DNA from: Parcubacteria group bacterium
Lineage (GTDB): Bacteria > Patescibacteriota > Minisyncoccia > JACPHC01
DNA: 45,518 nt
NCBI GenBank assembly: GCA_016188775.1
Contig: JACPHC010000001.1
Location: 1 to 45,518 of the forward strand
Reading direction: 5' to 3'
Numbering within the stretch: position 1 is the stretch's first letter; each line of letters begins with the position of its first letter. The position numbers were made by a program, and so were the translations under genes. The notes beneath the pieces were generated by a model. It worked only from the letters and a program-made list of their open reading frames with translations. It searched no databases and had not been told where the DNA came from. This document shows positions 1 through 45,518 of the stretch, piece after piece.

Positions 1-41
1 TATCGGGAGAAAAGTTTTTTGAAAAAAGTTATCATTATTTT

Positions 42-155
42 TTATAAAAAATTACCACGCCAATCAATTTCTTCGATATAAACCCTGTAATACTCAAGAG
101 GTGTTTTTACCTAGAATTGATCGTTTTTCAAAGCCGCCGAACAGCGCTTGGGATT
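42..155 (-). pseudogene. possible C-terminal coding remnant
   Basis: Read on the minus strand, this stretch gives a protein-like tail (NPKRCSAALKNDQF, an in-frame TAG at 111-113, then VKTPLEYYRVYIEEIDWRG) ending in TAA, with another stop just upstream. The 'KTPLEYY' ending resembles tails seen in some transposases, but this is too short to assign. It may be a decayed gene end or chance. Confidence 0.2.
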
Positions 156-163
156 TTATTTAT

Positions 164-236
164 GTTTTACGAGGTTTAGTCTCGTAAAACCTTAAATTTA
201 CACCTTTACCGACGATCGTTGGTAAAGATGTAAATT
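164..236. repeat. two tandem hairpins upstream of ykuK-like gene
   Basis: The first hairpin pairs GTTTTACGAG (164-173) with CTCGTAAAAC (181-190), a perfect 10-bp stem with a 7-nt loop. The second pairs ATTTACACCTTTACC (196-210) with GGTAAAGATGTAAAT (221-235) with one internal mismatch. There is a short T run after the second (237-242), so it could end transcription arriving from the left, or be a small palindromic element. Confidence 0.55.
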
Positions 237-280
237 CTTTTTTGGGACGTTCTCTTGATTTTTTAAATAGAAAGATTAAG

Positions 281-877
281 ATGAATTTTATGAACACTCA
301 TGCCATATCTTTTCCACCCGTCCGGCGGACAAGAAAAATTTTAGAGAAAGAAGAAAATTTTGTCGCGAGAGAAGAAGAATTTAGGGGTTTTTGGAGTCCG
401 TCGGAAGATAAAAGATTCACGATTGAAGAAGTAGCTGATAAATTAGGATCATACATAAGTGAAAATCCGGAAAAAAAATATCGCCTGATTATCGGCACTG
501 ATTCCCAGGAAAATCATGATGGCGTTGTTTTTGTCAGCGCCATTATTTTGCATCGGGTCGGCAACGGCGGCCGTTATTTCTGGCACAGAAGCAAAAGAGA
601 AGGGACAATGGTTTTGCGCGATCGCATTCATCAAGAAGTTGATTTTTCAAGGCGTTTGGCGGAAAAATTTGAAGCGTTTTTTAATGAATGGAAGATGAAT
701 TTTAGAGGGTCAAAAACGTTTTGGCCGAATTTGGAAATTCACGTTGACATCGGCGAAAACGGCGCCACCCGATCTTTGATCAATGAAATCGTCGGGATGG
801 TGCGGGCTTTTGGTTTTGAAATAAAAACTAAACCTAATTCTTACGGCGCTTCCACTATAGCGGACAGACATACGTAA
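281..877 (+). CDS. YkuK-family (DUF458) RNase H-like protein
   Basis: Predicted RNase H-fold protein of the YkuK/DUF458 family; the cellular substrate is not established. The family core is clear: IGTDSQ near residue 73, HVDIGENGATR in the middle with an acidic residue, and the closing PNSYGASTIADRHT, which parallels the 'KPHAYVASGYANRYT' end of Bacillus YkuK. The ORF track starts at a TTG (242); I prefer ATG 281 (198 aa), though ATG 290 is also possible, because the extra N-terminal residues are not family-like. An N-terminal extension of about 60 residues before the domain is longer than in YkuK. It is preceded by tandem hairpins and followed by a 144-nt structured repeat. Confidence 0.8.
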   Translation: MNFMNTHAISFPPVRRTRKILEKEENFVAREEEFRGFWSPSEDKRFTIEEVADKLGSYISENPEKKYRLIIGTDSQENHDGVVFVSAIILHRVGNGGRYFWHRSKREGTMVLRDRIHQEVDFSRRLAEKFEAFFNEWKMNFRGSKTFWPNLEIHVDIGENGATRSLINEIVGMVRAFGFEIKTKPNSYGASTIADRHT

Positions 878-949
878 ATTGAATAGCCATATTTGCATTA
901 ATTATAACACAAAAAATATCTTTGTAAGAAAAGCTGTTTACATTTAAAT

Positions 950-1093
950 GGAGCGGATATCTGTTGTGGGGAATGTCTCGGAGGCGCCAAAAGATTAGTC
1001 TTTTGCGAAGTAAAAGTTTTGGCGCCGAGAGTCAAGCTGCGGCGAGCCGCTGGAGCGAGCCGATAGCGGTTCCCCTAGACAGATGTCCGCTCC
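950..1093 (+). repeat. structured hairpin element family 1, copy 1
   Basis: A 144-nt multi-stem element. The outer stem is GGAGCGGATATCTGT/ACAGATGTCCGCTCC (one mismatch). Next come GGGGAA/TTCCCC (968-973 with 1070-1075), a GGCGCCAAAA/TTTTGGCGCC arm capped by CTTTTGC-GAA-GTAAAAG, and a GC-rich arm (GCGG/CCGC). A second copy in the opposite orientation lies at 4803-4943, with different but still pairing stems. It could be a structured RNA or a palindromic mobile element. Confidence 0.75.
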
Positions 1094-1122
1094 TTTATTG
1101 TTAAATTTTTACTTGCGAATAT

Positions 1123-1815
1123 ATGGCAAATAATATCGAAACGATAAATTTTAAAACATCCGATAACGTAATAATTGTCGGCGATTATTTTAAAACCGCG
1201 GATCCAAAAGCGCCCGCGGTTTTACTTTTGCATATGATGCCGGCCGATCGTTTTTCTTGGACTGAATTAGCGAAAAAACTTCAGCAAAACGGTTTTCAGT
1301 GTTTGGCCATTGATTTACGGGGTCATGGCGAGTCCCGAGATCAAAACGGGAAGCATTTGAATTATCGGAATTTTTCCGATTTGGAACATCAAAGTTCCAA
1401 GTTTGATGTCGATAGATCTGTAAAATTTTTTATCGAAAAAGGAATTAAGCTTGAAAATATTTCAATAATCGGCGCGAGCATTGGCGCGAATCTGGCTTTG
1501 GATTTTGCCGTCGGGCATAACGAAATTAAAGCTGTTGTTTTACTTTCTCCGGGTTTAAATTATAGAGGAATTTTAACCGAACCTTTAGCGAAAAATTTAA
1601 AAGGGGATGATGGGCAAAGTGTTTTTATGGCCGCGACTTACGGCGATGAATACTCGGCGGATTCGGTAAAAAAACTTTCAAAAATAATTCCGAAAGGCGT
1701 TAAAAAAGAAATAAAAATTTTAGAAGGGAAAGCTCACGGCACCGATATGTTTGAAGAAAATTTGAATTTGGAAAATGAGTTAATCAGTTGGTTAAAGTTT
1801 ATATATTTTAAATAA
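1123..1815 (+). CDS. alpha/beta hydrolase (S33/dienelactone hydrolase-like)
   Basis: Soluble alpha/beta-hydrolase of unknown substrate, 230 aa. The oxyanion region LLHMMPADRFSW lies near residues 35-46, the LAIDLRGHGES motif at 61-71, the nucleophile elbow GASIGA with Ser119, and the catalytic His in KAHGTDMF at about 205. There is no signal peptide, so it is cytoplasmic. It stands alone between a hairpin element and a separately promoted thioredoxin-fold gene. A serine aminopeptidase, esterase or lysophospholipase role cannot be told apart from sequence alone. Confidence 0.85.
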   Translation: MANNIETINFKTSDNVIIVGDYFKTADPKAPAVLLLHMMPADRFSWTELAKKLQQNGFQCLAIDLRGHGESRDQNGKHLNYRNFSDLEHQSSKFDVDRSVKFFIEKGIKLENISIIGASIGANLALDFAVGHNEIKAVVLLSPGLNYRGILTEPLAKNLKGDDGQSVFMAATYGDEYSADSVKKLSKIIPKGVKKEIKILEGKAHGTDMFEENLNLENELISWLKFIYFK

Positions 1816-1824
1816 GCGATTTAG

Positions 1825-1833
1825 TTATCCACA
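1825..1833 (+). promoter_or_regulatory. isolated DnaA-box match
   Basis: TTATCCACA is a perfect match to the bacterial DnaA box consensus, about 40 nt upstream of the -10 box of the next gene. No dnaA, dnaN or box cluster is nearby, so this is not evidence for an origin. Confidence 0.3.
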
Positions 1834-1872
1834 GATTTGCCGATAAAATAGATTTGTTGGTAAAATTTGTGC

Positions 1873-1878
1873 TATAAT
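1873..1878 (+). promoter_or_regulatory. -10 box of a probable leaderless transcript
   Basis: A consensus TATAAT ends 6 nt before ATG 1885, so transcription would start at or within a base or two of the start codon. No Shine-Dalgarno sequence is possible in that geometry. The -35 region is weak. Confidence 0.65.
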
Positions 1879-1884
1879 AGCGAT

Positions 1885-2208
1885 ATGAGCATTAAGTCCC
1901 TCCAACTTTTAAGAAATAAAGATTGCAATCTTTGGACAAGCGCGCTGGAAATTTTAAAAAAAATTTTAAAAGAAAATAAAATTGGAATACGGCTGGAGGT
2001 GATTTTGATTGAGGATGACGAAATGGCCAAGAAGTATAAATTTTTCGGCTCGCCTCAAATAAATATTAATAACGCGGATATTGATCCGGATTCTAAAAAA
2101 ATGACCAGTTATCATGAATCCGGTTGTCGAATCTATATTTGGAAAAATAATGTTTACGAAGGTCCGCCCAAGGAAATGATTGAGGCGGCCTTAAATCAAG
2201 TAATGTAA
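1885..2208 (+). CDS. small thioredoxin-fold protein
   Basis: A 107-aa protein (start moved from the track's TTG to ATG 1885, directly after TATAAT). It has a thioredoxin-like layout: an N-terminal DCNLW motif at residues 13-17 where a CxxC would usually sit, then a cis-Pro-like GSPQININN segment and a C-terminal helix. Similar proteins (DUF2703 / MerB-associated-like) have 'GSPTI.ING.DI' here. Only one N-terminal cysteine is present; the other is the distant ESGC. It lies directly upstream of a thioredoxin reductase, which suggests a redox or metal-thiol role, but a single-Cys protein may not be an ordinary thioredoxin. Confidence 0.6.
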   Translation: MSIKSLQLLRNKDCNLWTSALEILKKILKENKIGIRLEVILIEDDEMAKKYKFFGSPQININNADIDPDSKKMTSYHESGCRIYIWKNNVYEGPPKEMIEAALNQVM

Positions 2209-2214
2209 ATAAAA

Positions 2215-2290
2215 CTGGCTGGCAAAGCAAATTTTTGCCACCTCTTCTCTCTGCATGGTGATTCCATCAAAAATCTGCTTTGCCAGCCAG
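2215..2290. repeat. long inverted repeat between trx-like gene and trxB
   Basis: 22-nt arms beginning CTGGCTGGCAAAGCA pair with arms ending TGCTTTGCCAGCCAG (one mismatch), around a 32-nt centre that can form a weaker CCACC/GGTG stem. The element fills the whole intergenic gap and ends just before the trxB promoter region. Confidence 0.7.
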
Positions 2291-2304
2291 CATCGCATAT
2301 ACCT

Positions 2305-3264
2305 ATGTTATACGATTTAATAATTATTGGCGGAGGGCCGGCCGGCGCGTCAGCCGCTATTTACGCCGCCAGGAAAAAATTAAAAACCGTTTTAATCACC
2401 GAATCTTTCGGCGGCCAATCCATTGTTTCCGATGACATTCAAAATTGGATCGGCGAGAAATCTATTTCCGGTTTTGATTTGGCGAAAAAATTGGAAGAAC
2501 ACGTTAGGTCTTTTTCCGATTTGGTTGATATTAAAATTCCGGAAAAAGTTATCGCGGTTAAAGAAACGATATGTTCGGAGGACGATAAACGTATCTGCGA
2601 TTTTGAAGTCCAGACGGATAAAGGCAATAAATATCAAGGCAAAGCGATAATTTTGGCGGCCGGAGCCAGACGCCGGCATTTGAATATTCCGGGCGAAACT
2701 CAATTTGAAGGCAAAGGCGTGGCTTTTTGTTCAACTTGCGACGCCCCGCTTTTCGCGGGTAAAGTCGTGGCAGTTGTCGGCGGAGGGAACGCCGGACTCG
2801 AAGCCGCGGTTGATCTTTTTTATTACGCGACTAAAATTTATCTTTTGGAACACGGCGAAAGTTTAAAGGGCGATCCTGTTTCACAGGAGGAAGTGCGGAA
2901 AAATCCCAAAGTGGAAATTATTTTAAACGCCCAAACCAAAGAAGTGGTGGGCGATAAATTCGTCACCGGGCTTAAATACCTGAATCGAAAAACTAATCAG
3001 GAAAAAATAATTGAGTTAGACGGGATTTTTGTGGAAATCGGTTCGGTTCCCAATTCAGAAATTGTCAAAGGTTTGGTTGATTTGGATAAATTCGGGCAAG
3101 TGGTCATAAATTCAAAAAACGCTTCCACTTCGCATTCGGGCATTTTTGCCGCCGGCGATATTACCGATGATCCTTTTAAGCAAAATAATATTTCCGTCGG
3201 GGACGCGGTTAAAGCCGCTCTTGCCGCTTACAATTATTTGCTCGAGCGGTCAAAAAAATATTAA
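2305..3264 (+). CDS. trxB: thioredoxin reductase-like flavoprotein (AhpF-type)
   Basis: FAD- and pyridine-nucleotide-dependent disulfide reductase, 319 aa. FAD motif GGGPAG is at 9-14, the redox pair CSTC at 142-145, the nucleotide site GGGNAG at 159-164 and the C-terminal FAD motif GIFAAGDITDDP near the end. In NADPH-dependent TrxB the site after the second Rossmann strand reads HRRxxxR; here it is LLEHGES, as in AhpF ('LLEFAPE'). The following LNAQTKEVVGD segment also matches AhpF. I infer NADH rather than NADPH as donor, reducing the neighbouring thioredoxin-fold protein or another partner. AhpF's N-terminal domain is absent. gap follows 5 bp downstream. Confidence 0.9.
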   Translation: MLYDLIIIGGGPAGASAAIYAARKKLKTVLITESFGGQSIVSDDIQNWIGEKSISGFDLAKKLEEHVRSFSDLVDIKIPEKVIAVKETICSEDDKRICDFEVQTDKGNKYQGKAIILAAGARRRHLNIPGETQFEGKGVAFCSTCDAPLFAGKVVAVVGGGNAGLEAAVDLFYYATKIYLLEHGESLKGDPVSQEEVRKNPKVEIILNAQTKEVVGDKFVTGLKYLNRKTNQEKIIELDGIFVEIGSVPNSEIVKGLVDLDKFGQVVINSKNASTSHSGIFAAGDITDDPFKQNNISVGDAVKAALAAYNYLLERSKKY

Positions 3265-3269
3265 ACATT

Positions 3270-4301
3270 ATGAAAACAAAAATAGCGATTAACGGGTTTG
3301 GCCGGATCGGCCGGCAATTTTTTCAAATCGCTTTTACTAATCCCGAATTTGAATTTGTCGCTATAAATGATCTGGGCGATATGGAAAATATGGCTTATCT
3401 TTTAAAATACGACACGGTTTACGGCCGATTTAGCCAGAGCGTTGAATTTAAAAAAGAAAATGACAAAAATTATTTAACGGTTGGCGGTCAAGATATTTTA
3501 TATGTTTCGGAAAAAGATCCGTTAAAATTGCCCTGGAAAGATTTGGGAATCGATATTGTCATTGAAGCCAGCGGCGTTTTCGCTTCGGAGGAAAAAGCCG
3601 GCGCTCATTTAAAAGCCGGAGCCAAACGGGTCGTGATTACGGCGCCGGCCAAAGGCGATGTGCCTCATTTGATTTTAGGCGCCAATGAGGATAAATTTCA
3701 AAAAGGAAATTTTGGTTCCATCACTTGCAACGCTTCTTGCACGACTAATTCCATTGTGCCGGTGGCCGCGATTATGAGCGAGAACCCCGGAATTTTTAAA
3801 GGAACTTTAACCACGATTCACGCTTTTACCGCGACCCAAAATTTAGTGGACGGTCCAGTTAAAGAGGGGAAAGATTTTCGCCGGGGCCGGGCCGCCGGTT
3901 CTAATATCGTTCCTTCCACCACGGGCGCGGCCGAAGCGGTGAAAAAATCTCTGCCTCAACTGGATGAAATTTTTGACGGTACGTCTATTCGTGTTCCCGT
4001 CATCAGCGGTTCTCTTTCCGATTTTACATTTTTAGCCAAAAGAAAAATTACGGTTGAAGAAATCAATAATATTTTTCGCCAAAAAGCCAAAGACGAACTC
4101 TGGAAACCGATTTTGGCGGTCACCGAAGAACAACTGGTTTCTTCGGATATTTTGCGCCGCCCCTACGGAGCGATTGTGGATTTGACTTTGACAAAAGTCA
4201 TTGACGGGGATTTGGTCAAAGTTTTTTCTTGGTATGATAATGAATGGGGTTATTCGATTACTTTATTGGGTCATGTTTTAAGAATCGCTAAAAATTTATG
4301 A
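3270..4301 (+). CDS. gap: glyceraldehyde-3-phosphate dehydrogenase, type I
   Basis: Oxidises glyceraldehyde 3-phosphate to 1,3-bisphosphoglycerate in glycolysis. The full-length 343-aa protein has INGFGRIGR at 7-15 for NAD binding, AINDL at about 31-35 (Asp34 then Leu favours NAD), catalytic Cys157 in ASCTTN and His184 in TTIHAFT. The substrate loop reads ISGSLSDFTF rather than the usual 'PTGSVVDLT'. It is co-directional with trxB (5-bp gap) and overlaps rpiB by 4 bp (ATGA), so translational coupling is likely. Confidence 0.97.
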   Translation: MKTKIAINGFGRIGRQFFQIAFTNPEFEFVAINDLGDMENMAYLLKYDTVYGRFSQSVEFKKENDKNYLTVGGQDILYVSEKDPLKLPWKDLGIDIVIEASGVFASEEKAGAHLKAGAKRVVITAPAKGDVPHLILGANEDKFQKGNFGSITCNASCTTNSIVPVAAIMSENPGIFKGTLTTIHAFTATQNLVDGPVKEGKDFRRGRAAGSNIVPSTTGAAEAVKKSLPQLDEIFDGTSIRVPVISGSLSDFTFLAKRKITVEEINNIFRQKAKDELWKPILAVTEEQLVSSDILRRPYGAIVDLTLTKVIDGDLVKVFSWYDNEWGYSITLLGHVLRIAKNL

Positions 4302-4792
4302 AAATTTACTTCGCTTCGGATCACGCCGGTTTTGAACTCAAAGAAAAATTAGAGGAATTCGTTCAGCATTTAGACTTATCTGCCGGAAAAGCAAGATACG
4401 AAATAGAAGATTTGGGTCCCTTTACTTTTAACGCTGACGACGATTATCCGGATTTTATAATTCCTTGCGCCCAAAAAGTCGCCGAAGATAAAACCGCGGT
4501 TGGCATTGTCATAGGCGGCTCCGGTCAGGGAGAGGCGATAACGGCCAATAAGATTAAAGGAATTCGGGCGGTTGTTTTATATGATTATAACGAAGACATA
4601 GTCAAGCTCTCGCGGGAACATAATGACGCCAATGTCTTATCGCTCGGGGCCAGATTTATTTCCGAAGAAAACGCCAAAAAAGCCGTGAAGTTATGGTTGG
4701 AAACAAAATTTTCTAATGAAGAAAGGCATAAAAGAAGAATTGAAAAGATAAAAAACTACGAATTGAAAAATTATATAAAATTTGAACCCTAA
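4298..4792 (+). CDS. rpiB: ribose-5-phosphate isomerase B
   Basis: Interconverts ribose 5-phosphate and ribulose 5-phosphate. The 164-aa LacAB/RpiB-fold protein starts KIYFASDHAGFELK and carries GIVIGGSGQGEAITANK. The E. coli enzyme has a catalytic Cys in this loop; here the segment reads GGSGQGE with Glu79, as in the mycobacterial type, which uses that Glu. REHNDANVLSLGARF is the phosphate-binding/active-site segment. Its start codon overlaps the end of gap, linking glycolysis and the pentose phosphate pathway in one transcript. A family 1 hairpin element follows. Confidence 0.95.
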   Translation: MKIYFASDHAGFELKEKLEEFVQHLDLSAGKARYEIEDLGPFTFNADDDYPDFIIPCAQKVAEDKTAVGIVIGGSGQGEAITANKIKGIRAVVLYDYNEDIVKLSREHNDANVLSLGARFISEENAKKAVKLWLETKFSNEERHKRRIEKIKNYELKNYIKFEP

Positions 4793-4802
4793 ATCTCGCG
4801 AG

Positions 4803-4943
4803 AAACGGATGCCTATTCGCGGAACCGCTGTCGGCTCGCTCCTGCGGCTCGCCGCAGCTTAACTCTCGGCGCCAAAACTTTTACTTCGTAAAAGACCAAT
4901 CTTTTGGCGCCTCCGAGATATTCCGCTTAATAGGCATCCGTTT
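4803..4943 (-). repeat. structured hairpin element family 1, copy 2
   Basis: 141-nt inverted-orientation copy of the element at 950-1093. The core (GGCGCCAAAA arm, GTAAAAG tip, GCGGCGAGCCGC arm) is nearly identical. The outer stem is AAACGGATGCCTATT/AATAGGCATCCGTTT, different from copy 1 but fully paired; the second stem is GCGGAA/TTCCGC where copy 1 has GGGGAA/TTCCCC. It lies between rpiB and rpe. Confidence 0.75.
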
Positions 4944-4963
4944 AAATAAATTTTAGAAAATTT

Positions 4964-5629
4964 ATGTCTGACATCGAAATTATTCCGGCGATTATTGCCA
5001 AAGATTACAAAGAATTTGAAGAAAAAGTGAAAAAAGTCGAACCCTATGTCAAATGGGTTCACTTTGATATTTCGGATGGCATTTTTACTAAAAATATCAC
5101 TTTTAGAAATCCTAAAGAAGCCGAGAAATTAAAAACAAAAGTTAAAATCGAGGTTCATTTGATGGTTTCTTCTCCGGAACGGATGATTAACGATTGGCTC
5201 AATACCGGAATAGAACGGATTTTAGTTCATTACGAATCCACTCGCGCTTTAAGAAACATTTTGGAAAAAATAAGAAAAACCAATATAGAGGCGGGCGTGG
5301 TTTTAAATTTAAAAACGCCGGTCAATATTTTAGATAGGTTGCTTATCTGGAAAGACAAAGAGAGTAGGCCGATGGTGAACGCGGTTCAATTTATGGGCAT
5401 AGCCAAGATCGGTTTTTACGGAGCGGAATTTCAGGAATCAGTTTTGGAGAAAATAAAATATATTCGCGAGAAATATCCTGAGGTTTCGATTGCGATTGAC
5501 GGAGGAGTTAATTTAAAAAACGCTAAAGAAATAGCTCGAGCCGGCGTCAAACGACTCGTGATGGGCTCGGCGATTTTTGAAACCAAAGACATAAAAAAAG
5601 CGATTGAGGGTTTTAAACAGATTATATAA
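4964..5629 (+). CDS. rpe: ribulose-phosphate 3-epimerase
   Basis: Interconverts ribulose 5-phosphate and xylulose 5-phosphate. The 221-aa TIM barrel has IIPAIIAKDYKEF at the N-terminus, the metal/catalytic motif VHFDISDG, HLMVSSPERM, and the phosphate-binding end SIAIDGGVNLKNAKEI...VMGSAIF. The central VQFMGIAKIGFYG replaces the typical 'VMSVNPGFGGQ', a common divergence in CPR homologues. It follows a family 1 element and precedes a perfect 54-bp palindrome. It works with RpiB and the transketolase genes downstream. Confidence 0.9.
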   Translation: MSDIEIIPAIIAKDYKEFEEKVKKVEPYVKWVHFDISDGIFTKNITFRNPKEAEKLKTKVKIEVHLMVSSPERMINDWLNTGIERILVHYESTRALRNILEKIRKTNIEAGVVLNLKTPVNILDRLLIWKDKESRPMVNAVQFMGIAKIGFYGAEFQESVLEKIKYIREKYPEVSIAIDGGVNLKNAKEIARAGVKRLVMGSAIFETKDIKKAIEGFKQII

Positions 5630-5634
5630 AAAAA

Positions 5635-5688
5635 CAATATCAGCATTTTCTTTAATACTAAGTAGTATTAAAGAAAATGCTGATATTG
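5635..5688. repeat. perfect 54-bp palindrome
   Basis: CAATATCAGCATTTTCTTTA... (5635-5659) is exactly complementary to 5664-5688, with the pairing continuing to a 2-nt tip. No T run follows, so it is not a standard terminator. It sits between rpe and the transketolase promoter. Confidence 0.85.
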
Positions 5689-5725
5689 AGCGTAACTATG
5701 CAAACTGCGACTACATAAATTATTA

Positions 5726-5754
5726 TTGACAATTTAAATATCTTTAAATATTAT
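5726..5754 (+). promoter_or_regulatory. sigma-70 promoter of the transketolase operon
   Basis: TTGACA (5726-5731), a 17-bp spacer, then TATTAT (5749-5754). ATG 5764 begins 9 nt after the -10 box, so the mRNA would have a leader of only about 0-3 nt. Confidence 0.8.
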
Positions 5755-5763
5755 TTTAATAAC

Positions 5764-6624
5764 ATGGCGCATCTTCACGATGATGAAATAAAAAAAATGG
5801 AGGAAATCGCCAATCAGGTCAGGCAAGATATTATCAGTATGCTGGTGGAAGCAAAATCCGGCCATTCGGCCGGACCTTTGGGAATGGCGGATATTTTTAC
5901 CGCGATGTATTTTCATATCCTGCGTCATGATCCGAAAAATCCGGATTGGCCGGAACGCGATCGCTTAATTCTTTCCAACGGCCACATCGTGCCGGTCAGA
6001 TACGCGGTCATGGCCCGGGCCGGCTATTTCCCTCTGGAAGAATTAAAAACTTTGCGGAAATTCGGTTCTCGGCTTCAGGGTCATCCGGAGCGGGAAAAAC
6101 TTCCCGGAGTGGAATCGACATCCGGTCCTTTGGGCTCCGGCCTGTCTCAGGCCGCTGGCATTGCTTTAGCCGCCCTAATGGATAAGAAAAATTTTCGCGT
6201 TTATTGCCTGATGAGCGACGGAGAGCACGACGCGGGAAATATTTGGGAAGCGGCGATGTTCGCTTCCAAATATAAACTTCATAATTTAACCGGCGTGATT
6301 GACAGAAATAACATTCAAATTGACGGCTATACGGAAGATATAATGCCTCTTGAATCGCTTCGGGCAAAATATGAATCTTTTGGCTGGCACGTGATTGAAG
6401 TTGACGGGCATAATGTCAGCCAATTTATTGAAGCCGTGGAAGAAGCTAAGGCGATTTTTGAAAAACCAACGGTGATTATCGCTCACACCATTCCCGGAAA
6501 AGGAGTTAATTTTATGGAATTTAATTTTGAATGGCACGGCAAACCACCTAAACCCGATGAAGCCAAAATCGCCCTGGAACAGCTGCGAACTCTGGGAGGA
6601 AAAATTAAATCGGAACACCAATAA
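5764..6624 (+). CDS. tktA: transketolase, N-terminal (ThDP-binding) subunit
   Basis: One half of a split transketolase, which moves two-carbon ketol units in the non-oxidative pentose phosphate pathway. The 286 aa hold the thiamine-diphosphate domain: HSAGPLGMADIFTAMYF near 38-54, RLILSNGH, STSGPLGSGLSQAAGIA, and MSDGEHDAGNIWEA followed by DRNNIQIDG as the Mg-ThDP motif. The pyrimidine-binding half is encoded by the next gene, 182 bp away. A consensus promoter lies directly upstream and appears leaderless. Split transketolases occur in archaea and many CPR genomes. Confidence 0.93.
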   Translation: MAHLHDDEIKKMEEIANQVRQDIISMLVEAKSGHSAGPLGMADIFTAMYFHILRHDPKNPDWPERDRLILSNGHIVPVRYAVMARAGYFPLEELKTLRKFGSRLQGHPEREKLPGVESTSGPLGSGLSQAAGIALAALMDKKNFRVYCLMSDGEHDAGNIWEAAMFASKYKLHNLTGVIDRNNIQIDGYTEDIMPLESLRAKYESFGWHVIEVDGHNVSQFIEAVEEAKAIFEKPTVIIAHTIPGKGVNFMEFNFEWHGKPPKPDEAKIALEQLRTLGGKIKSEHQ

Positions 6625-6680
6625 TTTTTATCTCATTACTAAGCTTCGGAAATAAATCTTTCAAATCGCCTTTATCTTTT

Positions 6681-6785
6681 CTAATTTAATAAGTATTCTA
6701 AAAAATTTTTGAGGTCGAGGCGCTTTAATGAAATTATATAATCCGCCGAGGGTACCTAAAAATTTTTAGGATACCTATTAATTAC
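6681..6785. repeat. inverted-repeat element family 4, full copy
   Basis: Left arm TAATTTAATAAGTATTCTAA (within 6681-6710) pairs imperfectly with the right arm at 6758-6785 (AGGATACCTATTAATTAC). The interior has a GC-richer patch with CCGCCGAGGG. A half-copy matching the right arm in reverse lies at 13573-13601. Confidence 0.6.
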
Positions 6786-6806
6786 TCGTTTTGATAAAAA
6801 ATTTTT

Positions 6807-7811
6807 ATGCCTCTTAATCCAAAAGCAAAATTAAACCCGGATTTATTGGATAAAGCCAAAATAAAAATGGCGCCGATTCGGGACGGCTACGGAGAGGGTT
6901 TGGTAAAATTAGGCGAGGAAGATCCGCGCGTAGTGGTTCTTTGCGCGGATTTGACCGAATCCACCCGCTCTTTGCCTTTTAAACAAAAATTTCCCGAGCG
7001 GTTTATTCAAATGGGCGTGGCGGAACAGAATATGGCCACGGTGGCCTCGGGATTGGCCAATTACGGCAAAATTCCTTTTATATCTTCTTACGCGGTTTTT
7101 AGCCCAGGCCGAAATTACGAACAAATAAGGACGACTTGCGCTTTGAATAACGTGCCGGTAAAAATAGCCGGCGCTCATGCCGGCATTTCCGTTGGTCCGG
7201 ACGGCGCGACTCATCAGGCTCTTGACGATGTCGCTATAATGAGAGTGATGCCTCGAATGACGGTTTTAGTGCCTTGCGACGCGATTGAGGCCAGGAAGGC
7301 GACTATTGCCGCCGGAAAAATTCCCGGGCCGGTTTATATCAGGTTCGGCCGAGAAAAATCACCTTTATTTACCACTGACGAAACTCCTTTTGACATTGGC
7401 AAAGCCCATATTTTTTGGGACGGAATAGCTGGAAAAAAATTAGATTTAGCGATTGTCGCGTCTTCCCAGCTTGTTTGGAACGCTTTGCTCGCCGCCTCGG
7501 AATTAGAAAAAGAAGGCATTTCAGTTCGCGTTATCAATAATCCGAGTGTTAAACCGATTGATAAGGAAATATTGATCGCGGCTGCTAAAGACGCCGGCGC
7601 TATGGTTACTGTTGAAGAGCATCAAGTCGCTGGCGGAATGGGCTCGGCCGTGGCCGAGGTTTTGGCGAAAAATTATTCGGTGCCCATTGAATTTATCGGC
7701 GTTCAGGATCGGTTCGGCGAATCCGGCGAGGCTTATGAGCTGATTGAAGCCTTTGGCATGGGAGTTAAAAATATTTTGGAAGCGGCGAAAAAAGTTATCA
7801 AGAGAAAATAG
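6807..7811 (+). CDS. tktB: transketolase, C-terminal (pyrimidine-binding) subunit
   Basis: Partner of the gene at 5764. The 334 aa contain the pyrimidine-binding domain (RDGYGEGLVKLGEEDPRVVVLCADLTEST, FPERFIQMGVAEQNM with the catalytic Glu for ThDP activation, FSSYAVFSPGRNYEQIRT) and the C-terminal transketolase domain (VTVEEHQVAGGMGSAVAE). The two chains together form one transketolase active site. A family 4 element separates the two genes, and an attenuator-like hairpin follows at 7842. An orphan AGGAGG lies 12 nt after the stop with no ATG near it. Confidence 0.93.
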   Translation: MPLNPKAKLNPDLLDKAKIKMAPIRDGYGEGLVKLGEEDPRVVVLCADLTESTRSLPFKQKFPERFIQMGVAEQNMATVASGLANYGKIPFISSYAVFSPGRNYEQIRTTCALNNVPVKIAGAHAGISVGPDGATHQALDDVAIMRVMPRMTVLVPCDAIEARKATIAAGKIPGPVYIRFGREKSPLFTTDETPFDIGKAHIFWDGIAGKKLDLAIVASSQLVWNALLAASELEKEGISVRVINNPSVKPIDKEILIAAAKDAGAMVTVEEHQVAGGMGSAVAEVLAKNYSVPIEFIGVQDRFGESGEAYELIEAFGMGVKNILEAAKKVIKRK

Positions 7812-7841
7812 AATTAAACAGGAGGCAAATTTATCATTGAC

Positions 7842-7868
7842 AAAATAACGCTTTTGCGTTATTTTTTA
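7842..7868 (+). terminator. rho-independent terminator after tktB
   Basis: AAAATAACGC/GCGTTATTTT stem with a TTTT loop followed by TTATTT. It separates the carbon operon from the Shine-Dalgarno-led gene at 7946. Confidence 0.8.
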
Positions 7869-7945
7869 TTTAGATATTGGCTTGATATATCTATTATAGA
7901 TAAAAATATAGTTCATTTAAATTTTAAAAAATACGGAGGAGTGGA

Positions 7946-8317
7946 ATGTGGCAGAAAATATTTGAAAAAGCGGCAGAATACGTTCCGCTGTATAAGCTTG
8001 ATTTTTTTCTCGGAGAAGCAAAAGTGAAAGGGTTTGTTAGAAATGTTTTTCAACGCGAATGCAAAAGGCATCCTTTAATGGCTCTGGCCCATTATTCCAG
8101 CGATGTTTTCGTTGTTTTGGAAAAAAGTATTTGCGAAATACAGAAATTATCAATTGAGTTAGGAATAACTCCGGGAGAGGTTTATGATTTTTCGGAAATT
8201 TGGGATAGCGGCATTATTTCAACCGGCGAGTTGGTTGAAATCGCTGAAAAAATGAGAAAAAAAAGATTAGAAAAGGAGACGATTAAAGATGTCTTATATC
8301 AAAAACGATCTTATTGA
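7946..8317 (+). CDS. unknown 123-aa protein upstream of speE-like gene
   Basis: Not recognised. It is a 123-aa soluble, mostly helical protein with MWQKIFEKAAEYVPLYKLDF at the start, a central HPLMALAHYSSDVFVVLEKS and a charged C-terminus (EKMRKKRLEKE). It has a strong Shine-Dalgarno (CGGAGGAG, 7934-7941), unlike most genes here. Its 3' end overlaps the start of the SpeE-like gene by 29 bp, so the two are translationally linked and probably act together. There is no visible similarity to S-adenosylmethionine decarboxylase, the usual speE partner. Confidence 0.7.
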   Translation: MWQKIFEKAAEYVPLYKLDFFLGEAKVKGFVRNVFQRECKRHPLMALAHYSSDVFVVLEKSICEIQKLSIELGITPGEVYDFSEIWDSGIISTGELVEIAEKMRKKRLEKETIKDVLYQKRSY

Positions 8318-9203
8318 CGCCGTTCATCCGGCTGGTAAGGTTTTTTATCATTATAAAACCGAAAAAAAAATAATTTCAGAGTTGACCGAATATCAGAAAA
8401 TTTCAATCGTTGATTTGGAAGTGTACGGTAGAGCTCTTTTTCTTGATGACGAACTGCAAAGCGCGAAAATCGATGAGCATATTTATCATGAAACCCTTGT
8501 TCATCCGGCCTTTTTGAATTATAAACACCTTTTAAATAATTATGGCGCTAAATCGATCAATGTGCTTATTTTAGGCGCGGGCGAAGGAGCGGCGATACGC
8601 GAAACGCTTAAATATCAAAACGTGAAGAAAATAATAGCGGTGGATATAGACAGGAAAGTCATAAATTTTTCCAAAAAATATCTGCCGACTTTTCATCAAG
8701 AATCTTTTAATGATCCGCGGGTTGAATTAGTTTTTGACGACGCGGTTGAATTTCTAAAAAGGCGCGATCGGAAATTCCAAATTATAATTTGCGATCTCGT
8801 TAATTATAATGTTGGAAAAAACAATGAAGTGGCTGAAAATCTATACAGTAAAGAATTTTTTCAGAATCTTTCCAGATGTTTGTCTGATGAAGGAATATTG
8901 AGCATTCAGGCTCATTATCTTACCGAAGTTTGCTACGAAACTCATTATTTGATAAAAAAACGCGTTGCCAAATATTTTAATCGCTGTCTTTCGTATCGAG
9001 TTTACGTGCCAAGCTCGCTAATAATGCAGGCGTTTCTTCTGTGTAAAAAGTCGGACAAAAATAATTCAGATTTCCATTTTCCTTATGATATCGCGCCGCG
9101 CGAGCCAAGAGCGAAATTTCTTCAAAAATTGAATTTGCGATTTTTGGACATTGACACTTACGGGACGTTATTTAAATTTCCTCCCATTTTAAAAAATAGA
9201 TAG
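8289..9203 (+). CDS. speE: spermidine synthase-like aminopropyltransferase
   Basis: Rossmann-fold protein of the polyamine aminopropyltransferase family, which transfers aminopropyl from decarboxylated SAM to a diamine. The 304 aa show an N-terminal beta domain (KISIVDLEVYGRALFLDDELQ), the YHETLVHPA segment, the nucleotide motif LGAGEGAAIRE, and IIAVDIDRKVI with its acidic residue. The region that is 'DSSDP.GP' in spermidine synthases reads CDLVNYNVG here, so the substrate may differ. SD AAGGAG lies before ATG 8289, inside the preceding ORF. No SAM decarboxylase gene is in the window. Confidence 0.8.
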   Translation: MSYIKNDLIDAVHPAGKVFYHYKTEKKIISELTEYQKISIVDLEVYGRALFLDDELQSAKIDEHIYHETLVHPAFLNYKHLLNNYGAKSINVLILGAGEGAAIRETLKYQNVKKIIAVDIDRKVINFSKKYLPTFHQESFNDPRVELVFDDAVEFLKRRDRKFQIIICDLVNYNVGKNNEVAENLYSKEFFQNLSRCLSDEGILSIQAHYLTEVCYETHYLIKKRVAKYFNRCLSYRVYVPSSLIMQAFLLCKKSDKNNSDFHFPYDIAPREPRAKFLQKLNLRFLDIDTYGTLFKFPPILKNR

Positions 9204-9210
9204 ACGATAT

Positions 9211-9233
9211 AAAAGCTCCCAAAAGGAGCTTTT
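9211..9233 (+). terminator. hairpin after speE-like gene
   Basis: AAAAGCTCC/GGAGCTTTT stem with a 5-nt loop, followed by TACTTTTC. A plausible terminator for the two-gene unit 7946-9203. Confidence 0.75.
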
Positions 9234-9258
9234 ACTTTTCAGTAAGAATAATTTTTGA

Positions 9259-9264
9259 TATAAT
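9259..9264 (+). promoter_or_regulatory. -10 box of leaderless pfkB-family gene
   Basis: TATAAT ends 7 nt before ATG 9272. No Shine-Dalgarno sequence is present between them. Confidence 0.65.
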
Positions 9265-9271
9265 TTAGATA

Positions 9272-10255
9272 ATGTACGATATCATCACAATCGGGACCGC
9301 CACTCGCGACGTTTTTTTAAAAAGCCCGGCTTTTAAAATTTTGCGCGATCCAAGTTTTGCCACGGGGCAGGCCGAATGCTTCGCTCTGGGTTCAAAAATT
9401 GAGGCGCCGGAAATTTATTTCACCACCGGCGGCGGAGCGACTAACGCGGCCGTCACTTTTTCCCGCCAAGGTTTAAAAACCGCCTGTCTAACGAAAGTCG
9501 GCAACGACCCTAACGGAAAAGAGATTATTCAAGAATTAAAATCCGAAGGCGTGAGTGTTTTCGTAAAACAGGAAAAAAGGGGAGGCACGGCTTACTCGGT
9601 GATCTTAATGGCGCCGGGCGGGGAACGAACCATTCTTGTTCATCGAGGCGTATCTGAAAAAATTTCTCCAAGCGACTTTTCTTTAAATTCCATTAAAACC
9701 CGCTGGGTTTATTTAGCGCCTTTGGGCGGAAAAAATGTCCGTCTTTTTAAGCCATTGGTTGATTATTTCTATAAAAATAAAATCAAAATCGCGGTTAATC
9801 CGTCCGGAGCGCAAATAAAAATGGGAGTTAAAAAACTGATTCCAATTTTAAAAAAAATCGATGTTTTTATTTTAAATCAAGAAGAGGCCGGTTATTTGAC
9901 TGGCGTTGATTTCAAAAAGGAACAAAAAATTTTTAAAAAACTTGATGATTTAATTACTCCCGGCATCGCCGTGATGACCAAAGGCAGAGACGGGGTTAGC
10001 GTTTCCGATGGCAAACATATTTGGCAAGCGGGCATTTTAAAAGAAAAAAAACTGGTTGACCGAACCGGCGCCGGCGACGCTTTTGGCTCCGGTTTTGTCG
10101 CCAGCCTGATTAAAAAAGATAACATTGAAGACGCGATTCAATTGGGTTCAGCTAATGCCACTTCCAAATTGGAGAGTATCGGCGCCAAGAACGGACTTTT
10201 GAAAAAAAACGAGTCAATTTATAAATGGGGAAAGCTTAAAATTAAAAAAATATGA
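9272..10255 (+). CDS. PfkB-family carbohydrate kinase
   Basis: ATP-dependent sugar or nucleoside kinase of the ribokinase/PfkB family, 327 aa. The substrate region TTGGGATNAAVTFSRQGLKT lies near residues 50-70, and the catalytic/anion-hole motif DRTGAGDAFGSGFV near 265-278 contains the base Asp. Since no classical phosphofructokinase (PfkA) is seen here, it could phosphorylate a sugar feeding the neighbouring pentose phosphate and aldolase steps, but ribokinase or adenosine-kinase activity is equally possible. Its TGA stop is the first part of a palindromic repeat (10254-10282). Confidence 0.88.
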   Translation: MYDIITIGTATRDVFLKSPAFKILRDPSFATGQAECFALGSKIEAPEIYFTTGGGATNAAVTFSRQGLKTACLTKVGNDPNGKEIIQELKSEGVSVFVKQEKRGGTAYSVILMAPGGERTILVHRGVSEKISPSDFSLNSIKTRWVYLAPLGGKNVRLFKPLVDYFYKNKIKIAVNPSGAQIKMGVKKLIPILKKIDVFILNQEEAGYLTGVDFKKEQKIFKKLDDLITPGIAVMTKGRDGVSVSDGKHIWQAGILKEKKLVDRTGAGDAFGSGFVASLIKKDNIEDAIQLGSANATSKLESIGAKNGLLKKNESIYKWGKLKIKKI

Positions 10256-10282
10256 CCCTTCGGGTCATCACCCGTGGGGTGA
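10254..10282. repeat. palindromic repeat family 5, copy C
   Basis: GACCCTTCGGGTC then AT then CACCCGTGGGGTG: two adjacent small hairpins. Near-identical copies lie at 18695-18724 and 20758-20787, and a half-copy at 34404-34428. This copy overlaps the stop codon of the PfkB gene. Confidence 0.8.
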
Positions 10283-10292
10283 AAAATTTAAA

Positions 10293-11546
10293 ATGACGCC
10301 TGATTTTATTTCAAAAGTGGCAAAAATTTTACGAACGGACGATGAGATTATTTTGGATATGGAAAAAAAGATGAATAACCTGACCGAGAAAAAGGGCATG
10401 CTGGCGCGCATTGCCAAAAGAAACGATGTTTTGACAAAGCAGGTCTTAAAAACGATTAAGATGGATTACCAGTCTTCGGCTGAAAAAATTTACGCCGCTT
10501 TAATCGAGCATTTAAAAATCAGCGACGAGCGGCTTTTTAATCTTTTACAAAAGCCGCAAATGACTATGGCCGGCCTGACCACTCTTTCCAATATCGCTAA
10601 AGAATTAGCCGACATACCCAAGGGTTTTTTTTTGAAGAAAGACAAAGCGCGGGAAATTTTGCGCCGGCACCCGCCGCCAAATATAATGAAGGCCTTGGGA
10701 TATAAAAATGTTCAAGAACTTTTAGACAATGAGCCGTTCGAGCAGCTTTATTCGGCCTTAAGATTCGTGGAGTCGAGCGACTGGATGAATGATATTTTAG
10801 TCGGCGAATATGAAGCCTTAAAACCGAAAGATTTTGAAGAGCGCGACGTCAAATTGATAGTTTTAGACAAAAGATGGCTGGAAATTGCCGAGAAATTTAT
10901 AAAGAAAAAGTATCATAATGTCAGTCATTTGAAAGAATTGGGCGTCCTTTTTATTATCCCTTTGCCGATTGACACTCCCGGAGAAACTCTTCGCCTTTTT
11001 TCTTTAGTTCTTCATTATTTTCACGAGATTGATTTTTATTCGAAACTTATCAGAAAATACGCCGAAGAGGAAAAGAATTTTGCCAAAAAACTGATGTCGC
11101 TTATCAGAGGAGATGTGATGAGGACGGCCCCGCCCGACGGCCAAGAAATGAATTGGCTGATAGTTCAGCGATATTTAGCTAAAGACGATCCCAATGATCC
11201 GAGACTTTTTATTCCTCATGTCAGTCCCGAGGCGATTCATTGGCAAAAAGCCGAATCGGATATCGCCCGTCTTGGCCACCGTTTTTCTTTGCTTAATCTT
11301 GAACTTTGGGAAGATTTGGATATCGTCGGGGATTATTTTAATTCCGAACTTTACGGTCAAAAATTGCTCGTCAGTTTTAATTTAATTGACACGATAATGT
11401 CGCTAGTTAAAGAAAAAGAATTGATTAAATATCTTTATCATCATCAAGAATCTTTATGGACGACGATTTTTCTTGAATATGTCGGGCCCAAACAAGGCGA
11501 AGATATGATAATTGAGAATTTTGACCGAGGGTATATAACATTATAA
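10293..11546 (+). CDS. unknown 417-aa protein in the glycolysis/PPP block
   Basis: Not recognised. A 417-aa soluble, largely helical protein without signal peptide or membrane segment. Visible features are an N-terminal helical region (EKKMNNLTEKKGMLARIAKRND), RRHPPPNIMKALGYKNVQELLDNEPFEQLY, a possible helix-hairpin segment, and PLPIDTPGETLRLFSLVLHYFHEIDFY. It sits between a sugar kinase and class II aldolase, only 10 bp before fba, so it is probably co-transcribed with it. The VLHYFHEIDFYSK and RGDVMRTAPPDGQEMNW stretches look the most constrained. Function is unknown; a regulatory or enzymatic role in sugar-phosphate metabolism is only a context guess. Confidence 0.75.
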   Translation: MTPDFISKVAKILRTDDEIILDMEKKMNNLTEKKGMLARIAKRNDVLTKQVLKTIKMDYQSSAEKIYAALIEHLKISDERLFNLLQKPQMTMAGLTTLSNIAKELADIPKGFFLKKDKAREILRRHPPPNIMKALGYKNVQELLDNEPFEQLYSALRFVESSDWMNDILVGEYEALKPKDFEERDVKLIVLDKRWLEIAEKFIKKKYHNVSHLKELGVLFIIPLPIDTPGETLRLFSLVLHYFHEIDFYSKLIRKYAEEEKNFAKKLMSLIRGDVMRTAPPDGQEMNWLIVQRYLAKDDPNDPRLFIPHVSPEAIHWQKAESDIARLGHRFSLLNLELWEDLDIVGDYFNSELYGQKLLVSFNLIDTIMSLVKEKELIKYLYHHQESLWTTIFLEYVGPKQGEDMIIENFDRGYITL

Positions 11547-11556
11547 TTATAAATTT

Positions 11557-12411
11557 ATGTCTAACCTAAACCAAGTTTTAAAAGAAGCGGAAAGCGGCGG
11601 ATACGCCATTCCTCATTTTAATTTTGCCAATATGGAAACTTTAAAAGCCTGCGTTGAAGCCGCTAAAGAATTAAACTCGCCGCTGATGCTTGGGACATCG
11701 GAAGGCGAGAGAAAATTTTTTGGCCGCGCTCAAGCAGTCAGTGTTATAAAAGCTTTTCAAAAAGAACTGGAGATTCAAATTTTTCTTAACGCCGATCACA
11801 CTAAATCTTTTGAGGAGGCAAAACTGGTTATTGATTTAGGTTATGATTCCGTAATTATTGATTTGGCCCACTTGTCTTTTGAGGAAAATGTTAAAATCAC
11901 AAAACAAGTCGTTGAATACGCCAAGTCAAAAAATCCGGATATTTCAGTGGAAGGGGAGCTGGGCTATCTTTTGGGCGAATCAAAAATTTTAAAAGAAAAA
12001 ATCGAGCTCAAACCGGAAAATTACACCAAACCGGAACAAGCTTTTGAATTTTGGAAGGAAACAAAAGTGGATCGTTTGACCGTCGCGGTGGGCAATATTC
12101 ACGGCGTCTCCATCGCCGGAAACCCGCGTTTGGATATCGGACTTATTCAAAAAACTAAAAAATTGATTCCTGAAGTTCTTTTGACTTTGCACGGCGGCTC
12201 GGGCATTGCCAATGAAGAGATTAAGCAGGCGGTCAAGGCCGGGATGTCCAATGTTCATTACAATACCGATTTACGGGTGAGCTATTTGAACGCTTTGAAA
12301 AAAGCGATTGGCGATCTGCCGGAAGAAACAACGCCCTATAAGCTTTTCGGCCCGGTCATTGAAGCGGTTAAAAAAACCGCTAAAGATAGAATTGAGCTAT
12401 TGACCCCGTAA
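11557..12411 (+). CDS. fba: class II fructose-bisphosphate aldolase
   Basis: Zn-dependent aldolase cleaving fructose 1,6-bisphosphate (or a related ketose bisphosphate). The 284-aa TIM barrel has AIPHFNFANMETLKA at the N-terminus, the catalytic/metal DH in FLNADHTKS near residues 77-85, VEGELGYL for the Glu ligand, AVGNIHG for a Zn His, and LHGGSGIANEEI for the third His and phosphate binding. TATAAT ends 9 nt before ATG, suggesting a leaderless start, though the ORF also lies 10 bp after the upstream gene. The TAA stop lies inside a family 2 inverted repeat. Confidence 0.95.
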   Translation: MSNLNQVLKEAESGGYAIPHFNFANMETLKACVEAAKELNSPLMLGTSEGERKFFGRAQAVSVIKAFQKELEIQIFLNADHTKSFEEAKLVIDLGYDSVIIDLAHLSFEENVKITKQVVEYAKSKNPDISVEGELGYLLGESKILKEKIELKPENYTKPEQAFEFWKETKVDRLTVAVGNIHGVSIAGNPRLDIGLIQKTKKLIPEVLLTLHGGSGIANEEIKQAVKAGMSNVHYNTDLRVSYLNALKKAIGDLPEETTPYKLFGPVIEAVKKTAKDRIELLTP

Positions 12412-12514
12412 GACAACTTCGAAAAAAATTTCTTGCTGTCGTTATTTAATTAGAGTAGATTTAATATCTACAAGATAAAATTTTTAGACAGCATTCGAAG
12501 TTGCTCTACGGGGT
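12403..12514 (+). repeat. inverted-repeat element family 2, copy A
   Basis: Ends ACCCCGTAAGACAACTTCGAA (12403-12423) and TTCGAAGTTGCTCTACGGGGT (12494-12514) pair with two A-C mismatches. An inner stem GCTGTC/GACAGC also forms. A second copy in the opposite orientation, with a different outermost stem, lies at 16600-16742. The element carries the stop codon of fba. Confidence 0.8.
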
Positions 12515-12542
12515 TGAGAAGTTAAAAAAAATCTGATAATAT
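12514..12542 (+). promoter_or_regulatory. promoter of 2-hydroxyacid dehydrogenase gene
   Basis: TTGAGA (12514-12519), 17-bp spacer, TAATAT (12537-12542); ATG 12559 lies 16 nt downstream. The -35 box abuts the right end of the family 2 element. Confidence 0.65.
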
Positions 12543-12558
12543 AAATAATAATTATCTT

Positions 12559-13551
12559 ATGCCAAAAATTTTTGTCACCAGAAAAATTCCGGATTCAGGG
12601 ATAATAATGCTCCAAAATAAGGGTTGGCAAGTTGACGTTAACCCAAAAGACAAAGTTTTGTCTAAAAATGAGTTAATCAAAGCCTTAAAAGGAAAAAATT
12701 ATGATGCCGTGCTTTGTCTTTTAACCGACAAAATTGACGACCAGATTTTTGAGGCCACTGGCTCTCAAGTCAAAATTTTCGCCAATTACGCCGTTGGTTT
12801 TGACAATATTGATCTGGAGGCCGCGAAAAAAAGAGGGATTATGATAACTAATACGCCCGGCGTTTTAACCGATACCGTGGCCGAACACACTTTTGCCCTG
12901 ATGCTTTCTATCGCTCATCGTATCGCTGAAAGCGACAAATTTACCAAAACGGGAAAATATAAAGGCTGGGCGCCGATGCTGCTTTTAGGAACCGATGTTT
13001 CAAGAAAAACATTAGGAATTATTGGTCTTGGCCGAATTGGATCTCGGGTCGCTTATCACGCCGTTAAAGGTTTTGAAATGAAAGTTTTGTACACGGATAA
13101 AGAGCGTAATTTAGAGTTTGAGAAAGATTTTTCCGCCCAAAGCGGAAAAGAATACGACGCCAAATTTGTTGATTTGGCAACTCTTCTTCAAGAATCGGAT
13201 TTTATCTCTATCCACGTGCCTTTGCTTCCGGCCACTCATCACTTGATCGGAGAAAAAGAATTAAAAATAATGAAACCCGGCGCTTATTTAATAAATACTT
13301 CTCGAGGCCCGATTATAGACGAAAAAGCGCTGGTTAAAGCGCTGAAAGAAAAATGGATAAAAGGCGCGGCCTTGGATGTTTATGAATTTGAGCCAAAATT
13401 ATCAGCCGGTCTTAATAATCTTGACAATATTATTCTTACTCCGCATACTGCTTCTGCCACGGAAGAGACAAGGTCAAAAATGGCGGAATTGGCCGCGATT
13501 AATATAATTGAATTTTTGGAAGGCCGAACGCCGCCGAATTTAGTTAAATAA
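12559..13551 (+). CDS. D-isomer-specific 2-hydroxyacid dehydrogenase
   Basis: NAD(P)-dependent reductase of the glyoxylate/hydroxypyruvate/D-lactate type, 330 aa. It has the N-terminal flavodoxin-like substrate domain, FANYAVGFDNIDLEAAKKRG, the nucleotide motif LGIIGLGRIGSRVA near residues 152-165, catalytic Arg in NTSRGPIIDE, Glu in DVYEFEP and His in LTPHTASATEE. The overall pattern is closest to glyoxylate/hydroxypyruvate reductases, but it could reduce pyruvate to D-lactate as a fermentative NADH sink after glycolysis. It has its own promoter. Confidence 0.93.
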   Translation: MPKIFVTRKIPDSGIIMLQNKGWQVDVNPKDKVLSKNELIKALKGKNYDAVLCLLTDKIDDQIFEATGSQVKIFANYAVGFDNIDLEAAKKRGIMITNTPGVLTDTVAEHTFALMLSIAHRIAESDKFTKTGKYKGWAPMLLLGTDVSRKTLGIIGLGRIGSRVAYHAVKGFEMKVLYTDKERNLEFEKDFSAQSGKEYDAKFVDLATLLQESDFISIHVPLLPATHHLIGEKELKIMKPGAYLINTSRGPIIDEKALVKALKEKWIKGAALDVYEFEPKLSAGLNNLDNIILTPHTASATEETRSKMAELAAINIIEFLEGRTPPNLVK

Positions 13552-13572
13552 AATTGAGAAAGTAGAAAACGG

Positions 13573-13601
13573 GTAATTTAATAAGTATCCTAAAAATTTT
13601 T
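13573..13601. repeat. family 4 half-element abutting rplY start
   Basis: TAATTTAATAAGTATCCTAA followed by AAATTTTT, ending exactly before ATG 13602. It closely matches the reverse complement of the right arm at 6758-6785, but the other arm is missing here. Confidence 0.55.
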
Positions 13602-14261
13602 ATGTTGGAACTTAAAGCAAAAATTAGAGAAAAATTAGGATCAAAAGCTTCAAATAAATTGCGAAGCGAAGGTTTTTTGCCGGCTGTTGTTTACAGTCAG
13701 GGTAAAAGCAATTCAATTACCGTCGAGAGAAAAAATTTTGATCAGGTTTTTAAAAAGGCCGGCGAATCTTCCATTATTTCTCTTGATTTAGACGGAAAAA
13801 AAGAATTGGTTTTAATTTACGATATCGCTCATGATCCAATTAGCGATCTTTTAACGCATATTGATTTTTTAGGGGTGCGGGCTGGCGAAATAATTAAAGC
13901 CCGCGTGCCTTTAGAGTTTGTTGGCGTGGCGGAAGCGGAAAAGGCCGGAGGTATTTTGATTAAAAATATTCATGAAGTCGAAATCGAAGCGAAAGTGGAA
14001 TCTTTACCTTATTCCATTCCGATCGATATCAGCGTTTTGAAATCTTTTGAAGACAATATTTTAATTAAAGATATTCAAACGAATTCCGACGTTAAAATAT
14101 TAGAAACCCCTACTTTAGTGGTGGTCGGAATGGCTTCGCCGAGGACCGAAGCGGAAATAGCCGAAATCGAACAGCCGGCGGAATTTAAACCGGAGGAAAT
14201 TAAAGTTGAATCGGAAGAAAAACGCGCCGCCAAAGAAGAACAACAAGTCAGCGAAGAATAA
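13602..14261 (+). CDS. rplY: 50S ribosomal protein L25 (TL5/CTC type)
   Basis: 5S rRNA-binding ribosomal protein of the long CTC form, 219 aa. The N-terminal L25 domain (AKIREKLGSKASNKLRSEGFLPAVVYSQGKS...DPISDLLTHIDFLGV) is followed by the C-terminal TL5 beta domain (IKARVPLEFVGVAEAEKAGGILIKNIHEVEIEA) and an acidic tail (EEIKVESEEKRAAKEEQQ). The stop TAA overlaps the ATG of the next gene by one base, implying coupled translation. No SD is visible upstream; the start abuts a repeat arm. Confidence 0.95.
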   Translation: MLELKAKIREKLGSKASNKLRSEGFLPAVVYSQGKSNSITVERKNFDQVFKKAGESSIISLDLDGKKELVLIYDIAHDPISDLLTHIDFLGVRAGEIIKARVPLEFVGVAEAEKAGGILIKNIHEVEIEAKVESLPYSIPIDISVLKSFEDNILIKDIQTNSDVKILETPTLVVVGMASPRTEAEIAEIEQPAEFKPEEIKVESEEKRAAKEEQQVSEE

Positions 14262-15586
14262 TGAGATTAAAAAAATCTTTTTTAATCATTGTCATTTTAT
14301 TTTTGCCTTTTTTCGTCGCGGCTCAACTTTCGGATTCCGCAAAAACCGAGCAAGCATCCATTAAAAAACAACTGGAAGAGCTTGAATATCAAATTGGTCA
14401 ATACGAAAAAGTCATCGAAATAAAACAAAAAGAAAAGGCCTCATTACAGAAAGAAATTGGAATTTTTGACAGCGAGATCAAAAAAACCGCCGCTCAAATT
14501 AAATTGATTGATATTGAGATTCAACAGTTTAAATCCAGCATCATCTCGACCAAAAAAAATATTGCCATCACGGAAAACGATTTGAATGAAAAAAAAGTTG
14601 TCATCAGCGATATCATTCGTAAAATCGAAGAAGAAGAACGATCGCCTCTTTTGACGGCGCTTTTTTTAAACGGGGGACTTTCTCATTTTTTTGAAAGCGC
14701 GAAAGAATTGATGATTTTACAAAAGCAAATGAAAGAAAGTTTTAATATTTTAAAAAATATTAAAATTGATTTGATAAAAAAGCAGGAGATTTTAGAGGAT
14801 CAGCTTGATCAAGAAGAAGAATTGCAAGCAACGGAAATCGTTGAAAAAAGAAATCAGGAAAATAAGAAAAAAGATAAAGACGAACTTTTAAGAAAAACAA
14901 AAGGAAAAGAAGCCGAATACAAAAAAATTTTAACCGCGACGAAAAAAGAAGCTTCAACTTTAAAAAGCCAGCTGTTTTATTTGGAAAGAAACGGAATTTC
15001 AGTTGATGATGCGATCGCCGAGGCCAAAATAGCGGCCAATCGCGTTGGCATCAGGCCAGCTTATCTTTTAGCTCTGTTGGAAGTGGAAACCGGAAGGCGT
15101 ATGGCTGATGGAAATTTAAGCCCGGGTCTATATATCGGTTCCGGAAATTGGCTGACGGATATGTATTCTTGTTATCTTAATTTAGGCAAAAAAAGTCAAG
15201 CGGAAAATCAAAAAGCGGCGTTTTTTGAAATTACCGATAAACTGCATTACGATCCGTCGGCAATGCCGGTTTCCAGGAAACCCAGTTACGGTTGCGGCGG
15301 GGCTATTGGTCCGGCCCAGTTTTTACCGTCCACTTGGCTGATTTATGAAAATCGGGTGGCGGCCGCGACCGGAAATAATCCGCCGGATCCGTGGAAAATT
15401 CGCGACGCGTTCACGGCCGCGGCATTATTTCTGACTGATTTGGGGGCCAATAAAAAAACCGAATCAGCCGAGATTCGGGCCTCGCGCGCTTATTTATCCG
15501 GTAATCCTAATTGCGATAAATTGGTTTGCAAAATTTATTCTTCCAATATTCTCTCGCTTACTCGGACGATCGAGAGACTGCTTTAA
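14261..15586 (+). CDS. secreted coiled-coil protein with MltB-like transglycosylase domain
   Basis: Probable secreted peptidoglycan-cleaving protein, 441 aa. A signal peptide (RLKKSFLIIVILFLPFFVAA) is followed by a long coiled coil at about 25-245, similar to EnvC/PcsB-type hydrolases, then a C-terminal lysozyme-like domain from about 260. Its AAFFEITDKLHYDP...YGCGGAIGPAQFLPSTW and AFTAAALFLTDLGA segments match MltB/SLT_2 transglycosylases. The likely catalytic Glu is in LALLEVETGRR. A related coiled-coil protein with an M23 domain is at 43190. The 3' end overlaps the converging prfA gene by 29 bp with no terminator visible. Confidence 0.85.
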   Translation: MRLKKSFLIIVILFLPFFVAAQLSDSAKTEQASIKKQLEELEYQIGQYEKVIEIKQKEKASLQKEIGIFDSEIKKTAAQIKLIDIEIQQFKSSIISTKKNIAITENDLNEKKVVISDIIRKIEEEERSPLLTALFLNGGLSHFFESAKELMILQKQMKESFNILKNIKIDLIKKQEILEDQLDQEEELQATEIVEKRNQENKKKDKDELLRKTKGKEAEYKKILTATKKEASTLKSQLFYLERNGISVDDAIAEAKIAANRVGIRPAYLLALLEVETGRRMADGNLSPGLYIGSGNWLTDMYSCYLNLGKKSQAENQKAAFFEITDKLHYDPSAMPVSRKPSYGCGGAIGPAQFLPSTWLIYENRVAAATGNNPPDPWKIRDAFTAAALFLTDLGANKKTESAEIRASRAYLSGNPNCDKLVCKIYSSNILSLTRTIERLL

Positions 15587-16295
15587 AAGCTTTAATAATC
15601 GGATCAATGTTGCCATCTAAAACATCGTCAATATTATGCCAGGATTTTTTAATCCGATGATCGGTGATTCTTGATTGGGGAAAATTGTAAGTTCGGATTT
15701 TTTCAACTCTTAAGGCGCTGCCGATTTGAGATCTGCGCTCGGCAATTAATTTTTCCATTTCTTTGTTTTGTTTGGCCTCAAAAAGTTTTGATCGCAATAT
15801 TTTCATCGCCAGTTCTTTGTTTTTTAATTGCGATCTTTCCTGCTGGGCCGAGACAACGATGCCGGACGGAAGATGGTAAAGCCTGACGGCCGTTTCCACT
15901 TTATTGACGTTTTGTCCTCCCGCTCCCGATGATCGAAAAAATTCAATTTTTAAATCCTGGGGTTTTATTTCTATTTCTATTTCCGTCGGCTCCGGCAAAA
16001 TAGCGACAGTAGCGGTTGAGGTGTGAACCCGGCCGCTTTTTTCAGTTTTAGGAATTCTTTGAACCCGATGAACGCCGCTTTCAAATTTAAGCAACGCGTA
16101 AATATTATCTCCGCTGATTTCGGCGGCTCCATTTTTTAAACCGCCTAAATTAGTGTAACTGGCGTCAATAAATTGAAAGCGAAAATTTTTTCTTTCGCAA
16201 AATCTTCGATACATTCGCAGTAGATCGGCCGCGAATATAGCCGCTTCTTCTCCGCCGGTTCCGGCTCGAATTTCTAAAATAGCGTTTTCTTTCAT
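15558..16295 (-). CDS. prfA: peptide chain release factor 1 lacking domain 1
   Basis: Class I release factor, 245 aa instead of about 360. It starts at ILEIRAGTGGEEAAIFAADLLRMY, which matches E. coli RF1 only from about residue 110, so the N-terminal domain 1 is missing. The core is intact: the PxT codon-reading motif (HRVQRIPKTEKSGRVHTS), the catalytic GGQ (SSGAGGQNVNKVETAVRL) and the conserved end RITDHRIKKSWHNIDDVLDG. PxT and not SPF identifies RF1 (UAA/UAG). rpmE ends 5 bp upstream, so there is no room for domain 1 in the same frame. Domain 1 normally contacts the ribosomal stalk region and PrmC. Confidence 0.92.
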   Translation of the reverse strand: MKENAILEIRAGTGGEEAAIFAADLLRMYRRFCERKNFRFQFIDASYTNLGGLKNGAAEISGDNIYALLKFESGVHRVQRIPKTEKSGRVHTSTATVAILPEPTEIEIEIKPQDLKIEFFRSSGAGGQNVNKVETAVRLYHLPSGIVVSAQQERSQLKNKELAMKILRSKLFEAKQNKEMEKLIAERRSQIGSALRVEKIRTYNFPQSRITDHRIKKSWHNIDDVLDGNIDPIIKAFKAVSRSSE

Positions 16296-16300
16296 TAAAT

Positions 16301-16513
16301 TTAAGATTTTTTGGCTTTGGCCATTCGGCGTTTAAATTTTTCGACTCGGCCAGCCGTGTCAATCACTTTCCCTTTTCCGCTATAGAAAGGATGGCAATTG
16401 CCGCAGATTTCTATTTTGATTGAATCGAGAGTTGAGCCGACTTCGAATTTATTTCCGCAGGCGCATTCCACTTGGACTTTTTTATTATATTTTGGGTGTA
16501 TATCTTTTTTCAT
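16301..16513 (-). CDS. rpmE: 50S ribosomal protein L31
   Basis: Zinc-ribbon (C+) form of L31, 70 aa. The sequence [28 protein letters not shown]...[14 protein letters not shown] holds CxC and CxxC zinc ligands. I start at the internal ATG (16513), since the upstream 15 track residues are not L31-like and this ATG has a TAATAT-like -10 box about 9 nt before it. It forms a two-gene minus-strand unit with prfA, a pairing common in bacteria. Confidence 0.95.
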
Positions 16514-16599
16514 AAAAGATATATTAGCAAATATCTTGCAATATTTCAAGATTTCCATTATATTAGAGTTAGTCTAATAAAAAAGTTTCAATAATTATG

Positions 16600-16742
16600 C
16601 CCAGTAGAGCAACTTCGAATCTTTAATTTCCAAGTTGCGCTAAATTAAAAAGAGAGGGCATAATAAATAAAGATGATTAATTATAAAAAGAAATTTATTA
16701 TTAAATTAAACAAAAGCAACTTTTCGAAGTTGTCTTACTAGG
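16600..16742 (-). repeat. inverted-repeat element family 2, copy B, in the rpsB leader
   Basis: CCCAGTAGAGCAACTTCGAA (16600-16619) pairs with TTCGAAGTTGTCTTACTAGG (16723-16742). An inner AATAATAAA/TTTATTATT-type stem also forms. It ends 1 nt before the rpsB start codon, and its outer base pairs differ from copy A while still pairing. Any transcript starting upstream would fold this whole leader. Confidence 0.75.
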
Positions 16743-16743
16743 T

Positions 16744-17439
16744 ATGGCGGAAGAAATAAAACAAAATAATGTCTTAAAAGAAGCTGTCTTGGAAATGGCA
16801 AAAGTCGGAGCTTATTTGGGCAAAAAGAAATCAAAAAGTCATCCCAAAATGAAGCCTTACGTCTTGACTGCCAGAAACGATACTTTAATGATCAATCTTG
16901 AAAAAACCTACAAGAGTTTGATTAACGCTTTGGATTTTTTGAGAGAGATTAAAAAGAAAGGAGGAGTGGTTCTTTTTGTCGGCACGAAAGTAGCCGCTAA
17001 AAAATTGGTTAAGGAAGCGGCTTTAAAAATTAATATGCCCTATGTTTGGCAGCGATGGTTGGGAGGCACCTTGACAAATTTCGAAATTATCCAGAAACGG
17101 CTTAATTATTTTGACGATTTGGAAAAAAAATCTAAAGCCGGCGAACTGGAAAAATACACAAAATGGGAACAACTGCAATTTGAAGAAGAGCTGAAAAAAT
17201 TGGAAGAGAAATTCGGCGGCTTAAAGAATATTAAGAAATTGCCGGACGCTCTTTTTATTATTGATTCCAAAGAAGAAGAGACTGCCTTGCGGGAAGCCAA
17301 AAGAATGAAGATTCCGGTGGTGGCCTTGATTAACACCGACACCGATCCGACTTTAATCGATTGGCCGATTCCGATTAACAACAATGCCGGCTCGGCAATA
17401 AATTATGTTTTGGAAAAAGTTAAGGAAATTTGGGGATAG
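16744..17439 (+). CDS. rpsB: 30S ribosomal protein S2
   Basis: Small-subunit ribosomal protein, 231 aa. Typical features are GAYLGKKKSKSHPKMKPYV, TLMINLEKTYKSLINALDFL, VGTKVAAKKLV, MPYVWQRWLGGTLTNFEII, LPDALFIIDSKEEETALREAKRMKIPVVALINTDTDP, and the WPIPINNNAG end. It is followed by tsf, the usual bacterial rpsB-tsf order. The start codon is immediately behind a family 2 hairpin element, which could serve as an autoregulatory leader or mask initiation. Confidence 0.97.
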   Translation: MAEEIKQNNVLKEAVLEMAKVGAYLGKKKSKSHPKMKPYVLTARNDTLMINLEKTYKSLINALDFLREIKKKGGVVLFVGTKVAAKKLVKEAALKINMPYVWQRWLGGTLTNFEIIQKRLNYFDDLEKKSKAGELEKYTKWEQLQFEEELKKLEEKFGGLKNIKKLPDALFIIDSKEEETALREAKRMKIPVVALINTDTDPTLIDWPIPINNNAGSAINYVLEKVKEIWG

Positions 17440-17510
17440 ACCTCTTGCCTAATAACTTTTTCTACTACAATCATGATTTCGTTACGAAAAATTATTATGC
17501 AAGAAGTCTT

Positions 17511-17966
17511 ATGAATATCGAGGCGATTAAAAAAATAAGAGAATTAACAAGCGCGTCTATTTCTGAAATTAAAAAAGCTCTCGAGGCTTCAAAGGGGGAT
17601 GAAAAAACCGCCATTGATATTTTGAAAAAAAAGGGATCAGAAATTATCGGTAAAAAAAACGCGAGAAGCGCTCGGGAAGGGATTATCGACGTCTATATTC
17701 ACGCCGACGGCAAAATCGGAGTTATGGTTGAACTTTTATGCGAGACGGATTTCGTGGCCAGAAACAGCGACTTTAAAAGCTTAGCCCATGACTTAGCCAT
17801 GCATATCGCCGCTTTCGCGCCGAAAGACATTGAAGAACTCAAAGGTCAGGAATTTCTTAAAAATTCTTCGCTGAGCGTGAAAGACGCGATTGGGGAGGCG
17901 ATCGCGAAATTCGGAGAAAATATTATTTTAAACCGTTTTTGCTATTTAAATTTAAAAAATGACTGA
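17511..17966 (+). CDS. tsf: elongation factor Ts, short form
   Basis: Guanine nucleotide exchange factor for EF-Tu, 151 aa from ATG 17511. The track ORF begins at a TTG inside rpsB, and its first 27 residues are not EF-Ts-like. The N-terminal UBA-like domain (IKKIRELTSASISEIKKALEASKGDEKTAIDILKKKG) and the exchange motif LLCETDFVARN are present. Compared with E. coli EF-Ts (about 283 aa) the second half of the core and the coiled coil are absent, as in the Thermus-like short form. It overlaps the next ORF by 8 bp. Confidence 0.93.
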   Translation: MNIEAIKKIRELTSASISEIKKALEASKGDEKTAIDILKKKGSEIIGKKNARSAREGIIDVYIHADGKIGVMVELLCETDFVARNSDFKSLAHDLAMHIAAFAPKDIEELKGQEFLKNSSLSVKDAIGEAIAKFGENIILNRFCYLNLKND

Positions 17967-18432
17967 CACTTTACTTATAGGTTTCGCCACCTTTTCTTTT
18001 TTGGGAATGATTTTGATTTTTTTTCGAAAGACGCGGGAAATTTCTCATTTGAGCGAAAATCAAATTCAGGAAATATTACAAGCTCTTGGAAGCGAGCGCG
18101 GATTTTTTAAAAGAAGAGCCGTTAATGTTTTTCTGATGATTTTGCACTCAAGCGAGAAATTATTGAGAAAATTTAAAATTTTGGCTTTGCGTTTCGATAA
18201 TTTTTTTTCCCGCCAGATTTTAAAATTGAAAAGCAAATCAACGGAATTGAGACACCCCAGTTCTTATTTTAAGGATATTCATCTTTGGAAAAAGGACGAA
18301 TATCAAAAAAATAATGAAACAATGCCAAAAAAAAATAGGGAGGGAATTTCTTTAAAAGATATTATAGATATAGAACCGATAAATCCGGCGGCGAAAAAGT
18401 ATCTGGAGGAATTTGAAAAAAGAAAAAAATAA
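17959..18432 (+). CDS. unknown single-membrane-span protein
   Basis: Not recognised. 157 aa with one N-terminal membrane segment (TLLIGFATFSFLGMILIFF) then a basic, helical cytoplasmic region (RGFFKRRAVNVFLMILHSSEKLLRKFKILALRFDNFF) and a C-terminus with DIIDIEPINPAAKKYLEEFEKRKK. Its start overlaps tsf by 8 bp, so it is co-translated with rpsB-tsf. The tRNA array follows directly. Nothing in the sequence indicates an enzyme; a membrane-anchored accessory role is possible. Confidence 0.65.
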   Translation: MTDTLLIGFATFSFLGMILIFFRKTREISHLSENQIQEILQALGSERGFFKRRAVNVFLMILHSSEKLLRKFKILALRFDNFFSRQILKLKSKSTELRHPSSYFKDIHLWKKDEYQKNNETMPKKNREGISLKDIIDIEPINPAAKKYLEEFEKRKK

Positions 18433-18488
18433 ATGATAAGCTTGCTATCTTAGTTGAGCGGGGCAACTGTTTTTCCAATCCCATCAGA

Positions 18489-18667
18489 GCCGACCTAGCT
18501 CAATGGCAGAGCAACGGTTTTGCCCGCCCCGTTAGAAATGCCGAGGTAGCTCAGCTGGTAGAGCAACTGTTTTGTAAACAGTAGGTCGTGGGTTCGAATC
18601 CCTCCCTCGGCTCATCGGCATTTCTAACTGGGTAAATAGGTTCCGAGTTCGAGTCTCGGGTTCGGCT
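18489..18667 (+). pseudogene. split tRNA halves (level 2) enclosing tRNA-Thr
   Basis: 5' half: acceptor GCCGACC (18489-18495), D-arm GCTC-AATGGCA-GAGC, anticodon-stem 5' side. 3' half: intact T-arm CCGAG-TTCGAGT-CTCGG (18643-18659) and acceptor GTTCGGC (18660-18666), pairing 6 of 7 positions with the 5' half. Between them sits an inverted repeat (GTTAGAAATGCCGA / TCGGCATTTCTAAC) that encloses an intact tRNA-Thr. The anticodon loop is not normal, so function is doubtful. Confidence 0.55.
18540..18612 (+). tRNA. tRNA-Thr(TGT)
   Basis: Cloverleaf: acceptor GCCGAGG/CCTCGGC, D-arm GCTC/GAGC, anticodon arm ACTGT-TTTGTAA-ACAGT with anticodon TGT, T-arm GTGGG-TTCGAAT-CCCTC (one T-T mismatch), discriminator T. 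CCA is not encoded. The 5' acceptor strand is also part of a 14-bp inverted repeat that flanks the gene, giving a competing fold. Confidence 0.9.
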
Positions 18668-18694
18668 CTGACGGGATAAATAGGTCCTCGGTTT

Positions 18695-18724
18695 GACCCT
18701 TCGGGTCATCACCCGCAGGGTGAC
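18695..18724. repeat. palindromic repeat family 5, copy A, in a tRNA T-loop relic
   Basis: GACCCTTCGGGTC + AT + CACCCGCAGGGTG + AC, inserted exactly between TTT and AAAT of a T-loop-like sequence whose stem is CTCGG/CCGAG. Confidence 0.85.
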
Positions 18725-18759
18725 AAATCCGAGAGGCGGCTTTGATAAAAAATATCTAT

Positions 18760-18843
18760 CCGGCGGTGACAGAGTGGCCAAATGTACCTGACTGTAAATC
18801 AGGCGGGTTAATCCCTACGTAGGTTCGAATCCTACCCGCCGGA
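18760..18843 (+). tRNA. tRNA-Tyr(GTA) with C1:G72
   Basis: Acceptor CCGGCGG/CCGCCGG, anticodon arm CCTGA-CTGTAAA-TCAGG (anticodon GTA), a type II variable arm of 15 nt with a GGG/CCC stem, T-arm GTAGG-TTCGAAT-CCTAC, discriminator A. The first pair is C1:G72, the archaeal/eukaryotic tyrosine identity pair, whereas bacterial tRNA-Tyr usually has G1:C72. The long variable arm is bacterial-like. The gene lies 704 bp upstream of an archaeal-type TyrRS. Confidence 0.92.
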
Positions 18844-18866
18844 CAATAAAATTTATCCATAATGTT

Positions 18867-19532
18867 ATGTTTAATATGACGAATTTTAAAAAATATCTCG
18901 CCGAATTAGTCGGAACTTTTACTCTTGTTTTAATTGGCGCCGGAACAGTTATCGCTAATTTCGCCAGCAGGGGCAAAGTCGGTCTTTTGGGCATTGCTTT
19001 GGCTTTTGGTTTTGTCGTTATGGTTATGGTTTATGTTTTTGGGCGGATTTCCGGAGCTCATTTGAATCCGGCTGTCACTATCGCTCTTTTTTTGAAAAAG
19101 AAAATAAATTTTCAAGACTCCGTTTTGTACGTTATTTTTCAGAATCTAGGCGCGGTTTTAGCCGGACTTGTTTTGCTTTTTAGTTTTGGTTCTTCTGATT
19201 TAGTCGCTCAAGGAGTGACGGTTCTGGGCGAGAATATTTCGCTTTTTCAAGGCGTCGCGATTGAATCATTTTTAACTTTTTTTCTAATGATGGCCATTTT
19301 GTCGTTTGTTGATCAGGAATCGGAAATAATTATCGGAGCGGCTGTGATTGGCGTGACCATTTCAATGGATATTCTTTTTGGCGGTGTTTTAACCGGAGCT
19401 TCCATGAATCCGGCCCGGACTTTTGGTCCGGCGCTTGTGGCCGGAGTATGGAATAATCATTGGATTTATTGGGTTGGTCCGATTCTAGGCGCGGCAGTCG
19501 CCGTCTGTATTTCAAAAATTTGGAAGAAATGA
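18867..19532 (+). CDS. aqpZ: aquaporin (MIP family)
   Basis: Six-transmembrane water/solute channel, 221 aa. Both pore signatures are present: SGAHLNPAVTIALF (first NPA, near residue 68) and TGASMNPARTFGPALV (second NPA with the selectivity Arg). The N-terminal YLAELVGTFTLVLIGAGTV is typical of the family. Arg after the second NPA and the small size favour an AqpZ-like water channel over a glycerol facilitator, but this is not certain. It sits between tRNA-Tyr and tyrS and ends with TGA. ATG 18876 is an alternative start. Confidence 0.93.
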   Translation: MFNMTNFKKYLAELVGTFTLVLIGAGTVIANFASRGKVGLLGIALAFGFVVMVMVYVFGRISGAHLNPAVTIALFLKKKINFQDSVLYVIFQNLGAVLAGLVLLFSFGSSDLVAQGVTVLGENISLFQGVAIESFLTFFLMMAILSFVDQESEIIIGAAVIGVTISMDILFGGVLTGASMNPARTFGPALVAGVWNNHWIYWVGPILGAAVAVCISKIWKK

Positions 19533-19547
19533 GACAATAAAATTTTA

Positions 19548-20648
19548 ATGAACATAAAAGAAAAATTAGAGCTTATCAGTCGAAATACCGAAGAAGTTTT
19601 GACAAAAGAAGATTTAGAAAATCTTCTTTTGTCAAAATCAACGCCTCGTCATTATATCGGCTTTGAAATTTCCGGAAAAATTCATTTAGGCACCGGACTG
19701 GTCGCGCTTTCTAAAGTTAAAGATTTCGCGGATGCCGGCCTAGAATGCGTTATTTTTTTGGCCGACTGGCACACCTGGATTAACGATAAATTAGGCGGCG
19801 ATTTCGCGGCGATTAAAGAAATCGCGGTAAATTATTTTAAAGAAGGAATAAAAACATCTTTCAAGATTTTAGGAGGCGACCCCAAAAAACTTCATTTCAT
19901 TTTGGGTTCGGACCTTTATCATCGCAATGATAAATATCTTGGACTTATTCTGGGGATAGCCAAACATTCGACTCTGGCAAGAATTAAACGGAGTATCACT
20001 ATTTTGGGCCGAAAAGAAGGCAGCGAAGTTGATTTTGCCAAATTGATTTATCCGGTAATGCAAGTGGCCGATATTTTCGCCTTGAAGGCGGATATCGCTC
20101 ATGCCGGCCTTGATCAACGAAAAGCTCATGTTATCGCGCGAGCCGTTGCTCCAAAAATCGGATATCTAGAACCTGTTGTTATTCATCACAGCCTTCTTAT
20201 GGGGCTTACCGCTCCCGCGAAATGGCCAATTACGGATTTGGAAAAAAAAGAATTAAAATTAGAACTTAAAATGAGCAAATCCAAACCTGATTCGGCGATT
20301 TTTATTCATGATTCAGAAGAGGAAATAAAAAGAAAAATTAAAAAATCTTTTTGTCCGGAAAAAGAAATCGCGTATAATCCGATTCTGGATATGGTTGAAA
20401 AGATTATTTTCAGATTAAATCGGCGAGATTTTGAAATTAAACGGCTCGCAAAATTTGGCGGCAATATCGTTTATAACTCGTTTTCCGATTTGCAAAATGA
20501 TTATAAAACAGGTAGACTTCATCCTGAAGATTTGAAAATCGCCGTATCGTTGAGGCTGATTCAAATTTTGAAGCCCGCGATTGATCATTTTAAAAAGACC
20601 GAACCGGCTAAAATGCTTGCCAGGCTTGAAGAATTAATGGAAAAATAA
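19548..20648 (+). CDS. tyrS: tyrosyl-tRNA synthetase, archaeal/eukaryotic type
   Basis: Charges tRNA-Tyr. 366 aa of the archaeal class Ic type: HYIGFEISGKIHLGTG (HIGH-like, with Tyr-site residues), VDFAKLIYPVMQVADIFALKADIAHAGLDQRKAHVIARAVAP as in archaeal 'YPIMQVNDI...GGMEQRKIHMLAREL', and LKMSKSKPDSAIFI as KMSKS. The C-terminal KFGGNIVYNSFSDLQ...GRLHPEDLKIAVSLRLIQIL also matches Methanocaldococcus TyrRS. Bacterial TyrRS features (KFGKT, S4 domain) are absent. It fits the local tRNA-Tyr with C1:G72. Codons 17-30 carry a perfect 19-bp inverted repeat (19597-19637). Confidence 0.95.
   Translation: MNIKEKLELISRNTEEVLTKEDLENLLLSKSTPRHYIGFEISGKIHLGTGLVALSKVKDFADAGLECVIFLADWHTWINDKLGGDFAAIKEIAVNYFKEGIKTSFKILGGDPKKLHFILGSDLYHRNDKYLGLILGIAKHSTLARIKRSITILGRKEGSEVDFAKLIYPVMQVADIFALKADIAHAGLDQRKAHVIARAVAPKIGYLEPVVIHHSLLMGLTAPAKWPITDLEKKELKLELKMSKSKPDSAIFIHDSEEEIKRKIKKSFCPEKEIAYNPILDMVEKIIFRLNRRDFEIKRLAKFGGNIVYNSFSDLQNDYKTGRLHPEDLKIAVSLRLIQILKPAIDHFKKTEPAKMLARLEELMEK
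19597..19637. repeat. perfect 19-bp inverted repeat inside tyrS
   Basis: TTTTGACAAAAGAAGATTT, loop AGA, AAATCTTCTTTTGTCAAAA. The encoded peptide (VLTKEDLENLLLSKS) fits the normal family alignment, so it does not look like an in-frame insertion; the symmetry is at nucleotide level. Confidence 0.9.
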
Positions 20649-20650
20649 AT

Positions 20651-20723
20651 GCCGTTGTAGCTCAGTTGGCAGAGCAACTCCATGGTAAGGAGTAGGTCGT
20701 CGGTTCAAATCCGACCAACGGCT
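20651..20723 (+). tRNA. tRNA-Thr(GGT)
   Basis: Acceptor GCCGTTG/CAACGGC, D-arm GCTC/GAGC, anticodon arm ACTCC-ATGGTAA-GGAGT with anticodon GGT, variable AGGTC, T-arm GTCGG-TTCAAAT-CCGAC, discriminator T. It begins 2 bp after the tyrS stop. Confidence 0.93.
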
Positions 20724-20746
20724 CCGGCAATGAATGAAAAAATGAT

Positions 20747-20803
20747 GTCGTCGGTTTGACCCTTCGGGTCATCACCCGCAGGGCGACAAATCCGCGCCTG
20801 GGC
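20747..20803 (+). pseudogene. tRNA 3'-half relic carrying palindromic repeat
   Basis: After tRNA-Thr(GGT) a sequence GTCGTCGGTTT...AAATCCGCGCC resembles a tRNA 3' half (T-arm and acceptor). Its TTT/AAAT loop is split by a family 5 palindrome at 20758-20787 (GACCCTTCGGGTC, AT, CACCCGCAGGGCG, AC), the same insertion point as at 18695. No 5' half is visible. Confidence 0.45.
20758..20787. repeat. palindromic repeat family 5, copy B
   Basis: Differs from copy A by one base (GGGCGAC for GGGTGAC) over 30 nt; flanked by TTT and AAAT as in copy A. Confidence 0.85.
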
Positions 20804-20823
20804 TCATAAATAAATTTAAATAT

Positions 20824-20920
20824 TATAATTAAGGTATGGCTTCCGCCTACGCTACAGCTTCGGCGGATGCTCATAATTGTAGCGAAATTTATTTCGCTAC
20901 GCTCACAAATTTCGACAATT
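20824..20920 (+). promoter_or_regulatory. promoter and structured leader of rpmG
   Basis: TATAAT at 20824-20829 would start transcription near 20836. The leader of about 85 nt folds: TAGCGAAA/TTTCGCTA forms a hairpin, and CATAATTGT (20871 region) can pair with ACAATTATG, which includes the rpmG start codon. An upstream TTCCGCC/GGCGGA pair also exists. This suggests occlusion of the start, or simply another repeat element. Confidence 0.45.
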
Positions 20921-21082
20921 ATGGCACAAGAAAATGTTATAAAATTAAGTTGCGTCAATTGCAAAAGAGCCAATTATTTGACTCACAAGAATAAGAAAAA
21001 AGTTGAAAGAAAATTAGAGCTCAAAAAATTTTGCCAATGGTGCAAGGCTCATACTATTCACAAGGAATCTAAAAAAAGATAA
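20921..21082 (+). CDS. rpmG: 50S ribosomal protein L33
   Basis: Small large-subunit protein, 53 aa, starting MAQENVIKLSCVNCKRANYLTHKNKKK and ending LELKKFCQWCKAHTIHKESKKR. Two CxxC pairs (CVNC and CQWC) mark the zinc-binding form. The track's longer ORF from 20867 includes an upstream leader that is not L33-like. It is followed by tRNA-Trp, the common bacterial order rpmG-trnW, but secE and nusG do not follow here. Confidence 0.95.
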   Translation: MAQENVIKLSCVNCKRANYLTHKNKKKVERKLELKKFCQWCKAHTIHKESKKR

Positions 21083-21114
21083 TTTTAAAACCTTTTTTAA
21101 AGAAACTGGGGGCT

Positions 21115-21185
21115 GGGACCATAGTTCAATGGCAGAATAGCGGTCTCCAAAACCGTTGATCGAGGTTCAAATCCTCGTGGTCCCG
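21115..21185 (+). tRNA. tRNA-Trp(CCA)
   Basis: Acceptor GGGACCA/TGGTCCC, D-arm GTTC-AATGGCA-GAAT, anticodon arm around CTCCAAA with anticodon CCA, T-arm CGAGG-TTCAAAT-CCTCG, discriminator G73, which is the bacterial tryptophan identity base. So tryptophan uses bacterial identity while tyrosine uses the archaeal type. Confidence 0.92.
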
Positions 21186-21267
21186 CTGTTTTAAAGCACC
21201 TTGACAATAAAAATAGCCAAGTTCATCTGTAACGGGCAGGATTTGATTTTAAAAAGGAGGGCTAAAA

Positions 21268-21705
21268 GTGAGCCGCAGATATAAAGGAAGGAATAAAAGA
21301 CAGCAAAAATTGCATGAAGATTGGCATCATGTTTATCCAAGATCCAGGCATATTCACAAGACAGGGGTTTTTTGTATTCTTTGCGATTTTCGTTTGCATA
21401 AGCGAATAGACGATCATCGAAGTTGGCATTGTTTGTTTGTCAATAAATATCCGGAAGAAGTCATAGAAAAACTTTGGCAAGCGACCGATGAAAACGGAAA
21501 AATAAAAAAATACCTTATTATAAATAACTCAAAAAACCAACTGAAAGCCTGGCATATACTCTTCCAAGACTTAGAAGATACGGCCTTTTTGGTTAATATA
21601 ATTAAAAGATATTGGATGTATCCGGGAGCACGTTTAGAAAAAGGTCCGGACAAACAATTTAGCAGGTTGGTTTTTGATTCCAGTCTGATTTTAAAAAGGA
21701 GGTGA
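21268..21705 (+). CDS. HNH-like small protein paired with AAA+ ATPase
   Basis: 145 aa, starting at GTG 21268 behind a strong SD (AAAGGAGGG). The N-terminus is very basic (SRRYKGRNKRQQK), followed by WHHVYPRSRHIHKTG, FCILCDF, and HRSWHCLFVNKYPEEVIEKLW. The HH...PRSR / WH-LF-N-P-E pattern resembles small HNH-type proteins seen in CPR genomes, but the nuclease core (Asn, second His, zinc Cys pairs) is not convincingly complete. TTGACA at 21201 may be its -35 box. The stop overlaps the SD of the AAA+ gene, so the two form an operon. Function unknown; a DNA- or RNA-binding nuclease is possible. Confidence 0.6.
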   Translation: MSRRYKGRNKRQQKLHEDWHHVYPRSRHIHKTGVFCILCDFRLHKRIDDHRSWHCLFVNKYPEEVIEKLWQATDENGKIKKYLIINNSKNQLKAWHILFQDLEDTAFLVNIIKRYWMYPGARLEKGPDKQFSRLVFDSSLILKRR

Positions 21706-21710
21706 TAAGA

Positions 21711-22922
21711 ATGCGTAAAGAAGATTTTCCGATTCAGATTGATCTTGAAAAAAAAATATTCGAAATTGATAAAATAGAGCGGGAAATGAATCAAGAAATT
21801 ATTGGTCAGTCAAGGGCGATAAGAAAAATAATGCGTTCAGCCGCTATTTATCTGGCTAAAGTAAAAAATCCTTTAAAGCCGATAGACGCTTTTATTTTTT
21901 CCGGTCCGACCGGCGTTGGAAAGACTTATACTGCCGAAACTTTTGCTTGGAAGTTTATAGGAGGAGAAGGCTCGGACGCGCCACTGACAAAAATAAACTG
22001 TTCCGAACTTTCAGAAAAACATCTGGTAACCAGGCTAACCGGAGGCGCGCCGACTTTTGTCGGATACGGCGACCCGACCCAATTGGATCAATTTTCAATT
22101 GATAGTTATCATTTTCGGGAAAAAGCCAAAGAGGAAATATCCAAATTGAAAATACCAATAGAAAAATTTATTGAATTGGGTTCGGACGACAAAGATATTA
22201 AAGCAAATCGCAATAAGTTATTTGAGCTTTATTTAAAATACAAACCGTATCGATCAGTTGTGCTTTTTGATGAAATCGAAGAAGCCCACCCGGCTGTTTA
22301 TAAATTACTCCTCCAAATTTTGGATGACGGATTGTTAAGGATGGGAGATGGGAGTATCACGAGCTTTCGAGATTCCGAGATTTTTCTGACCACTAATATA
22401 GGTTCGGATAAAATAAAAAACATTATGAATCCAGGCATGGGATTTCACGCGGATATCCCGTATAAAAAGAAATTAGAAGCCGCTGGAAACGGCGAGATTG
22501 ATAAATTGATTTATCGAGAAGTCCGAGATGAAATTATTAAGCATAAAGATTTTCCGCCGAAATTTATCGGCAGATTTAGAGATAAAATAGTCGTTTTTAG
22601 AACCCTAAAGCATGATCATTATCTGGAGATTCTTAATCGTCAATTTTTAAAAATTCAAGATCGTATCGCTCATTCGGAAAATCCGTTTTTAATAAGCGGC
22701 TATTCCAATGAGGTAAAAGAGTTTCTTTTGCAAAAAGGGATTAATCCCGAATATGGAGCGAGGCCGCTTAACGCCGCGATTGAAAAATATTTAACATTCA
22801 ATTTATCAAAAGCTCTTTTAGCGGGCGAAATCGTAAAAGGAGATGAAGTTTTCGTGGATATTGAAAACGATAAGATTGTCCTTTTAAGAAAAAATAGACC
22901 AAAAAACCATAAAAAGGGGTAA
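21711..22922 (+). CDS. single-ring AAA+ ATPase, ClpA/ClpC D2-like
   Basis: 403 aa from ATG 21711 (SD AAGGAGGTGAT directly upstream; the track GTG at 21702 lies within that SD). Walker A GPTGVGKT at 65-72, Walker B VVLFDEIEEAHP, sensor 1 FLTTNIGS, and sensor 2 in GARPLNAAIE followed by a C-terminal small domain. It resembles only the second ATPase ring of ClpA/B/C; the N domain and D1 ring are absent. An extra segment of about 60 residues (DPTQLDQFSIDSYHF...) lies between Walker A and B. MGF in PGMGFHAD aligns with the ClpP-binding loop, so partnership with a ClpP-like protease is possible. Terminator at 22911. Confidence 0.85.
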   Translation: MRKEDFPIQIDLEKKIFEIDKIEREMNQEIIGQSRAIRKIMRSAAIYLAKVKNPLKPIDAFIFSGPTGVGKTYTAETFAWKFIGGEGSDAPLTKINCSELSEKHLVTRLTGGAPTFVGYGDPTQLDQFSIDSYHFREKAKEEISKLKIPIEKFIELGSDDKDIKANRNKLFELYLKYKPYRSVVLFDEIEEAHPAVYKLLLQILDDGLLRMGDGSITSFRDSEIFLTTNIGSDKIKNIMNPGMGFHADIPYKKKLEAAGNGEIDKLIYREVRDEIIKHKDFPPKFIGRFRDKIVVFRTLKHDHYLEILNRQFLKIQDRIAHSENPFLISGYSNEVKEFLLQKGINPEYGARPLNAAIEKYLTFNLSKALLAGEIVKGDEVFVDIENDKIVLLRKNRPKNHKKG

Positions 22923-22937
22923 TAAGCCCCTTTTTGT
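22911..22937 (+). terminator. rho-independent terminator after AAA+ gene
   Basis: AAAAAGGGG, loop TAATAAG, CCCCTTTTT followed by GTTTG. The stop codon of the AAA+ gene lies in the loop. Confidence 0.88.
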
Positions 22938-22983
22938 TTGTCAAATTTTAAAAATTTTTTTAATGGTATATAATTAAAAAAAA

Positions 22984-23805
22984 ATGAAAAAACTTTTTTT
23001 ATTAAGCCTGTTGCCTATTTTAGCGGTTTTATTTTTGATAGCCGCCTTTTTCGCGCTGTCTTTTGTTATTTCTTTTTTAAGAAATAAAGCGAATCAGGAA
23101 TTTAAATTTACGCCCAATGACATTGCCATTACTTTTCCCGAAGGTTTTACCAAAAACGAGATTAAAAAACGGTTTGAAGAAAACGGATTTTTTGTCAGTT
23201 TGGAATTGGATAAAAATACGTCCGGTAATTTGAGAAAAAAATTTGATTTTTTCATTGGCGCCCCGTCCGGCGTTATAAATCTGGAAGGATTCTTATTTCC
23301 CGACACGTATCGTTTTGATAAAAATTCAAGCGAGGAAGAAATTATTTCGCGAATGCTAAATAATTTTGACAAAAAACTTGATTTAGAGTTTCGGGAAGAA
23401 ATTAAAAATCAGAATAAATCAGTTTTTGAAATAGTGACAATGGCTTCGCTGATTGAAGAGGAAGGAAAAATAAAAACTGATCGGGAGATTATTTCCGGAA
23501 TTTTATGGAAAAGACTGGAAGTGGGAATGCCGCTTCAAATTGACGCGACTATTAATTACATCACCAACGGCAAAAATTTAAAAATTCCTCTTGAAGAGAC
23601 AAAAATTAAATCGCCTTATAATACTTATTTAAATAAAGGTTTGCCGCTCGGGCCGATTGCCAGTCCCGGCCTGGAATCAATTGAAGCGGCGGTTTTTCCG
23701 GAAAAAACGGAATTTTGGTATTATCTTTCAAAACCCACCGGCGAAATTATTTTTTCCAAAACGCTTGAGGAACATAATATCGCCAAAGTCAAATATTTAA
23801 AATAA
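22984..23805 (+). CDS. mltG: endolytic murein transglycosylase MltG (YceG-like)
   Basis: Membrane-anchored enzyme that cuts nascent glycan strands. 273 aa: N-terminal membrane segment (LFLLSLLPILAVLFLIAAFFALSF), a short LysM-like domain (DIAITFPEGFTKNEIKKRFEENGFF), then the catalytic domain with GFLFPDTYRFD, MASLIEEEGKIKTDREIISGILWKRL (catalytic Glu in SLIEEE), LQIDATINYI, SPYNTYLNKGLPLGPIASPGLESIEAA. Shorter than E. coli MltG (340 aa). TATAAT (22969-22974) ends 9 nt before ATG, so it is probably leaderless. Confidence 0.94.
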   Translation: MKKLFLLSLLPILAVLFLIAAFFALSFVISFLRNKANQEFKFTPNDIAITFPEGFTKNEIKKRFEENGFFVSLELDKNTSGNLRKKFDFFIGAPSGVINLEGFLFPDTYRFDKNSSEEEIISRMLNNFDKKLDLEFREEIKNQNKSVFEIVTMASLIEEEGKIKTDREIISGILWKRLEVGMPLQIDATINYITNGKNLKIPLEETKIKSPYNTYLNKGLPLGPIASPGLESIEAAVFPEKTEFWYYLSKPTGEIIFSKTLEEHNIAKVKYLK

Positions 23806-23938
23806 ACTTGATTTTATTTTGATAATGTGAAATAATAGTTTAAAGTCGAACAATATTAAGTTTTTAGCATGGAGTGTGAGTAAAATTATTCTTTGCGAAT
23901 TTTTTTCAACCGTTCTTTGCTAAGCGAAAAATAATTAA

Positions 23939-24247
23939 ATGGCTAAGAAATTATACGTAGGCAGTCTTCCGTATCAGACCACTGACGGAGAGCTCAAGGA
24001 GCTTTTCGGCCAAGCGGGAACGGTTGAATCAGCGACCATTATTATGGACAAGTTTTCCGGCAAATCCAAGGGATTTGGTTTCGTGGAAATGTCTTCGGAC
24101 GACGAAGCCGGAAAAGCGATTGAAATGTTTAATGGCTACGAGATGGGCGACAGAAAAATTGTCGTCAATGAAGCCAGGCCTAAATCCGAATTCGGACCGA
24201 GGCGGGATTCAAGAGACGGCGGTTTTCGTTCCAGAGGTCGCTACTAA
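23939..24247 (+). CDS. RRM-domain RNA-binding protein
   Basis: 102-aa single RNA recognition motif protein of the bacterial Rbp/glycine-rich type. RNP2 is KLYVGSLPY (residues 3-11) and RNP1 KGFGFVEM (about 41-48), followed by an Arg/Gly-rich tail (RRDSRDGGFRSRGRY) that would add nonspecific RNA binding. Such proteins often act as RNA chaperones and are cold-induced in cyanobacteria; regulation here is unknown, but a 133-nt leader with a partial AATTATT/AATAATT hairpin precedes it. A strong terminator follows. Confidence 0.93.
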   Translation: MAKKLYVGSLPYQTTDGELKELFGQAGTVESATIIMDKFSGKSKGFGFVEMSSDDEAGKAIEMFNGYEMGDRKIVVNEARPKSEFGPRRDSRDGGFRSRGRY

Positions 24248-24249
24248 AA

Positions 24250-24290
24250 AAACAAAAAACATCCTTGAACATCGGGGGTGTTTTTTGTTT
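24250..24290 (+). terminator. rho-independent terminator after RRM gene
   Basis: AAACAAAAAACATCC pairs with GGGGTGTTTTTTGTTT around a short loop, giving a long stem with a T-rich 3' arm. Confidence 0.85.
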
Positions 24291-24341
24291 GAGGCGATTT
24301 TTGTGTTAAAATATTCTTAATTAGAAATTTTACTGCGGGAT

Positions 24342-24725
24342 ATGAATCAAGAATATAGTTATTCTCGTTATTCAAAAATCTTTTTACGGATTTCTATCGC
24401 CGCGCTTTTTCTTTTTTTCGGAGCGCTGGCGGTTTTAAGGCCGGAAACGCAAATTGTTTGGATCAGAAAAGAATTTCTTAATTTAATTTCCGATTTTTTG
24501 GGCATAAAAGTTTTTATGTTTATTTTGGGAGTTTTGCAAATAGTGCCGGCAATGGGCGTTTTATTTAATTTTTATCTGAAATGGAGTCTATGGCTGATTG
24601 CTTTGATTTTAATTCCGATTATTATTAACCTTATTAATTTTTCCGTTTTGCTTGCCAATGATATCGCTTTGCGCGATATCGTTATTTTGGCCACTGTGAT
24701 TTATTTAGCAACGGAAGAACGGTAA
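24342..24725 (+). CDS. DoxX-like four-span membrane protein
   Basis: 127-aa integral membrane protein with four predicted helices (FLRISIAALFLFFGALAVL, IKVFMFILGVLQIVPAMGVLF, LWLIALILIPIIINLINF, DIVILATVIYLA). The pattern R-x-S-x-A-x-FL-FG near the start and ALRD before the last helix fits the DoxX/SURF4-like superfamily. Specific function unknown; some relatives are linked to thiol/oxidative stress, and a VKOR gene follows after a hairpin element, so a thiol-redox link is possible. Confidence 0.65.
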   Translation: MNQEYSYSRYSKIFLRISIAALFLFFGALAVLRPETQIVWIRKEFLNLISDFLGIKVFMFILGVLQIVPAMGVLFNFYLKWSLWLIALILIPIIINLINFSVLLANDIALRDIVILATVIYLATEER

Positions 24726-24733
24726 AAATAATT

Positions 24734-24843
24734 TTATCCGCCAAAATTTTAAAAATTTAAGCGGATGAATTCATAAAAAATTTTAAATTATGAGTTGCGT
24801 TCATATTCTACAAAAAAATTATTTTTAAAATTTAGGCGGATAA
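24734..24843. repeat. inverted-repeat element family 3, copy A
   Basis: TTATCCGCCAAAATTTT... (24734-24756) pairs with ...AAAATTTAGGCGGATAA (24821-24843) with one mismatch; internal CATAA/TTATG and GCGGA sub-hairpins. It ends directly at ATG 24844 of the VKOR gene. A smaller relative with TTACCCGCC/GGCGGGTAA ends lies at 43124-43176. Confidence 0.75.
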
Positions 24844-25251
24844 ATGACTCTTAAATATTTTATAATTTTAATTTTAGCCGTTATCGGCATCGCTGACACG
24901 GCCTATATTTATTATAAAAAACGAAAAGGAAGCAAGCTCGTTTGTTATGTTGGCGAAAATTGCGATTCGGTCATTCACAGCCAATATTCAGAAATTTTTG
25001 GCGTCCCGGTGGAAATTATCGGCAATTTTTATTTTATTTTCGTCGTTATTTTTATATTAACGAAGCGGTTTTTTAATTTTCAAATTTTCGGATTAACGCC
25101 TTGGGATATTTTTTTGGGAATTACCAGTTTTGGAGCTTTATTTTCAGTGATTTTTGTCTATATTCAAGCCGTTGTTTTAAAAGAATGGTGCGAATACTGC
25201 ATGGTCGCCCATATTTTAAATTTTATCATCTGGATTTTATTGGTAATTTAA
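24844..25251 (+). CDS. vitamin K epoxide reductase (VKOR)-family protein
   Basis: Membrane quinone-linked thiol oxidase that reoxidises a DsbA-like partner, replacing DsbB in many bacteria. 135 aa, four helices. The loop cysteines (LVCYVGENCDSVIHS) and the active-site CxxC (EWCEYC, near residues 117-122) are present, and the Ser after the loop cysteine is typical. There is no fused thioredoxin domain and no DsbA gene in the window. The cysteine-rich secreted proteins at 27021 and elsewhere could be clients. The start codon abuts the family 3 element. Confidence 0.92.
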   Translation: MTLKYFIILILAVIGIADTAYIYYKKRKGSKLVCYVGENCDSVIHSQYSEIFGVPVEIIGNFYFIFVVIFILTKRFFNFQIFGLTPWDIFLGITSFGALFSVIFVYIQAVVLKEWCEYCMVAHILNFIIWILLVI

Positions 25252-25337
25252 ATTTAAATAATTATATTTATCAGTCATTTTATTAAGAAACAGGGCTACG
25301 ATTTATTATTTTGATAAAATAAAGAGATAAAAAATAA

Positions 25338-25365
25338 GAAAGAAATATCAAAAGTGCCATGGGGT
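25338..25365 (+). repeat. direct repeat flanking toxin-antitoxin cassette, left copy
   Basis: GAAAGAAATATCAAAAGTG... (28 nt) matches 25867-25894 at 24 of 28 positions in the same orientation. It ends just before the TTGACA of the TA promoter. Confidence 0.7.
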
Positions 25366-25400
25366 TTGACACAAAGTTTATCTTAAGATAAACTTAATAT
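25366..25400 (+). promoter_or_regulatory. TA promoter with palindromic operator
   Basis: TTGACA (25366-25371) and, 17 bp on, TAAACT, or alternatively TAATAT next to the ATG. A perfect 20-bp palindrome AGTTTATCTTAAGATAAACT (25375-25394) covers the -10 region, as expected for an operator bound by the antitoxin. The ATG at 25401 would be at or near the transcript start. Confidence 0.8.
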
Positions 25401-25637
25401 ATGGAAAATACTATTGGATTAAAAGAACTTAGAGAAAAAATGGAGGTCTGGATTAATCAGATCCAGAAGGGCAAGTCTTTTATGGTTGTTAGAAAATCAA
25501 AACCGATTTTTAGAATAATACCGCCGGAAACGGAAGAACAATGGGAAACTATAGTTGATTTTACGACAATAAACAAAAACGGTCTGTCAGCAAACAAGAT
25601 TTTAAAAGAACTCCGCAAATTGAATGCCCAATCTTAA
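25401..25637 (+). CDS. Phd/YefM-family antitoxin
   Basis: 78-aa antitoxin of a type II toxin-antitoxin pair. The N-terminal DNA-binding/dimerisation region GLKELREKMEVWINQIQKGKSFMVVRKSKPIFRI is typical of Phd/YefM (also described as AbrB/MazE-like in some annotations). The C-terminus (ILKELRKLNAQS) would wrap the toxin. It overlaps the toxin gene by 14 bp. The palindromic operator upstream suggests autoregulation, with the toxin as co-repressor. Confidence 0.88.
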   Translation: MENTIGLKELREKMEVWINQIQKGKSFMVVRKSKPIFRIIPPETEEQWETIVDFTTINKNGLSANKILKELRKLNAQS

Positions 25638-25863
25638 AAAACTTTTTTCTAAGTTCAATAGAGAAGAAAGAGAAGTAATAGAATCTTTGATTGAAATAAT
25701 TATGTCTTTAAGTTGGCATAATTTAGACATTAAAAAATTAAGAGGATATCAAAATATTTTTAGGGTTCGCAAAGGTAAAATACGAATCCTCTTTGCTAAA
25801 AATAAAAAAGATATCCTTATTCTTGCCATTGAACGTCGTCGCGAAGATACTTATAAATTTTAA
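25624..25863 (+). CDS. RelE/ParE-superfamily toxin
   Basis: 79-aa toxin with the RelE-like fold: an N-terminal helical hairpin (SKFNREEREVIESLIEIIMSL), then KKLRGYQNIFRVRKGKIRILFAKNKKDILILAIERRREDTYKF. The GYxNIFRVRKGKIRIxF strand and the C-terminal RRxExxYKF segment with basic/aromatic residues suggest an mRNA-cleaving (RelE-type) rather than gyrase-targeting toxin. Overlap with the antitoxin and the flanking direct repeats mark it as a discrete cassette. Confidence 0.87.
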   Translation: MPNLKKLFSKFNREEREVIESLIEIIMSLSWHNLDIKKLRGYQNIFRVRKGKIRILFAKNKKDILILAIERRREDTYKF

Positions 25864-25866
25864 TCG

Positions 25867-25894
25867 GAAAGAAATATAAAAAGTGTCCTGGAGT
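25867..25894 (+). repeat. direct repeat flanking toxin-antitoxin cassette, right copy
   Basis: GAAAGAAATATAAAAAGTGT... starts 4 nt after the toxin stop codon; 24 of 28 identical to 25338-25365. Confidence 0.7.
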
Positions 25895-25959
25895 ATATAA
25901 GTAAAAAACTCTATCTGTCGTAGATTATTCTTTCAATCTGGTCAATAATCAATAAAATT

Positions 25960-25998
25960 AAAATACCCGTTTACTGATTTCTAAAACGGGTATTTTTT
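25960..25998. terminator. bidirectional terminator
   Basis: AAATACCCGTTT/AAACGGGTATTT stem with A and T runs on the two sides, between the TA cassette (plus) and the secreted-protein gene (minus), whose stop codon it overlaps. Confidence 0.85.
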
Positions 25999-26809
25999 AA
26001 AAGTGAAACAAGATGAGAAATAACGCTTGATTGTCATTTGTTTCTAATTGATGGGAGAATCGGAAAGAAACTCCGGAATCATTATTATTTTGTCGCAGAA
26101 ATAGTCCGAATTGACGTTTATTTAATGAGTAATCGGCGCTTGTTTTTAGCCCGAAAATTTCTTTTTCTAAATTTAAATAAACGATTGTTCGTCTTTTTAT
26201 CCAATCTTCCAAATTTATTTTTAAGCCGATATTGAAAATATCCGTTTGAGAATAATTTAAATCTAAAATCGGATGCAACGGCTGCGATTCTTGAAAGACA
26301 CCGACAGAAGAAATTTTTTCATTGAGAGCGAGCTTAATTTTCAATTTATTTTCGCCGATTTTTTTTGTTAAAACATTCGCGTTGGCTTCTAATTTTAATT
26401 GCGGTGAAGGTATTTCTTCTTCACTCTTTATTATTTTTATTTTTTCGGGATCGAAAACTAGTTGAACCTCAATTTGAGTATAAGGCTTTATATAGTGTTT
26501 AAAAAAATCGTTTATTTTTATGACAAGATCGAATTCATTAAGAACATCGGCTCCGGCCCTAATAAAGGGTTTTTCCGCGAATCTCGGAAATTCTAAATAA
26601 TTAAAAGAGTAGCGGTCATATTCCAAATCTATTGTTTTTTTATCGGAGTTTTTGATTTTAAAATCAACCCAACCTTCAAGAAAATTCCATTCGTTTATTC
26701 TTTGATTAAGATGCAGAGCGTAGGACTTAAAATAATTTTTTTCTTCTTTAGCTTCCGCCAATAAAGGAAAAAAAATTAAAATAAATAAAAAAAGAACGGC
26801 TTTTTTCAT
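25997..26809 (-). CDS. secreted beta-rich protein of unknown function
   Basis: 270 aa from the second ATG (26809), chosen because GGAGG sits 5 nt before it; the track's first ATG overlaps that SD. A clear signal peptide (MKKAVLFLFILIFFPLLAEA) precedes a region of alternating polar/hydrophobic strands ending in FRFSHQLETNDNQALFLILFHF. The terminal Phe and strand pattern resemble outer-membrane beta-barrels, which is odd for a CPR cell thought to lack a standard outer membrane. An extracellular beta-sandwich is equally possible. Minus strand and SD usage set it apart from its neighbours. Confidence 0.7.
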   Translation of the reverse strand: MKKAVLFLFILIFFPLLAEAKEEKNYFKSYALHLNQRINEWNFLEGWVDFKIKNSDKKTIDLEYDRYSFNYLEFPRFAEKPFIRAGADVLNEFDLVIKINDFFKHYIKPYTQIEVQLVFDPEKIKIIKSEEEIPSPQLKLEANANVLTKKIGENKLKIKLALNEKISSVGVFQESQPLHPILDLNYSQTDIFNIGLKINLEDWIKRRTIVYLNLEKEIFGLKTSADYSLNKRQFGLFLRQNNNDSGVSFRFSHQLETNDNQALFLILFHF

Positions 26810-26969
26810 CTCGTCCTCCATTTTTAAACTGCTAATTCAATATATGTTTTTTTTAGTTTTTTGTCCATTTTTATAATAAATTTACCAATATTTAAACGAT
26901 AGCGTAAAAATGTGTAAAAATTGTTTTATTAAATTATTGCAAGTTCACAAGTTTTAAAATGAAATTATT

Positions 26970-26978
26970 TGTGGATAA
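26970..26978 (-). promoter_or_regulatory. isolated DnaA-box match
   Basis: TGTGGATAA, the reverse complement of the DnaA consensus TTATCCACA, in the 199-bp divergent region before the Kazal-domain gene. That region otherwise shows only AT-rich promoter-like sequence (TAAAAT 9 nt before ATG 27021). A single box is not an origin. Confidence 0.3.
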
Positions 26979-27020
26979 CTTTTTGCCGTTTTTCTATTAA
27001 TATATTAAAATTAATCAAAC

Positions 27021-27488
27021 ATGTCCGCGAAAAAATTTTTAATCATTTTTGGCGTTTTAATGATATTTTTTGTTTTTTCTTTTGAGTCGGTTTTTTCCCA
27101 AACCGACGTCAAAAATTTAATCAAAACGGTTGACGAATTGAATAAAAAAGCCTCGGAGGCTTTTAATATTTTGGATAAAATCAGTTCGGTTAAAAACTGG
27201 TTTTTTGAAAAATTTTTAAATAATTCAACTTTAAAAAATTTTTTGTCAAAAGTCCGAACGGAAGTGAAAAAAATAGGAGACGAACTGGATAAATTAAATA
27301 AACAATTTTTGCCGTTTTTAAAAAAGAAATTAAAGTCAGAAAAAAAAGAGGAAGAAAAAATATGCCTCGCTCTTTTTGATCCAGTTTGCGGATCCAATAA
27401 ACAGACCTATTCCAATCAATGTTTCGCGGAAAAAGCCGGCGTTAAAGTTGATTATAAAGGCGAGTGCGAAAAAACTGGACAAAAATAA
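27021..27488 (+). CDS. secreted Kazal-domain protein
   Basis: 155 aa. A signal peptide (KKFLIIFGVLMIFFVFSFESVFS) is followed by a helical linker rich in Lys and Glu (about 28-115) and a C-terminal Kazal serine-protease-inhibitor domain: CLALFDPVCGSNKQTYSNQCFAEKAGVKVDYKGEC, with the PVCG and TY.N.C signatures. Secreted or surface anchored through its coiled region. It may inhibit host or community proteases. TAAAAT 9 nt before the ATG suggests a leaderless start. The nitroreductase operon begins 43 bp downstream, but a link is unproven. Confidence 0.88.
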   Translation: MSAKKFLIIFGVLMIFFVFSFESVFSQTDVKNLIKTVDELNKKASEAFNILDKISSVKNWFFEKFLNNSTLKNFLSKVRTEVKKIGDELDKLNKQFLPFLKKKLKSEKKEEEKICLALFDPVCGSNKQTYSNQCFAEKAGVKVDYKGECEKTGQK

Positions 27489-27531
27489 AAAGTTGTGGTA
27501 GATTATTGGTAATAAAAAGCCGCCTTTATAT

Positions 27532-28560
27532 ATGGAAAATTATCTTAGAAATATTAATAAAGAATTATTTTTTGAACTAAAAACCCTGGAAAAAAAAATC
27601 AAATTTTTACTTCGATACGCAATTTTAGCTCCCTCTACTCATAATAGCCAGCCTTGGCTTTTTAAAATTACTTCCAATTCGTGTAAGATTTATTCAAATT
27701 CGAAAATTTCGATCAAAGAAGCAGACCCCTTGGGCCGGGATTTATACATCAGCTTGGGTTGTCTGATTGAAAATTTAACAATCGCCGCTAAATATTTTGG
27801 CGTTTACGAAAATATCATTTATCGTTTAAACGAAGAAAAAAATTTAGTGGCGGAAGTATTTTTTAAAGATAATCAAAAAAAAGAAAATATAGACAGGAAT
27901 TTTGAAAAACTTTTAGAAGTTATTCCTAAAAGATTTAACGCCCGAGGGTTATTTGAAAATAAAAAAATCGAAGAAGAAGTTTTAAAAAATATAGTTTTGG
28001 TAAATTCTGATAAAGATTTAAGGATTGATTTTATAACTGAAAAAGAAAAAATAGAAAAATTGTCAGGATTGACGGCTGAAGGATTGAAAATCGCTTATTT
28101 AAATTCGGCTTTTCGGAAAGAAATGTCCGGTTGGATTAATAATAATTTCTCTTCTAAAAAACGGGGAATTCCCGGTTATGCCTTAAGAATGCCCGCCATT
28201 TTATCTTTTATCATTCCGACTTTGATTAAATTTTTCAATTTAGGCAAGATGTTGGCAAAATTAAATTATCAAAGCATGGTTTCCGCGCCTTTGGTTTGCG
28301 TAATTAGCGCTCGAAATAATTCTCCTTTGACTTGGTTAAAAATCGGGAGACTTTCTGAAAGATTAATGCTGGAATTTAATTTAACGGGCGTTAAAACTTC
28401 GATTTTTGTCGCCGCTGTTGAAATGGATGATCTTTATAAAAAAATTCAAACAATCATAAATTCAGAATATATTCCTCAATTTTTATTTGTCGCCGGCTAT
28501 ATGGATTTTCAGCCAAAATTTACGCCTCGAGAACCGCTCGAGAACAAAATAATAAAATAA
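27532..28560 (+). CDS. Acg-like nitroreductase-family flavoprotein
   Basis: 342-aa protein of the nitroreductase superfamily, Acg/Rv2032-like subgroup with two nitroreductase-like lobes. The family start AILAPSTHNSQPWLFKI (about 31-47) matches the 'APSVHNTQPW' motif; SMVSAPLVCVISARNNSPLTWLKIGRLSERLMLEF holds the second-lobe FMN-region motif, and the end FLFVAGYMDFQPKFTPREPL is typical. FMN binding and redox partner are inferred. It is first in a tight operon, 1 bp before the ThiF/E1 gene. In Rv1355c-type proteins a nitroreductase domain is fused to such an E1 domain; here they are separate genes. Confidence 0.85.
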   Translation: MENYLRNINKELFFELKTLEKKIKFLLRYAILAPSTHNSQPWLFKITSNSCKIYSNSKISIKEADPLGRDLYISLGCLIENLTIAAKYFGVYENIIYRLNEEKNLVAEVFFKDNQKKENIDRNFEKLLEVIPKRFNARGLFENKKIEEEVLKNIVLVNSDKDLRIDFITEKEKIEKLSGLTAEGLKIAYLNSAFRKEMSGWINNNFSSKKRGIPGYALRMPAILSFIIPTLIKFFNLGKMLAKLNYQSMVSAPLVCVISARNNSPLTWLKIGRLSERLMLEFNLTGVKTSIFVAAVEMDDLYKKIQTIINSEYIPQFLFVAGYMDFQPKFTPREPLENKIIK

Positions 28561-28561
28561 A

Positions 28562-29695
28562 ATGGCTAAAGATTTAAAAAATATAATTCAAGATCGCGTT
28601 AACATAAACGGTTCATCCTCTTTAATTTATAAGCCTTTAATTTTTAATTTAAAGAGAAAAAATGATAGAACAAATTTACTATCTTTATTTAGACAAAATA
28701 AAATTTTAAAAGTCATTGACGATTTTGATGAAGAAAAAAAAGAATTGAATATAGTAAAAAATCCGAAAATAATTTCTCACGCGCTTTTATTCCCCCAGAA
28801 AAGGAAAATTAAAAATAAAATTGTTTTGGAAGACGGGGTGTGGGTTTATTATCCATGGCGCGAAACTCTTGTTCATATTTTGGATAAAAAATCTTACCAT
28901 CAATTGAGAATTTCGCGAAATTTTAATTTAATTTTACCGACTGAACAAAAAAAATTTGAAAATTTAAGAATCGGCCTTGCCGGTTTAAATGTCGGCAATC
29001 CGGCCGCGATTTGTTTTGCTTTGGAAGGAATTTGGAAAATGAAATTTGCCGATTTCGACCCGTTGTCTCTTTCAAACTTAAATCGTTTTCGGGCTGGAAT
29101 TCCAGATCTCGGCCTTAATAAAGTTTTTCTTTCAGCGAGGCAGGCTTATGAGATAAATCCCTTTTTGGGCATAGAAATTTTTGAAAAAGGAATTCAACCG
29201 GAAAATATTGACCGCTTTTTATTAAAGCCGAAAATAGACGTTTTGATTGAAGAAATGGACAATTTAAAGCTCAAAATAGTTATTCGGGAAAAAGCGAAAA
29301 AATATCGCATTCCCGTGTTAATGGTTACCGGTAACGGAGAAAACATAATAATAGATATTGAAAGATTTGATCAAAATCCGCGTCTTTCTTTGCTTAACGG
29401 CTATTTGAAAAAAGGCGTTATTGATAAAATTCAAAAAATACAGCCCGGCAAAGGAACTTTTGAAGAAAGAATTGAATTAGCCCGCGATTTTATGGGAGCG
29501 AAATACTTAACGAAAAGATTGCAAGATTCATTTAGGCTTGTCGGTTCAAAATTAGCCGGGATTCCCCAGATCGCTGAATCTTCTTTTTTAAGGGGCGCGG
29601 CGCTTTGTTATTTTGTAAGACAAATTGCCACAGGCAAAAAAGTTCCTTCCGGCAGATATTATTTAAAATTGGATTCGGTTATTAAAAATAAATAA
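28562..29695 (+). CDS. ThiF/E1-like adenylyltransferase, Rv1355c-like
   Basis: 377 aa. The N-terminal portion contains DGVWVYYPWRETLVHIL (about 91-107) and an FNLILPTEQKKFENL linker typical of Rv1355c ('MoeY')-type proteins. The Rossmann E1 domain follows: LRIGLAGLNVGNPAAI (135-150), ADFDPLSLSNLNRFRAG with the Asp and Arg that contact ATP, LGLNKVFLSARQAYEINPF, DVLIEEMDNLKLKIVIREKAKKYRIPVLM. The usual GxGGLG glycine loop is altered to GLAGLNVG. No CxxC zinc site or obvious transfer Cys is seen. It probably adenylates a carboxylate of a protein or small molecule. Middle gene of the operon. Confidence 0.85.
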   Translation: MAKDLKNIIQDRVNINGSSSLIYKPLIFNLKRKNDRTNLLSLFRQNKILKVIDDFDEEKKELNIVKNPKIISHALLFPQKRKIKNKIVLEDGVWVYYPWRETLVHILDKKSYHQLRISRNFNLILPTEQKKFENLRIGLAGLNVGNPAAICFALEGIWKMKFADFDPLSLSNLNRFRAGIPDLGLNKVFLSARQAYEINPFLGIEIFEKGIQPENIDRFLLKPKIDVLIEEMDNLKLKIVIREKAKKYRIPVLMVTGNGENIIIDIERFDQNPRLSLLNGYLKKGVIDKIQKIQPGKGTFEERIELARDFMGAKYLTKRLQDSFRLVGSKLAGIPQIAESSFLRGAALCYFVRQIATGKKVPSGRYYLKLDSVIKNK

Positions 29696-29698
29696 AAT

Positions 29699-31117
29699 AT
29701 GTTAAATCCGGAACAAAAAAAAGTTTTAAAATTATTTCATCAGGCAGCTAAAGATATTCCGGCTTATCAAGTTTTTCTTAAAAAACATAAAATTAAATCG
29801 AGGAAGATTAAGGCTTGGAAAGATTTTCAAAAAATTCCGCTAATGGACAAAAAAAATTACCTCCGCGTTTATCCGTACGTCGATTTATTTCCAAAAAAGA
29901 AAATTCCGCCGATAATTTCGATGAGTTCCGGTTCTTCCGGAAAACCTTTTTATTGGCCAAGAGGATTTGATCAAGAAGAAAGGGGAGGGAAAATTCACGA
30001 AATTATTTTTAGAAATATTTTTAAAATCGGCTCAAAAAGAACTTTAGTTATTGTCTGTTTTTCAATGGGCACTTGGATCGCCGGAACTTTCACGGCGTCT
30101 TGCTGCCGTTATATCGCTCAAAAGAGCTATAATCTTTCGATAGCCACGCCCGGCATTGAAAAAGAAGACGCGCTTTCAATTTTAAAAGATTTTGCTCCCA
30201 ATTTTGAAACGGTTATTTTAGCCGGATATCCGCCGTTTTTAATGGATATTATTGATGAAGCTAATCAAAGAAAAATTAATTTAAAAAAACTTAATTTAAG
30301 ACTGCTTTTTGCCGGGGAAAATTTCTCGGAAAAGTGGAGAGATGTTATTCATGAGATGGCTTCTATGCCGAAAACCTTAGATCGTTCAGTCAGTATTTAT
30401 GGGACAGCCGATGCCGATATTTTGGGGCACGAAACTCCGCTTTCGGTTTTTTTGAGAAAAAAAGCGAATATAAACAGAAACTTTGCCGAAGCCTTTTTCG
30501 GAAAAATTTCTTTTATTCCAACTTTAGTCCAATATTATCCAATGGAAAAATTTTTTGAGTCCGTGAACGGGAAATTAATTTTCACTTCAGCGGCCGGCAT
30601 TCCTTTGATTCGCTATAATATTCAGGATACCGGCAAATTAATTTCATATAGCGAGGCGATGAAATTAATCCGGGAATTCGGTTTTGAAAAAGAGATTAAA
30701 AAAAGAGGATTGGATAAATGGAAATTGCCGTTTTTGACGCTCGGAGGACGAAAAGACGTGTCCGTCACTTTTTACGCTTTAAATATCTACCCGGAAAACA
30801 TTAAAAGCGGACTGGAAGATGATTTTGTTTCCAAATATCTTTCCGGAAAATTCATTGCCTCAACTAAATCCGTCAATAAAGGTAAAAACCAAAAACTTAT
30901 CATTAAAGTCGAACTCGCCAGAAATACAGAGCCGACGGAAAACATCAAAGAACTGGCCGAGCAAATTATTTTTGAACATCTTTTAAAACTGAATATTGAA
31001 TACCGAAAACTTTATAGTTCGATTAGCAAAAAGGCTTTGCCGCAAATAGAGCTTATTCCTTTCGGAGATCCTATTTTTCAGGTTAAAAAATCAAAACATG
31101 GATGGGTAAGGAGATGA
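29699..31117 (+). CDS. PaaK-like adenylate-forming enzyme
   Basis: 472 aa of the AMP-binding superfamily, closest in layout to phenylacetate-CoA ligase/coenzyme F390 synthetase. Features: HQAAKDIPAYQVFLKKH at the start, the phosphate loop ISMSSGSSGKPFYW (about 76-89), IYGTADADILGHE for the A4/A5 region, RYNIQDTG for the ribose-binding motif, and LGGRKDVSVTFYALNIYP entering the C-terminal lid domain. It probably activates a carboxylic acid as an acyl-AMP; whether CoA or another acceptor follows is unknown. It begins 3 bp after the E1 gene and is the last gene of the operon. Confidence 0.83.
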   Translation: MLNPEQKKVLKLFHQAAKDIPAYQVFLKKHKIKSRKIKAWKDFQKIPLMDKKNYLRVYPYVDLFPKKKIPPIISMSSGSSGKPFYWPRGFDQEERGGKIHEIIFRNIFKIGSKRTLVIVCFSMGTWIAGTFTASCCRYIAQKSYNLSIATPGIEKEDALSILKDFAPNFETVILAGYPPFLMDIIDEANQRKINLKKLNLRLLFAGENFSEKWRDVIHEMASMPKTLDRSVSIYGTADADILGHETPLSVFLRKKANINRNFAEAFFGKISFIPTLVQYYPMEKFFESVNGKLIFTSAAGIPLIRYNIQDTGKLISYSEAMKLIREFGFEKEIKKRGLDKWKLPFLTLGGRKDVSVTFYALNIYPENIKSGLEDDFVSKYLSGKFIASTKSVNKGKNQKLIIKVELARNTEPTENIKELAEQIIFEHLLKLNIEYRKLYSSISKKALPQIELIPFGDPIFQVKKSKHGWVRR

Positions 31118-31145
31118 GTTATAAATTTTTACTCCTTTATTACTC

Positions 31146-31174
31146 TTGACTTATAAAGTATATCATGCTAATAT
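31146..31174 (+). promoter_or_regulatory. sigma-70 promoter of M19-like gene
   Basis: TTGACT, 17-bp spacer, TAATAT; predicted start near 31181 gives a leader of about 50 nt with a strong SD (AAGGAGGG at 31215-31222). Confidence 0.8.
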
Positions 31175-31229
31175 TTAAAAATGAAATAGGTATTTAAAAA
31201 TTTTAAATTTAGACAAGGAGGGAATATAA

Positions 31230-32171
31230 ATGCGATATGCCGATTTTTTAGGGTTTTTATTTCCGCAAAACGCGTTAATTAAAAAAGACAAAAAGGAGTT
31301 GGTCATAGATCCAAATATCAAATTGGATTTATGCGGAGTGACAAGCGTTCCGCCATTTATGAAAAAAATTTCGGAGATTGTAAGAGAACATAAATGGTTT
31401 TGCGAGATTTTAAAAAAGCAAAATCAAAATAACAAGATTAAAATTTTTTGCGGCCTTCAACACCCGCCGGAAAACGCGATTCCATCGGATATTTCATATC
31501 TTGGAGATATAGGGATAAAATACATGACGCTCGCTTATGAAACGGAGAGCGTTTATGGAGGCGGATTTGCGACACCTCAAGCCCCTTTAACAGAAGAAGG
31601 AAAGTGGCTTTTAAGGATGATGGCTAGAGCAGGAATTATATTAGACTTATCTCATGCCGGTCATCGTACAGCAAGAGAAGCTCTCGTTTATATTCACGAA
31701 AAAAATTTACGATTAAAAGTCGTCGCTTCTCATACCGGATGTTGGTCAATATATTCTCATTACAGAAATCTTCCCGACGATGTACTTCTCGGCATCAAGG
31801 AACTAAATGGCATTGTAGGACTCGCGACAGTGACATTTAAATTGGACCAGTATGACAACACTTTAAACCCGTTTTTCAATCATTTTAATCACGCCTTAAA
31901 TATTTTAGGAGAGGATCACATCGCGCTCGGAACCGATGGTTTATATCGCATAATGGATGCGAAAGAAGAGGCGGCAAGATTTGAAGTAATGAAAAAAAAG
32001 CTTGATCCGCGCGGAAATTTCAAAGCGCGATATCCGGATCAGCCGATGGAGCTTAACAGGCCTGATCGGCTTACGGTTATAGAAAATGAAATGATTAAGC
32101 GAGGAATATCAGTAAAGACAGCGGAGAAAATAATGGGAGAAAATCTCGCTAAATTTTTCTCGGAACTTTAA
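31230..32171 (+). CDS. M19 (membrane dipeptidase)-like protein, divergent metal site
   Basis: 313 aa of the renal dipeptidase/M19 amidohydrolase family. Recognisable parts: QAPLTEEGKWLLRMMARAGIILDLSHAGHRT, KVVASHTGCWSIYSHYRNLPDDVLLGIKELNGIVGL (both Zn His: LSH and ASH), and EDHIALGTDGL (catalytic Asp). The N-terminal zinc motif HxD ('DGHND') is missing, and the bridging Glu region reads CGLQHPPEN where families have 'EG'. So it may bind one metal, have another activity or be inactive. It has its own promoter, a strong SD and a terminator, separate from the PaaK operon. Confidence 0.75.
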   Translation: MRYADFLGFLFPQNALIKKDKKELVIDPNIKLDLCGVTSVPPFMKKISEIVREHKWFCEILKKQNQNNKIKIFCGLQHPPENAIPSDISYLGDIGIKYMTLAYETESVYGGGFATPQAPLTEEGKWLLRMMARAGIILDLSHAGHRTAREALVYIHEKNLRLKVVASHTGCWSIYSHYRNLPDDVLLGIKELNGIVGLATVTFKLDQYDNTLNPFFNHFNHALNILGEDHIALGTDGLYRIMDAKEEAARFEVMKKKLDPRGNFKARYPDQPMELNRPDRLTVIENEMIKRGISVKTAEKIMGENLAKFFSEL

Positions 32172-32187
32172 AAAAGAAAAAAATAGG

Positions 32188-32219
32188 GCCTCTTAGTTTT
32201 TAAAACTAAGAGGCTTTTA
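32188..32219 (+). terminator. rho-independent terminator after M19-like gene
   Basis: GCCTCTTAGTTTT/AAAACTAAGAGGC stem followed by TTTTA. The rest of the gap to 32356 holds only a possible minus-strand gene remnant. Confidence 0.87.
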
Positions 32220-32231
32220 TCTATTGTTTTT

Positions 32232-32345
32232 TTATATTAATCCATCCAAAACATCTTGAGGTGTTTTTAGGTTAGCGTTATCAATATCCTTTTTAATTTT
32301 TGTAAAATCAGCTAATTTAAAGTAAAATAATTATAAATATCGAGT
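32232..32345 (-). pseudogene. possible C-terminal gene remnant
   Basis: Minus-strand frame ending LADFTKIKKDIDNANLKTPQDVLDGLI then TAA, open for about 37 codons with no start codon. It shares the short DNA string GAGGTGTTTTTA with the remnant near 102. Too short to identify. Confidence 0.2.
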
Positions 32346-32356
32346 TTTTAAAAATC

Positions 32357-34015
32357 ATGTCTTTGAATATATCTTTCGCCTCCACGTTAATCGTCAGTTT
32401 TACGATTTTTTTTATTGGGATTATTGTTTATTTGCGAGATCGAAAAAATTTCAGCAATATTTTTTTCTTTCTAATGGCCTTATCAACGGTATTTTGGTCT
32501 ATTGCGAATTATTTTTCTTTAAATGTCAAACCGGAAAACGATTTATTTTGGATAAGATTAGTTTTATTTTTCGCCGCTCCTCACGCGGTTCTGTTTTTTC
32601 TTTTCGTTTTCAATTTCCCTAAAAAAGAAATTAAATTTAATAAAAAAATCCTTTTTTTTGTTTTAATTATTTTATTTTTAGTCATGATAGCCACTGTTTC
32701 TCCGTTTGTTTTTTCAAAAATCGAAATAAAAAATAATCAAGCTATACCAATTGCCGGATCTTTAATGCCTTTTTTTGCGGTTACTGTTTTTGGTTCTCTT
32801 ACTGCTGGCTTAATAACGGTTTTTAAAAAATACATAAGAGCTGAAGCCGAGGAAAAAATTCAATGGCGATTTATGCTGATCGGCGTATCATTGAGTTATT
32901 TTCTTTTGATTTTAACCAATTTTCTTTTCGTTATTTTATTTCAGAAAACGATTTTTGTCGCTTACGGACCGATATTTATGTTACCGGCGATTTTCGGAAT
33001 GAGTTACGCCATATTACGGCATCATTTGCTGAATATAAAAATTATCGCGACAGAAATATTAACTTTCAGTATTTTATCCGTCGCCTTAATTGACGTTCTG
33101 ACGTCTCGGAGTATTTTAAATTTTATTTTTCGTTTTTCCGCTTTTATTTTGTATTTATTCTTCAGTATTTTTCTCATTCGCAGTGTTGTTAGAGAAGTTC
33201 AACAGCGCGAGAAATTAGAAGAATTAACCAAAGAATTGGCGCAAAAAAACGAAGAACTAAAAAAACTGGACGAAGCGAAATCTCAATTTGTTTCCATTAC
33301 TTCCCATCAGTTGCGCACGCCGCTCTCAGCCATTAAAGGCTATATTTCAATGATGCTTGAAGAATTATTCGGTCCGGTCAATAAAAAAAATCGTTCTATT
33401 CTTGAAAAAATCTACGCTTCCAACGAAAGATTGATTACGCTGGTGCGCAATCTTTTGAACGTTTCCCGAATCGAATCCGGCCGAATACGATATATCAAAA
33501 CCAACATTGATTTAGTTGATCTTTTAAAAAGCGTGGGCGATGATGTTCATAGCGAGCTTGAAAAAAGCGGTTTGTCTTTAAAAATTAATGCGAAAAAAAT
33601 GCCGAAAATTTTTGGCGATCCGTCTTACTTGCGCCAAGTTTTTCTTAATTTGATCGATAACGCCATAAAATATACTCCCAAAGGAAAAATAACGGTTGAT
33701 TTTGATATAATAAATGAAGACAGGGCGGAAGAGATGATTTTAGTCAGCGTTCAAGATACGGGATTGGGCATGAGCCAAGAAGAACTTAATTCAATTTTTA
33801 AAAAATTTTCCCGAGGTGTTTCAATCGAGAAATATTATACCGAAGGCTTAGGACTCGGTTTATTCGTGGCCAAAGAAATCGTCAGAGATCACGGCGGAAA
33901 AATTTGGGCTGATTCCGAGGGAAAAGGCAAAGGAAGCGTTTTTTATGTCGCTTTGCCTTTGATGAAGGAAAAAAACATTAAACAAAAAGTCGAAGAGAAA
34001 AATTATGCAATATAA
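32357..34015 (+). CDS. membrane sensor histidine kinase
   Basis: 552 aa. About eight N-terminal membrane helices (residues 10-275) resemble the 7TM-type histidine kinase sensor region, then a short coiled coil (VQQREKLEELTKELAQKNEELKKLDE). HisKA follows with FVSITSHQLRTPLSAIKGY, phospho-accepting His317, and the ATPase domain with N box NLIDNAIKYTPKG, G1 VQDTGLGMS, F-type FKKFSRG and G2 GLGLGLFVAKEI. Its partner response regulator begins 8 bp downstream. The signal is unknown; no ligand domain other than the membrane region is visible. Confidence 0.94.
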   Translation: MSLNISFASTLIVSFTIFFIGIIVYLRDRKNFSNIFFFLMALSTVFWSIANYFSLNVKPENDLFWIRLVLFFAAPHAVLFFLFVFNFPKKEIKFNKKILFFVLIILFLVMIATVSPFVFSKIEIKNNQAIPIAGSLMPFFAVTVFGSLTAGLITVFKKYIRAEAEEKIQWRFMLIGVSLSYFLLILTNFLFVILFQKTIFVAYGPIFMLPAIFGMSYAILRHHLLNIKIIATEILTFSILSVALIDVLTSRSILNFIFRFSAFILYLFFSIFLIRSVVREVQQREKLEELTKELAQKNEELKKLDEAKSQFVSITSHQLRTPLSAIKGYISMMLEELFGPVNKKNRSILEKIYASNERLITLVRNLLNVSRIESGRIRYIKTNIDLVDLLKSVGDDVHSELEKSGLSLKINAKKMPKIFGDPSYLRQVFLNLIDNAIKYTPKGKITVDFDIINEDRAEEMILVSVQDTGLGMSQEELNSIFKKFSRGVSIEKYYTEGLGLGLFVAKEIVRDHGGKIWADSEGKGKGSVFYVALPLMKEKNIKQKVEEKNYAI

Positions 34016-34023
34016 TTTTAAAA

Positions 34024-34398
34024 ATGTCTAAAAATAAAAAAATAGTGATAGTGGAAGACGAGTCCGTGATTGCCGAAATGTATCAGATTAAATTTGAAAA
34101 ATCCGGCTACCAAGTAATTAAAGTTCTTGATTCGGAAAAGGCTTTTGAAACAATTCAAAAAGAAATGCCTAATCTTATAGTTCTTGATATTATTATGCCG
34201 GGTTTTTCCGGTTTCGCTCTTTTGAAACAATTTAAGAACGACGAGAAATTAAAAAATATTCCGGTGGTAATTTTGAGCAATTTGGGCGACCCGGCCGATA
34301 TTGATAAAGGGAAAGCGATGGGCGCCGACGATTATTTGATTAAAGCCGATAACACGCCCAGCCAAGCGCTTGAGAAAATAGAAAAATATATAAAATAA
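34024..34398 (+). CDS. single-domain response regulator
   Basis: 124-aa CheY-like receiver with no output domain. Acidic pocket residues E11/D12, phosphorylation site D55 in LIVLDIIMPG, the Thr/Ser switch in VVILSNLG and the conserved Lys in DDYLIKAD are all present. It is co-transcribed with the histidine kinase, so it likely receives phosphate from it and acts by protein contact or as a phosphorelay step, since no DNA-binding domain is fused. Confidence 0.94.
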   Translation: MSKNKKIVIVEDESVIAEMYQIKFEKSGYQVIKVLDSEKAFETIQKEMPNLIVLDIIMPGFSGFALLKQFKNDEKLKNIPVVILSNLGDPADIDKGKAMGADDYLIKADNTPSQALEKIEKYIK

Positions 34399-34580
34399 AG
34401 CATCCGCGTCACCCGCAGGGTGACGCGGTATTGTGATAATGCTTTGTTATGAAAAGTTCTCGCTCGGCTCGACCGACTCGCCTCGCTCGATTCAGACTCG
34501 CTTCCTGCCTACCGGCAGGCAGACGCTCGCCGCCTCATTTCCGTCTCCTGTAGGGAGACGAAGTATTCGGCGGATACATA
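34397..34580. repeat. GC-rich composite hairpin region between response regulator and aspS
   Basis: Starts with a perfect hairpin CCGCGTCACCC-GCA-GGGTGACGCGG (34404-34428), itself flanked by AAAGCAT/ATGCTTT. It continues with CTCG-rich sequence, the hairpin CTGCCTACCGGCAGG and GTCTCC-TGTA-GGGAGAC, and closes with GCGGATAC, which can pair with GCATCCGC at the left. The inner hairpin matches the right half of family 5. No gene is supported here. Confidence 0.6.
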
Positions 34581-34623
34581 ATAAAAATTTGAAAAATTCA
34601 TCTTTTTCGCTTATTATTTTTTT

Positions 34624-36051
34624 ATGCCCGCTCGAATACTGACAAAATATATAAAAAATAAAATAGGACAATCTGTGATTTTAGCCGGTTGGGTAAACGT
34701 TCGGCGAGACCACGGTAAAATCATTTTTATCGACCTTCGCGACCGATTCGGCCTGTGTCAGCTTGTTTTTATTCCTAAAAATAAAGAGCTGTATCAGGAA
34801 GCCGATAAATTAAGATCGGAATGGGTGATAGAAGTTGAAGGCGTGGTCAATCAACGGCCAAAGGGAATGGAAAATCCTAAAATCGAAACCGGCGAATTGG
34901 AAGTTTTAGTTGAAAAATTAAAAATTTTAAACGCGGCCAAAACTCCGCCTTTTGAAATTAACGAAGAGAAGGCGATTTCGGAAGAAATCAGATTAAAATA
35001 TCGTTATCTTGATTTAAGGCGCGAAAGATTAAAAAATAATCTTGTTTTGCGTCACGAAATTATTAAATTTTTTCGCGACTGGCTTTCGGACCGAAATTTT
35101 CTTGAAATTGAAACTCCTCTTTTGACTAAATCAACGCCGGAAGGAGCCCGAGATTTTGTCGTTCCTTCAAGGCTTCATCAGGGAAAATTTTACGCCTTGC
35201 CGCAAAGCCCTCAACAATATAAACAGCTTTTAATGGCCGCTGGGCTGGAAAAATATTTTCAAATCGCCCGGGCCTTGCGGGATGAAGACCCCCGGGCCGA
35301 CCGGCAATCCGAGCATACTCAATTGGACCTGGAGATGTCATTTATAGAAGCCCAAGACGTAATGAATTTGATTGAGGATATGATCTTGGGCGCGCTCAAA
35401 CATATTCTCCCGCAATTTAGCGTTCATCAGCAAAAATGGCCGAAGATCGGTTATCAGGAAGCGATGAAAAATTACGGCTCTGACAAGCCGGATTTAAGAA
35501 TTGATAAAACCGACTCCAAAGAATTGGCCTTTGCTTGGATTATTGATTTTCCGCTTTTTGAGTGGAATAAAGAAGAAAAAAGATGGGATTCAACGCATAA
35601 TCCTTTTACCTCGCCCAGGCCTGAATTTATCGAATTTTTGGAAAAAATAAACGCATCCGGCAAATTAACCGATGATGCCGGACTTGAAAAGATTATTTCC
35701 CGTCAGTATGATTTGGTTTTAAACGGCCATGAACTGGGATCGGGCAGTATTCGAATAAATCAGTCGCGTTTGCTTGAAAAAATTTTTCAGATTTTGGGCC
35801 ATTCTCAAGAAAATATTCGCGAAAATTTCGGCCATATGCTGGAAGCTTTTGAATACGGAACTCCGCCTCACGGCGGTATTGCTTTGGGCATTGACAGATT
35901 GATAATGATTTTGGCCGGAGAGCCCAATATTCGGGAAGTGATCGCTTTTCCCAAAACCGGCGACAGCCGAGATCCGATGATGGGCTCGCCTTCCGAAATC
36001 GATAAAAAACAGCTTGATGAAATTGGCCTGGAGATAAAAAAGAAAAAATAA
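34624..36051 (+). CDS. aspS: aspartyl-tRNA synthetase lacking the GAD domain
   Basis: Class II synthetase, 475 aa, versus about 590 in E. coli. The N-terminal OB anticodon-binding domain (VILAGWVNVRRDHGKIIFIDLRD), motif 2 (FQIARALRDEDPRADRQSEHTQLDLEMSF) and motif 3 (FEYGTPPHGGIALGIDRLIMILAG) are intact. Between YGSDKPDLR and AFAWIIDFPLFEWNKEEKRWDSTHNPFTSP only about 20 residues remain, so the bacterial GAD insertion domain has been lost. Whether it is Asp-only or also charges tRNA-Asn cannot be told here. Confidence 0.95.
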   Translation: MPARILTKYIKNKIGQSVILAGWVNVRRDHGKIIFIDLRDRFGLCQLVFIPKNKELYQEADKLRSEWVIEVEGVVNQRPKGMENPKIETGELEVLVEKLKILNAAKTPPFEINEEKAISEEIRLKYRYLDLRRERLKNNLVLRHEIIKFFRDWLSDRNFLEIETPLLTKSTPEGARDFVVPSRLHQGKFYALPQSPQQYKQLLMAAGLEKYFQIARALRDEDPRADRQSEHTQLDLEMSFIEAQDVMNLIEDMILGALKHILPQFSVHQQKWPKIGYQEAMKNYGSDKPDLRIDKTDSKELAFAWIIDFPLFEWNKEEKRWDSTHNPFTSPRPEFIEFLEKINASGKLTDDAGLEKIISRQYDLVLNGHELGSGSIRINQSRLLEKIFQILGHSQENIRENFGHMLEAFEYGTPPHGGIALGIDRLIMILAGEPNIREVIAFPKTGDSRDPMMGSPSEIDKKQLDEIGLEIKKKK

Positions 36052-36068
36052 TTTTAACATAAATTTAA

Positions 36069-36767
36069 ATGTATTCTTTGAGACTGCAACAATTCGAGGG
36101 GCCGCTGGAGACTCTTCTTAATTTGATTGAGTCCAAAAAAATGGATATTACCGAAATCGCTTTGGCTCAAGTGACGGAGCAATTTTTATTGTACTTGAAA
36201 AGCTTGGGCAACGCGTCGCAGTCCGATATCGCGAATTTTTTAGTCGTTGCTTCCCGGTTGATTTTGATTAAATCAAGAGCGATTTTGCCGTCTTTAAGTT
36301 TGACCGAGGAAGAGGAGGAGGGGATTGAGGATTTAAAGCAAAGACTGGAAAGACTGTCTTATTTTAGAAAAATTGCCAGAGCGATGGAAAAAATAGTCGG
36401 ATTGGGAAAAGAGGCTTTTTCCCGGGAAAGTTTCTCCGGGGTAGAGCCGGTTTTTTATCCGCCTCGGGATATTAACGTTCTAAAATTAGTCAAAATAATG
36501 GATGAATTTTTGGCCGCCACCGCTAAAATCATTAGAATAGAGGAGAAAACAATACAGCCGCGCTTTTCTCTCGAAGAATCAATTGACGAATTTATTGTTA
36601 AAATTTCCAGCCGACTGGAAGCCGCGTTTTCAAAATTAATCAAAGAAAATTCTTCAAAAGTCGATATTATTATAAGTTTTTTGGCAATGCTCGAACTCGT
36701 CAAAAGGCGAATTCTTACGGTCAGGCAGGAAAATAATTTTGAAGAAATAATTTTAACTAAAATTTAA
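36069..36767 (+). CDS. scpA: segregation and condensation protein ScpA
   Basis: Kleisin subunit that bridges SMC heads in chromosome condensation; 232 aa. The N-terminal LQQFEGPLETLLNLIESKKMDITEIALAQVTEQFLLYL is the family signature, followed by ASRLILIKSRAILP and a C-terminal winged-helix region ending in LELVKRRILTVRQENNFEEI. scpB starts 1 bp downstream. No smc gene is in the window. Confidence 0.94.
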   Translation: MYSLRLQQFEGPLETLLNLIESKKMDITEIALAQVTEQFLLYLKSLGNASQSDIANFLVVASRLILIKSRAILPSLSLTEEEEEGIEDLKQRLERLSYFRKIARAMEKIVGLGKEAFSRESFSGVEPVFYPPRDINVLKLVKIMDEFLAATAKIIRIEEKTIQPRFSLEESIDEFIVKISSRLEAAFSKLIKENSSKVDIIISFLAMLELVKRRILTVRQENNFEEIILTKI

Positions 36768-36768
36768 A

Positions 36769-37296
36769 ATGCTTAAATCAATCATTGAAAGTTTATTATT
36801 TGTCGCCGGCGTTCCGCTTTCTTTAAAACGGCTTTCGGTTTTGACGGAAAAAAGCGAGGAAGAAGTTTTGGTCGCCCTGACAGCGTTTGATAATGATTTA
36901 AAAAATCAAGAACGAGGACTTCGGCTTTTTCAAAATAACAGCGAAATTCAGTTGGTTTCAGCTCCGGAACACGCCCAGTGGGTTAAAAAAATGATTGAGA
37001 GCGAATTTCGCGAAGAACTGGGCAAAGCTTCTTATGAGACTTTGGCCATCATTTCTTTTAAAGGGCCGATTACCAAGGCCGGACTGGATGATATCAGGGG
37101 CGTTAATTCCGGCTATATTTTAAGACACCTTTTGATTCGGGGGCTGATTGAAAGAAAGCCGAATTCCGAAGACGCTCGTTCTTATATTTATTCGCCGTCT
37201 CTGGATTTTTGGAAAATTTTAGGCATTTCATCCCGCGAAGAATTTCCGGATTATGAAAAAATAATGTCTGAATATAAAGAAAGATTCAATGGATAA
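36769..37296 (+). CDS. scpB: segregation and condensation protein ScpB
   Basis: Winged-helix partner of ScpA in the SMC complex, 175 aa. Typical parts are LKSIIESLLFVAGVPLSLKRL, ALTAFDNDLKNQERGLRLFQNNSEIQLVSAPE and SYETLAIISFKGPITKAGLDDIRGVNSGYILRHLLIRGLIER. It overlaps the following carboxypeptidase gene by 8 bp. Confidence 0.94.
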   Translation: MLKSIIESLLFVAGVPLSLKRLSVLTEKSEEEVLVALTAFDNDLKNQERGLRLFQNNSEIQLVSAPEHAQWVKKMIESEFREELGKASYETLAIISFKGPITKAGLDDIRGVNSGYILRHLLIRGLIERKPNSEDARSYIYSPSLDFWKILGISSREEFPDYEKIMSEYKERFNG

Positions 37297-38281
37297 GGAA
37301 AATCAAAATCAACTTTCTGAAAAATTGCTGGCTTTAGTTTTCGTTTTGGTTCTTTTTATAATGGTTTGGAAAACCGCTCCCGATCGTAATTTTTCTGAAC
37401 AAAATTATTTTCCAGCCAAGAACGTTAAAGTTCAAACCGAAGCCAGCGTTTTGCCGTCTTTAAATATTCAAAAAAATCAGTTGGAAAAATCGCAAACGCC
37501 AAAACCCGATATTAACGCCCAATCAGCGGCTTCTTATTTGTTTCATTCTGACGGAGAAAAAATTGTTTTATTTGAAAAGAATTCAACGTTGAAGCGGCCG
37601 ATCGCCAGCATTTCCAAATTAATGACCGCTTTTTTGGTTTTCGAGAATACGAATCTCAATGACAATATCAGAATAATTCCGGAAGCGATAGCCCAAGACG
37701 GCGATCAAATTCATTTGGTCAATGGAGAAATTTTAACTGTTTTGGATTTAACCAAGGCTATGTTGATTCCTTCTTCAAACGACGCGGCCTACGCTCTTTC
37801 CAATTACGTCGGAGGGGTTGTTTTTACCAAAATGATGAATGAAAAAGCGAAAGAAATCGGACTGGTCAATACTTATTTTTCCAATTCGCATGGCCTGATG
37901 AGCGAAAATAAAGACAGACCGAGCAATTATTCAACCGCCCAAGATTTATCGAAACTGGTCCTTGCGATTTATAAAAAATTTCCTCAAATTCTGGAAATAA
38001 CCCGAATTCAAAAAACCGAGATTTTTTCCGTTGATAAAAAATTCCAGCATCATTTGAAAAACACCAATGATCTACTCGGCGAAATTCCGGAGATAATCGG
38101 CGGCAAAACCGGTTTTACCGATGAAGCCGGAGAGACGTTTTTAACAATGATTAAAAAATCAAAAAATCAAGGCGATCGAGAAAATAATATTATCGTTAAT
38201 GTTATTTTAGGAACCTCTAATCGTACTGACGAGATGAGAAAATTAATTAATTGGTCGCTCAAATATTATGCCTCTTTTTGA
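37289..38281 (+). CDS. dacA: D-alanyl-D-alanine carboxypeptidase (S11/PBP5-like)
   Basis: Trims the terminal D-Ala of peptidoglycan stem peptides. 330 aa, anchored by an N-terminal membrane segment (LLALVFVLVLFIMVW) with the catalytic domain outside. Penicillin-binding motifs: SxxK as S107-I-S-K110 in PIASISKLMTAF, SxN as SSN near 162-164, and KTG in IIGGKTGFTDEAGE. The C-terminal PBP5 beta domain is absent. It overlaps scpB by 8 bp and mraY by 14 bp, placing it in the wall-synthesis operon. Confidence 0.92.
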   Translation: MDKENQNQLSEKLLALVFVLVLFIMVWKTAPDRNFSEQNYFPAKNVKVQTEASVLPSLNIQKNQLEKSQTPKPDINAQSAASYLFHSDGEKIVLFEKNSTLKRPIASISKLMTAFLVFENTNLNDNIRIIPEAIAQDGDQIHLVNGEILTVLDLTKAMLIPSSNDAAYALSNYVGGVVFTKMMNEKAKEIGLVNTYFSNSHGLMSENKDRPSNYSTAQDLSKLVLAIYKKFPQILEITRIQKTEIFSVDKKFQHHLKNTNDLLGEIPEIIGGKTGFTDEAGETFLTMIKKSKNQGDRENNIIVNVILGTSNRTDEMRKLINWSLKYYASF

Positions 38282-39314
38282 AATTATTAGAATTTTAATA
38301 TTGGGCTCTCTTTCTTTTTTGGCGGCCTTAACGTTTACTCCGATATTTTTTAAATTGTTTGAGAGATATCGGCTGGGAAAACAAATTCGCATTGATGAAA
38401 ACGCGCCGATTTTTTCAAGCCTTCATAAAAAAAAAGAAGGAACGCCAACTATGGGGGGAATTCTTATTTGGTTTACTTTAATTTTTCTTTTATTTATTTT
38501 TTGGTTTTTGGCTTGGCTGTTTCCCGAGACATTTTTGGTAAAAATAAATTTTTTAAGCCGAAAAGAGACTTATTTGCCGCTCTCACTTTTATTGGTCGGC
38601 GCTTTTTTGGGATTTATTGATGACTGGCTCGGCATCCGGCGGATCGGCCTTAAAGGCGGCGGCATACGAATGAGGCAAAAAGTTTTACTTTATTCCATCG
38701 CGGCTTTAATCGGCGGCCTTTGGTTTTTTTATAAACTGGATTGGGATCAGATTCATATCCCGTTTTTAGGCGATTTCACGATCGGGATTTGGTACATACC
38801 TCTTTTTATTTTTTCCGTTGTCGCTTCCGGTTTTTCTTTAAATGAAACCGACGGGTTGGACGGACTGGCTGGCGGCGTTTTAATTTCGGCTTTTTCAGCT
38901 TTGACTCTTATAGCCTTTAGTCAGGGACGGTACGATTTGGCTGTTTTTACCGCTGTTATTTCCGGCGCCTTGCTCGCTTTTTTGTGGTTTAATATCCCGC
39001 CGGCCCGATTTTTTATGGGTGATACCGGTTCAATGTCATTGGGCATTACGCTGGGAGTTTTGAGTATGTTGACCAACACTTTCTTTCTTTTGCCGTTTTT
39101 CGGATTTATCTTGGTTCTCGAATCTTCCTCGGTAATCATTCAAATAGCTTCGAGATTATTTTTTAAAAAAAAGGTGTTTTTATCCACGCCGATTCATCAT
39201 CATTTTGAAGCCAAGGGGTGGCCAGAGTCGCGAGTAGTGATGAGGTTTTGGATTATTTCGGCGATTTTTACCGTTTTCGGTTTAATTATTTTTTTCTTGG
39301 ACAGACATATTTAA
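38268..39314 (+). CDS. mraY: phospho-N-acetylmuramoyl-pentapeptide-transferase
   Basis: Membrane enzyme making lipid I from UDP-MurNAc-pentapeptide and undecaprenyl phosphate. 348 aa with about ten helices. Motifs: KKKEGTPTMGGILIW, FIDDWLGI with the Asp pair, NETDGLDGLAGGV, RFFMGDTGSMSLG, and TPIHHHFEAKGWPESRVVMRFW. It overlaps dacA by 14 bp. A 34-bp palindrome follows before ftsW. Confidence 0.96.
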   Translation: MPLFEIIRILILGSLSFLAALTFTPIFFKLFERYRLGKQIRIDENAPIFSSLHKKKEGTPTMGGILIWFTLIFLLFIFWFLAWLFPETFLVKINFLSRKETYLPLSLLLVGAFLGFIDDWLGIRRIGLKGGGIRMRQKVLLYSIAALIGGLWFFYKLDWDQIHIPFLGDFTIGIWYIPLFIFSVVASGFSLNETDGLDGLAGGVLISAFSALTLIAFSQGRYDLAVFTAVISGALLAFLWFNIPPARFFMGDTGSMSLGITLGVLSMLTNTFFLLPFFGFILVLESSSVIIQIASRLFFKKKVFLSTPIHHHFEAKGWPESRVVMRFWIISAIFTVFGLIIFFLDRHI

Positions 39315-39331
39315 TTTAAATAAATTTTATT

Positions 39332-39365
39332 AATATTTTTAATATACTAGTATATTAAAAATATT
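39332..39365. repeat. perfect 34-bp palindrome between mraY and ftsW
   Basis: AATATTTTTAATATACT and its complement AGTATATTAAAAATATT meet at the centre CTAG with no unpaired bases. No T run; located 16 nt before the ftsW start. It may be an operator or a cruciform site. Confidence 0.8.
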
Positions 39366-39380
39366 GTATGACATTAAATA

Positions 39381-40469
39381 GTGAAAAAGATTGATTACGC
39401 TTTAATTTTTATCGTTATTTCTTTGATGGCTATCGGATTTTTAATGCTTTCTTCGGCCTCAATCGTGATTGCTCAAGATATTTCCGGCAGCCCTTATTAT
39501 TATCTTAAACACCAATTTTTATACGGATTTATTTTTGGCCTTTTGGCTTTTTTCTTGACTTTTAAAATCAATTACCGATTTTGGAAAAAAATAGCTCTGC
39601 CTATTTTGATTATTTCTTTTGTTTTAGTTTCGCTGGTATTTATCAAGCCTTTTGGCGTCGGTTTTGGAGGCGCCAAGCGCTGGGTTAATTTTGCCGGATT
39701 TGTTTTTCAGCCCGCTGAAATTTTAAAATTAAGTTTGGTGATTTATCTGGCCGCCTGGCTAAGCTCAAAAAGCGATAAAGAAATAAAAAGTTTAAGCCGC
39801 GGTTTTTTGCCGTTTTTAATTATCGCCGTCGGAGCCGGTTTCTTGCTCGCCTCCCAGCCGGACATTGGAACGCTAAGTATACTTTTTGCCGCTTCGCTGA
39901 TAATTTTTTTCGCCTCGGGCGCCCGTATTTATCACGTTATTTTAACCGTTCTTTTTTCTCTGATTTCTCTTTTTTCTTTAATAAAAATCGCTCCTTACCG
40001 TTTAAATCGCCTGATAACTTTTTTAAACCCCCAATTTGATCCGGCTGGCATCAGTTATCAAATTAATCAAGCCCTGATTGCCATCGGTTCCGGCGGATTT
40101 TGGGGCCTGGGATTGGGGCAGGGAAGACAAAAATATTACTATTTACCCGAGCCGACCGGCGATTCTATTTTTGCCATCATAGCCGAAGAACTCGGTTTTG
40201 TCGGCGCCTCAACAATCATTGCCTTATTTGTTTTATTGGTCTGGAGAGCTTTTTTTATCGCTAAAAACGCCAATGATTATTTTGGCAAACTTCTTGCTTG
40301 CGGAATCGGAGCCTTAATCGGAACGCAAGCCTTTATCAATATAGGGGCGATGGTCGGACTTTTCCCTTTAACCGGCGTTCCTTTGCCTTTTATCAGTTTT
40401 GGCGGCACGAGCCTGGCAATGGCCATGGCTGCCATCGGGATTTTGATAAACATTTCCCGTTATTCTTAA
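39381..40469 (+). CDS. ftsW: FtsW/RodA-family SEDS glycosyltransferase
   Basis: SEDS-family lipid II polymerase, 362 aa with about ten membrane segments. Signatures include GFLMLSSASIVIA, GVGFGGAKRWVNFAGFVFQPAEILKLSLVIYLAAW, SQPDIGTLSILF, YQINQALIAIGSGGFWGLGLGQGRQKYYYLPEPTGDSIFAIIAEELGF and GLFPLTGVPLPFISFGGTSL. FtsW is preferred over RodA because of its position between mraY and murG. The start is GTG 39381; the ATG at 39367 gives only an 8-codon ORF. Confidence 0.94.
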   Translation: MKKIDYALIFIVISLMAIGFLMLSSASIVIAQDISGSPYYYLKHQFLYGFIFGLLAFFLTFKINYRFWKKIALPILIISFVLVSLVFIKPFGVGFGGAKRWVNFAGFVFQPAEILKLSLVIYLAAWLSSKSDKEIKSLSRGFLPFLIIAVGAGFLLASQPDIGTLSILFAASLIIFFASGARIYHVILTVLFSLISLFSLIKIAPYRLNRLITFLNPQFDPAGISYQINQALIAIGSGGFWGLGLGQGRQKYYYLPEPTGDSIFAIIAEELGFVGASTIIALFVLLVWRAFFIAKNANDYFGKLLACGIGALIGTQAFINIGAMVGLFPLTGVPLPFISFGGTSLAMAMAAIGILINISRYS

Positions 40470-40519
40470 TTTCTGCGGCAAAAATTCACTTTTTATCTTA
40501 AAAATGTTAAAATTTTTTT

Positions 40520-41647
40520 ATGTTAATTCGAATCGCTTTTACCGGCGGAGGCACCGGCGGACATATTTTTCCGCATATTGCCGTCAGCCGTTCGCTTTTA
40601 AAAATCGCTGAAAAAGAAGGGATTAATTTGCGGTTTTATTATATTGGGCCGGCTATTTTTAACGCGAGTATTTTTGAAAATGAAGGCATTAATGTCCGCT
40701 GGATCAGAGCCGGAAAATTCCGGCGATATATGTCATTTTTAAATATTATCGATCTTTTTAAAATCGGTCTCGGATTCATTGAATCTCTTTGGTATCTTTG
40801 GCGAATTATGCCGGATGTCATTTTTTCCAAAGGCGGCTACGGCGCTTTGCCGGTGGCGCTGGCCGCTTGGGTTTATCGAATTCCGATTCTAATCCACGAA
40901 TCCGATGCAATTCCGGGAATGGTTAATAAAATCAGCTCCCGTTGGGCAAAAAAAATCGCGATTTCTTTTGACCGAACAAAGAATTTTTTTCCTTTAACCA
41001 AGACGAATTTAATCGGTTTGCCCATTCGAACCCAGCTTTTAGATCAAAATAAAAATGAGGCGAAAAAAAATCTGGGACTTGATTTGGACAGAAAGGTTGT
41101 TTTAGTTACGGGCGGCTCTCAAGGATCAAGCCGCATTAACGATTTTATTTTGGATATTTTGCCGGATTTAACCAGATCATACGAGTTGATTCAGGTGAGC
41201 GGCGTTAAAGATTATGAACGCGTTCTCCAGGAGGGTAAAATAATGATTTCCGATGAGTTAAGACGTTTTTGGCACCTGGTTGATTTTTTGGATGAAAGCA
41301 GTCTCGCCGACGCTTACGCCGCCGCCGATATTATTATTTCTCGATCCGGCGCTTCCAGTATTTTTGAAATCGCTTCAGTGGGTCTGCCTAGTATTTTAAT
41401 TCCTTTGCCGGAATCCGCTCAAGATCATCAAAAAGAAAACGCTTATGAATACGCTCGCGTTTCCGGAGCGACCGTCCTCGAAGAGACTAATTTGAAATCG
41501 GGCATTATTTTAACCCAGATTGAAAAAATTTTAAACGATCCCGCTCTTTCGCGCTCTCTTCAAGAAAAATCTAAAAATTTCAGCAATCTTGGGGCCGCTG
41601 ACGCGATTGCCGCGGAATTACTGGATTTGGCAAAAGCTAATTCATAA
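40520..41647 (+). CDS. murG: UDP-GlcNAc:undecaprenyl-pyrophosphoryl-MurNAc-pentapeptide transferase
   Basis: Peripheral membrane glycosyltransferase (GT28) making lipid II, 375 aa. N-terminal FTGGGTGGHIFPHIAVSRSL, VIFSKGGYGALPVALAAW, PILIHESDAIPGMVNK, then C-terminal VLVTGGSQGSSRIND and the UDP-GlcNAc site ISRSGASSIFEIASVGLPSILIPLPESAQDHQKENA. TAAAAT 6 nt before the ATG suggests a leaderless start separate from ftsW. gltX starts directly after its stop codon. Confidence 0.96.
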   Translation: MLIRIAFTGGGTGGHIFPHIAVSRSLLKIAEKEGINLRFYYIGPAIFNASIFENEGINVRWIRAGKFRRYMSFLNIIDLFKIGLGFIESLWYLWRIMPDVIFSKGGYGALPVALAAWVYRIPILIHESDAIPGMVNKISSRWAKKIAISFDRTKNFFPLTKTNLIGLPIRTQLLDQNKNEAKKNLGLDLDRKVVLVTGGSQGSSRINDFILDILPDLTRSYELIQVSGVKDYERVLQEGKIMISDELRRFWHLVDFLDESSLADAYAAADIIISRSGASSIFEIASVGLPSILIPLPESAQDHQKENAYEYARVSGATVLEETNLKSGIILTQIEKILNDPALSRSLQEKSKNFSNLGAADAIAAELLDLAKANS

Positions 41648-43135
41648 ATGAAAACTGAACCAATAAAAATTGAGCCCGGTCATTTAAGAGCGCGGATCGC
41701 TCCTTCGCCGACCGGCGCTTTGCATATCGGCACTGCCAGAACGGCGCTGTTTAATTTTTTATTGGCGCGCCGTTTTGGAGGCAAGTTTATTTTGCGAATT
41801 GAGGATACCGATCTTTCGCGTTCCGATAAAAAATACGAAAAAGACATAATCGAAAATTTAAAATGGCTGGGCATTATTTGGGATGAGGGACCGGATAAAG
41901 GCGGACCCTACGCTCCGTATCGCCAAACCGAACGAACCGATATTTACCGGAATTATATTCAAAAACTGCTTGATCAGGGCTTGGCTTTTTATTGTTTCCA
42001 TTCCCAAAAAGAATTAGACGAAGAGAAAAAAAATCAACTGATCCAAAAAATTCCCCAGCGCCATATTTGTTCTTTTCGCGATTTAGATATTAATGAAGTT
42101 AAAAAGAAATCAAAGAAAAAATCGATTATTCGATTAAAAACGCCACAAAAGATCGTCAATTTTTCCGATTTTTTAAAAGGCCAGGTGGTTTTTGATGCCT
42201 CTCTTTTGGGCGATATTGCCCTATCCAAAGATATTGAAACGCCGCTTTATAATTTCGCCGTTGTTATTGATGATTTTACCATGCGAATTAATTATGTTAT
42301 GCGCGGCGAGGATCATCTTTCCAACACGCCCAAGCAGATTTTAATTCAAGAAGCGCTTGAATTGGATAAAGTTAATTATATTCATCTTCCGCTGATTTTT
42401 GATCCGAATCGAAAAAAACTTTCAAAAAGATTCGGCGCGGCCTCCGTGGCCGAATATCGCCGGGTCGGTTATTTGCCGGAAGCGCTTATTAATTTTTTAG
42501 TTTTAATGGGCTGGAATCCCGGCACGAATCAAGAAATTTTTAATCTTGAAGGGTTGGAAAAAGATTTTTTTCTTGAAGGATTACAAACCAGCGCGGCTGT
42601 TTTTAATATAGAAAAATTAAATTGGCTGAACGGCGAATATTTGAAAAAAATAAACGCCGATAAATTTTATGAATTAGCTTTGCCGTATCTTGAAAAAAAG
42701 AAATTTTTTGAGAAACGATTATTTAGTAAAGAAAAATTAGAAAAAATTTTGATTCTGGAAAAAGCCAGAATATCAAAACTGAATGAGGTGGGGGAGAGTA
42801 TTGATTTCTTTTTCAAAAAAACTTTAATTTACCCGGCCTCTTTGCTTTTTTGGCAAAAGACGGATAAAAAAGAAACAAAAGAAATATTAACCAGACTGAA
42901 AAAAATAATTTCGGAAATTTCCGATAGAAAATTCAATCCGGACAATTTAAAAAATCTGCTTTTCAATGAAGCCGGAAAATTTGAAAATAAGGGATATCTT
43001 CTTTGGCCCTTGCGGGTCGCGCTCTCGGGTAAAAAAAATTCACCCGGGCCTTTTGAAATTATGGATATTTTAGGTAAAAAAGACACTTTGCAACGAATTG
43101 CTTCGGCAATTAAAAAATTAAATTTACCCGCCTAA
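41648..43135 (+). CDS. gltX: glutamyl-tRNA synthetase
   Basis: Class I synthetase, 495 aa. HIGH-type motif in ARIAPSPTGALHIGTARTALFNFLLARRFGG, LRIEDTDLSRSDKKYEKDIIENLKWLGIIWDEGPD, the catalytic-domain RGEDHLSNTPKQILIQEAL, and the KMSKS equivalent KKLSKRFGA. The C-terminal anticodon-binding helical bundle is of the usual length. ATG 41648 directly follows the murG stop. Its last codons and TAA lie in a family 3 inverted repeat. Confidence 0.95.
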   Translation: MKTEPIKIEPGHLRARIAPSPTGALHIGTARTALFNFLLARRFGGKFILRIEDTDLSRSDKKYEKDIIENLKWLGIIWDEGPDKGGPYAPYRQTERTDIYRNYIQKLLDQGLAFYCFHSQKELDEEKKNQLIQKIPQRHICSFRDLDINEVKKKSKKKSIIRLKTPQKIVNFSDFLKGQVVFDASLLGDIALSKDIETPLYNFAVVIDDFTMRINYVMRGEDHLSNTPKQILIQEALELDKVNYIHLPLIFDPNRKKLSKRFGAASVAEYRRVGYLPEALINFLVLMGWNPGTNQEIFNLEGLEKDFFLEGLQTSAAVFNIEKLNWLNGEYLKKINADKFYELALPYLEKKKFFEKRLFSKEKLEKILILEKARISKLNEVGESIDFFFKKTLIYPASLLFWQKTDKKETKEILTRLKKIISEISDRKFNPDNLKNLLFNEAGKFENKGYLLWPLRVALSGKKNSPGPFEIMDILGKKDTLQRIASAIKKLNLPA

Positions 43136-43176
43136 ATTTTTCACCCGTCGTAAATTTAAAAAATTTAGGCGGGTAA
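43124..43176. repeat. inverted-repeat element family 3, copy B
   Basis: TTACCCGCCTAAATTTTT (43124-43141) pairs perfectly with AAAAATTTAGGCGGGTAA (43159-43176) around a 17-nt loop. Compared with copy A (TTATCCGCC/GGCGGATAA) the T-A pair is replaced by C-G in both arms. It supplies the gltX stop codon and could also act as a terminator. Confidence 0.78.
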
Positions 43177-43189
43177 ATAGGTTAATATT

Positions 43190-44428
43190 GTGCGACATAT
43201 TAAGAAAACCGATTTTTTCCTAACACTGATATTTTTAATCGCAATCTTTTTTTTATTTCTAAAAAATTCTCAGGCCAGCGTTATTGAGGATTTGAAAACT
43301 CAAATTGCCCAAAAAGAATCTGAAATTAAAGAATTAGAAACTAAAGCCAATAATTATAAAATCACTATTGAAAAAACTAAAAAAGAAAAAAACACTTTAG
43401 CCAACCGTCTCAAAATATTGGAGAATGAAATCAATAAACTTTTAGTGGAAATTAGCATTACCCAGAAAAAAATCGCTGAAAAAAAACTTCGCATCGAAGA
43501 GTTAATTTTTGGAATTAACTCCCGCCAAAATGAAATAGAAAAACAGCAAGAAAGTCTTACGGCCGCTCTTCAGAGCATTTATGAGGGCGACTCCGAACCA
43601 TATTTTGTGAAATTTTTAAAAAATAAAAATATATCCGGATTTTTTAATCAAATTGAATATCTGGTTCTTTTCCAATCTGATATTTCTCAAGAACTTTCGG
43701 CGTTGAAAGCCCTAAAAGAGGATTTGGAAACCAAGAAAGACAGTGAAGCTCAAAAACAGCAAGAGTTAGGCGAATTAGAAGAGGAATTAGAGGGGAAAAA
43801 AGAGGCTATGGATCTTGAAAAAAACAATAAAAAAGATCTTTTAAAAATAACGCAGAAAAAAGAAAGCAAATATCAAAACTTACTCGCCGAAGTTCAAAAA
43901 AAAAGAGAAGAAATTCAAAAAGAAATATTTGACCTTGAAGATAAATTGCGCCTGACTATTGACCCGGCTTCATTGCCTCAGCCCCGAGCCGGTTTTCTTT
44001 TAAAGCCGACCGTAGGCAGATTATCGCAGACATACGGGCCGACGTCCTTGACCGGATTTACGAATCACGCTTATAAATTTCATAATGGCATTGATATTGC
44101 CGGCGACACGGGTCAGCCGATTTTTGCCGCCGATGACGGTCAAATCATCGCTATTGGCAATAACGGCAATTACGCTTACGGCCGATGGATCGCGATTGAT
44201 CACGGCAATAATTTAATAACGCTTTACGCCCATCTTTCTTCAATTAAAAAAAATCCTGGTCAGACTGTCAAGCGCGGCGAATTTATCGGTTTAATGGGCT
44301 CAACAGGATTTTCCACCGGCTCGCATCTTCATTTCAGTCTTTTTGCCGGAAATACCTTTCGAGTGGAAGAACGTTCTTTTGGTTCTTTGCCTATCGGCGG
44401 TTCCATTGATCCCAATAATTATTTATAA
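43190..44428 (+). CDS. secreted coiled-coil M23 metallopeptidase (EnvC-like)
   Basis: 412 aa. N-terminal membrane/signal segment (DFFLTLIFLIAIFFLFL), a long coiled coil at about 30-265 (LKTQIAQKESEIKELETKANNYK...), then a C-terminal LytM/M23 endopeptidase domain: YKFHNGIDIAGDTGQPIFAADDGQIIAIGNNGN...IDHGNNLITLYAHL and GFSTGSHLHFSLF. The zinc ligands H...D and the HxH of SHLHF are all present, so unlike EnvC itself it may be catalytically active. Likely cuts peptide crosslinks during division, fitting the neighbouring wall genes. The start is GTG 43190, next to TTAATATT, so it may be leaderless. Confidence 0.9.
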   Translation: MRHIKKTDFFLTLIFLIAIFFLFLKNSQASVIEDLKTQIAQKESEIKELETKANNYKITIEKTKKEKNTLANRLKILENEINKLLVEISITQKKIAEKKLRIEELIFGINSRQNEIEKQQESLTAALQSIYEGDSEPYFVKFLKNKNISGFFNQIEYLVLFQSDISQELSALKALKEDLETKKDSEAQKQQELGELEEELEGKKEAMDLEKNNKKDLLKITQKKESKYQNLLAEVQKKREEIQKEIFDLEDKLRLTIDPASLPQPRAGFLLKPTVGRLSQTYGPTSLTGFTNHAYKFHNGIDIAGDTGQPIFAADDGQIIAIGNNGNYAYGRWIAIDHGNNLITLYAHLSSIKKNPGQTVKRGEFIGLMGSTGFSTGSHLHFSLFAGNTFRVEERSFGSLPIGGSIDPNNYL

Positions 44429-44483
44429 TGATTAGACTTTATGTCGCAAAAGATACCTTGTGCGACATCATTAATAAGCAAAA

Positions 44484-44530
44484 AAGGCCGGTTTTAGGAT
44501 TATCCCCTTTTAACGGCCTTATTTATTTTT
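44484..44530. terminator. bidirectional terminator after M23 gene
   Basis: AAGGCCG/CGGCCTT stem with partial inner pairing, preceded by an A run and followed by TTATTTATTTTT. It separates the M23 gene from the converging zinc-ribbon gene. A smaller hairpin ATGTCGCA/TGCGACAT precedes it at 44441-44468. Confidence 0.75.
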
Positions 44531-44535
44531 ATATT

Positions 44536-44856
44536 TTAATGAATGGGAAAATTATTATACCAAACTGTTTTACAGCTGGAACAATAAATTCCCCATTCGT
44601 ATTTTTTAAAATTCAAAATCTTTGAATATCTCCAGCAGCAGCTGGAGCAAAAATCAGTAATTAAGATAGGCATGTAGAACATTCGTTGAACATCTAATTC
44701 CGCTTTTTGAGCTTTATCTAATATGTATTCTTTTAAAGATTTTTCCGATTTTTTTTCTGATCCCGCCACCCTTTCTTTAAATTCATAGTCTTTATCTAAT
44801 ATCCTGATTCCATTTTTGTTGAATCTGTCGCTATTCTTATTATTCTGCTTTTTCAT
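44536..44856 (-). CDS. small zinc-ribbon-like protein of unknown function
   Basis: 106 aa, not recognised. A charged N-terminus (KKQNNKNSDRFNKNG), a helical middle (SEKSLKEYILDKAQKAELDVQRMF) and a C-terminal CSSCCW...YCSSCKTVWY segment with two CxxC pairs 18 residues apart, consistent with a zinc ribbon. The upstream sequence has an SD-like GAGGGA before the ATG. It is divergent from the nuclease gene at 44944. DNA, RNA or protein binding is possible. Confidence 0.65.
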   Translation of the reverse strand: MKKQNNKNSDRFNKNGIRILDKDYEFKERVAGSEKKSEKSLKEYILDKAQKAELDVQRMFYMPILITDFCSSCCWRYSKILNFKKYEWGIYCSSCKTVWYNNFPIH

Positions 44857-44943
44857 TTTTTCGTCCCTCTTTTAATAAATTTACAAAAAACTATTCCCTA
44901 TGTTAAACTAATAATATATCAATAATAATAATAACTATAAAAA

Positions 44944-45518
44944 ATGTCAAATTGGTATTCCAATGTTGAAAATTTTAAAAAGGTTAATGGTTATGAAATA
45001 GACGGAATTTGGTATCCTCGAGTTACGGCTATTACCAAAATTAAAGCTAATCCGGCATTGTATAAGTGGTATGCCGATTCAGCCAGTTTTTCCGACGCGG
45101 AAAAAGCCAAAAAAACTTCGGCTTCCGAGGGTTCTTTGCTGCATGAAGTCGTGGAAAGTATTTTATCAATGCCTCAGGGCGCGGATGTAGAAAAAATTCA
45201 GGAAATTCCGGCGTCAGTCCGGCCGGCGGTTGAAAAATTCATTGAATTTAAAAATCAGAATAAGATTACTCCCCTATCTATTGAGGAACGCGCTGTCAGC
45301 AAAAAACACGGATACGCGGGCACGATTGACGCTTTGGTGGAATTAAACGGCCAGATCGGCGTTTTAGACATCAAAACTTCTTCCGGAATCTGGCGCGATT
45401 ACGGCCTGCAAACCGCCGCCTATATTGAAGCCTTGAATGAAAAACATTTTCCTCTTATTAAAAATCGCTGGATTTTGAGGCTTGATCAGCTAAAATATTG
45501 TCTCTCTTGCGGAGCTAA
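44944..45518 (+). CDS. PD-(D/E)XK nuclease-family protein, truncated by window end
   Basis: 191 codons are visible and the frame is still open at the window edge, which is why the ORF track omits it. It begins MSNWYSNVENFKKVNGYEIDG. RecB/Cas4-like motifs are seen: EGSLLHEVVESIL (motif I-like), GTIDALVELNGQIGVLDIKTSS (D...DxK active site) and LQTAAYIEAL (QxxxY). The visible end LRLDQLKYCLSCGA carries a CxxC. Probable DNA exonuclease-type fold; whether it belongs to a phage-like, repair or defence context needs the downstream sequence. Confidence 0.8.
   Translation, partial: MSNWYSNVENFKKVNGYEIDGIWYPRVTAITKIKANPALYKWYADSASFSDAEKAKKTSASEGSLLHEVVESILSMPQGADVEKIQEIPASVRPAVEKFIEFKNQNKITPLSIEERAVSKKHGYAGTIDALVELNGQIGVLDIKTSSGIWRDYGLQTAAYIEALNEKHFPLIKNRWILRLDQLKYCLSCGA

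Follow-up and report, generated by a model that had tools for sequence, protein, structure and literature searches.

The only tRNA-Thr(TGT) gene of this Parcubacteria genome lies inside the remains of two other tRNA-Thr genes, and we conclude that the locus is probably a stack of small mobile cassettes, each of which would have brought a replacement tRNA with it. As read from the DNA, palindrome-bounded cassettes with a rescue tRNA appear to have entered the anticodon loop one after another, each replacing its predecessor. Comparisons within and between genomes show, at the level of sequence, which layers there are and in what order they came, that cassette and shell are independent, to which family the arms belong and that a single gene is intact.

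Anatomy of the nested locus

The window, i.e. the whole 45,518-nt stretch analysed here, lies on a contig that belongs to a 767 kb genome in 10 contigs. Around the locus the order is rpsB, tsf, a small ORF, the tRNA-Thr nest, tRNA-Tyr, an aquaporin-family protein, a class Ib (Trp/Tyr-type) tRNA synthetase, tRNA-Thr(GGT) and tRNA-Trp. Three tRNA-Thr layers lie one inside another at 18439-18741, with complementary arms between the layers and all features on the plus strand, and the nested tRNA locus that the first-pass annotation described from the letters is thus real. RNA folding, which that annotation had proposed as a check, shows the stretch 18430-18750 to be much more stable than its shuffles (z = -5.6).

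The innermost layer (B) is an intact tRNA-Thr(TGT) at 18540-18613, called as such by ARAGORN and scored at 73.5 bits by the Rfam tRNA model. According to the genome's isoacceptor list it is the sole tRNA-Thr(TGT), the reader of the ACA codon; this, together with the finding that the arms belong to a dispersed family of repeats, goes beyond what the annotation had claimed. The gene sits, as annotated, within a perfect 14-bp inverted repeat (18531-18544/18615-18628), which extends to 18 bp with one mismatch. On its left, cassette B comprises a CCCG linker and an arm (CCCCGTTAGAAAT) at 18523-18539, located by inverted-repeat search and near-identical in genomes G018 and G096 (G-numbers label genomes, G000 being the window's own). 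Its right arm (TCGGCATTTCTAACTGGG) occupies 18615-18632, and the first five nucleotides of this arm complement nucleotides 1-5 of the tRNA, so that the arm pair CCCCGTTAGAAAT/ATTTCTAACTGGG is lengthened by GCCGA/TCGGC, in which GCCGA is the tRNA's own first five bases. Within 300 nt, the 14-bp repeat is the only perfect one of its length in the nest region; when the whole window is shuffled in blocks, a mean of 0.17 such repeats results, and the window also has a handful of other inverted repeats that are hairpin-like for the most part. Chance inverted repeats are ruled out by this shuffle rate together with the fold stability and the arm covariation described below.

Around cassette B lies a split tRNA-Thr(TGT), shell A, whose existence and near-complete pairing the annotation had correctly recognised. 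The 5′ half (18489-18522, acceptor strand, D-arm, anticodon stem and loop to base 35) was delimited by sequence and by its match to G134 and G007, and the 3′ half (18633-18667, TAAA of the anticodon loop, T-arm, acceptor strand and discriminator T) by alignment with G134, relative to which CCG (3 nt) of the anticodon stem is absent. Six of the seven acceptor pairs form, and the D- and T-stems are perfect. Joining the halves gives CAACGGTTTTG|TAAATAGG, a TGT loop, and the insertion therefore lies within the anticodon TGT, between bases 35 and 36; the inner unit, which had been placed at the anticodon arm of the outer tRNA, is by this reading exactly in the anticodon loop. Shell A is in turn bounded by the arms of cassette A, the left one (ATCCCATCAGA, 18478-18488) recovered by inverted-repeat search and aligned with TCCCGTTAGA of G134 and G007, the right one (TCTGACGGGAT, 18667-18677) beginning with the shell A discriminator and the next base. 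Together they form the second annotated inverted repeat, 16 bp with one mismatch (18478-18493/18662-18677).

For the third tRNA, of which D- and T-arm pieces had been annotated, the 3′ side stands and the 5′ side is badly decayed. The 3′ half of this layer C (18677-18741), supported by its sequence and by a DNA search of the own genome, runs from TAAATAGG through the T-stem and the acceptor strand AGGCGGC to a final T, while the putative 5′ half (18439-18477) is a D-arm-like piece (..CAACTGTTTTT) assigned by sequence inspection. Acceptor pairing falls from 7/7 in layer B through 6/7 in A to about 2/7 in C, i.e. decay grows outwards. Within the layer C T-loop, searches of the own genome also delimit a 30-nt hairpin (TGACCCTTCGGGTCATCACCCGCAGGGTGA, 18694-18723). 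This element recurs, at the same T-loop position, in 3′ tRNA remnants that follow tRNA-Thr(GGT) in the window (20651-20806) and tRNA-Thr(CGT) on C3, and a related hairpin is found in the 3′ remnant after tRNA-Met on C10.

Several other tRNA loci of this genome have comparable surroundings. A tRNA-Pro(CGG) lies in the anticodon arm of another tRNA-Pro (CGGGGTG...CACCCCG) at about 24900-25160 of C6, between arms (CCCCATTAGAAAT/ATTTCTAACGGGG) that belong to the repeat family seen in the window. At about 106490-106860 of C3, the D-loop of a tRNA-Gln(CTG) whose halves are identical holds another tRNA-Gln(CTG) together with ∼115 nt upstream of it; this nest is bounded by CTTGCCCCGCCAAATTCAT/ATGAATTTGGCGGGGCGAAG, and tRNA-Gln(TTG) elsewhere has a matching right side. 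Similar arms lie on both sides of tRNA-Phe, and 3′ remnants with T-loop hairpins come after several tRNAs. ARAGORN and an anticodon-arm scan found no tRNA-Asn(GTT) in 760 kb of the genome; this gene may be interrupted, or fall between contigs.

Separate histories of cassettes and shells

The order of events at the nest can be read from genomes in which one of its layers is found in another setting. With the inner cassette removed, shell A and its arms match the intact innermost unit of G134 in 91/103 columns and that of G007 in 88/103, two of the differing columns being cassette bases left in by the cut. The joined shell A tRNA is 92% and 90% identical, respectively, to the intact innermost tRNA-Thr(TGT) of these two genomes, which thus represent the empty site. 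Conversely, the inner cassette (18523-18632) is identical in 116/125 columns (92.8%) to the inner cassettes of G018 and G096, where it is carried in other shells. The repeated insertion into anticodon loops that had been suggested for this locus is supported here by layer A standing uninterrupted and innermost in two genomes and by the inner cassette recurring in foreign shells in two more.

Cassettes and shells do not travel together. Between G018 and G096 the cassettes are 98% identical and the shells 78% and 67%, the level of unrelated pairs, and G007 and G134 have cassette A in common at 91%. Genomes that share a cassette have shells 62-80% identical, which equals the mean over all pairs, and their upstream DNA is 54-59% identical; their rRNA-gene DNA, by approximate values from BLAST pieces, is about 74% identical between the window genome and G096 and about 75% between G007 and G134. 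Over 171 pairs from 19 nests, cassette identity and shell identity are unrelated (r = 0.13 and 0.16).

The inner tRNA and shell A are themselves only 74% identical, below the median of unrelated tRNA-Thr genes, and each is nearer to tRNAs of other families. Simple tandem duplication, already doubted in the annotation, is rejected for the window nest on this identity. Taken with the independence of cassette and shell and with the empty-site and other-shell matches, it also indicates that the inner tRNA did not arise by local copying of shell A. The same holds across 24 Thr nests, with shell counts drawn mostly from manually read sequences. Inner genes match the 5′ acceptor strand of their own shell at 4.1/7 positions and those of other shells at 4.5/7, and the corresponding values for the T-arm are 12.5/17 and 11.5/17; since inner genes are no nearer to their own shell than to others, they appear to have come from elsewhere. 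Shell halves do belong to each other, as acceptor pairing averages 6.17/7 and is perfect in 14 of the 24 shells, while swapping 3′ halves lowers it to 4.80 (at most 5.5 in 5000 trials). Pairing so far above that of swapped halves suggests that most shells are recently dead working tRNA-Thr genes. The halves mismatch each other in G134 and G234 (3/7 acceptor pairs), and 3 nt of the split anticodon stem are gone in many shells.

Two family-level comparisons show single steps of the process. G007 and G036, of one family, have a common shell with the same T-loop hairpin and 3′ acceptor strand CTCAGG(C) and carry different cassettes. In family f34, a D-loop cassette of G281, with arm CATCTTTT, holds an intact GCCACCT tRNA, and the counterpart of this tRNA in G205 (GCCACCC) is split by a further cassette, i.e. 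by an added layer.

Nests and arm palindromes in other genomes

A DNA search of 93 genomes of the same class recovered the nest architecture in several families with differing arm sequences, and named records with the same architecture include Ca. Vogelbacteria (filed under Patescibacteria/Parcubacteria), Giovannonibacteria and Niyogibacteria. This recurrence in many independent assemblies rules out an assembly artefact, which the annotation had named as a possible objection. Matches to a pattern of right arm plus anticodon-loop remnant (CGGGRTAAAYARGT) occur in 27/384 same-class genomes (28 matches, against 7 for the reversed control), and on reading them we find tRNA-Thr(TGT) nests in 18/384, with up to four layers. 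A stricter pattern matched two of 287 genomes drawn from the phylum, both from other classes and both nests. Read by eye in the 93-genome sample, nests or shell remnants accompany about 18/55 TGT loci, 5/12 CGT loci and at most 1/23 GGT loci, frequencies that are upper estimates because many loci were best matches to the nest; plain tRNA-Thr(TGT) is found in most genomes sampled. Nests also occur at tRNA-Thr(CGT), tRNA-Pro and tRNA-Gln.

The nests vary in depth and in the loop that is occupied. Four layers are stacked in G205, a D-loop nest lies within an anticodon-loop nest in G281, and in G209 the D-loop and the anticodon loop of a single broken tRNA-Thr shell each hold an intact tRNA-Thr(TGT) gene. 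In G580, from another class of the phylum, tRNA-Thr(CGT) is followed downstream by at least five successive 3′ halves, one layer being a clean insertion (TATCG|TAAACCG) with the anticodon stem intact. Every nest has an intact inner tRNA, and many lack one shell half. The nests of G160 and G195 differ although both genomes are of one genus, and among nine genomes of one family no near-identical pair of nests was found. In G221 a tRNA-Thr(GGT) occupies a D-loop, and no difference is visible between the outer 3′ part and that of the inner gene, whereas the 5′ half differs, a sign of local re-copying.

The arms are conserved in their pairing. Over 13 bp in 21 nests, 97.8% of cells are paired, a fraction inflated by the selection of these rows for having arms, and 10 of the 13 pairs have changed on both sides; the covariation score is 0.787, compared with 0.220 for shuffles and at most 0.18 when the arms are slid against each other. 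What recurs is the ends, CCCG...CGGG, often followed by RTRAA, the rest of the arm sequence being free. The right arm of most nests starts by complementing the inner tRNA's first 4-5 bases (18615-18619 in the window), so this arm could also pair with the 5′ end of the tRNA. The arm palindrome also exists elsewhere in the window genome without a tRNA. Perfect 20-bp palindrome arms (ATTTACCCGCCTAAATTTTT) at window 43122-43178 lie partly within the end of ORF 41648-43135 and are followed by TAAATAGG, as at the nest. Solo arm palindromes with short loops are present outside tRNAs in 7/55 genomes (reversed control 0), and on inspection the interiors of the tRNA-free copies appear unrelated. By inspection, the cleanest anticodon-loop sites (G580 TATCG|TAAACCG, G059 TTTTG|TAAACCG and G021 TTTTG|TAAAGTG) have no target-site duplication, and no tRNA sequence has been lost at them.

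Formation of the nests and relation to known elements

We propose that a cassette is about 100-110 nt long and consists of two complementary arms with a complete tRNA gene and no protein gene between them. It would enter a loop of a resident tRNA that carries the same amino acid (here tRNA-Thr(TGT), between bases 35 and 36) and destroy the resident gene, whereupon its own working copy would become the cell's sole tRNA for the codon. The split resident would then be free to decay and to gather solo hairpins of the same kind in its other loops, and a later cassette entering the new gene would produce nesting. For the window this implies that cassette A entered layer C and cassette B then entered cassette A. 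The cassettes may be non-autonomous mobile palindromes that prefer loops of tRNA-like sequence and pass between species by DNA uptake and recombination or with the help of a transposase acting in trans. Selection could explain their cargo, since a hit on an essential single-copy tRNA would be survivable only with a working copy, whereas dead shells would tolerate solo hairpins; loss of an essential tRNA being selected against would be why cassettes found in functional tRNAs carry one.

Against this reading we count that no enzyme, target-site duplication or vehicle was found, that many shells share the 3-nt loss, that the tRNA-Gln(CTG) nest of the window genome and the Thr-GGT nest of G221 look locally made, and that the shell halves of G134 and G234 mismatch. 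Our search found no mobilising gene for the cassettes. Two exact patterns found no cassette in IMG/VR, and the matches in phage and plasmid records are bare tRNA-Thr only, for which reason phage or plasmid carriage was set aside. REP/RAYT mobilisation was likewise rejected: the Y1 transposase (PF01797) is absent from four nest-bearing genomes (G007, G009, G018 and G026), and the hairpins flanking Y1 genes differ from the nest arms. The ORF list has no integrase gene at cassette B, which at 110 nt is too short for one. An Rfam scan of the window at gathering scores returned four tRNAs only, and a group I intron was rejected on this result.

The annotation had offered template switching at hairpins as an alternative. 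In such a scheme the tRNA and neighbouring hairpins would fold during replication, and the polymerase would copy the leader inverted and recopy part of the tRNA, giving arms and nested copies without any mobile cassette. The right arms often complement tRNA nucleotides 1-5 (TCGGC after GCCGA, and CAGGC after GCCTG at tRNA-Phe), as snap-back copying predicts, and are suggestive of snap-back copying at some step; that arm sequences vary freely and remain complementary fits as well. Inner and outer 3′ parts are, moreover, identical in the tRNA-Gln(CTG) nest of the window genome and in the Thr-GGT nest of G221, for which template switching is a real rival and a possible origin. As a general account we consider it unlikely, because the arms have a dispersed consensus in common, inner genes are not nearer to their own shells across the 24 nests, and the window's inner gene and shell A, at 74% identity, are each nearer to tRNAs in other families; for the window nest it is not needed. 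It is highly improbable, in our judgement, that the shells are functional, with the hairpin or cassette excised from the RNA like an intron and the halves joined to a second working tRNA-Thr. Insertions do lie in loops, and acceptor, D- and T-stems are perfect in many shells, including layers 2 and 3 in G205 and G281, but the joined anticodon stem would not form in many, the window's included (3 nt missing), one half is lost in many nests, every nest has an intact inner tRNA, and the window has no group I intron match at the Rfam gathering score. Near-invariant T-loop bases are also altered on inspection (GGTCCGA in G273 and G209, GTCCGAT in G205, GCTTGAG in G059), which argues against the shells functioning as tRNAs.

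A single ancient nest, inherited vertically and retained because arms or shell aid processing or folding of the inner precursor, would account for the order rpsB, tsf, small ORF, tRNA-Thr, tRNA-Tyr and the insertion point being the same in many families, and for arms that prolong the acceptor stem of the inner tRNA. We regard it as scarcely credible, given the plain tRNA-Thr(TGT) of most sampled genomes, the different nests of G160 and G195 within one genus, the lack of correlation between cassette and shell similarity and the nests at tRNA-Thr(CGT), tRNA-Pro and tRNA-Gln.

The stack of cassettes that we prefer resembles several known systems in part. Halves separated in the anticodon loop recall the interrupted, split and permuted tRNA genes of archaea and algae, and the halves of split archaeal tRNAs bear complementary flanking sequences, as the nest does. 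Those archaeal and algal halves make up a functional spliced gene, whereas here the intact inner gene is presumed to be functional and the halves decay (PMC4090602, PMC3218864, PMC3978253). tRNA-targeting genomic islands (Islander) split a tRNA gene, often in the anticodon loop or T-loop, restore it and leave a displaced fragment (PMC4383910), and fragments from such integrations are a known annotation problem (PMC9897764). The cassettes likewise insert in tRNA loops (anticodon loop 35/36 in the window, D-loop in G281 and G205). Unlike the islands, which span 2-200 kb in the Islander search and use a tyrosine integrase, they are ∼110 nt long with palindrome arms and no gene but a whole tRNA, and they leave both shell halves, one on either side. 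Islands restore only the part beyond the crossover through shared sequence (PMC4383910), whereas the cassette supplies a complete second tRNA, 74% identical to the shell. As short, non-coding, dispersed palindromes with inverted repeats they also resemble Rickettsia palindromic elements, MITEs and REP/TIR families (PMC2229807, PMC3733652), the Rickettsia elements even sitting within the RNA genes for tmRNA and RNase P RNA (PMC2229807). Neither PMC2229807 nor PMC3733652 describes any of these with a tRNA gene as cargo that takes the place of the target. In contrast to palindromic repeat families, copies of the cassette family do not seem to have a common interior, and their ends read CCCG...CGGG(R)TRAA, unlike GTAG/CGTC-tagged REPs. 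A keyword search of the literature, which covers few subscription journals, found no report of nested bacterial tRNA genes, and such nesting of tRNA genes in others of their own kind is, to our knowledge, a new combination.

We suggest, more tentatively than the stack itself, that these elements might be a new kind of mobile element, minimal palindrome-bounded cassettes with a rescue tRNA as sole cargo that spread among Patescibacteria by repeated replacement of an essential tRNA gene. tRNA genes are usually seen as stable and vertically inherited. Here one essential tRNA gene has apparently been overwritten repeatedly by ∼110-nt cassettes, and its strata can be read for the order of events much as in geology. 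Should the cassettes indeed pass from species to species, they would rank with the smallest selfish elements to pay for the damage of their own insertion, and would help explain the tRNA fragments that lie beside many tRNA genes of these bacteria and confuse their annotation.
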